From Desulfobulbus propionicus (GTDB lineage Bacteria > Desulfobacterota > Dissulfuribacteria > Dissulfuribacterales > DYOW01), in assembly GCA_020720325.1 (NCBI GenBank), contig DYOW01000008.1, positions 1 through 42,556 on the forward strand: a stretch of 42,556 nucleotides of DNA, written 5' to 3'. A program made the translations under genes and the position numbers. The first letter of the stretch is position 1. Each line of letters starts with the position of its first letter. Shown here piece by piece: positions 1 through 42,556 of this stretch. The notes beneath the pieces are model-generated. The model saw nothing but the letters and a program-made list of their open reading frames with translations, ran no database searches and was not told where the DNA came from.

Positions 1-2
1 GC

Positions 3-80
3 TTTGCAAGCAAATGTTTGCGGGACAGCCTCCTCTCAGGTTATAAATACGAAGTTGAAGAATTTATAAAGTCAAAATAA
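3..80 (+). CDS. C-terminal end of a truncated upstream CDS (…FASKCLRDSLLSGYKYEVEEFIKSK*)
   Basis: Open frame from the window edge to a TAA at 78-80; protein-like composition, but too short to identify. Confidence 0.35.
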   Translation, partial: FASKCLRDSLLSGYKYEVEEFIKSK

Positions 81-259
81 TTGTGTTTTGAGGTCTCCCT
101 TCATATAAAAAATATCTTTAATGATGGAGAGGTGGATGAAAAAAGCAATTTGCAAAAAATGCATATTCCAAATTCAGATAAACATGTCTCATTTTATTCT
201 TTGGATGTGATTTTATCTGTTGGCTACAAAACAAATTCAAAGATAGCGTAAACCTATCT

Positions 260-1906
260 TTATTCATTGCTTATGTCAAGGGTCTCAATAAGTTTTTCAG
301 CCATTTCATCACCCTGAATCGCCTCGCTGTCAATTACAATGTCTGCGCCTGCTTTTAAAAGCTCAGGTATATAAAAACTGAAAACAGAACGGCAGATAAT
401 AATTATTTCATGGTTTAATGACCTTATAATTGCAATTCCCGTAAGCAGGGATTTCATATCGGGTGTGGTGATGATTATAGCCTTTGCCTTTTTTATTCCT
501 GCCATTTGTAAAAGGTCAGCAGAGGTCATATCCCCAAATATAAAAAAATGTGTCTCTTTTATATATGGACTATGAAAGGGATTCAGGTCAATTATAACAA
601 TTTCAGCGCCGACATTATCAAGGGCATCCACCACTTTTTTTCCCACTGGTCCATAACCAACAATTATATAATGCCCTTCCAAATCCATTTCTTCTCCATT
701 ATGTATGACATGGGACTCATCAAAAACTGACTTTAATTTTTTATGAAGCCTGTTTACAATCATTTCCGCAAACCTGAATGCATAAGGAAATATTATCATG
801 GTAATAACTATTGAAATAATAATGAGTTCAAACACATCATATTCTATTATCTGCTTATCCTTTCCAATACTTGCGACAACAAAGGCAAACTCGCTAACAC
901 TTAAAAGACAAAAAGTTGATAAAAATGAAGATTTAAAATTTCTTCTGAAAAATAAGACAATTAAAAATATAATTGTGAGCTTGATGACTAAGATAGTCAG
1001 GATAAATAAAATCGTATCCCAAAAATTTTTTATAAACCAGTTAAGATCTGCCATCATGCCAATAGATGTGAAAAAAATTACAAGAAAAATGGATTGTATC
1101 GGGACAATATCCCCTTTTAACTGGTGGGCAATGCGATTTTCTGCAATTAATAGACCTGCTATAAAGGACCCGAGAGTTGCGCTTAAACCAAATCTGTGTG
1201 CCAATAAAGCGCTACCCAAAGCAATTATTATGGCAAGTATAACTAAATGCTCCCTTGTCTGATAAAATCCCCGTTGCGACAGAATAAATCTTGAAATCAA
1301 ATAAAAAGAAAGCCAAATAGTTATTATTAGTAAGCATGTTTTTAAAAGTGTTATACCAAAAGACAAAATTAAAGACACAACACTGGCGCTGGCGGAAACG
1401 GAATTTAGGATAATTAAAAGAATTATCACTGCAATATCCTGCACAAGAAGAATGCCAACAGCAATTCTACCGTGCTGGCTGTCAATCTCACCCCTGTCAA
1501 TCAGAAATTTTAATACAGCGGCAGTGGAACTTAAAGCAATTGCAGAGCCAATTATCCATGATTCATTGATATTTTTATGCATGACAAAATGAAAGACAAA
1601 AATGCTTATTATAACAGTTAAAGAAATCTGGAATAATCCCTCTAAATATGGCTTTATTCCAAATGATTTTAACCTTTTGGGAGAAAATTCAAGTCCAAGC
1701 AAAAAAAGTAATAAAACAATCCCAATTTCTGATGTTTTGGAGGCTATATCGTCCTTAATAATTCCAAGACCAAAGGGACCAAATAATAATCCTATTAAAA
1801 GATAACCAATTAAAGCTGGGTGTCCGATACGCTGAAAAAAAATACCAGCAAGAAGGGACAGACCAAGCACACCAACAATTTCCTCAAGCGTTAACCAGAA
1901 TTCCAT
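260..1906 (-). CDS. CPA2-family monovalent cation/proton antiporter with C-terminal TrkA-N (NAD-binding) domain, KefB-like
   Basis: Many TM segments, typical CPA2 N-terminus (GLSLLAGIFFQRIGHPALIGYLLIGLLFGPFGL), then Rossmann motif HYIIVGYGPVGKKVVDAL. Confidence 0.9.
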   Translation of the reverse strand: MEFWLTLEEIVGVLGLSLLAGIFFQRIGHPALIGYLLIGLLFGPFGLGIIKDDIASKTSEIGIVLLLFLLGLEFSPKRLKSFGIKPYLEGLFQISLTVIISIFVFHFVMHKNINESWIIGSAIALSSTAAVLKFLIDRGEIDSQHGRIAVGILLVQDIAVIILLIILNSVSASASVVSLILSFGITLLKTCLLIITIWLSFYLISRFILSQRGFYQTREHLVILAIIIALGSALLAHRFGLSATLGSFIAGLLIAENRIAHQLKGDIVPIQSIFLVIFFTSIGMMADLNWFIKNFWDTILFILTILVIKLTIIFLIVLFFRRNFKSSFLSTFCLLSVSEFAFVVASIGKDKQIIEYDVFELIIISIVITMIIFPYAFRFAEMIVNRLHKKLKSVFDESHVIHNGEEMDLEGHYIIVGYGPVGKKVVDALDNVGAEIVIIDLNPFHSPYIKETHFFIFGDMTSADLLQMAGIKKAKAIIITTPDMKSLLTGIAIIRSLNHEIIIICRSVFSFYIPELLKAGADIVIDSEAIQGDEMAEKLIETLDISNE

Positions 1907-1922
1907 TATTTATTTTTCTCTA

Positions 1923-1950
1923 TTGACAAAATAAAATTATGTGTCATAAT
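1923..1950 (+). promoter_or_regulatory. sigma70-type promoter for tRNA-Phe
   Basis: TTGACA at 1923-1928, 16-nt spacer, CATAAT at 1945-1950, 23 bp upstream of the tRNA. Confidence 0.6.
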
Positions 1951-1973
1951 AACACCTTTATTTATAAGATGCT

Positions 1974-2049
1974 GCCGGGATAGCTCAGTCGGTAGAGCAG
2001 TGGACTGAAAATCCTCGTGTCGATGGTTCGATTCCGTCTCCCGGCACCA
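1974..2049 (+). tRNA. tRNA-Phe (GAA), 3' CCA encoded
   Basis: 76-nt cloverleaf: acceptor GCCGGGA/TCCCGGC, D arm GCTCAGTCGGTAGAGC, anticodon loop CTGAAAA, T loop TTCGATT, CCA. Confidence 0.95.
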
Positions 2050-2103
2050 AAAATTTTTAAAAAATATCTGTTAAATCCCAACCTAAATTAAATCACTGAA
2101 ATT

Positions 2104-2931
2104 TTACTGTCTCTCATTTTCCCTTATTTCTCCTGTTAATTGCTCTAAATACTTAGAAAGAGGATAAAAAGGCATCTGAAAAAAAGGCGCTGGATTAAAA
2201 ACTTCATCCTTAATATTGTAATTCATTATCTCTGTTTCTTTTAAGCTTATTGTTATTTCCAAAGGTATGCCGGTGAATTTAATATAAAAAAACTGCGGGT
2301 ATGGTGTGCCGTCACTTAACAAAATGTGCTCTGCATAAGTGACAATAACATCTTCTGACTCAATCCAAAGCGGCGCATTACTGTTGACATCAAGCCCTAA
2401 TATATCATTGGAATTTTTCATTTTTAAACATTTGCTGTTTGAAGGATAAGGAAGATTGCTCTTACATGGCATCAAAAGAGAAGGTTCGGTTGAACTCCAG
2501 GGAAGCAAAATATTTCTGATGCTGTCTGAGACCATCTTAAATCTCTTTTTATTTGGCAGCAAATCATCCTGCGCCATAACCATCACAACTTCATCTGAGG
2601 GTATTGCCAGAAGAAACTTGCCATTTAAATACAGGGCATCAAAAGCAGTTGTGTTAATGGGTGTAAAACCCGTTAAACGAAAGGCTATCTCCTCTTTGTT
2701 TCTCATCCAGTGCAAGATACCTTTTATCTTTGGCTCAGGCCTCCCGTTTATTGTTAAACCAATATAACATCTTGATTTTAATGAAGGAAGCGCTGTTGAT
2801 AGCTCTTCAATGGATTTGACTGTTTGCATTGAAATATCTGTTTTAGGAAACATTTCAGGGGGCTCAGGCTCAACATGAGCGCACGAAACACAAAAAATAA
2901 TCAAAAAAACAAATAGAAATAATTTTTGCAT
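2104..2931 (-). CDS. outer-membrane-type lipoprotein, LolA/LolB-fold-like (DUF4292-like)
   Basis: Lipobox-like signal MQKLFLFVFLIIFCVSC; beta-rich body (KGILHWMRNKEEIAFRLTGFTP) resembling LolB-type lipoproteins. Confidence 0.5.
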   Translation of the reverse strand: MQKLFLFVFLIIFCVSCAHVEPEPPEMFPKTDISMQTVKSIEELSTALPSLKSRCYIGLTINGRPEPKIKGILHWMRNKEEIAFRLTGFTPINTTAFDALYLNGKFLLAIPSDEVVMVMAQDDLLPNKKRFKMVSDSIRNILLPWSSTEPSLLMPCKSNLPYPSNSKCLKMKNSNDILGLDVNSNAPLWIESEDVIVTYAEHILLSDGTPYPQFFYIKFTGIPLEITISLKETEIMNYNIKDEVFNPAPFFQMPFYPLSKYLEQLTGEIRENERQ

Positions 2932-3054
2932 GTGAAACCTTTCAGGGTATAATTATATTTATTAATATAGTTTAAAAGTTATCTAATTTTAATATAAAAA
3001 ATTAATTTGGAAAATAAATTTTTAATTATAAACAAAATAATCAGACAGGACTAA

Positions 3055-3750
3055 ATGGCGCAAGAACATGATATAGGCAAAGCCCTTGCTTATCAGGTAA
3101 AACGCGAGATTGCCGAACGTTATTTTTCAGCGAGAAAGGCAATTGAGGATGATATTACTCTCTTGCACGATAAAATAAATGAAACCAGCGATTTTTTTGA
3201 GCTTGTTATTGCGTCTGATTTTTTAAGATTATATTCCATACTGGTAGAAAGGGATTTGATTGATAAATTTCTTGAAAAGCTTAATATAAACGAACCTCCC
3301 TTCTATGATGATTATATGATCCGCTCAAAAAATATAAAAAACCGTCTCCTTACAGGTTTTCAGGACAGGGGATGGACATCTTATGGCAAATTTCATAACA
3401 GGTTTAAGGACAGCTATATCAAATTATACGAAGATATTGTCAAATATAATGAAAAATTAAATGGATTAAAGGAATTTAATGATGTTGTCAGGGAAGAAGT
3501 GGCGCTTTTAAAAACCAAATTTTCCCTTGATGAAATGATGAGCTTTATGAGAGAGCTTGACAGGGATGATATGCCCGGTGTTATGGCTGAAAATATCTGT
3601 TACAGATCAGAGAGGCTTGAGGAATGTCTGGGTTTTATAGTTCCTGACGCGCAAACATATCTACACTTTTTTCCTTTACTTCCCCAATGGAAAGATTTAT
3701 CATTTGACATGGATTCAATATTAAAACCAGCATTTAATCTGCAAAAATAA
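3055..3750 (+). CDS. conserved-looking hypothetical protein, 231 aa, mostly helical
   Basis: Intact ORF just upstream of aroB on the same strand; no motif recognised. Confidence 0.7.
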   Translation: MAQEHDIGKALAYQVKREIAERYFSARKAIEDDITLLHDKINETSDFFELVIASDFLRLYSILVERDLIDKFLEKLNINEPPFYDDYMIRSKNIKNRLLTGFQDRGWTSYGKFHNRFKDSYIKLYEDIVKYNEKLNGLKEFNDVVREEVALLKTKFSLDEMMSFMRELDRDDMPGVMAENICYRSERLEECLGFIVPDAQTYLHFFPLLPQWKDLSFDMDSILKPAFNLQK

Positions 3751-3772
3751 ATTTTTTAATCAGAGGTTTTTC

Positions 3773-4882
3773 ATGAATTTTTTGTCAGATAACAATTTTG
3801 ATAAAATACACGTATTGCTAAAAGATAATCCCTACTACATTTATATTGGCTCAGGCATACTTACAGAAATACCTGTTTTTCTCAAAGACAGTTATAACTA
3901 TCCGCATTATGTTATTGTTACAGACGATATTGTCCGTCATCTTTTAGGCGAAGACCTGAAAAAGATACTGGATGAAAGTGGCGTAAACGCTGATATAATT
4001 AATTTTTCCAATGGTGAAACCTCGAAAAACCTCCAGACAGTTGAAACCCTTGCAAGGGATATGGTGCGACTTCGGGCTGACAGAAAATCCTGTATTATTG
4101 CTTTGGGAGGCGGTGTTGTAGGAGATGTCGCTGGTTTTCTTGCTTCAATTTATATGCGGGGCATACCTTTTATACAAATCCCAACCACACTTCTTGCTCA
4201 GGTTGACAGCTCTGTAGGTGGTAAAACAGGTGTTGACATACCGGAGGGAAAAAATCTTATTGGCACATTCTATCAGCCCAAAGCTGTTTTTATTGATATA
4301 GGTGTTTTGGGCACATTGCCTGTTTCCCAGATAAAAAACGGTATTGCAGAGGTGGTAAAATACGGCGTAATCAAAAGCCCTGAGCTATTTGAGCTTCTTG
4401 AAAATTATTCTGAACAAATTTTTAATCTAAATCCTGACATAATCACCCGTATTGTAAAAAAATCATGTGAGATAAAGGCTGATATTGTAATTAAAGATGA
4501 AAAAGAAGGAGATTTAAGACGCATATTAAATTTTGGTCACACACTTGGACATGCAATAGAGTCATTATCAAATTATGACATACAACATGGCGAGGCTATT
4601 TCCATTGGTATGTCATTAATCGGGAAAATTTCTGAAAAAATGGGAAAGACCAACCCACAGCTCTCTGAAAAACTTAGTAATCTTATAAACAAACTTGGTT
4701 TAACAACACTTATACCTAGTAATATAAACACAAATGATATAATAAATAGCATTAAGTCAGATAAAAAATCCCAGTCAGGAAAGATATTTTTTATTTTAAT
4801 GCAGGCAATCGGGGAGGTATTAATCTCAGATATGGTCCCAGAAAATCTTATAATAGAGGCAATTGAAGAGTTAAGGGGTTGA
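3773..4882 (+). CDS. aroB: 3-dehydroquinate synthase
   Basis: GGGVVGDVAGFLASIYMRGIPFIQIPTTLLAQVDSSVGGKTGVD, NFGHTLGHAIE. Confidence 0.96.
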   Translation: MNFLSDNNFDKIHVLLKDNPYYIYIGSGILTEIPVFLKDSYNYPHYVIVTDDIVRHLLGEDLKKILDESGVNADIINFSNGETSKNLQTVETLARDMVRLRADRKSCIIALGGGVVGDVAGFLASIYMRGIPFIQIPTTLLAQVDSSVGGKTGVDIPEGKNLIGTFYQPKAVFIDIGVLGTLPVSQIKNGIAEVVKYGVIKSPELFELLENYSEQIFNLNPDIITRIVKKSCEIKADIVIKDEKEGDLRRILNFGHTLGHAIESLSNYDIQHGEAISIGMSLIGKISEKMGKTNPQLSEKLSNLINKLGLTTLIPSNINTNDIINSIKSDKKSQSGKIFFILMQAIGEVLISDMVPENLIIEAIEELRG

Positions 4883-4885
4883 TGC

Positions 4886-5440
4886 CTAAAAAAATACCTC
4901 TGTTAAATCCACTGAAAGTCCATTTAAGACCTCAGACTCGATTGCGCCTTCTTTTTCAACCTCTTTAATAAGTTTATATCTTCCGTTTTCGTTTTTGTAT
5001 ATTTCAATGGATTTGATTTCAGGGTCAACAATCCAGTATTCAGGAATGCCTGCGTTTTCATAAATTTTAAACTTTTTTCTGAGGTCATAGTAGGCATTTT
5101 CAGAGGAAAGGATTTCAATAACCACATCCGGAGCCCCCACTATTCTCTTTTCCTTTATTATATCAAGCCTTTCTTTTTTTATTATTAAAAGATCAGGCTG
5201 TACAATGGTTGTTTCATTAAGCTCAACATCAATTGGGGAATCATAAATTTTACCAAAATCATGCTGTTTTAACCAGTTATAAATGATTATTTCAAGATTT
5301 CTTGATACGTCCTGATGAAAAGGCACGGGCGCTGGGGTCATAATAAGTTTTCCTCCTATTAACTGATAGGGAGCTCCTTCAGGAAGAAGGTCATAGTCTT
5401 TACCTGTAAAAAAATCTTTTTGAAAAATTATTTGTTCCAT
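4886..5440 (-). CDS. Uma2-family (DUF820, PD-(D/E)XK-type) protein, copy 1
   Basis: YQLIGGKLIMTPAPVPFHQDVSRNL, VQPDLLIIKKER, PDVVIEILSSENAYYDLRKKFKIYENAGIPEYWIVDPE are typical Uma2 motifs. Confidence 0.88.
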   Translation of the reverse strand: MEQIIFQKDFFTGKDYDLLPEGAPYQLIGGKLIMTPAPVPFHQDVSRNLEIIIYNWLKQHDFGKIYDSPIDVELNETTIVQPDLLIIKKERLDIIKEKRIVGAPDVVIEILSSENAYYDLRKKFKIYENAGIPEYWIVDPEIKSIEIYKNENGRYKLIKEVEKEGAIESEVLNGLSVDLTEVFF

Positions 5441-5464
5441 TTCAATAAACTAAGTAATTAATTA

Positions 5465-6016
5465 TTAAAATACCTCTGTTAAATCCACTGAAAGTCCGTT
5501 TAAGACCTCAGACTCGATTGTGCCTTCTTTTTCAACCTCTTTAATAAGTTTATATCTTCCGTTCTCGTTTCTGTATATTTCAATAGATTTTATCTCAGGG
5601 TCAACAATCCAGTATTCGGGAATGCCTGCGTTTTCATAAATCTTAAATTTTTTCCTGAGGTCATAATATGCATTTTCAGAGGAAAGTATCTCAATAACCA
5701 CATCAGGCGAGCCAACAATCCTTTTTTCCTTTATTATATCCAATCTCTCTTTTTTTATAACAAGAAGGTCTGGCTGAACAATGGTTGTTTCATTAAGCTC
5801 AACATCAATTGGGGAATCATAAATTTTACCAAAATCATGCTGTTTTAACCAGTTATAAATGATTATTTCAAGATTTCTTGATACGTCCTGATGAAAAGGC
5901 ACGGGCGCTGGGGTCATAATAAGTTTTCCTCCTATTAACTGATAGGGAGCTCCTTCAGGAAGAAGATCGTAAACTTCCCTTGTAAAAAATTCTTTTTGAC
6001 TGATTATTTGTTCCAT
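5465..6016 (-). CDS. Uma2-family protein, copy 2 (start MEQII at 6016; the ORF-track start at 6055 looks too long)
   Basis: Nearly identical to the 4886-5440 product from MEQII onward. Confidence 0.86.
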   Translation of the reverse strand: MEQIISQKEFFTREVYDLLPEGAPYQLIGGKLIMTPAPVPFHQDVSRNLEIIIYNWLKQHDFGKIYDSPIDVELNETTIVQPDLLVIKKERLDIIKEKRIVGSPDVVIEILSSENAYYDLRKKFKIYENAGIPEYWIVDPEIKSIEIYRNENGRYKLIKEVEKEGTIESEVLNGLSVDLTEVF

Positions 6017-6044
6017 TTCAAGGAGTTCTAATTTGTGCATAAAT

Positions 6045-9011
6045 TTAACGGTCAATAAGTGTCCATGCTGCGTTTATACCAAGCAATCTATCAAGGTCTC
6101 CTGCTTCATCCACTGTGATTACATTACTGTAATTTACAGAAGAAAGTGCGGCAGGAACAGCACATCCGTTATCTGTATAAATATTTACGGGTGTTTGATC
6201 TGTTCTGTTCACATTAAAGTCTTGATTATTGGTTCTTTGGGTACAATTGGTGTATCGCCCTCCCTGTATATAATAAGTATTTAAAGGTCCTCTTTGGTTT
6301 CTAACTACATATGTATTCCACCTGCCCACAACAATATTATAATTTCTTGTGACTGCTTGCTGGGGAGTACAACTGTCTCTTAAAGTAACGGCAGTATTAT
6401 AGCCTGCAGCATTAATTGTTGTTGCTCTTCCTGTGATAGCGCCAGTAGTGGCATTAAGGGTTAATCCAGGAGGATTTCCTGTCCATGACCATGTAAATGG
6501 AGAAAGACCGCCGCTTGCTTGAAGTGTTGTGGTCGTATAATTTGATTGTGTGCTTGCATTAGAGATCCAGGCAGTATTAATTGCCATAGCCGGGCAAACT
6601 CCTGAAGATACATACGCCCTTGTTGAACAGGAAGCATTTCCGTACACATTTGAAATATTTAACTGAAAATCTGTATCACTGGCTAAGTTGGCAGAAGCAC
6701 AGGTGCCGGAATAAGAATTATTGAAGTTAGCGCATCCGCCGCTTACAGGGCTAAATGTTCCGTCAGCAGGACCGTTTGCAATAGACCAAACAAGAGTTGT
6801 GGAGTGTCCCGTAGCAACAGGGTTTGGATTAGCCACAAGCACGCAGCTTGGCGGAGGAGGTGTAGGTGGTGGCTGCTCCTGAACAAAAACCGTCTTACTA
6901 CAGGAAGAAGTTCCGTTAGCATTGGTGGCTGTAATTAAAAAATCTGTTGAACTTGTAAGGTTCGCTGTATTGCAATTACCACCGTTTGAACCAGCAAAAT
7001 TTGTACAGGAGCCGCTTGTGGGATTAAACGCAACATTTGCCGGTCCATTGGTTATTGTCCATGTCAACTGAGTTGGAGTATTATATGATAATGTGCTTGG
7101 ATCTGCCTGCAAAGTGCATAAAAGTCCTCCGGGAGTTGCGACATATACCTTGGTTTTACATTTGCTGAATCCAACAACATTTCTGACAATTATTTCATAT
7201 TCTGTTGTGCTTGTAATATTATCAGATTGACAAGTTCCTGAAAAAGCGTTCACAAAGGGCGAACAATTTACAGGCGCCGGAACTGGCATTGTAAAATTCC
7301 CTTCAGCAGGGCCATTTGAAATAGTCCAGCCTAAATAGGTTTTTTCACCTTTATTAACAGGATTTGGACTGGCCTGAAGCACACATTGTGGATTATAAAT
7401 TGGCACACCAGTTGTGTCGGCATATACCAATACCTTACAGGCGCCAGCGCCATTAGAATTGTTTACAGTAAGCTGAAAATCAGTATCTGCTGATATATTA
7501 TTTGTCCTGCATGTTCCTGAGCTTAAATTTGTAAAATTACTGCATGAACCGCTTGAAGGAACAAAATTTCCGCTTGCAGGACCATTTGTTATTGACCATA
7601 TAAGGCTTGTTGGATTGCCTGAAGGAACAGGATTCGGATCCGCGCTTATGGTGCAGGTAGGCGCATTACCCGGAGGAACCCCAACATAAACTGTTGCAGA
7701 ACATGTATTGGTATTATTGCCGTCATCAACGGATAGAATAAATGTAGTATTGCTGTTTATTATTCCTGTGCTGCATGAACCGCCATTTGAACCTGAAAAA
7801 GAATTGCAACCGCCAGAACCTGGAGAAAATGTTCCGTCAGCAGGGCCTCCGTTAATTGACCATGTTAAATCAACATGATTGGCAGAAGAGATGGAGGCGG
7901 GGTTTGCGGTAAGTGTGCAGTTTAATAATTTATCATTTTGAGAGGGATAAATAGTTATAGACAAAGTTTTATTGTAAGCATCACTTTTGGCGTCAGTTGC
8001 CCTTAATGTAAAATTATACGTGCCTGGGGTTGTTGGAGTTCCGGATATGCCACCACCCACCAAGTTTAATCCTGTGGGCAGGCTACCACTGACTACTGAC
8101 CAAGTATAAGGAGCAAGACCACCTGTGGCGCTTAAAGTCGTGCTTGGATAAGCTTGATTTACAGTGCCATAAGATAAAAATTCTGAGGTGATTCTGGGCT
8201 TATTTGGATTTATTGTTATTACAAGACTTTTGGTAGTTAGCCTTATAGGCGTGTCTGAATCCTGGGCTTGTATTGTAAAATTATAACTGCCAGGACTTGT
8301 TGGAGTTCCCGAGATACTTGCGCCGGCTAAATTAAGTCCTGAAGGCAGGCTTCCGGCGCTTACTGCCCATGTATAAGCAGGCGTCCCATCGGTTGCCTCA
8401 AGAGTTGTGGTTGGATAAACTTCCTCTTCTGTTCCAACCGGCAAAGAATCTGTCACAATCCTGAAGGCATTACAGTTATTTTGCCTTAACTGATTAATAT
8501 CGGTAAAACGGTAAATATCATCATATTCCGAATCTGGTTTTGTTGCGCAGGCGCCTTTGTGAGCCGGTGAAAAAATCTGAAAAGGAGTTGCTGTGCCTGT
8601 TTCATTACACCGGTTCTCTCCTTGAGCAAAAATAATAAAAGTAGCGCTTTTTGTTGTCACTGTTCCGGTGCTATTATCATCAATTGTAAAAGGAACTGCA
8701 GTGTTAGTGCAAAAATTACCAGCTGTATAGCCTGCCACCGGATAATAAAACAGATTAGAATTTTGTGAATCCGTTGTTTTTACGCCAAGCGCATTAAATT
8801 CTGCAGTAGTAGGCAGCCTCTTGTTATTAATTGCAAAACCAATAATTGCTTCGTATGCTTTATTAACAATCTCCCTTGTCTCAATCATCTTTGAACGCTT
8901 GGTGAGAATACCCATAAGGCTTGCGCCTGTGCCAAGAAGCAAGCCCACAATAACGAGGACGATTGCCATTTCCACAAGGGTAAAACCTGATTTTTTTATA
9001 GATAGTCTCAA
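6045..9011 (-). CDS. large prepilin/pseudopilin-like protein with Ig-like (He_PIG-type) domains and five four-cysteine repeats
   Basis: Type IV prepilin leader …RLSIKKSG|FTLVEMAIVLVIVGLLLGTG; TTG start at 9011 preceded on the minus strand by AGGGGTG; internal repeats GSLPSGLNL..ISGTPTSPGSYNFT and C.L.A.PNP…W.I.NGPA. Confidence 0.85.
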   Translation of the reverse strand: MRLSIKKSGFTLVEMAIVLVIVGLLLGTGASLMGILTKRSKMIETREIVNKAYEAIIGFAINNKRLPTTAEFNALGVKTTDSQNSNLFYYPVAGYTAGNFCTNTAVPFTIDDNSTGTVTTKSATFIIFAQGENRCNETGTATPFQIFSPAHKGACATKPDSEYDDIYRFTDINQLRQNNCNAFRIVTDSLPVGTEEEVYPTTTLEATDGTPAYTWAVSAGSLPSGLNLAGASISGTPTSPGSYNFTIQAQDSDTPIRLTTKSLVITINPNKPRITSEFLSYGTVNQAYPSTTLSATGGLAPYTWSVVSGSLPTGLNLVGGGISGTPTTPGTYNFTLRATDAKSDAYNKTLSITIYPSQNDKLLNCTLTANPASISSANHVDLTWSINGGPADGTFSPGSGGCNSFSGSNGGSCSTGIINSNTTFILSVDDGNNTNTCSATVYVGVPPGNAPTCTISADPNPVPSGNPTSLIWSITNGPASGNFVPSSGSCSNFTNLSSGTCRTNNISADTDFQLTVNNSNGAGACKVLVYADTTGVPIYNPQCVLQASPNPVNKGEKTYLGWTISNGPAEGNFTMPVPAPVNCSPFVNAFSGTCQSDNITSTTEYEIIVRNVVGFSKCKTKVYVATPGGLLCTLQADPSTLSYNTPTQLTWTITNGPANVAFNPTSGSCTNFAGSNGGNCNTANLTSSTDFLITATNANGTSSCSKTVFVQEQPPPTPPPPSCVLVANPNPVATGHSTTLVWSIANGPADGTFSPVSGGCANFNNSYSGTCASANLASDTDFQLNISNVYGNASCSTRAYVSSGVCPAMAINTAWISNASTQSNYTTTTLQASGGLSPFTWSWTGNPPGLTLNATTGAITGRATTINAAGYNTAVTLRDSCTPQQAVTRNYNIVVGRWNTYVVRNQRGPLNTYYIQGGRYTNCTQRTNNQDFNVNRTDQTPVNIYTDNGCAVPAALSSVNYSNVITVDEAGDLDRLLGINAAWTLIDR
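6609..7919 (-). repeat. five degenerate ~80-90-aa four-cysteine repeats within the prepilin-like CDS
   Basis: Units begin CTLTANP, CTISADP, CVLQASP, CTLQADP, CVLVANP; each has (T/I)W.I.NGPA, two more Cys around (S)GTC/GGC, and a final C...(V/A)YV-like end. Confidence 0.85.
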
Positions 9012-9089
9012 AAATACACCCCTAACACAAGCTATTTTATTTATTCTATCAATATTAATTATAATAAAAAAATTCAATAAAACAATAAA

Positions 9090-9156
9090 AAATATTTTAA
9101 TCCTCTTTGCTGCTCTTTTTCGGTCTTTTGCCTTCCTCAAGCATCTTTTTTCTTAA
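9090..9156 (-). repeat. displaced copy of the typA 3' end (partial typA duplication)
   Basis: 63 of 67 positions identical to 9841-9907 (offset 751); in the typA frame it reads …[17 protein letters not shown] against authentic …[17 protein letters not shown]. Confidence 0.9.
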
Positions 9157-9364
9157 AAAGCCATTCCTCTTCTGTTATTCCAGCCTGTTTTAAAAGCCTT
9201 CTTAAAAATCCAACGTCTATATCTGGCTCATGCTTATTGGGAATTACAAAAAGAAGGTTTCCTTTTTTCATCTTAGGATGTTTTCCTCCATAAAAGGGAC
9301 CTTCAAAACCAAGTTCTTTCAATCTGGAAACAAATCGCTCCCAGCTTACCGGAGATAGTTTCAT
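9137..9364 (-). CDS. hicA: HicA-family toxin (type II toxin-antitoxin)
   Basis: SWERFVSRLKELGFEGPFYGGKHPKMKKGNLLFVIPNKHE..IDVGFLRRLLKQAGITEEEW is a typical HicA layout with the catalytic-type His. Confidence 0.87.
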   Translation of the reverse strand: MKLSPVSWERFVSRLKELGFEGPFYGGKHPKMKKGNLLFVIPNKHEPDIDVGFLRRLLKQAGITEEEWLFKKKDA

Positions 9365-9609
9365 AATGCTGCTTTTTCTATAATATTGATGTCAAGGTTC
9401 TGAATAACAGGCAAATCAAGATTGCTTTTTAGACGGAAAATAATCCATTCCTCAAATGTCTCCCTTAATTCCTCCCTGCACTTTTCAAGGGTTTCTGCCC
9501 TACCCCATACACCCTGAACACCTGGAATTTCAGCCCAGAAAGCGCCTTCATCTTCAATTATTTCATAATGAGCTATTTCCATTGCCTTTTGAATATATTC
9601 TGTAAGCAT
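9361..9609 (-). CDS. hicB: HicB-family antitoxin
   Basis: YEIIEDEGAFWAEIPGVQGVWGRAETLEKCREELRETFEEWI; overlaps the hicA start by 4 nt. Confidence 0.87.
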   Translation of the reverse strand: MLTEYIQKAMEIAHYEIIEDEGAFWAEIPGVQGVWGRAETLEKCREELRETFEEWIIFRLKSNLDLPVIQNLDINIIEKAAL

Positions 9610-9657
9610 AATAACTCCGTTATATATTTATGGGAAGCTCTAAAATATGTATTTTGA

Positions 9658-9723
9658 GATTGCTTCGCTACCTTTCGCAATGACTGATATTGTCATTGCA
9701 AGGAACATTGTGTCGAAGCAATC
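9658..9723. repeat. dispersed palindromic (MITE/REP-like) element, copy A
   Basis: gattgcttcg…cgcaatgac / gtcattgc…cgaagcaatc inverted arms; outer ctctaaaa/ttttagag extend it to about 9634-9737. Confidence 0.75.
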
Positions 9724-9847
9724 TAATTTTTAGAGGTTGCCTTAATTTACCTTCATAAATAAGTCTCAATTTGAAATGGGATTCTTTTTAAAATTATATA
9801 ATAATATAAGATAACTTAAAATATAATTTAAATCAAAATTAAATATT

Positions 9848-11662
9848 TTAATCTTCTTTGCTGCTCTTTTTAGGTCTTTTGCCTGACTCAAGCATCTTTT
9901 TTCTTAATCTTATGTTAGTTGGAGTAACCTCTATAAGCTCATCACCCTCAATCCATTCCATAGCGCCTTCAAGTGTCATTAATCTTGGTGGGATAAGCAC
10001 AAGGTGTTCATCAGTGCCCGATGCCCTCATATTGGTTAATTTCTTTTCCCTTGTGATATTTACATCAAGGTCTGTGTCCCTGTTATGCTCTCCAACAATC
10101 ATACCCTCATACACTTCAATAGTCGCATCAAGAAACATAACGCCTCTTGGCTGAAGATGAAAAATAGCATATGCGGTTGTCTTTCCCTTTCTGTCGGACA
10201 CAAGCGCGCCAGATGGTCTGTGTGTGATTTTCCCTTGCCATGGTTCATATCCGTCAAAAAGTGTGTTTAATATTCCTGTGCCTTTTGTCTCTGTTAAAAA
10301 CATTGACCTGAATCCAAGAAGTCCCCTTGAAGGGATTCTGAATTCCATCCTTACTCTTCCTGTGCCTGGATTAGACATTTTCATAAGTTTTCCACGCCTG
10401 CTGCCTAAATTTTGTGTGACAACCCCCATAAACTCCTCAGGGCAATCCACAACCGCGATCTCCACAGGCTCCATAAGCTGACCGTCTTTTTCCTTTGAAA
10501 TTATCTCGGGTTTTGCAATGCTTAGCTCAAAACCTTCTCTTCTCATTGTTTCAATAAGAATGGCAAGCTGGAGCTCACCCCTTCCCATAACCCTGAAGGC
10601 ATCAGCGCTCACTTCTTCCATTTTTAAGCTTACATTATGCAAAAGCTCTTTTTCAAGCCTTGCTCTGAGATGACGGGAGGTGACAAATTTTCCTTCTTTT
10701 CCAGAAAAAGGCGAGGTATTTACTGAAAAAGTCATTGCGATTGTGGGTTCATCAACTTTAATCCTCTTTAATGGTTTGGGATTTTCAATATCAAGAATAG
10801 TATCGCCAATGCTGACCTCATCAATTCCTGCAATCGCAATAATATCTCCGGCGCTTAAGCTTTCTGTCTCAATCCTCTGCAAACCTTCATGGGTATATAT
10901 AACGCTTGCCTTAACCGGTATTATGCCCTCTTCCTTTGATATTCCAACACGGTCGCCTCTTTTTATAGTTCCGTTAAATATTCTGCCCACACATAGCTTT
11001 CCAAGATAGTCACTATAATCAAGATTGGTTATTAAAATCTGTAGCGGCGCCTTGACATCACCCTTAGAAGGTGGAATTGTCTCAATGATCGCATCAAAAA
11101 GCGGTCTTAAATCAGTGGAATCATCACCTATTTTTTTATGAGCGACACCTTTTTTTGCATTTGTGTAAAGAACTGGAAATTCAAGCTGCTCTTCAGTGGC
11201 ATCAAGGTCTATAAAAAGATCATAAACTTCATTTAACACCTCATCTGCCCTGGCATCCTGCCTGTCAATTTTATTTATTACAAGAATCGGCTGAAGTTTT
11301 AATCTTAATGCCTTGCTTAACACGAATCTTGTCTGGGGAAGAGGACCTTCAGCAGCGTCAACAAGGAGAACAACGCCGTCAACAACGCTTAAAGCTCTTT
11401 CCACCTCGCCGCCAAAATCGGCATGGCCCGGTGTGTCCATTATATTTATCTTTATATCATTAAAAAAAATAGAGGTGTTTTTTGCAAGAATTGTAATGCC
11501 TCTTTCCCTTTCAAGGGCATTGGAGTCCATTACCCTTTCATTAACCTTTTGATTATCCCTGAATGTTCCGCTCTGCCATAACATAGCATCCACAAGTGTG
11601 GTTTTTCCATGGTCAACATGGGCAATAATGGCAATATTCCTGTATGGAAGAATCTGACTCAT
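9848..11662 (-). CDS. typA: translational GTPase TypA/BipA
   Basis: [60 protein letters not shown]; full-length EF-G-like. Confidence 0.96.
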
Positions 11663-11860
11663 AAAACCTCGCTAATTAATATTAATTGGATAGAAATTAT
11701 AAAACCTTGTCAAAATTTGAAAATACTTTTTTTATAAAAACACCCTGAATTAAATATATTACCATATAAATATAATTTTACAAATTAATTAAAAGGGGTA
11801 TAATCTAAAATTTAACTTTTTATATTTGGAATTGTTAATTTAGTATCGTTTGTGACTTAA

Positions 11861-11924
11861 GATTGCTTCGCTCGCAATGGCAAACCTACTCTGTCATTGC
11901 GAGGAACGCAGTGACAAAGCAATC
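11861..11924. repeat. dispersed palindromic (MITE/REP-like) element, copy B
   Basis: gattgcttcg…cgcaatg / gtcattgcgaggaac…aaagcaatc; outer gttaattt/aaattaac extend the symmetry. Confidence 0.75.
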
Positions 11925-12008
11925 TAAAATTAACGTCTGGAACATATATCAATACTTAATTAACAAAACCTGATATTTTAATTATTTTTAATAACGGAGT
12001 TTATTAAC

Positions 12009-13934
12009 ATGGGCTTAACTGTTGCAGAAAAAATCATTTCCAAACATATCACAGAGGGCGAAATCACAAAAAGCTCACCAATTTCAATAGAAATAGATCA
12101 AACACTTACACAAGATGCCACTGGCACAATGGCATATCTTGAATTTGAAGCTATGGGCATACCAAGAGTAAAAACAGAGGTTTCAGTAAGTTATGTTGAT
12201 CATAATCTATTGCAATCTGATTTTAGAAACCCAGACGACCACCTCTTTTTACAATCAATCGCAAAAAAATACGGCATTTATTTTTCAAAACCCGGAAACG
12301 GCATTTGTCATCAGGTTCATCTTGAGAGATTTGCCTGTCCCGGAAAAACACTTTTAGGTTCTGACAGTCATACCCCCACCTGCGGAGGCATGGGCATGAT
12401 TGCAATGGGCGCCGGAGGTCTTGATGTGGCAATGGCTATGGCCGGGATACCATTTAATCTCATAATGCCAAAAATTATTGGTGTAAAACTTACAAGCTCA
12501 TTACAACCCTGGGTAAGCGCAAGGGATGTGATTCTTGAGCTTTTAAGAAGACTCACGGTAAAGGGGGGAGTTGGAAAGATTTTTGAATACTTTGGAGAAG
12601 GCGTTAAGACCCTCACTGTTCCTGAAAGGGCCACAATTTGCAATCTTGGCGCTGAACTCGGCGCAACAACCTCCATTTTTCCATCAGATGAAATGACAAA
12701 AAAATTCCTTGTCGCACAGGACAGGGAAAAAGACTGGCAGGAACTCATTGCTGATAATGATGCCCAATATAATGAAATAATAGAAATTGATCTTTCTCAG
12801 TTAGAACCATTGATAGCCTGTCCTTCGGCGCCGGATAAAGTACAAAAAGTAAGTGATGTTGCGGGTCAAAAGGTTTCTCAGGTTATTGTAGGTTCATGCG
12901 CAAATTCATCATATTATGACCTTGCTATGGTTTCAAATGTTTTACAGGGAAGGAGCATACATGGTGATGTCAGCTTTGAAATTAATCCCGGCAGCAAACA
13001 GGTTCTTGAAAATCTTGAGGAAAACGGACTATTAAAAAATCTTATAAAGGCTGGCTCAAGGATACATCAATCAGGGTGTCTCGGCTGTATTGGAATGGGA
13101 CAGGCTCCTGCAACAGATTCAATTTCATTAAGAACAGTTACGAGAAACTTTCCCGGAAGAAGCGGCACAAAAAACGATCAGGTATATTTATGCAGTCCAC
13201 AAACCGCGGTTGCCTCTGCATTATCGGGAAAAATAACCGATCCAAAGGATTTGGGCGCTATGCCTGAGGTGGAGCTTCCGGAAAAATTTGTAATAAATGA
13301 CAATATGATAGTTCCTCCTTCTGAAAACGCTGATATTAAAATAATAAGAGGACCGAACATCAAGCCCCTTCCTGAGTTTGATCCGCTTCCTGAGGAGATA
13401 ACCGCAACAGTTTTATTAAAAGTTGGTGATAATATAACCACCGATCATATTATGCCTGCAGGAAGCCATATACTCCCGCTAAGAAGCAATATCCCTTCAA
13501 TAAGCCAGTATGTGTTTAATTCCATTGATCCTGAATTTCCTCAAAAAGCCCTTGCTTATACTTTTGTGGCAATTCTTGGAGGTGAAAATTATGGACAGGG
13601 TTCATCAAGGGAACATGCAGCCCTTGCCCCGCGCTATCTGCATGTCAGGATAAAAATTGCCAAATCATTCGCAAGGATACACAAGGCAAACCTTATAAAT
13701 TTTGGAATAATCCCTCTTACATTAAGCAATCCTGATGATTATGACAAAATAGCTTTAAATTCAACTATAAATATCAAAAATATAAGAACCTTATTGCTTT
13801 CAGGGTCAAATGAGGTATCTGTGGCAGTAAATGAAACAGACCATTTTACCTTAAATGCTGACTTTTCAGAAAGAGATAGAAAAATCCTTGCCGCAGGGGG
13901 ATTGCTTTCCTGGGCAAGACTTGAAATTTTATAG
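12009..13934 (+). CDS. aconitate hydratase (641 aa)
   Basis: LLGSDSHTPTCGGMGMIAMGAGGLDVA, VGSCANSSYYD, HQSGCLGCIGMGQAP, GDNITTDHIMPAG, GGENYGQGSSREHAALAP. Confidence 0.93.
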   Translation: MGLTVAEKIISKHITEGEITKSSPISIEIDQTLTQDATGTMAYLEFEAMGIPRVKTEVSVSYVDHNLLQSDFRNPDDHLFLQSIAKKYGIYFSKPGNGICHQVHLERFACPGKTLLGSDSHTPTCGGMGMIAMGAGGLDVAMAMAGIPFNLIMPKIIGVKLTSSLQPWVSARDVILELLRRLTVKGGVGKIFEYFGEGVKTLTVPERATICNLGAELGATTSIFPSDEMTKKFLVAQDREKDWQELIADNDAQYNEIIEIDLSQLEPLIACPSAPDKVQKVSDVAGQKVSQVIVGSCANSSYYDLAMVSNVLQGRSIHGDVSFEINPGSKQVLENLEENGLLKNLIKAGSRIHQSGCLGCIGMGQAPATDSISLRTVTRNFPGRSGTKNDQVYLCSPQTAVASALSGKITDPKDLGAMPEVELPEKFVINDNMIVPPSENADIKIIRGPNIKPLPEFDPLPEEITATVLLKVGDNITTDHIMPAGSHILPLRSNIPSISQYVFNSIDPEFPQKALAYTFVAILGGENYGQGSSREHAALAPRYLHVRIKIAKSFARIHKANLINFGIIPLTLSNPDDYDKIALNSTINIKNIRTLLLSGSNEVSVAVNETDHFTLNADFSERDRKILAAGGLLSWARLEIL

Positions 13935-13940
13935 TAATTT

Positions 13941-13982
13941 ATGAAATTTAGTGAGCTTATAAGGCTGCTTGAAAAAAAGTGA
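13941..13982 (+). pseudogene. 13-codon ORF MKFSELIRLLEKK*, possible hicA 5' remnant or coupled leader
   Basis: The peptide matches the usual HicA N-terminal consensus; its TGA overlaps the downstream GTG start (GTGA). Confidence 0.35.
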
Positions 13983-14818
13983 TATTTATCCAGACTGCCC
14001 TTTTTTGTGAGGCAAAACCTTTTATTGAGCAACTGTCATTAAAAAAAAATACCAGGATACATGAATTTCCTGTTTATGAAAATCCTGATATAAGCCTCAT
14101 TATATCAGGAGCTGGAAAAATAAAGGCAGCTATTGCCACTGTATTTCTCCTTAAAAACAGGTCAAATAAAGGGGATTTTTTCATAAACATCGGGATGTGC
14201 GGGACATTTGCAAAGGATATTAAAACCGGAGCTATTATTTATCTTTCCAAGATTATTGATCTTGATACTGAAAGGACATATTTTCCTGAAATGCTCTGGA
14301 AACATCATTTTATTGAAGGCACACTGGCTACATCTTCAAAGGTCATTACAAAAATGCCAGAGGATGTTTTATGGGATTTTGTTGATATGGAAGCTAGCGG
14401 AGTTTATGAGGCAACGTCATTTTTTCTGCCTCTTTCATCAATTATTTTCTTAAAGGTTGTGTCTGACAATCTGACTGACCCAAACCATGATAAAATTACA
14501 GAAGAATTTATTAAGGATTTGATACAGAAAAAATCCGGCTTGATTATGGATTTTATAAAAAAGATTCAAGAATCAAATCAAATAAAAGATAACCATGATA
14601 TATTGTCTGAAGAAGAATTATCTCTTCTTAACACTATTTCCGAAAGACTCAGGCTTACCACAACAATGACCATTGAAATAAAGAAATACGCACTTTATTT
14701 TAAAAGAAATAATGGCAGTCTGACTGACGCGCTTTCTCCATTCCTTGAAAAAAGTGTAAAATCAAAATATGAAGCAAAAAAAGAATATAATTTATTAAAA
14801 AATGTCCTTTCTCAATAG
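13979..14818 (+). CDS. MTA/SAH-nucleosidase/phosphorylase-like protein with helical C-terminal extension; GTG start
   Basis: ISGAGKIKAA, NIGMCG, VDMEASGVYEA and KVVSDN keep the Glu and Asp motifs of the nucleosidase/phosphorylase superfamily. Confidence 0.72.
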   Translation: MIFIQTALFCEAKPFIEQLSLKKNTRIHEFPVYENPDISLIISGAGKIKAAIATVFLLKNRSNKGDFFINIGMCGTFAKDIKTGAIIYLSKIIDLDTERTYFPEMLWKHHFIEGTLATSSKVITKMPEDVLWDFVDMEASGVYEATSFFLPLSSIIFLKVVSDNLTDPNHDKITEEFIKDLIQKKSGLIMDFIKKIQESNQIKDNHDILSEEELSLLNTISERLRLTTTMTIEIKKYALYFKRNNGSLTDALSPFLEKSVKSKYEAKKEYNLLKNVLSQ

Positions 14819-15800
14819 TAAATTTTCCCACATATATATTGAAAAAGGTATTGAAAATGCCAGACTAACTCATCAGATTATTAACCGGCTTCCAAAAGCA
14901 AATGTCATCTTCATTAAACACCATAAAGATGTATTTTGCAGGTCTGGTCAGGATTTTTCACTACAGAAAAAATCTCAAAAAATTATACTTGCGGAAAAAA
15001 AATCTAATTTTTTATACAAGGGATCAGAATTTTGTCCAAATTACGGTGAAAAAGAATTTTATTACACCACACCTGTCCTAAACTGCATTTATAATTGCGA
15101 ATACTGCTTTTTACAGGGTATGTGCGCCTCAGGAAATATTGTAATCTTTGTTAATCAGGAGGATTTTTTTAAGGAAATTAAAACAGAAATCCATGATAAA
15201 AAAATCTATCTCGCCATTTCATATGAAACGGATTTGCTTGCCATTGAATGGTTAACAGGAATTGTTAGTAAATGGCTTGACTTTGCCACTGAAAATCCTG
15301 ATATAACCATTGAAATCAGGACAAAAAGCCCTTTTACAGAACCTTTTTCATATATGCTTAATCCCTTAAAAAATATTATAATTTCATGGACAATTTCGCC
15401 TGATTTTATAATAAATAACTATGAAAAAGACACCCCTCCACTACACACAAGAATAAAGGCTATATCTAAACTTATTGCTAAGGGATGGAATGTGAGGATC
15501 TGCATTGACCCTATAATATATGTTGAAAATTGGCAGACACATTACAAAGACTGCATTGAAACAGTTTTTAACACCATAAATCAGGGTAAAATTCATGATG
15601 TTACCCTTGGTGTGTTCAGGATGAGTAAAGAGACATTAAAAAATGCAAGGAAAAAGAATCCACAATCTCATATTTTAGGCTATCCTTTTTTGCTAGAAAA
15701 CAGTTCTTACACTTACCCCGGATCTTTACGTCAAACTTTGCTTGAATTTGTTTATAATGAAACCCAAAAATTTATAGAAAAAGAAAAAATTTTTGTTTAA
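14802..15800 (+). CDS. radical SAM protein of the spore photoproduct lyase (SPL) family
   Basis: TPVLNCIYNCEYCFLQG gives CX3CX2C followed by FLQ; TIEIRTKSP…IISWTISP…RIKAISKLIAKGWNVRICIDPII. Confidence 0.82.
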   Translation: MSFLNSKFSHIYIEKGIENARLTHQIINRLPKANVIFIKHHKDVFCRSGQDFSLQKKSQKIILAEKKSNFLYKGSEFCPNYGEKEFYYTTPVLNCIYNCEYCFLQGMCASGNIVIFVNQEDFFKEIKTEIHDKKIYLAISYETDLLAIEWLTGIVSKWLDFATENPDITIEIRTKSPFTEPFSYMLNPLKNIIISWTISPDFIINNYEKDTPPLHTRIKAISKLIAKGWNVRICIDPIIYVENWQTHYKDCIETVFNTINQGKIHDVTLGVFRMSKETLKNARKKNPQSHILGYPFLLENSSYTYPGSLRQTLLEFVYNETQKFIEKEKIFV

Positions 15801-15940
15801 CTTTTACATATAAGAATAGTTCTATATTTAGATAAAAAAAGAATTGAAATTTTACAAAAAAATACTTTTATCTTGAATATTTTTTCAGAGTAGATTAAGT
15901 ATATATTTATTTTTATTCTGTTATAAAAAGGGAACGCCTC

Positions 15941-16201
15941 ATGAAAAAAACTTTTTTATATCTTTCTTTTTTTTTATTATCAAATTTTGTAAGCTTAACC
16001 ATGTTATTTGCTGTAGATCAGGTCTGCCTGCAACAGTGTGACGGCATACATAGTGGCTGCATGTCAAAATGTCTCTCCCCTCATCCAACATATCGGTCAT
16101 GCAAGGCTGTATGCGATGCTAACAGGAATTTGTGTTTTAAACAATGCGGCAATTATGATGATACACAAAAAAAACTACAGGAAATGGACTCACAGAAATA
16201 A
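15941..16201 (+). CDS. small secreted cysteine-rich protein with four CX3C motifs
   Basis: N-terminal signal MKKTFLYLSFFLLSNFVSLTMLFA, then CLQQC, CMSKC, CKAVC, CFKQC. Confidence 0.75.
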   Translation: MKKTFLYLSFFLLSNFVSLTMLFAVDQVCLQQCDGIHSGCMSKCLSPHPTYRSCKAVCDANRNLCFKQCGNYDDTQKKLQEMDSQK

Positions 16202-16226
16202 TATTAAAATCAAGGAGGAACAAATT

Positions 16227-16544
16227 ATGTCAGACATAAAAATGCCTAAAAACTATACTAACATCCAGGAAAAATATCCAGAGGTTACAAAAGCTGTTGA
16301 AAATCTTGGAACTGCATTAAGACAGGCAGGGCCGCTTGATATAAAAACCAGTCATCTTATCCAGCTTGCAGCGGCAGCAAGCATCCATGCTGAAGGCTCA
16401 GTGCATAGCCATACAAAAAGGGCTATGGAAGCTGGCGCAACTCCTGAAGAAATTCGTCATTCAGTAATCCTTCTTATAAGCGCTATTGGTTTTCCATCTG
16501 TTGCAATGGCATTAAGCTGGGTTAATGATATTTTAGAAAAATAA
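16227..16544 (+). CDS. carboxymuconolactone decarboxylase (CMD/AhpD-like) family protein, 105 aa
   Basis: Start MSDIKMPKNY at 16227 after AAGGAGGA; LIQLAAAASIHAEGSVHSHTKRAMEAGATPEEIRHSVILLISAIGFP. Confidence 0.85.
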   Translation: MSDIKMPKNYTNIQEKYPEVTKAVENLGTALRQAGPLDIKTSHLIQLAAAASIHAEGSVHSHTKRAMEAGATPEEIRHSVILLISAIGFPSVAMALSWVNDILEK

Positions 16545-16556
16545 GACAGGAAAGAT

Positions 16557-17534
16557 TTAAGCGCTATAAAAAAAACTCTTTAACAAGTCTCTTATTTCAT
16601 TAATACTTGTTGCTCTGTGAATTTTATCTCTTATTGCCGATCCGTTTTCACTTCTCTTTGTGTGCCATGCAGCATGTTTTCTCGATAAAAAAACAGATAT
16701 CGGGTAATTATAATGGGATTCAATATTGTTAAGATGCTCTGTGATTATAAAAAATTTTTCTTCATTTGATGGCTCAGGTGATATCTCCCCTGTTTGCAGA
16801 TACTTAACTATACTATCAAACAGCCATGGTCTTCCGATAGCGCCCCTTCCCACCATAATACCGTCAGCCTGACTTGATTCAAGGCATTTTTTTGCGGTTT
16901 CTGGGGATATAATGTCACCATTTGCAATAACCGGGATTTTAACACGTTCCTTAACCTTTTTTATTTCCTCCCAGTTAGCTTGTCCTGAAAAAAACTGACT
17001 CCGTGTCCTACCATGAACAGTTATAAGGTCAACTCCATTATCCTCTGCAATTCTGGCAATTTCAGTATGTACAAAGCTTTTTTCATCCCATCCAAGCCTT
17101 ATTTTAATAGAAAGTGGTATTTTTATGGATTTTTTCACCTGTTTTATAATAATTTCTGCGAGTTTCAAATCCTTCAAGAGCGCTGCGCCGGAAAATGTTT
17201 TTATGACCTTTGATTGCGGACATCCCATGTTTATATCAATAATTGATGCCCCAAGGTCTTGAAATTTCATTGCTGAATCCCTCATAAATTCCGGATTGCT
17301 GCCCATTATCTGTATGGCAAAAGGTCTTTCTTCAGGGTAAAATTTTGCCATTTTTAGTGTTTTTTTATTTTCCCTGACCACAGCCTGGGTTGAAAGCATT
17401 TCGCTAAAGACCATTCCAACAGGAAATTTTTTAACTATCCTTCTAAATGGTCCGTCTGTGATTCCGGCAAGAGGGGCTAAAAAAACAGGGGGATTTATGG
17501 TAAGATTATGAATTTTTATGGCGTTTAGAGCCAT
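16557..17534 (-). CDS. dus: tRNA-dihydrouridine synthase
   Basis: PVFLAPLAGITDGPFRRI, DINMGCPQSKV, TVHGRTRSQFFSG, IPVIANGDI, GIMVGRGAIGRPW. Confidence 0.95.
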   Translation of the reverse strand: MALNAIKIHNLTINPPVFLAPLAGITDGPFRRIVKKFPVGMVFSEMLSTQAVVRENKKTLKMAKFYPEERPFAIQIMGSNPEFMRDSAMKFQDLGASIIDINMGCPQSKVIKTFSGAALLKDLKLAEIIIKQVKKSIKIPLSIKIRLGWDEKSFVHTEIARIAEDNGVDLITVHGRTRSQFFSGQANWEEIKKVKERVKIPVIANGDIISPETAKKCLESSQADGIMVGRGAIGRPWLFDSIVKYLQTGEISPEPSNEEKFFIITEHLNNIESHYNYPISVFLSRKHAAWHTKRSENGSAIRDKIHRATSINEIRDLLKSFFYSA

Positions 17535-17535
17535 T

Positions 17536-18393
17536 TTATTTTTTTTTTGAAAGAATGTAATTTAATATTTTGTAAATTAGATTAGCGCTTAAAAAATCTG
17601 CGCTGTGATATCCGGGTATCGGGCTTAATTCCATCACATCAAAACCCACAATTTTTGTGTTTTCTGACAAAGACTTAAGGATAAACAGCGCATCATGCCA
17701 CCCAAGCCCTCCTGGCGCCGGTGTTCCAACTGCGGGCATAATGGATGGATCAAGGCAGTCAAGATCAAAGGTAATATATGTCGGCAGGTCTTCAAGCTTG
17801 CTTAAAATAGCTTTTATTGAATCGTGTAAATTACCCACAACGTTTCTTGCAAAAAAAGGCAGGTTATCTTTTTCTTTTAAAAAAATCCATTCTTCTTCTG
17901 ACATTGCCCTGATGCCTATTTGTATGATATTGCCAAGGTCGTATACCCTTCGCATAACGCAACCATGATTAAATTTGCTTCCAAGATAAGTGTCCCTTAA
18001 ATCAGAATGGGCATCAAACTGGATAATATTCATACGTCCAAATTTTTCATAAAATGCCTTTATTGAGCCAATGCTTACGGAATGCTCCCCACCTATTGTC
18101 ACAACAAATTTATTTTCATTTAGCAGATCCGATACAACTTCCTGTATCTTTTTTAGCATATCTTCCACAGGAAGGAGCGGACCAATGCTATCATGGGTAT
18201 AGATACCATGCTTTGTAATATCAAGAAGGGTTTCTTCGTCAAAGGCTTCAAGTTGTGATGAGGCTAAAAATGTAGCTGTGGCGCCATCCCTGGAGCCAGC
18301 CTTATAGCTTGTAGTGGAATCAAATGAAACAGGGACAATGGCAATCTCTGCCATGTCCCTGCTATGATTTAAGTCAAAAAATTTTAATGACAT
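17536..18393 (-). CDS. speB: ureohydrolase: agmatinase or N1-aminopropylagmatine ureohydrolase
   Basis: GGEHSVSIG, FDAHSDLRD, TFDLDCLDPSIMPAVGTPAPGGL, FDVMELSP: metal-ligand motifs of the arginase/agmatinase family. Confidence 0.92.
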   Translation of the reverse strand: MSLKFFDLNHSRDMAEIAIVPVSFDSTTSYKAGSRDGATATFLASSQLEAFDEETLLDITKHGIYTHDSIGPLLPVEDMLKKIQEVVSDLLNENKFVVTIGGEHSVSIGSIKAFYEKFGRMNIIQFDAHSDLRDTYLGSKFNHGCVMRRVYDLGNIIQIGIRAMSEEEWIFLKEKDNLPFFARNVVGNLHDSIKAILSKLEDLPTYITFDLDCLDPSIMPAVGTPAPGGLGWHDALFILKSLSENTKIVGFDVMELSPIPGYHSADFLSANLIYKILNYILSKKK

Positions 18394-18404
18394 ATTATAA
18401 AAAT

Positions 18405-18842
18405 TTAAACAGAGATATGCTCCCTTTCTGCAGAAACAAAGTCCTGAACCTTTCTGATAACCTTTGGAAATTCAAGACCCCTGTCTATAAGCTTTATTTC
18501 CACTTTTTTGATATCAAAAATGCTCTTGATTCTCTCTATAGCGCCATGCACATCAAAATTTTTGCAGGAAAATATATCAAGGCTGAGATATAGCTTTTCT
18601 GGAAAGGTATGCACGCTTATATGGCTTTCAGCAATAAGCACAAATCCGGAAAGCCCCCAGTCTTCAGGAACAAGGCCTGAATACTTAAATACATATGGCG
18701 GCATAATCTTAGTCATACTAATCTCGCCTGGATAACGGCTTAAAAAGTCATAAATACCATTTAAATCTGTAAGTTTATTCTTATCACAACCGTATCCATC
18801 CATCATAAGATGCTGACCAAAACCGTATTCTATTTTTTCCAT
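18405..18842 (-). CDS. speD: S-adenosylmethionine decarboxylase proenzyme (start MEKIEYG at 18842)
   Basis: ESHISVHTFPE autocleavage motif; AGGAGGA upstream of the internal ATG supports the shorter start. Confidence 0.92.
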   Translation of the reverse strand: MEKIEYGFGQHLMMDGYGCDKNKLTDLNGIYDFLSRYPGEISMTKIMPPYVFKYSGLVPEDWGLSGFVLIAESHISVHTFPEKLYLSLDIFSCKNFDVHGAIERIKSIFDIKKVEIKLIDRGLEFPKVIRKVQDFVSAEREHISV

Positions 18843-18883
18843 CTGTTTAATCCTCCTTTTAAGGAAAAATTTTTTATTAATAT

Positions 18884-19426
18884 TTAAAATGTCGGTGGGG
18901 CAACCACCCATAAAATTTCCGCTTCAATGCTGCCGTCATTTTTTATCAAATGTTTTCTGTCAGACTTAAAATAAAAGCAGTCGCCCTGAGAAAGCTTATA
19001 TTTTGTCCTGCCATAGTAGAGGATAACCTCACCTTTTAACACGTAACCAAACTCTTCGCCGGAGTGCTGCCTGTCTTCCCAGGTTTTTGCTCCGGGCTCA
19101 AGCTTAACAAGCACTGGCTCCATCTCATTGTTATGAGAATTAGGAACAAGGAGATTAATATTAAACCCCTTTTCTGACTTGGTTGACTGTGTGCTTTCCT
19201 GAGGAGTAAACACAACTCTCTCAGTTTGTTTTTCATAAAAAAAATCAGAAAGGTTATCACCTAGAACCTCAAGTATCTGATTAAGAGTTGCAAGTGATGG
19301 CGAGGTAAGATCCCTTTCCAGCTGGCTTATATAACCCTTTGTCAGTTCAGTTCTTGCAGCCAGCTCATCCTGTGTAAGATTGCTGGCAAGCCTTAACCGT
19401 TTTAATTTTTCTCCTATCATTAACAT
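18884..19426 (-). CDS. XRE-family HTH regulator with C-terminal cupin domain
   Basis: LKRLRLASNLTQDELAARTELTKGYISQLERDLTSPSLATLNQI plus cupin HSGEEFGYVLKGEVILYYG…LSQGDCFYFKSDRKH. Confidence 0.92.
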   Translation of the reverse strand: MLMIGEKLKRLRLASNLTQDELAARTELTKGYISQLERDLTSPSLATLNQILEVLGDNLSDFFYEKQTERVVFTPQESTQSTKSEKGFNINLLVPNSHNNEMEPVLVKLEPGAKTWEDRQHSGEEFGYVLKGEVILYYGRTKYKLSQGDCFYFKSDRKHLIKNDGSIEAEILWVVAPPTF

Positions 19427-19432
19427 ATTGAT

Positions 19433-19449
19433 TAATCTTTTTGTTTAGT
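19433..19449. promoter_or_regulatory. candidate operator, copy 1 of direct repeat taatctttttgtttagt
   Basis: 17-bp exact repeat of 19581-19597 in the intergenic region upstream of the XRE-cupin gene. Confidence 0.4.
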
Positions 19450-19580
19450 TTTAATAAACTCAAACAAGAAAATGATATTTTAAGGTTTTCTTTGGAAATG
19501 TCAAGAGAAAAATGTGTTTTTTTGATTTTTTTTTAGGGGAAAAAATGATAAGTTATCTTTGAAACACAAGATGTTTATTG

Positions 19581-19597
19581 TAATCTTTTTGTTTAGT
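19581..19597. promoter_or_regulatory. candidate operator, copy 2 of direct repeat taatctttttgtttagt
   Basis: Exact match to 19433-19449. Confidence 0.4.
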
Positions 19598-19628
19598 GAA
19601 TAGTTACAAAAAAATGTAATTATCTTGA

Positions 19629-20873
19629 TTATTTCTGTCTATTAATTCTTTCAAGCTCTTTTTGGGCGGCGCTATTGCCAAGATTTGCGGCCCTTTCAAT
19701 AAATTTGCTGCCCTTTTCCACGTCTAATTCAATACCTATGCCAAGCTGATACATAACGCCAAGCTGATAAAGGGCATCCGGATTATTATTTTCAGCGGCA
19801 TTTTTATACCATTTTATTGCCATTTCAGAATCAGTCTTTGTTCCCAGTCCTTTCTCGTAAACTTTTCCAAGATAAAATTGTGCTTCGGCATGATCTTGTC
19901 TTGCAGCCAGTTCTAGCCATTTTTTTGCCTCTTTATAATCAAGCTTTACATCCATTGCCTGAAAATATATACGTCCGAGCTGAAATTGTGCTTCTTTATC
20001 ACCAATTTCAGCAGCCATTCTAAAATATTTTTCAGCATTGACATAATTGATGGGAAAATGCAAACCTGTAAGATAAAATTGACCCAAAAGGGTTTGGGCT
20101 TTGGGATTATTATTATTGGCAGCAAGGGTAAGCCAATATTTTGCCTTGTCAATATCTTTAGTTATTACTGTTCCATTTAAGTAAGCCTGGGCAATCTCAT
20201 ATTGCATATCTTTGTCATTTTTTTTAGTAGCCTCATTTATCATGTAATTTATTTTTTCAATTCCTGTCAGCTCTTTTTTCTTAAATGCGCGTAAACTACT
20301 TAATAGCCCTTCTTTTTGTTCCTGTTCTTTTACCGGTTTATCTTCCACGTTATCGGCGGACTTTTTATCAGTTTCTTCGGATTTCAAATCATCCATATCT
20401 TTGGGAGGTTGCTTTATATCTTCTTGTTTGGTGGCGTTATCTTCATGTTTTTCTTTTAATTTCGGTTGTTGCATGGTTGTATTGGTGGAAGAAATGATGG
20501 CGTTTTCTTCCTTTGTTTTTTTTATAGAGTAAAAAACAAAAAATGCGGTTGCAATACATAAAAGCAATATAAAACCAATTATTCCAAACCTGATAAAGAC
20601 TGAAAAATCCTTTTTCTTAGATGGTAATGGTTCCTGAAAATAAGGTTTAGGTTCTTCTTTTAAAAATGTCTCTTCTCTTTCACGTGTTTCTTCAGCTTTA
20701 TGTGCCTGTTGCTTTATTTTATCCTTTAATTTTTCCCTTTTTTGGAATTTTGATTCTTCTTCTTGGGAAGACATGCCATCTTCAGGTATTCTTTGAAGAT
20801 TAACCAACAAATCATCCAATCTTGTCTGAATTCCTAAAAAACCTATATATTTTTTTTCTAGTTCTTGGCTCAT
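19629..20873 (-). CDS. membrane-anchored Sel1-like repeat protein
   Basis: Charged N-terminus, one TM (FGIIGFILLLCIATAFFVFYSI), about five C-terminal Sel1-like repeats (AQFYLGKVYEKGLGTKTDSEMAIKWYKNAAENNNPDA). Confidence 0.88.
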   Translation of the reverse strand: MSQELEKKYIGFLGIQTRLDDLLVNLQRIPEDGMSSQEEESKFQKREKLKDKIKQQAHKAEETREREETFLKEEPKPYFQEPLPSKKKDFSVFIRFGIIGFILLLCIATAFFVFYSIKKTKEENAIISSTNTTMQQPKLKEKHEDNATKQEDIKQPPKDMDDLKSEETDKKSADNVEDKPVKEQEQKEGLLSSLRAFKKKELTGIEKINYMINEATKKNDKDMQYEIAQAYLNGTVITKDIDKAKYWLTLAANNNNPKAQTLLGQFYLTGLHFPINYVNAEKYFRMAAEIGDKEAQFQLGRIYFQAMDVKLDYKEAKKWLELAARQDHAEAQFYLGKVYEKGLGTKTDSEMAIKWYKNAAENNNPDALYQLGVMYQLGIGIELDVEKGSKFIERAANLGNSAAQKELERINRQK

Positions 20874-20880
20874 AAAAATC

Positions 20881-21882
20881 TTATGTTAATAAATTTTGAA
20901 GGGCTTCTTTGTCTTTTAAAAGAAGTTCGTTAAATTTTTGATATTTCTGAAATATCTTTTGCAATACATCAATAAGATCATACGCGGGTTTATGCAAAAG
21001 ATTATTATTTGAAAGATAAAGCGCAAGCTGCCTGATTTTTTGAAACATCTGGATGGAATCATCTTCTTCAATACCATTTGACACATTGTTAATCTGTATT
21101 GGCATAACAATTTCCGACCAGAATTTTAACAGATATTGAATTTTTAATATTTTGGAATTAATATTTACATCCTTTGAGGGAACCTCTCTTAGATGGAGTA
21201 TAATGCTTTGCATTATTTTCTGTATTTCCCCGTCAATTGCCTCAAGATATTTTTTTATTTCAAGATGATAGTCTGAAACAAAGTCGGATACTATTTCAGG
21301 TATGTTCATGGTTACGGAAGAGGTAATATGATTTAGCACATTAGTCAAAATTACTTCTGGTTTTTCCACCTTATCAAGGGCTTTGATGATTGTTCCGGAA
21401 ATAAATTTTTTATAGTTGTTAAACTCATCTTCCACAGTTGCCGGATTGCTTATGGCGCTAAAATTAGCAAGTTTTCTGTTGCCATTTATGAGATTAAAAA
21501 TACTGTTGATGTTTATCTGATTAAATGTAAAACAAAGGAAATTTATCCATACATCAAGGTCTTTATAATTATTAACTGATATGGCAAAAGCCATTAAATT
21601 ACATTTTGACAAAGGCTCCATGTCTTTCATAACCACGCTTAATGAAACAGGGTCATGCTTTATCTTTTCTATGATTTCTTTGGCATGATGAGGGGAAACT
21701 CCAGCAAGCCAGGTTACTTCTGCAAACAACCTGTTTTTGGGATGTGTAAGCGTTGATTTGGCCTGGGTGCAAATGGAGGCATCTATTTCAAGGGATCTTG
21801 CGTCAGCCTGTTCAATTATTTTTTCCCTTGTGTCAGAGGTGCTTACACCTAATATAAAAAAAGGATTTTCAGTTAAAATCAT
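20881..21882 (-). CDS. hypothetical protein with J-like N-terminus (no HPD), probable Hsp70 partner
   Basis: NPFFILGVSTSDTREKIIEQADARSLEIDASICTQAKSTLTHPKNRLFAEVTWLAGVSP; 7-bp gap to the Hsp70 gene. Confidence 0.65.
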   Translation of the reverse strand: MILTENPFFILGVSTSDTREKIIEQADARSLEIDASICTQAKSTLTHPKNRLFAEVTWLAGVSPHHAKEIIEKIKHDPVSLSVVMKDMEPLSKCNLMAFAISVNNYKDLDVWINFLCFTFNQININSIFNLINGNRKLANFSAISNPATVEDEFNNYKKFISGTIIKALDKVEKPEVILTNVLNHITSSVTMNIPEIVSDFVSDYHLEIKKYLEAIDGEIQKIMQSIILHLREVPSKDVNINSKILKIQYLLKFWSEIVMPIQINNVSNGIEEDDSIQMFQKIRQLALYLSNNNLLHKPAYDLIDVLQKIFQKYQKFNELLLKDKEALQNLLT

Positions 21883-21889
21883 AAAAAAA

Positions 21890-24367
21890 TCACATTATAT
21901 TAACAACACTAAATAGTTCTCGGTCAATGCTTGTCCAGATTTTTATCCTGAACATCTGCAAAACAATTTTCCTCAGCTCATCATAATTATTCTTTTCAAG
22001 AGCAGTCACGCCTTTGTCCACAAGTATCTTAAACGCAAGCTTGTCTGTAAAGAGATGCTCCTGCTTTGAATATTTATCAAAAGTTTCAGATATAAACCAA
22101 TCCTGTCTCCATAAAACCTTTAAATTAAGATCAATCAACTGATTAACAATAGTTTCAAAATCCGTAGTGCTTTTACTTAATGATTTTACAGCAAGATTGT
22201 AGTAATAATTAAAACTGTCTATTTCAGAAGGTTTGGCCAGCGGAGATATGTATTTATTATAAAAATTCATTAAATTATCAATATCAGCCTTTCTTATATC
22301 AAAAAGATTTTCTTTTTTTATGTAAGAGAGCATTTTTTTTGCATTTAAGATCATTTCTGAAGCAAGCTTAGAGGTTTCAGGATCTTTTGCTGTTTCAAGC
22401 ATTGTCTGGGCATTCAGAAGTTTTTGTTTTACGCCTTCCAGACTTTCAATGAATATTCTCTCATTCAGGCTGTTTATCCTATTCATTATCATACTGATTT
22501 CATCTTTTAATCTGAGTTCAGCGGTTGTAAAATCTATCTGTCCTTCCTGCCTTGAATACAGATTATGACTTGCAAATGAAGCGCCTATGCTTGAAACGCT
22601 AACAGTCATAAATATATTTCCTGAATCAGCAATCTCATATTCACAGATCAGCTCATCTCCCTTCTGAATAATGCCAGCGTCAAAGTCGCTTCCTGATATC
22701 TTAAACGTTCCTACAAAATTATTATCGCTTACAGGCTCTTCTATTTCTCCTTCATAAAGATTGAAATTTAAACTCTGGACTGCACCTGCCTTTAGACTTT
22801 CCATTGCCTTAAAGGATATTTTGCCTTTTTTGGGAAGACTTTCTCCTTTTTTTACGAGATATTTCGGAACTGTATTGGTGCCGCCTATTTTTTCAAGAAC
22901 CTCAACACAAAGGGAATTTGAAGTGGGTATTGCATCAACTGTTGTCGCTGTTTGCGTTATAACTATTTCATTGTTTGGAATGGAAACCTGACTGCCTTTT
23001 TCATCAAAAACAGAAATAGCGTACCTGTTATCACCTTTTTGATTGAGAAAAACTTCAATGCTGGTTCCATTTACAAGAAGAATCCTGCCTGATGTCCATC
23101 CTGTGTCTCTGCTGTCTATCTGCCATGTAAAACCATCATATTTTTTTCCTTCGCATCTTACAAGGATTCTCGATTTAATATCTGATGTCCTTGAGAGATA
23201 ATCAAAACTTATATCAGCAAGGGAAAAGGTTTTTTTGGAAATTTTTTTCTGTTTGGTCTGTGTCGACCAGTCAATGGATTCTGCAAAAAGGGCGGCCCCC
23301 TGGGCAACTGCAAGCATTGGGTCAACGGATGTTTCGCATTCCACTCCTATCGCCTCGCAGACCATGTCTCTTAAAGGGGCATAATAAGAAGGTCCGCCAA
23401 CAAACACAATTTTTGATATATCGGTGACTTCAATATTGGCAGATTTTATAGTCTTAAATACTTCATCTATTGTATCGTCAACTCGCGGCTTAATGATTGA
23501 ATTTAAATTACTTCTATCTAATGTGCAATCAATATAAATGCTCTTGCCTGTTTCATCTCTGAGCCTTGCTTCTTCTTCAGTAATTATTATTTTTGCATAC
23601 TCAGACTTAGAAAGTTCTTTTTTCGCCTTTTCTGCAGCCCATGTTGCAATCCTGAAAAAAGTTTTATTTATTGGACTTGATGCAAAGTCTGCGGAAAGAT
23701 TAAAATTTTTATTTAACCATGGAATAATAACGAGATCCACAATTGTCCTGTCCCAATCCCTTCCACCGCACATAACAATACCGCCGTGTTCTATAAGAGA
23801 AACCCTTCCTTTAATGCTTTCGGCAAGGGCGACATCAAAAGTGCCACCGCCAAGGTCATAAACAAGGAACATTCCGTCTAATTTATTATTAAACATTATG
23901 CTCATTATCGCAGCCACAGGCTCCTGCATAAGAGAAACCTTTCCAATGCCTGACATTTCAACGGCAGTTAAAGTTGCGTCTCTTTGCATCTGGTTAAATG
24001 ATGCTGGAATAGTCACAACAGTCCCTGTATCCGGGTCGTTTTTTATGCTGTCAGGGAGATAATTGTATAATACCCGCAATACCTCAGCGCTGCATTCTTC
24101 AGGAGTCATTTTTATGTCATATGCAGGGACATACATGGGGGTGTTTGTTCCCATCATTCTCTTAAAAAGAGTAAGTGTTTTGTCCGGAGCAAATGCAGCC
24201 ATTTTATAGGCTCGTTCACCATAAAACCTGGAATTTTCTTCAAAATATATAGCTGACGGGGTTATCAGGCTACCTTCAGGACTTTTATAGACGGTAATAT
24301 CTTTTCCGTTATAAGAACAAATCGCGCTGTTTGTAGTTCCCAGATCTATTCCAATATAAGTTCCCAA
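21890..24367 (-). CDS. Hsp70-family (DnaK-like) protein, 825 aa, divergent C-terminal half
   Basis: YIGIDLGTTNSAICSYNG, VVTIPASFNQMQRDAT, VYDLGGGTFDVALAE, VFVGGPSYYAPLRDMV. Confidence 0.93.
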   Translation of the reverse strand: MGTYIGIDLGTTNSAICSYNGKDITVYKSPEGSLITPSAIYFEENSRFYGERAYKMAAFAPDKTLTLFKRMMGTNTPMYVPAYDIKMTPEECSAEVLRVLYNYLPDSIKNDPDTGTVVTIPASFNQMQRDATLTAVEMSGIGKVSLMQEPVAAIMSIMFNNKLDGMFLVYDLGGGTFDVALAESIKGRVSLIEHGGIVMCGGRDWDRTIVDLVIIPWLNKNFNLSADFASSPINKTFFRIATWAAEKAKKELSKSEYAKIIITEEEARLRDETGKSIYIDCTLDRSNLNSIIKPRVDDTIDEVFKTIKSANIEVTDISKIVFVGGPSYYAPLRDMVCEAIGVECETSVDPMLAVAQGAALFAESIDWSTQTKQKKISKKTFSLADISFDYLSRTSDIKSRILVRCEGKKYDGFTWQIDSRDTGWTSGRILLVNGTSIEVFLNQKGDNRYAISVFDEKGSQVSIPNNEIVITQTATTVDAIPTSNSLCVEVLEKIGGTNTVPKYLVKKGESLPKKGKISFKAMESLKAGAVQSLNFNLYEGEIEEPVSDNNFVGTFKISGSDFDAGIIQKGDELICEYEIADSGNIFMTVSVSSIGASFASHNLYSRQEGQIDFTTAELRLKDEISMIMNRINSLNERIFIESLEGVKQKLLNAQTMLETAKDPETSKLASEMILNAKKMLSYIKKENLFDIRKADIDNLMNFYNKYISPLAKPSEIDSFNYYYNLAVKSLSKSTTDFETIVNQLIDLNLKVLWRQDWFISETFDKYSKQEHLFTDKLAFKILVDKGVTALEKNNYDELRKIVLQMFRIKIWTSIDRELFSVVNIM

Positions 24368-24720
24368 TCCTGTCTCCTTCCAAGAACAGCCTTGCCCATT
24401 AAAACTATGCCGTCCTGATTCATTATAGTAGGTTCTAACATTTGTTCTATGTAGAGATGATCCTTCTCTTCAAATTCATCCAGATTAATGGGTGTTACTC
24501 CCATTCCAATGTTAAAATCATAACCTTCCATGTCTACAATCCAACAATTTATTGCATCAAGGGTTTCATCAAGATTTTTCAGATAAAAATCATAATATCC
24601 CTGATACTTCCTTTGTTCTTTTTCGTCAAGTTTCCTTATTAACCTTAAAAATGTTTTGGCAAATCTCCACGATTCTATGGAAAATTTAAGAATTTTGTCT
24701 TTACAATTATTATCGTCCAT
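24346..24720 (-). CDS. small protein of the Hsp70 operon, possibly GrpE-like
   Basis: 124 aa, helical N-terminus then a short C-terminal segment IEQMLEPTIMNQDGIVLMGKAVLGRR; overlaps the Hsp70 start by 22 nt. Confidence 0.6.
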   Translation of the reverse strand: MDDNNCKDKILKFSIESWRFAKTFLRLIRKLDEKEQRKYQGYYDFYLKNLDETLDAINCWIVDMEGYDFNIGMGVTPINLDEFEEKDHLYIEQMLEPTIMNQDGIVLMGKAVLGRRQDWELILE

Positions 24721-24772
24721 TTCCTCACACGCTAAGAATAAAAATTATCTTAATTATATTATATATTTTTTT

Positions 24773-26128
24773 TTATGCAAAATTATTTTTTTCTAAAAAA
24801 AAGCCTATTTCAGAGGCTATTTCACTAATTTTAGTTTTATCCTCTCCTTCCACCATAACCCTCATTAAAGCTTCGGTTCCAGAAGGTCTTATAAGTATCC
24901 TTCCCTTGCCGTTAAGATCTTTAACCATTTTTTTTTGAAGCTCATCAAGCCCGGGAATATCCACAGGATTTACCTTCACTTTCATTGGTATATTTTTTAA
25001 TATCTGAGGAAAAGATATCATTATCTTTGCTAGTTCCGATAGATTTTTTCCAGTTTTTATGACAATTGCAAGAACCTGAAGCGCGGCAAGTATTCCATCC
25101 CCTGTTGTGTTATGATTAAGAAATATCAAATGACCTGATTGTTCTCCTCCAAAGTTATAACCCCCTGACCTCATTGCCTCAACAACATATCTGTCCCCGA
25201 CCTGTGTCCTAATTAATCTTGCTCCCATAGCCTTAAGCAATATTTCAAGCCCCATATTGCTCATAACTGTTGTCACAAGAGTGTTGTAGTTAAGTTTATT
25301 ATTTTTTATAAGGTCATTGCAGCATATTGCCATTATATGGTCTCCGTCCACCACATTTCCTTTTTCATCTACAAAAATTGCCCTGTCGCCATCTCCATCA
25401 AAAGCTACGCCTAAATTGGCATTGGTTTCAATAACTTTATTTTTTAATGTGTCTGTGGATAATGCGCCGCAATCCAGATTTATATTAATTCCGTCAGGGT
25501 TGACTCCTATTTTTATAACCTCAGCGCCAAGCTCTTCGAATACAAGGGGGGCCACCTTATAGGTTGCGCCATTTGCGCAATCAATGACTATTTTAAGTCC
25601 ATCAAGTTTCATATTATTGGGAAATGACTGTTTCAAAAACACAATATAACGGCCGCTGGCGTCATCAATCCTGAAAGCCTTTCCTAATTCCTTTCCGGTT
25701 GGTTGTTCCTTTTGAAACTCATCTCTTTCAATAAGCTCTTCAATTTTCATTTCAACTTCATCAGGAAGTTTAAAACCATCATCTGAAAAAATTTTGATGC
25801 CATTATCATAAAAAGGATTATGAGAAGCAGATATTACAATTCCTGCCTCTGCCCTCATGCTTGTTGTAAGAAATGCGATTGCAGGAGTAGGTATTGGGCC
25901 TACCAGAAGCACATCAACCCCCATGGAACAAATCCCTGCAAGCATAGCGCTTTCAAACATATAACCAGATATCCTTGTATCCTTGCCAATAAGTATTTTT
26001 CTATGTTTTTTGCCATTATTTTGGAATATAGATGCAATCGCCTTGCCCATTTTCATGCTTAACTCAATGGTCATGGGATGTTGATTAGCAATTCCCCTTA
26101 TGCCATCTGTTCCAAAAAGTTTCCTCAT
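24773..26128 (-). CDS. glmM: phosphoglucosamine mutase
   Basis: [62 protein letters not shown]. Confidence 0.97.
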
Positions 26129-26134
26129 TATAAC

Positions 26135-27097
26135 TTACCTCTGTTTTGCATCTTTTTTTGAACCTTTTTCATGACTTTTATTTTCATCGGGAATGACAAC
26201 CTGAAACTCTAAAGGTTTTATTTCTTTGATGTAAAGTCCGCTTGGAATATAAGGAATAGGCTTTAGATAATGCTGTCCCTTTTCAAGTCCTTTAACTGAA
26301 ATTTTTAAGAGTATATCTTCGGATTTAGTATTTTTTAAAAGATTTTTGGGACCTTCAAGGGATATTTCCGCATATTTGGGAACACAATGCACTCCTTCAA
26401 GGTCAGAGTCGATAACTACCGGGATTCTGCTCAGGTGCAGATTCCCTTGTTCAGGTTCAATCTTAATTTTAAGAAAAAGATTTGAAATTTCCGATGTAAA
26501 ACCCAAATCTTTGAAATCAAGTTTAACTATCCTGTTAAATGTATCCGCATGGTTGCTTATGTCTACAGGAGGAGTCTCAATGGATTTAACCTTTTCAACA
26601 GTTTCTTCAGCGCCGTAAATTGTTATTTTAGGAGGCAAAATTTCTGTATCAACTAACTTAAAATCCTGATGTGGCGTGCCTGTAAGATATAATTTAACAG
26701 GAACCTCTTTTTTTATGAATCTGCTCACAGACAGTTCTAATTTGCTTGGCTGGATTTTTGTAATTTTAACACCTGATGGAACAGCAATGCTTTCAGGGGT
26801 TAATTGAATAGTGAGCGGGCCTTTTTGAATATGCTCAAGCTCAAGGGTCTTGGTCATCTTTTGCCCTGTAAGTATCTGAATTATACTTCTTGGTCCATAA
26901 AGAGAAATCATAATTGAAGGGGGCAATCCCTCAACAACATAGTCCTGGGGAAGTTTGGTTATTTCAATGGGGACAGAGATATTGATCTCGGTTTTTTCCT
27001 CATTCACCACAAAAAACCACAAAAAAACAGCAAAGAAAAAGGAAAAAAGCTTAATAAAAAAATTTTTTGTTATGTTGATTTTTCTAATATTTATCAT
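26135..27097 (-). CDS. cdaR: YbbR-domain protein (CdaR)
   Basis: N-terminal TM, YbbR-like repeats (VPIEITKLPQDYVVEGLPPSIMISLYGP), adjacent to cdaA. Confidence 0.88.
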   Translation of the reverse strand: MINIRKINITKNFFIKLFSFFFAVFLWFFVVNEEKTEINISVPIEITKLPQDYVVEGLPPSIMISLYGPRSIIQILTGQKMTKTLELEHIQKGPLTIQLTPESIAVPSGVKITKIQPSKLELSVSRFIKKEVPVKLYLTGTPHQDFKLVDTEILPPKITIYGAEETVEKVKSIETPPVDISNHADTFNRIVKLDFKDLGFTSEISNLFLKIKIEPEQGNLHLSRIPVVIDSDLEGVHCVPKYAEISLEGPKNLLKNTKSEDILLKISVKGLEKGQHYLKPIPYIPSGLYIKEIKPLEFQVVIPDENKSHEKGSKKDAKQR

Positions 27098-27103
27098 AAA
27101 AAT

Positions 27104-27907
27104 TTATCTTCGCATCAACCACCATGCTTTAGTTTCCTCCTGCTTTGCAAAAAGATTATAAAGCATATTCCTTAATACTGAAATTTCAAGATTTCTTGTT
27201 ATTTTTCCACTTATAGCCATGGAAATACCTCCTGTTTCTTCTGAAACAACCATTGCCACAGCATCTGTTTCCTCTGTAATGCCTATAGCTGCCCTGTGTC
27301 TTGTTCCAAGCCTTTTGCTTAACTCAGTATTTAAGCTAAGAGGAAGAAGACAGCCTGCAAAGGATATTTTACCCTTTTGTATAACAACTGCTCCGTCATG
27401 CAGAGGTGTTCCTTTATAAAAAATTGTGCTTAAAAGCTCCCTTGATATCTGAGAATCAATATTTGTGCCTGACTCAAGATAATTTCCAAGTCCAACTTCC
27501 CTTTCTATAACAATGATGGCGCCGGTTTTTTCTTTGGAAAGCACTGTAAGCGTCTTTAATATCTCTTCTATGTCATGATGAGTCTTTTTCCGCTCGCTTA
27601 AAAAAGGATTTTGACCTACCTGAATAAGAACCCTTCTGATATCTTCCTGAAATAAAATAACAACAAGTATAAAAACCGAGCTTAAGACAGTTCCAAGAAG
27701 CCAGTGCAAGGCATAAAGCTGTAAGGTTCTTGCCACAAAATAAATAACAATGATGACACCAAGCCCCATGACCATTTGCACTGCCCTGGTGCCTTTAACA
27801 AGCATTGTAATTTTATAAATTAAAAAGGATACAACAATAATATCAAGGGTGTCCTGCCATCTGAAAACCCCTGTGTACCTCTTTAATAAATCAAAAATAT
27901 TATCCAT
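27104..27907 (-). CDS. cdaA: diadenylate cyclase CdaA
   Basis: TM N-terminus, then DGAVVIQKGKI…LGTRHRAAIGITEETDAVAMVVSEETGGISMAISGKI (DGA and RHR DAC motifs). Confidence 0.96.
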   Translation of the reverse strand: MDNIFDLLKRYTGVFRWQDTLDIIVVSFLIYKITMLVKGTRAVQMVMGLGVIIVIYFVARTLQLYALHWLLGTVLSSVFILVVILFQEDIRRVLIQVGQNPFLSERKKTHHDIEEILKTLTVLSKEKTGAIIVIEREVGLGNYLESGTNIDSQISRELLSTIFYKGTPLHDGAVVIQKGKISFAGCLLPLSLNTELSKRLGTRHRAAIGITEETDAVAMVVSEETGGISMAISGKITRNLEISVLRNMLYNLFAKQEETKAWWLMRR

Positions 27908-27908
27908 C

Positions 27909-28757
27909 TTACTTTAATGCCTTGTAAATATTAAAGGCATCTCTGGTTATTTTTACATTATGAACCCTTATTATATCAGCTCCGTTTAATACTGAGATAA
28001 TATCGGCTACAGCGCTTATTAAATCCCGTTCTTTGGGCGATTCAATGCCTGAAATCCTTCCGAGAAAGGATTTTCTGGAATTTCCGATTAATACTGGAAA
28101 TCCCAGGCTTTTCAATTTTTTTAATCCTCTAATAATATTTATATTATCTTCAGGTCTCTTCCCAAACCCTATTCCGGGGTCAAGAATAATTTTATCATTT
28201 TTTATGCCTTTTTTAAGGGAAAAATTTATTCTTTCATAAAAAAAAGACAATAACTCCTCCCACAAATCCTCATAAACAGGGGCAACCTGCATGTCTTTGG
28301 GAGAGCCTTTTATATGCATAATAACAACAGGAACACCATATGATGCCACAATATCAGGTAGTTCAGGGTCAAAGGTAAACCCGCTTATATCATTTATAAT
28401 ATCAGCCCCTGCATCTATTGCATTTACAGCGACCTCAGATTTATAGGTGTCAATGGAAACAAGACAATTTGCCCTTTCTTTAATAGCCTTTATAACCGGT
28501 ATTACCCTGCTTATTTCTTCTTTGGTTGGAACCGGTTCTGAAAACGGTCTTGTAGATTCCCCTCCTATATCTATAATATCCGCGCCGTCTGCAATTAAAG
28601 CAATTCCGTGATTTATGGCTTTTTCTTCTGAAAAAAAATTTCCACCGTCTGAAAATGAATCCGGCGTGACATTTAACACACCCATTATACAGGGTGATTC
28701 ATTAAATTTTAATCTATTTGTAAGTTTATTAAAATTTACTTCATTGCACGAATTCAT
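27909..28757 (-). CDS. folP: dihydropteroate synthase
   Basis: IMGVLNVTPDSFSDGG, DIIDIGGESTRPFSEPV, GADIINDISGF, DPGIGFGKRPEDN, GNSRKSFLG. Confidence 0.97.
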   Translation of the reverse strand: MNSCNEVNFNKLTNRLKFNESPCIMGVLNVTPDSFSDGGNFFSEEKAINHGIALIADGADIIDIGGESTRPFSEPVPTKEEISRVIPVIKAIKERANCLVSIDTYKSEVAVNAIDAGADIINDISGFTFDPELPDIVASYGVPVVIMHIKGSPKDMQVAPVYEDLWEELLSFFYERINFSLKKGIKNDKIILDPGIGFGKRPEDNINIIRGLKKLKSLGFPVLIGNSRKSFLGRISGIESPKERDLISAVADIISVLNGADIIRVHNVKITRDAFNIYKALK

Positions 28758-28772
28758 TAAATTTATTATATT

Positions 28773-30578
28773 TCATGCTGCATGGACAGAACATTTGTTT
28801 AATATTTCCTCAAGCTGTATTGCATCAATGGATTCTTTCTCAAGAAGTGAACTTGCGATGGAATGTAGGCATTCTATGTTATCCTGAAGCAATTTTTTTG
28901 ATTTTTCATGGGCTTCATTTACAATTCTTTTAACTTCTTCGTCAATCTTTCTTGCTGTTTGCTCACTAAAATCCTTTACCTGCCCGAAATCCCTGCCAAG
29001 AAAGGTGTGCTCTTCTTTTTTTCCATAAGAAACCGGTCCCATTTCATCGCTCATTCCCCATTCACAAACCATTCTTCTTGCCAGACTTGATGCCCTTTCA
29101 ATATCATTTCCTGCGCCTGTGGTGATTTCTTGCAAAACAAGCTCTTCAGCAACCCTGCCTCCCAACAATATTGAAAGATTATTTAAGAGAAAAGGTTTTG
29201 AGTAAGTGTATTTATCATTTTCAGGAAGCTGCTGTGTGATGCCAAGGGCCCTTCCACGCGGTATAATTGAAACTTTGTGTATAGGATCAGCGCCTGGCAA
29301 CAATTTGGCAACAAGGGTGTGTCCTGCCTCATGATATGCGGTGACCTTTTTTTCTTCATCAGACAGCACCAGACTTTTTCTTTCAACCCCCATAAGAACC
29401 TTGTCTTTGGCCGTTTCAAAATCATCTGTTCCCACGCTTTCCTTGTTTGCCTTTGCGGCAATAAGCGCTGCCTCATTCACAAGATTTTGCAAATCCGCGC
29501 CTGAAAATCCTGGAGTTCCCTTAGCTATGTTTTTAAGATTAATTTCTTTATCAAGGGTTATTTTGATGGTATGAACCTTTAATATATCCTCCCTCCCTTT
29601 TACATCCGGAAGAGGAACCACAACCTGCCTGTCAAATCTTCCTGGTCTTAAAAGCGCCGGGTCAAGGACATCAGGACGGTTGGTCGCCGCAATTATAATA
29701 ACTGTATCTGAAGTTTCAAATCCGTCCATTTCCACAAGAAGCTGATTAAGGGTCTGCTCCCTTTCATCATGACCTCCGCCAAGGCCTGCGCCCCTGTATC
29801 TTCCCACAGCATCTATTTCGTCAATAAAAATAATGCATGGAGAACTTTTCTTTGCCTGCATAAAGAGGTCTCTCACCCTTGATGCCCCTACGCCAACAAA
29901 CATTTCAACAAAATCCGAGCCTGAAATGCTGAAAAAAGGGACATCTGCCTCGCCTGCAATGGCTTTGGCAAGAAGTGTTTTTCCTGTTCCCGGAGAGCCT
30001 ACAAGAAGCACACCTTTGGGTATCCTTCCCCCAAGTCTTGTAAATTTCTGCGGGTCTTTCAAAAAAGCGACTATTTCGTTTAATTCTTCCTTTGCCTCAT
30101 CAATTCCCGCAACATCATTAAAAGTGATCTTTATAGTCTGATTAGTGAGGAGTTTTGCCTTGCTTCTCCCAAAAGACATTGCCCTTCCTCCGCCTCCCTG
30201 CATTTGTCTCATAAAAAAAATCCAGACACCTATCAGAATAAGCATGGGAAACCAGGATATAAAAACACTCATGTACCAGGGCATTTCTTCAATAGGTTTA
30301 ATATCAAGCACAACGCCCTTTGATTTCATAAGCTTCATAAGATCTGTATCCTGGGTGGAAATCACTGTTTTAAAGGCGGTCTGGTCAGCATAATGGCCTG
30401 TGACTTTGTCTTTTTCAATTGTTATTTTTGATACCTCTCCTTTCTCAACCTGGGATATAAATTCAGAATAATTAAGCTCCTTAATTGTATCTTGTGGTTT
30501 ATTGAAAATATTAAAAAGAAAGATCATTACAAGTCCAATAACAAGCCATAAACTCAAATTTTTATAAAAAGTATTCAA
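28773..30578 (-). CDS. ftsH: ATP-dependent zinc metalloprotease FtsH
   Basis: [58 protein letters not shown]. Confidence 0.98.
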
Positions 30579-30661
30579 AAAATCCTCCTACTATATACAT
30601 AGAAAATTTACTATAATTTTTTACAGCGCAAAATGCAACTGATTTAGTAATTTTTTTGTCA

Positions 30662-32089
30662 TTAAATTATCGAAATTTTGTATGAAGGTTCATCCTTATT
30701 TTGCAGTTTGTATTTTTCAGATATCTCAATGCCGGCTATTGCGAGAATCTCCTGATTGCTTGTTAAAACACATAAGCTGTTTCTATAGACCATGGGAATT
30801 TTCTTATTAATAAAAAAATCCTTTAATTTAATATTACAATTAAATCCAAGCGGCATAAATCTGTCTCCTGGTTGCCTGTGCCGTAAAATCAAAGGGAAAC
30901 AAACTTGCCTTGAAGAAATCCACAGCGCTTTATTTTTATTAAAATTCCTTCTTTCAGAGCTGAATCCTGAATCCTCTTCTATTTCAAAAAATTTACCGTC
31001 AGGAAGCAGATGCCTTCCAGGTTTATCTATAATAATTTCACTCGCATTATTTTCATTAACAGGCTTTGACCTTTCAAAAATTAAATTATTGTAATCTTTT
31101 CTTACTATAACATTTAAAGGCAGACAAATAAAAGAAGATTTTTTTTGGGCAAATAACAGATTATCTATGGATAAGAGATGCCGTGAAGAAATATTTCCTG
31201 AATATAAACCGGCTTTTTTTAGCGCCGCCTTATATAAACCTGTTCTAATATTTCCTGGTTCTTTGAGTAAATCTGATGTTGACACAACTATTTTTTCCTG
31301 TTTTTTTATTTCTAAGAGTATATCTTTTAATATAGATTTGATATATCGTGATATAAATTTGTATTCATGATAAAGATTATCAGCTGTAGTATTAAGCGTC
31401 CTTACGATATTTGGATTAAAATTCTTCTTTAAGTATGGCATTAACTTTAATCTTATCTTATTTCTGAGATATTTGGTTTTAAGATTGGAAGAATCCACAC
31501 GAAAGCTGATATTATTTTCTTTTAAAAATGTTAATATCTCTTCTTTGGCAAAGCATAAAACAGGTCTTATAATATTGTTATTTTTGGGTTTTATTCCGCT
31601 TATACCTGATATGCCCGCGCCTCTTATTATTCTTATGAGGATCTCTTCCGCCTGATCATCAGCGGTATGCGCGGTCGCAATATATTTAGAGTTTGTTTTT
31701 CTTTGTATTTGCCTTAAAAACCTGTATCTTAAATGCCTTGCTGCTTCCTGTAAAGATATCTTGTTATTTTGGGCATATCCTTTGACATCCCCTTTCCCTG
31801 AATAAAACTCCAATTTCAACGCCTTTGAGACATCGTTGGAGTATTTAGCGTCGTTTTCGGATTCTTTTCCCCGAAGCAAATGGTCAAAATGGGCTGACAC
31901 TATCTTTAAACTCCATTTATCTTTGATTAAATTAAGTAAATGAAGAAGAAAAACAGAATCAGGCCCACCGGATAATGCCACTACAATTCTATCACCTTTA
32001 TCAAAAAGGGAATTTTTAATTACAAACTTTGTAAATTTCTGGATATAAGTTTTCACCCGCCGGGTGATTAAATCAACATGCTCAGCCAC
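30662..32089 (-). CDS. tilS: tRNA(Ile)-lysidine synthase
   Basis: VVALSGGPDSVFLLHLL, AHFDHLLRG, ATAHTADDQAEEILIRIIRGAG; TilS C-terminal domain. Confidence 0.95.
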   Translation of the reverse strand: MAEHVDLITRRVKTYIQKFTKFVIKNSLFDKGDRIVVALSGGPDSVFLLHLLNLIKDKWSLKIVSAHFDHLLRGKESENDAKYSNDVSKALKLEFYSGKGDVKGYAQNNKISLQEAARHLRYRFLRQIQRKTNSKYIATAHTADDQAEEILIRIIRGAGISGISGIKPKNNNIIRPVLCFAKEEILTFLKENNISFRVDSSNLKTKYLRNKIRLKLMPYLKKNFNPNIVRTLNTTADNLYHEYKFISRYIKSILKDILLEIKKQEKIVVSTSDLLKEPGNIRTGLYKAALKKAGLYSGNISSRHLLSIDNLLFAQKKSSFICLPLNVIVRKDYNNLIFERSKPVNENNASEIIIDKPGRHLLPDGKFFEIEEDSGFSSERRNFNKNKALWISSRQVCFPLILRHRQPGDRFMPLGFNCNIKLKDFFINKKIPMVYRNSLCVLTSNQEILAIAGIEISEKYKLQNKDEPSYKISII

Positions 32090-32561
32090 CGCGTCTTATT
32101 CCATAAAGGTGGCTTTGATTCATATATTCAACCATGGTTGGCTTTCTTACATCAAGCACCTTTCCTGATATGATCATTTTTTTTCCCGCAAGGGGGTGGT
32201 TAAAATCTGCCAGGACATAATCATCATGAATTTCAAGCGCTTTAAAAGATATTAATTTGCCTGTGGATGTTTCCTCTTCATGAAACTGATTTATTTGAAG
32301 TTTTTCAGGAAATTTTAAATTTGACAATGGTATCTCGTTAACAAGCTGAACATCATATTCCCCAAAAGACTCAATTGGAGGCACATTTATATTAAAAACT
32401 GTATTTTTTTCCTTGCCAAACAATTCTTTTTCAAGATTTCTGGGAATTGGCTCATTGCCATATATGATTTTTAAATACTGTTCCTCTGATTGAGTTTCTT
32501 CTTCATCTTCAGCATAAATTTTATATTTTAACTCTACAACTGATCCGTAAGTTATCTGCAT
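32082..32561 (-). CDS. FKBP-type peptidyl-prolyl isomerase, SlyD-like, without His-rich tail
   Basis: GSVVELKYKIYAEDEEE…YGNEPIPRNLEKELFGKEKN…DDYVLADFNHPLAGKKMIISGKVLDVR. Confidence 0.85.
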   Translation of the reverse strand: MQITYGSVVELKYKIYAEDEEETQSEEQYLKIIYGNEPIPRNLEKELFGKEKNTVFNINVPPIESFGEYDVQLVNEIPLSNLKFPEKLQINQFHEEETSTGKLISFKALEIHDDYVLADFNHPLAGKKMIISGKVLDVRKPTMVEYMNQSHLYGIRRGG

Positions 32562-32875
32562 TTTATCTCCTCTGACCGGTTAAATTAATAAAAGGTATGA
32601 TTATAATATAACTATTTCATTTTTAAAAGACAATAATTTTTAAAAAACAAGCAAAATTTTTCTAAATTAATACAATAGACCGAAATAATTATATTTATCA
32701 CGACATTATGCAAAATTATTAAATATTTTACATAATTTTGATTTTTTGATAAAACTTTTTTGAGAAAATATTTAATTTATATTAAAAATACTAAAATAAA
32801 TCATGGCAAGATCTTAATCAATGAGGAAAAACCTTTTTATAAAAACTTTCATTAAAAAATTAATCAGATATTACC

Positions 32876-33376
32876 TTATTTATAAACCTCCCTGTTAACC
32901 CAGTAATGCAATAAAAAAAAGCATGCCCCCACTGTTATTGCGCTATCCGCCACATTAAAGGCCGGAAAATGATAGCTTCCAAGATAAAAATCAAGAAAAT
33001 CTATAACTTTACCCATTTTAATCCTGTCAATAAAATTTCCAAGGGCGCCGCCTGTGACAAGCCCTGTCGCAACAGTAAGATAGACATCTTTATTAGGGGC
33101 TTTATAAAGATTGAAAAAAAGCAGGATGAGGACTAAAACAGTAATCACCTTAAAAAAAATAGAGCCGATCTCCCCTGTATTTGCAAACATGCTAAAGGCA
33201 GCGCCGGTATTGGTCACATAAACTATATTAAAAAAACCCTTTATCACCGGTATAAAATGATGGATTTCCAAATTTACCGAGATAAGCCATTTGGTCCACT
33301 GATCAAGAAATATTACAAAAACAGCAGTGATAAAAATATCAGTTAAAATAAAGACAAAATTTTTATATGTCCGCAT
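32876..33376 (-). CDS. lspA: lipoprotein signal peptidase (signal peptidase II)
   Basis: FLDQWTKWLI, YVTNTGAAFS, GGALGNFIDRIKMGKVIDFLDF, FNVADSAI. Confidence 0.96.
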   Translation of the reverse strand: MRTYKNFVFILTDIFITAVFVIFLDQWTKWLISVNLEIHHFIPVIKGFFNIVYVTNTGAAFSMFANTGEIGSIFFKVITVLVLILLFFNLYKAPNKDVYLTVATGLVTGGALGNFIDRIKMGKVIDFLDFYLGSYHFPAFNVADSAITVGACFFLLHYWVNREVYK

Positions 33377-33381
33377 GCTTT

Positions 33382-34860
33382 TTAGCCGTTAAAACCCCTT
33401 TCATCTTTTTCCCGTTTTCTACCTCTTTCTTCGTGGTCTTCTCCGTCTTTCTTTTCTCCTTTTTCGTTTTCTTTCTCCCTCTTTAATTCTTTATATAATT
33501 CACTATCCTTGTCAAGAAGCTCCATTGCCTTTTTTCTGTGATATGTAAGATTATCTATGTCGCCTATTTCACTGTAATGCCTGTAAAAATAATAATGTGC
33601 CTCGCCGTTTCTTGATATTTTGGCATAACCACGTCCAAGCTTAAAATATATATCCGTTGGGTCTGCCCAGTCATCAGCAATTCTCTTAAAAAGTGACACG
33701 GCCTTGTAAACATCACCTGTTTCCAATAAAGATGATGCCATTAAATAATCAACTGTTTGCTGCATTGCAGGATTAACTTTTATTGTTGAAAGCGCTGTAA
33801 TGGTCTTTTTATAATCACCTGAGAAAAAATAAACCTTTGCTATATCAAGATAAAAAGGCGCGCTGTCTTTGACCTTTTTGCTTATTATTTTTAATAATTC
33901 TATTGATTCGTTATATTGTCTGTTTTGCATATATGAAAGCGCAAGGGCATACTGCAAATAAATATCCTCAGGTTTTTTATTTGTTTCCTGCTGATAAAAT
34001 TTTATAAGGTCTAAAGGGTCTTTCCCCATTGTTTGCGCCATAACTTTTATGCGTTTTATTTCATTATTGTCATGGGGAATTAATGTGGCGCATGGTTTAT
34101 AGGCGATTAACTGTTCAAGGTAGGTAATGCGCTCACTTGAAGACGGGTGTGTTGAAAGATAGCTTGGAATAGAATCAGAGCCTATCCAGCGGTTCTGTAA
34201 TATCTTTTTCATTATATTAACAAGCCCCTGTGGGTTATATCCAGCCTTACAAACCCATTCATATGCCCTTCTGTCAGCTTCCTCTTCATCTGCCCTGCTA
34301 TATTTAAGCGTTGCGGACATGGCAAGAGCAGTCGAACCAGCAATTGCTGCCTGAGAAGATTGTCCTCCTCCGCCTAAAAACAAACCTGTCACAGCCATTA
34401 CAATTGTTGCAATGTTTAATTTCTGCATTGCCTCAAGCCTTTTTGCAATATGTCTTGCCTGTATGTGTCCAACCTCATGGGCTATGACACAGGCAAGGTC
34501 ATCCTCGGAATCAATATGTTCCAGAATTCCTGTATGTATAAAAATATTTCCTCCTGGCATGGCAAATGCATTTAAGGCGCTATCCTCAATCACAAAAAAA
34601 TTATAGTCAAAATAGGTGGTGTCAACCTGCTTCATAATCTTTTCAGAAACCATTTTTACATAGCTTACAATCTCAGCCTCATTTACAATCTTAACCTGAT
34701 GTTTGACATCTTTAAGGAGTTTTTGTCCAAATTTTCTCTCTTCCTCAACGCTCATCATGGCACAGGCGTTTTTAACGAAATAAGAAAACAATAAAATAAT
34801 TAATATATGTGTAAATACATAAAAAATATATTTATTATTGTTTTTTACTGGTCGTCCCAT
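33382..34860 (-). CDS. M48-family metalloprotease with TPR-like repeats (BepA-like), charged C-terminal tail
   Basis: AFAMPGGNIFIHTGIL, VIAHEVGHIQARH, EEEADRRAYEWVCKAGYNPQGL; TPR-like repeats after the protease domain. Confidence 0.93.
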   Translation of the reverse strand: MGRPVKNNNKYIFYVFTHILIILLFSYFVKNACAMMSVEEERKFGQKLLKDVKHQVKIVNEAEIVSYVKMVSEKIMKQVDTTYFDYNFFVIEDSALNAFAMPGGNIFIHTGILEHIDSEDDLACVIAHEVGHIQARHIAKRLEAMQKLNIATIVMAVTGLFLGGGGQSSQAAIAGSTALAMSATLKYSRADEEEADRRAYEWVCKAGYNPQGLVNIMKKILQNRWIGSDSIPSYLSTHPSSSERITYLEQLIAYKPCATLIPHDNNEIKRIKVMAQTMGKDPLDLIKFYQQETNKKPEDIYLQYALALSYMQNRQYNESIELLKIISKKVKDSAPFYLDIAKVYFFSGDYKKTITALSTIKVNPAMQQTVDYLMASSLLETGDVYKAVSLFKRIADDWADPTDIYFKLGRGYAKISRNGEAHYYFYRHYSEIGDIDNLTYHRKKAMELLDKDSELYKELKREKENEKGEKKDGEDHEERGRKREKDERGFNG

Positions 34861-35654
34861 TTTTTTTCCTTTTCTCTTCTCGCTTCCTTCCAGATAGGCT
34901 CTTTATCCCTGCCTTTTTTTGATTTCTGTTTATTATCAGTGGTTTTATCGCCAAAAAGATGGGGAAGCATATCTTTAAGGCTCATATAATATGAACCTGT
35001 ATATGCTGGTGGTTTGGTTGTTTCCGTTTGTTTGAGATATTCTTTTTTATTTGTCTTATCAGGTTTGGCTTTATCCTGAACAATAATTTTTTCTTCTTTT
35101 TTAGGCGGCAGACTTAAAAATCTCTTGGGTATATAATATGAGAGATAAAGATTTCCGTATCTAAGAAATTCTATTCCTCTGTTAGCTGCCTCATCAGCAA
35201 AAACCTCTACAAGCGATGGGTCATTGTCCTTTTTTTTGCCAAGTTTTAATGCAATTTCCTTATCAGGTGTGAGCACAAAGGGCATTTCATCACCGCTGCT
35301 TGTTTCAAGACCGAATTTTTCAACATGGTCATACGCCCTTTGCCTTATACATAGATACAAAATTTCTGGTGGAATTATGCCGCTTTCCGTCTCAATAAAA
35401 TTTGTCCTGTGATCAGGCTTTAATCTTATTTTATTATTATTTATCTCGTATTTATCGCTTAAAAACAAGTTAACTGAATATTCTAAGTTATTGGGAGTGA
35501 CAGGCCCTATTCCTGCTTCATCCTTAACTGCAAAATAAAGGTCTTTTATCCTTAGCCAGCCGTTTTCATCCAAAACCACGCCAAAGGTATCTGGTATCTT
35601 GTCAAGAACCGCGGCAAGTATCTTGTCTAATTTGGTAATTCTGTGATCTTTCAA
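34845..35654 (-). CDS. putative KptA/Tpt1-like protein, apparently catalytically degenerate, with basic C-terminal tail
   Basis: ITKLDKILAAVLDKIPDTFGVVLDENGWLRIKDL…KYEINNNKIRLKPDHR…PPEILYLC…FLRYGNLYLSYYIPKRFL aligns by eye to the KptA order LSK.LR.H.P...GL.LDE.GW / IRA..GHS / P..LYHGT / NGVWLT..VP. Confidence 0.5.
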   Translation of the reverse strand: MKDHRITKLDKILAAVLDKIPDTFGVVLDENGWLRIKDLYFAVKDEAGIGPVTPNNLEYSVNLFLSDKYEINNNKIRLKPDHRTNFIETESGIIPPEILYLCIRQRAYDHVEKFGLETSSGDEMPFVLTPDKEIALKLGKKKDNDPSLVEVFADEAANRGIEFLRYGNLYLSYYIPKRFLSLPPKKEEKIIVQDKAKPDKTNKKEYLKQTETTKPPAYTGSYYMSLKDMLPHLFGDKTTDNKQKSKKGRDKEPIWKEARREKEKKWDDQ

Positions 35655-36077
35655 TAAATTTTTTTATTGTGTTTTAATATTAATTTTATAATAATTTATA
35701 TTTTAATTTTAACCACTTTATAAAAAATTTCATCAGAATTAAGTGGAATAAAAAATTTTGTTTTATATTTTTGCTGTATTTATAACTTTTAGAGATAAAG
35801 TCACTTTATGCTCTTGAAGCAAACTATTCTGCAATTTACAGGAACTAACCAGATTTATATACAGGCTATCAATAATCCTTAACTATCAGATTTTAAAGAA
35901 AAAAATGCTCTATAACTCCATCAAGCTATGGCTCACACTCACAAATCCTAAACTTTTTCAGAGATATCAAGATATTTTTATGTCTATCTTTAGGTTAACA
36001 CTCTCAAAATACATTCAAATACAGTTAAAATTTAAATAAATTTTATCCCCAAAGGCTAAATAAAGCAAAATATTTTT

Positions 36078-37118
36078 CTACTCTCCTTCCCTTCCCAAAA
36101 TTGCATCAACAAACATCTCCGGCTCAAAAGGCTGAAAGTCATCAACTCCCTCTCCAAGACCAATAAATCTCACAGGAAGATGTGTCTGATGGATAATGCT
36201 TATGACAATCCCGCCCTTTGCTGTGGAATCAAGTTTTGTAAGAAGTATTCCTGTGACTCCAACGGCATCCCTGAAAGAAAAAACCTGCTGAAGCCCGTTT
36301 TGCCCGGTTGTGGCGTCAATCACAATAAAGATATCGTGTGGGGCATCTTCTATCTTTTTGCCAATTGTCCTTTTTATCTTTTTTAATTCCTCCATAAGAT
36401 TTATTTTGGTGTGTAGCCTGCCCGCAGTATCAATTATAAGAATATCAATATCCTTTTTTGAGGCGGATTCCACTGCGTCAAAGACAACAGCGGACGGGTC
36501 AGCGCCGGAGGAATGTTTTATCAGGGGAATTTCAAGCCTTTTTGCCCATGTCTCAAGCTGTTCAATGGCAGCTGCCCTGAATGTGTCCCCTGCCACAAAC
36601 ATGACCCTTTTTCCCTGATTTTTAAAATAACTCCCAAGTTTTGCAATGCTTGTGGTTTTCCCCACTCCATTTACACCCACAAAAAGGATTATATAGGGTT
36701 TTTTATCTGTATCTTCCCACTTTGGAGGATTTTGTGATTGTTCAAGCAAACCAAGAAGTTCTTCCTTTATTGCAGACATTAATGCGCCAACATCTGATAA
36801 CTCCCTTCTTTTTACCTTTTCCTTTATTTTTGAAAAAATTTCGTCAACAGTTGCAACGCCTATATCAGACATAACAAGGAGTTCTTCCAGTTCTTCAAGC
36901 ACATCGCTGTCTATCTCCCTTTCCCCCAAAAATATTGAGTCCATCTGGCGGAAAAAATTTTCCCTTGTTCTTTTTAATCTCTCACGAAATGTCTTAAAAA
37001 CCACCTTTTTTTCTGATTTTTGAGCATCAGATGATTCTGTAATTTTTTTTTGCTCATCTTTAGATAATATTAAGTCTTGATTTTTGGAAGAAATTTTATT
37101 AAAAATATCTTTAAGCAT
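36078..37118 (-). CDS. ftsY: signal recognition particle receptor FtsY
   Basis: ILFVGVNGVGKTTSIAKLGSYF, VMFVAGDTFRAAAIEQLETWA, IDTAGRLHTKINLMEEL, TKLDSTAKGG, IGLGEGVDDFQPF. Confidence 0.97.
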   Translation of the reverse strand: MLKDIFNKISSKNQDLILSKDEQKKITESSDAQKSEKKVVFKTFRERLKRTRENFFRQMDSIFLGEREIDSDVLEELEELLVMSDIGVATVDEIFSKIKEKVKRRELSDVGALMSAIKEELLGLLEQSQNPPKWEDTDKKPYIILFVGVNGVGKTTSIAKLGSYFKNQGKRVMFVAGDTFRAAAIEQLETWAKRLEIPLIKHSSGADPSAVVFDAVESASKKDIDILIIDTAGRLHTKINLMEELKKIKRTIGKKIEDAPHDIFIVIDATTGQNGLQQVFSFRDAVGVTGILLTKLDSTAKGGIVISIIHQTHLPVRFIGLGEGVDDFQPFEPEMFVDAILGREGE

Positions 37119-37229
37119 AATAATCCCTTGACAGTCTAAAATTAAAATATAAAAATAACCCTTTGCATTTATAAAAAAATATTATAAATTTAAAAAATTT
37201 ATTATCAACATCTCTTGTAGGAGGGGACA

Positions 37230-37502
37230 TTGAACAAATCCGATTTAATTAAGGTTTTTGAAAAAGACGCAAATATATCAAATGAGCAGGCAACATCCAT
37301 TATAACTATCTTTTTTGGTTCCATATTTGATGGTCTTGTATCAGGCGATGGCGCGGAAATCAGGGGTTTTGGAAGCTTTGCTTCAAAAAAATATGAGGGA
37401 TACACAGGCAGAAATCCAAAAACAGGGGAAAAAATAGAAATTTTACCCAAAAAACTTCCTTTCTTTAAGGTTGGAAAGGATCTAAAAGACAGAACAAAAT
37501 AA
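37230..37502 (+). CDS. HU/IHF-family DNA-binding protein (TTG start)
   Basis: MNKSDLIKVFEKDANISNEQA…EIRGFGSFASKKYEGYTGRNPKTGEKIEI; TTG preceded by GGAGGGG. Confidence 0.92.
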   Translation: MNKSDLIKVFEKDANISNEQATSIITIFFGSIFDGLVSGDGAEIRGFGSFASKKYEGYTGRNPKTGEKIEILPKKLPFFKVGKDLKDRTK

Positions 37503-37524
37503 AAAAACTTATTCAATATTTGAG

Positions 37525-37896
37525 ATGTCTGATTTAGAAGACCCACGGGTATTTTTTGCAGCGGAAAGAACAGGCCTTGCTTGGCTAAGAACAAGCATTA
37601 CTCTAATGGGATTTGGCTTTGTTATTGAAAAATTTGGTTTTTTTATCAGATATATCAAGCCAAATGAACCTATAATTAACCAAAAATTATCTCTTTTAAT
37701 AGGGATATTGTTTATTGTCGCTGGTTCTGTTCTTTCTTTGCTATCCGCTTATGAGCATAAAAAATTCCTGATATCCCTGAATAAAAAAGAAATACCCTTA
37801 TTCTATCTGAAAAATCTTGTAATTATATCCAACCTGATTGTGTCGCTGCTTGGTCTCTTTCTGATAATTTATATCCTTTTTACCAATCAAATTTAA
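37525..37896 (+). CDS. DUF202-family membrane protein
   Basis: VFFAAERTGLAWLRTSITLMGFGFVIEKFG plus three TM segments. Confidence 0.9.
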   Translation: MSDLEDPRVFFAAERTGLAWLRTSITLMGFGFVIEKFGFFIRYIKPNEPIINQKLSLLIGILFIVAGSVLSLLSAYEHKKFLISLNKKEIPLFYLKNLVIISNLIVSLLGLFLIIYILFTNQI

Positions 37897-38032
37897 GCTC
37901 TCAACAGGGTATAATCTTTTAAATAAAAAAAAAATTCATAAAAAATTCAGTTTACTTTTGCATATCAAAATATTAATATATTATTATATTTCTTTCAATT
38001 TAAGAGATTGTAAATAATTTTTATATACTAAG

Positions 38033-39031
38033 ATGGAAAATAATTCATTAAACAATAACATATTATCGGAACTGAAAGCCAAGGTTTTGAAACTGTTTCA
38101 GGATGGAATCATATCCGGATTTCTTGGCTTTGCCTCAGCCTCTTTGCCAATGTCCATAAGACCTTTTCTTGCTAAAAATGAAAAAGACATTGATAAGCTT
38201 GTATGGAATAGTTTTTGCACAATAAATCTTGCAAATTATCTTCCCGAAATAATAAAGCAAAATAAAGACAAAAAAATTGGCGCCATTGCCACAGGATGCT
38301 GGTCAAGAAATATTGTTGTCCAGATACAGGAAGGACAGTTAAAAAGGGATGATGTTTACATACTTGGCGTATCAAGCAGGGGCATGATAAATTCAAAAAA
38401 TATATCTGACAGATTCCCCGGAAAAGAAATCCTTCATGTCAAAGAAGAAGACCATATCGTAACCATAGAAGGCAGGGGGTTTTCAGAACAGATAAAAAGA
38501 TGGGATGTCACAAGGGATAATTGCAAAACCTGCGCTCATCCTGACCCTGTCATCTATGACGACCTTATTGGAAACCTTGCGGGCAAGAGAAGTATAAATA
38601 ATAAATATTCGCAGATAGATGTAATTGAGGAAATGGAGCCGGATAAGAAATGGGAATGGTTTCTAAAAGAAATTGACAAATGCATCAGGTGTTATGCCTG
38701 CAGAAACGCCTGCCCCCTTTGTTATTGCAACACCTGTTTTGTTGATGATTCCAAACCCCAGTGGCTGGGAAAATCAATAAAGCATACAGAAACCGCAATT
38801 TTTCATATTTTAAGGGCTTATCACTGCGCTGGAAGGTGCACGGACTGCGGAGCCTGTGAAAGTGTGTGCCCTATGGGTATAAAAATGAGATTATTTACCA
38901 AAAAACTTGAAAAAGATGTGTTTAATCTCTTTGGAGTTGAGGCAGGACTTGATATAAATGAACCACTTCCTTTAACCACCTATAAAATTGACGACCCAGA
39001 GGACTTTATCCTTAAACTTGAAAAGGAATGA
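38033..39031 (+). CDS. 4Fe-4S protein with FrhB/FdhB-like N-terminal region
   Basis: CIRCYACRNACPLCYCNTC and CTDCGACESVCPMGI cluster motifs; IGAIATGCWSRNIV region. Confidence 0.8.
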   Translation: MENNSLNNNILSELKAKVLKLFQDGIISGFLGFASASLPMSIRPFLAKNEKDIDKLVWNSFCTINLANYLPEIIKQNKDKKIGAIATGCWSRNIVVQIQEGQLKRDDVYILGVSSRGMINSKNISDRFPGKEILHVKEEDHIVTIEGRGFSEQIKRWDVTRDNCKTCAHPDPVIYDDLIGNLAGKRSINNKYSQIDVIEEMEPDKKWEWFLKEIDKCIRCYACRNACPLCYCNTCFVDDSKPQWLGKSIKHTETAIFHILRAYHCAGRCTDCGACESVCPMGIKMRLFTKKLEKDVFNLFGVEAGLDINEPLPLTTYKIDDPEDFILKLEKE

Positions 39032-40059
39032 CATTGTCTAAAGCATTAAAAATAGCAGAAAATGAAATAAAAAACCTGTTAAATATATTAAATGATTCAT
39101 TTCAGGTTTTTATACCAAAATTAAAGGAAAAAACCAGCTATAAATTCTATGAATGGGATATATATAATAACGGGGATGAGTTTAACATCTTTATAGGTGT
39201 GCCAAAATCATCAATAAAATCCTTTTTCTTCCCCCAACCCGAGACATTATTCAAATTTTCCATTCAAAAAGACACCACAGCGCTTAAAGAACCTGAAGAA
39301 GAAAATAAGCGTATGCTCTTTGGTGTGCGTCCCTGCGACGCAAGGTCAATAATTTTAAATAAACTGCCTTATAGTGAAGATTCCTATTACATAAAAAAAA
39401 CAGAACAAAATATAATCATAGGACTTTCCTGCAATGAACGGCGCAACTCCTGCTTCTGTCTCTGGGCAGGCGGCTCTCCAATGGGAACTGAGGGAACTGA
39501 CATATCATTAACCCTGATTGATGCTTCTTTTATTGTTGAGGCAATAACAGAGAGAGGCGGTAAAATTATTGAGACATTGGGTGATAAATTTCCTGTCGCA
39601 TCCACCTCTGACATTGAAAAACTTAATGCGCTCAGGGCTTCATATGAAAAACAAAGACAATCAATTCCCGACCCGGTTAAAAAAATTCAGGACAAAAATC
39701 TCCTTGAATTATATGATAAACCACTCTGGAATGATGTTAGCCTTTCATGTATTAATTGTGGTATCTGCACATTTCTCTGCCCAACCTGTTATTGTTTTGA
39801 CATACAGGACGAGACATCAAAAGGGCAGGGCAAAAGGATAAGATTTTGGGATTCATGCATGTTTCCCCTTTTTACACAGCATGCCACAGGGCATAATCCA
39901 AGGGGGGCAAAACATCAGAGGGTTAGAAACAGGTTTATGCACAAATTAAAATATTTTCCCGACAGATACAATGTTTTTTCATGTGTGGGATGCGGAAGGT
40001 GCATTAAGGAATGCCCGGTAAATATTGATATAAGGGAAGTTTTGAGGGATATGCTATGA
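39028..40059 (+). CDS. 4Fe-4S dicluster protein, sulfhydrogenase beta / anaerobic sulfite reductase A-like
   Basis: GVRPCDARSI, CINCGICTFLCPTCYCFDI, CVGCGRCIKECPVNI; overlaps the upstream gene by 4 nt. Confidence 0.85.
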   Translation: MTLSKALKIAENEIKNLLNILNDSFQVFIPKLKEKTSYKFYEWDIYNNGDEFNIFIGVPKSSIKSFFFPQPETLFKFSIQKDTTALKEPEEENKRMLFGVRPCDARSIILNKLPYSEDSYYIKKTEQNIIIGLSCNERRNSCFCLWAGGSPMGTEGTDISLTLIDASFIVEAITERGGKIIETLGDKFPVASTSDIEKLNALRASYEKQRQSIPDPVKKIQDKNLLELYDKPLWNDVSLSCINCGICTFLCPTCYCFDIQDETSKGQGKRIRFWDSCMFPLFTQHATGHNPRGAKHQRVRNRFMHKLKYFPDRYNVFSCVGCGRCIKECPVNIDIREVLRDML

Positions 40060-40892
40060 AAAACCTTTATTTATCACATTCTGCAACCATAAAAGATATT
40101 ATAATTGAAACCGAAGACGGAAATATCAAGACCTTTATCCTTGAGCTGGATGATCCTGAAATTCGTGACAACTGGAAGCACATCCCCGGACAGTTTGCCA
40201 TGATGTCCATTGCGGGAATGGGTGAAATACCCATTGGCATTGCCTCATCTCCCACAGAAAAAGATATTCTTTCCTTTACAGTAAGTAAGATTGGTGTGGT
40301 TACAACAGAACTTCATAACATGAAAACAGGAGATAAAATCGGAATCAGGGGCCCCATAGGAAACGGCTATCCCCTTAAAAATCAGCTAAAAGGCAAAAAT
40401 ATCCTTATTATAGGCGGCGGATACGGATTTACTACACTAAGGGCAACAATTATATATCTTATTGAAAACAGAAAAGATTATAATGAAATAAATGTTATCT
40501 ACGGCGCAAGAAACCCTGGACTACTTCTTTACAAAAAAGAATTGGAAGAATGGTCAAAAAGAAATGATATAAATTGCCATATTACAGTTGACAGGGAGGT
40601 TCCTGGATGGACAGGTCTTGTGGGTTTTGTCCCGCAAATCCTTGAAAAAGTCTCGCCTGAATCTGAAAATTCCTTTGCGCTTATATGCGGCCCACCTGCA
40701 ATGATAAAATTTTCCATGCCGGTTCTTGAAAAATTAACCTGGCATGATAACCAGATATTATTTTCCATGGAAAACAGGATGAAATGCGCTGCGGGTGTCT
40801 GCGGGCATTGTAATATCGGCCCCTTTTATGTGTGTAAGGACGGTCCGGTAATAACAAGGGAGAAACTAAAACAATTACCCACGGAGTACTAA
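40056..40892 (+). CDS. FAD/NAD(P)-binding oxidoreductase with 2Fe-2S C-terminus, sulfhydrogenase gamma / AsrB / PyrK-like
   Basis: PGQFAMMSIAGMGEIPIGIASSP, IIGGGYGFTTLRA, MKCAAGVCGHCNIGPFYVCKDGPVI. Confidence 0.88.
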   Translation: MKNLYLSHSATIKDIIIETEDGNIKTFILELDDPEIRDNWKHIPGQFAMMSIAGMGEIPIGIASSPTEKDILSFTVSKIGVVTTELHNMKTGDKIGIRGPIGNGYPLKNQLKGKNILIIGGGYGFTTLRATIIYLIENRKDYNEINVIYGARNPGLLLYKKELEEWSKRNDINCHITVDREVPGWTGLVGFVPQILEKVSPESENSFALICGPPAMIKFSMPVLEKLTWHDNQILFSMENRMKCAAGVCGHCNIGPFYVCKDGPVITREKLKQLPTEY

Positions 40893-40894
40893 AG

Positions 40895-40984
40895 ATGGAA
40901 TATTTAATATATTTATTTTTATTTCTTTTTATCTGGTATGGCTTAAACCGCTGGATACTTCCCAAATTTGGGGTATCCACCTGA
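40895..40984 (+). CDS. putative 29-aa single-TM microprotein MEYLIYLFLFLFIWYGLNRWILPKFGVST
   Basis: ATG 2 nt after the upstream stop, GGAG 8 nt upstream, continuous hydrophobic stretch. Confidence 0.5.
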   Translation: MEYLIYLFLFLFIWYGLNRWILPKFGVST

Positions 40985-41065
40985 ATGACACAGTCTTGCG
41001 CTACAGGCTGTAGCGCTGAGGATAAGGATGTTAATTCCGATGAAAAAAACAAAAAACCAGAATAA
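40985..41065 (+). CDS. putative 26-aa microprotein MTQSCATGCSAEDKDVNSDEKNKKPE
   Basis: ATG directly follows the TGA of the preceding microORF (TGAATG); CX3C motif. Confidence 0.4.
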   Translation: MTQSCATGCSAEDKDVNSDEKNKKPE

Positions 41066-41244
41066 TACGGATAAAAAATAAGAAAACCAAAATTTGTTTA
41101 AGGTAAATTCTTGATAAAAAGTTTCCCTTAAAATACAAAATGTTAAGATTTTGGTGAAAGATTTTAGAAAAACCCTCTGATGGTTCATGAATAACGCAAG
41201 AATTACTTAAAAAAATTGAAATTTCAAAAAAATGGAGGCTTGGT

Positions 41245-42507
41245 ATGAGGGATACAATTGCTATAGTACTGGCCGGGGGTGTAGGCAGTAGATTAAATAT
41301 GTTGGTAAAGCACAGGGCAAAACCAGCAGTGCCTTTTGGGGGCATCTACAGGATTATAGATTTCGCCCTTTCAAATGCCATGAATTCTGGGATTAACCGC
41401 GTTGCGGTTCTTACACAATACAAACCTCTTTCCCTTATGAGACATATTGGTTCAGGCGCAGCATGGGATTTTACCGGCAGAACCAGGGGAATTGAGATAC
41501 TTCCCCCAAGAACTGGTGAAAAAGACTCTGACTGGTACAAGGGCACCGCAGATGCAGTGAGGCAAAATCTCGACTTTATTCAGGAACATGAATCAAAAAA
41601 TGTCCTTATCCTTTCAGGGGATCATGTTTATTATATGGACTATAAAGACATGGTAAAAAATCACAGAAAATCCGGCGCCAAAGTAACGGTTGCAATGATG
41701 CCTATGCCCTGGGAGCAGACAAGCCAGTTTGGCATTGGAATAATTGATGACAGCAACAGGGTTATTGACTGGGAGGAAAAACCCAAAACCGCCCGCTCAA
41801 ACCTGGCATCAATGGGAATTTATGTATTCGACACGGATTATCTTGTTTCATCATTACAAGCCACCAAAGATGAAGATTTCGGACATCACATCCTTCCAAT
41901 GACCATGAAAGATAAGGAACTAAACTGCTACAGATTTAACGGTTACTGGCGTGATGTGGGCACAGTTCAGAGTTTTTTTGAATCAAATATGGATATACTT
42001 GATCCTTCAAAAGGTTTAAACCCGCAGGCATGGGGAACATGCACAAACGTTGAATACAGAGCGCCTTTTGACAGGGCTCCAGCAAATATATTATCCGGCT
42101 CTGACGTGACAAATTCATCCATTGCAAGGGGCTGTGTAATAAAAGGAATAGTGGAAAACTCCATTCTTTCCCCGGGTGTTGTTGTTGAAAAGGGCGCAAG
42201 GGTTTCCAATTCAATCCTTATGCATGATGTTTATGTCAATTCAGGCACAATTATTAATAATACCATTATAGACAAAAAGGTTATAATAGGGAAAAACTGC
42301 AATATAGGAAAAGGGGATAAATCCATTATAAACAGCAGATATCCCAAACACTTAAATACCGGACTAACCATGATAGGAAAGGGCGCTGTGGTCACTGACA
42401 ATAAAAATATAGGCACAAACGTCGTTGTTATGCCGTATGTTGGCGAAAATGACTGGCTGGATATTATGGAGCTTAATGATGGAATGACACTGGGTTTTAC
42501 AGAATAA
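41245..42507 (+). CDS. glgC: glucose-1-phosphate adenylyltransferase
   Basis: IVLAGGVGSRLNMLVKHRAKPAVPFGGIYRIIDFALSNAMNSGI, WYKGTADAVRQN, LSGDHVYYMDY; GGAGG upstream. Confidence 0.97.
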   Translation: MRDTIAIVLAGGVGSRLNMLVKHRAKPAVPFGGIYRIIDFALSNAMNSGINRVAVLTQYKPLSLMRHIGSGAAWDFTGRTRGIEILPPRTGEKDSDWYKGTADAVRQNLDFIQEHESKNVLILSGDHVYYMDYKDMVKNHRKSGAKVTVAMMPMPWEQTSQFGIGIIDDSNRVIDWEEKPKTARSNLASMGIYVFDTDYLVSSLQATKDEDFGHHILPMTMKDKELNCYRFNGYWRDVGTVQSFFESNMDILDPSKGLNPQAWGTCTNVEYRAPFDRAPANILSGSDVTNSSIARGCVIKGIVENSILSPGVVVEKGARVSNSILMHDVYVNSGTIINNTIIDKKVIIGKNCNIGKGDKSIINSRYPKHLNTGLTMIGKGAVVTDNKNIGTNVVVMPYVGENDWLDIMELNDGMTLGFTE

Positions 42508-42556
42508 AAATAAAAAAATATAACGAGATCTCTTAAAATATCCGATATTATTTTAA

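Follow-up and report, generated by a model that had tools for sequence, protein, structure and literature searches.

Islands moved by tyrosine recombinases insert at the 3' ends of genes, restoring the gene end and leaving direct repeats on both sides. Restriction-modification genes are reported to insert with long target duplications, which vary in length around 100 bp (Nobusato 2000 and Furuta 2010, cited in PMC3874152 and PMC1643837). In the Microcystis MaOC1 case, a toxin-antitoxin (TA) system is fenced by 152-bp direct repeats (PMC7935541). Effector-immunity modules of type VI secretion systems (T6SS) are considered to push older 3' regions aside through homology-facilitated illegitimate recombination (PMC5361080) and, in E. 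coli, linear DNA with a single homologous end produces mostly gene-end duplications of 109-950 bp, by recircularization and a single crossover (PMC3240628). For TA modules, a review states that the mechanism of integration is unknown (PMC7167474), and a literature search of incomplete coverage recovered no paper in which host-gene-end duplication is described as a mark generally left by TA insertion.

The locus described here lies in the window, i.e. the complete 42,556-nt stretch of Desulfobulbus propionicus contig DYOW01000008.1 that was analyzed, and consists of a hicBA pair bracketed by two copies of the typA 3' end (Table 1). Recomputing the alignment of the two copies returned the 63 identical bases out of 67 given in the original prediction, with mismatches at positions 9103, 9121, 9134 and 9135. 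The pair is unique, as only these two copies were found across the 2.44-Mb draft genome, the second with an E-value of 1.4e-22. Read on the minus strand, typA is followed by a spacer holding a MITE-like repeat, hicB, hicA, the displaced typA tail and a long ORF with N_methyl and Ig-like motifs, whose true start is probably near position ~9010, downstream of the displaced tail. Pfam matches confirm that the hicB and hicA proposed between the two tails form an intact pair; the genes are adjacent, with a 4-base overlap, and appear from their sequence to form one operon in the arrangement of type II hicBA systems. In the ORF list and Pfam results no recognizable gene besides hicB and hicA was found in the inserted segment, nor any transposase or integrase gene or remnant between the repeats. 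The proposal that hicBA is a unit inserted at the 3' end of typA, leaving typA intact and a tail displaced, is well supported.

Table 1. Features of the typA-hicBA locus and repeat-bracketed TA loci in this and other genomes.
Feature	Position or locus	Strand	Basis or remark
typA/bipA, intact, 604 aa	9848-11662	-	Pfam GTP_EFTU, EFG_C, BipA_C
typA-side repeat copy (last codons, stop and 7 bases past it)	9841-9907	-	63/67 match to 9090-9156
Inserted segment separating both copies	9157-9840	no strand	lies between the typA-tail copies
MITE-like repeat, ~118 bp, imperfect terminal inverted repeats	9628-9745	no strand	genome copies; terminal repeats read from sequence
hicB antitoxin (predicted), 82 aa	9361-9609	-	Pfam UPF0150, E 2.5e-28
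hicA toxin (predicted), 75 aa	9137-9364	-	Pfam HicA_toxin, E 1.2e-9
Displaced typA 3' end, 17 aa in typA frame and stop	9090-9156	-	63/67 match to 9841-9907
Long downstream ORF, from first start codon	6045-9140	-	Pfam He_PIG (repeated putative Ig domains), N_methyl (pilin-type) motif
hicBA (this genome)	behind typA		67-bp repeat
ParD_like/ParE-like (this genome)	behind DUF4130 gene		last 119 bp of the gene repeated, 98.3% identity
UPF0175/DUF3368-PIN (this genome)	contig C111, 236-1587 (L290)		278-bp repeat including the toxin's own 3' end
HigB/HTH (this genome)			between two copies of a palindromic element
Bracketed TA	L364		luxE-like 3' end and stop codon, 92 bp, copies identical
Antitoxin-like gene (no Pfam match) and apparently eroded toxin	L289		parB 5' end, 72 bp
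ParD_like/ParE-like	L335, 1224-2246		between copies of a complete tRNA-Pro gene and upstream sequence, 172 bp, 95%
Bracketed TA	L321		repeat is a stretch upstream of parB
Bracketed TA	L345		repeat is a P-type ATPase 3' end
Bracketed TAs	L132, L293, C9		repeats are dispersed or palindromic elements
Bracketed TAs	C111, L306		repeats are pieces of the TA itself

The displaced typA tail, read in a different frame, supplies hicA codons 71-75 and the TGA stop (9137-9139). In 20 relatives from the phylum, all but one of the HicA proteins end no more than a few residues away from this junction, and mostly at query residues 68-70, indicating that the junction coincides with the natural end of the toxin. 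The hicBA DNA itself gave only a weak 66-bp match in relatives, and the search for plasmid-borne hicA relatives only two distant cyanobacterial matches.

The occurrence of similar arrangements elsewhere in this genome was assessed by listing local direct repeats over 1.33 Mb (54%) of its length. Once scaffold joins, tandem genes, repeats internal to proteins and multicopy elements had been removed, the pairs retained were local, non-tandem and two-copy, at least 60 bp long and ~89% identical or better, with 300-2000 bp between the copies. In this 54% of the genome, four repeat pairs passed the filter and all four enclose a TA pair, an outcome with a rough chance probability of P <1e-8 given a few dozen TA modules, the thresholds having been chosen after the list was seen. 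Bracketing is nonetheless the minority state among the TA loci of this genome, being found at 1 of 8 HicA loci (the hicBA of the window) and 0 of 9 PIN loci.

A second survey took in other genomes of the phylum and toxins belonging to four families, counting only loci with enough flanking sequence. A repeat pair spans the toxin in 8 of 87 TA loci versus 1 of 464 control positions (P 2e-6), the size of this excess being approximate as the controls are typA-region loci, partly from outside the phylum, and not matched accessory genes. Counting L150 and L306, which represent the same region, only once gives 7 of 86 (P 1e-5), and removal of one more case gives P 7e-5. The parB 5' end case (L289) was found separately, outside the eight, and its TA is not the queried toxin. 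Three kinds of repeats surround the TAs: host gene ends or whole short genes, dispersed or palindromic elements, and pieces of the TA itself. Their length varies from 45 to 172 bp among the gene or gene-flank cases. In E. coli, flank duplication was not seen at the ccd module between folA and apaH, where the insert has taken the place of the central intergenic stretch, and a bracketing repeat was absent at all five K-12 loci mazEF, dinJ-yafQ, yafNO, hicAB and higBA.

The reading we favor, to which a probability of about 0.5 is assigned, is that a naked TA module entered by homologous recombination, by way of a gene end transferred along with it, in this case the typA tail. hicBA and a short upstream spacer would have arrived together with the typA 3' end of a related lineage, and the shared end would have paired and recombined with the resident one. 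The incoming fragment may have had the order typA tail, spacer, hicB, hicA. The end of hicA would have been joined to the start of the tail, e.g. when end-joining closed the fragment into a small circle, and a single crossover within the tail would have completed the integration. Nothing would be lost in this event: typA would stay intact and be followed by the spacer, hicBA and another typA tail, which provides hicA with a new stop codon, ahead of the former downstream sequence. Homology-guided insertion of this kind is the simplest account and would explain the variable repeat length, the survival of the host gene and the silent differences between copies described below. Addiction would then keep the module in place, since a cell in which the repeats recombined and deleted it would be left exposed to the toxin. 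Such retention could account for the dominance of TAs among inserts with bracketing repeats, a type of insert otherwise easily lost in a precise manner. Against entry by this route count the displaced typA copy, which encodes E at a site mostly occupied by a small residue in TypA relatives, as fits drift, the bracketing repeats that are dispersed palindromes or TA fragments, and the fact that most TAs are unbracketed.

Several of the described systems share part of this layout. The recircularized DNA of E. coli also yields foreign DNA flanked by gene-end duplications, but in laboratory conjugation, with a marked plasmid and 1 kb of homology, as opposed to the 45-172 bp of the natural cases found here (PMC3240628). 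In the T6SS displacement a toxin module likewise enters through one-sided homology and shifts an old 3' piece downstream; there, however, the secretion cluster is the anchor and the effector is displaced, whereas here the host gene remains intact (PMC5361080). Microcystis MaOC1 is comparable in having a ParE/ParD-like pair with long direct repeats directly behind a host gene, yet its repeats, which are identical to each other and contain an inverted repeat, begin 14 bp past that gene, while those of the window are the typA coding end (PMC7935541).

Insight into the origin of the duplicated ends is provided by the way in which the copies differ. Pooling the coding copies (typA, DUF4130 and parB), 11 of 14 changed codons are synonymous against a simulated mean of 3.1 (P ~1e-4), with individual values of 2/3, 3/3 and 6/8, respectively; typA on its own is not significant (P 0.18). 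L345 was left out of this conservative count as it is surrounded by multicopy repeats and as an extra 205 bp separates the flanks in G118, a relative without the TA; 4 of its 6 changed codons are synonymous and its inclusion strengthens the pooled figure. The divergence being mostly silent, the copies look like functional alleles of two lineages, a pattern that would be surprising in a displaced fragment left to drift once newly duplicated. This bears directly on a second explanation, according to which hicBA was captured at a staggered break whose long single-stranded ends were filled in, creating an exact typA duplication that drifted later. Such an event would yield an identical final structure, and fill-in is consistent with the variable repeat lengths seen in the gene or gene-flank cases. 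It fits L364 directly, where the two 92-bp copies are identical and a foreign allele is unnecessary. However, mostly synonymous divergence in the pooled copies is unexpected if the displaced one is non-functional, and none of the displaced copies in any case contains a stop or a frameshift. Taken together, we consider capture at a staggered break unlikely, if still a serious contender.

It could also be argued that hicBA was already located behind typA, and that the unit formed by the tail and hicBA was doubled and the second hicBA subsequently lost. C111 and L306 look like products of such a process, with pieces of the TA itself repeated, and at C111 the 278-bp remnant before the UPF0175/DUF3368-PIN pair suggests that a tandem TA stood behind a der-like GTPase gene and was lost in part. 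For the typA locus, two events with exact end points would be required, and neither the synonymous divergence nor the gene-end cases at unrelated loci would be explained, making duplication followed by deletion an improbable origin.

Integrase-borne islands are typically recognized by direct repeats that hold a restored gene 3' end, and the locus might be the relic of one that attached at the 3' end of typA and whose integrase has since been lost. In line with this, the original prediction proposed the typA end as an integration site. Inspection of a further 106 typA loci, taken from the order and the phylum as well as from more distant groups, argues against it: none has a downstream tail repeat comparable to that of the window (control match E 4e-26, versus only weak 11-32 bp matches at the other loci), and none has a recognizable hicA or hicB downstream. 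The relatives compared are of order level or more distant, with TypA identities of at most ~73%, the best relative contig match having 69% identity over the TypA C-terminal query. Literature titles and abstracts contained nothing on point regarding typA as an island site. Unlike tyrosine recombinase islands, the cargo here is tiny, no integrase ORF or remnant lies between the repeats and the target is different each time, so that an island relic is very improbable. Since the other TAs sit between copies of different gene ends, the pattern tracks the cargo, i.e. TA modules, and not the target. Transposons and insertion sequences differ as well, since the repeat lengths vary here, as opposed to their short fixed-length target duplications. 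With regard to integron gene cassettes, which have an attC site behind the cassette, the repeat flanking hicBA is typA coding sequence.

An assembly artefact or strain chimera is scarcely credible for this metagenome-assembled genome: although the draft consists of 204 contigs and at more than 10 of them scaffold joins duplicate perfect 55-mers at 155-bp spacing around 100 N, which could mislead repeat searches, the typA-tail copies are not such a join, being imperfect and having no N between them, a complete ORF spans the hicA/tail junction, and this junction has only a short stretch in common with typA upstream of the repeat.

Entry of hicBA through a co-transferred gene end could be a particular case of a wider process, in which a small molecule carrying a TA and the end of a neighboring gene would recombine with the resident gene end. 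That naked type II TAs in general spread by gene-end-guided homologous insertion, leaving an allelic duplication and being locked in by addiction as excision through the repeats is punished, is offered tentatively, as a doubtful though conceivable extension. Restriction-modification genes provide a close parallel, being reported as addiction-type cargo without a mobility gene flanked by variable direct repeats of ~100 bp (PMC3874152, PMC1643837). Flanking repeats are variable here too (67 bp at typA, 119 bp at the DUF4130 gene and 278 bp at C111) and the cargo, in which only hicB and hicA were recognized, is of the addiction type, with neither transposase nor integrase. In contrast to the restriction-modification case, the cargo is a type II TA, the repeats are host gene ends and most differences between the copies are synonymous, which points to recombination between alleles. 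The typA-hicBA scar and the similar cases hint at how TA pairs lacking a mobility gene move between genomes. Host-gene-end repeats, enriched around TAs and with mostly synonymous divergence, represent a concrete and countable footprint of TA insertion, which makes donor-recipient tests possible in any well-sampled species. If the general process is true, repeat scars would be a readable record of donor and recipient, and TA modules would stand beside restriction-modification genes as self-moving addiction units for which an own integrase is unnecessary.

Three further observations concern repeated sequences of the window. The palindromic element announced for the segment between the copies is present, its identity being refined to that of a MITE-like repeat with many copies in the genome, near-full-length ones having 85-92% identity and shorter partial ones occurring as well. 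It carries a GATTGCTTCG..CAATCT core, and a related palindrome is found on the opposite side of typA, at 11863-11928. Also, a 555-bp tandem duplication with 92% identity is found at 4891-5445 and 5467-6021, the second copy of which overlaps a 196-aa ORF that by eye resembles Uma2/DUF820-type nucleases.
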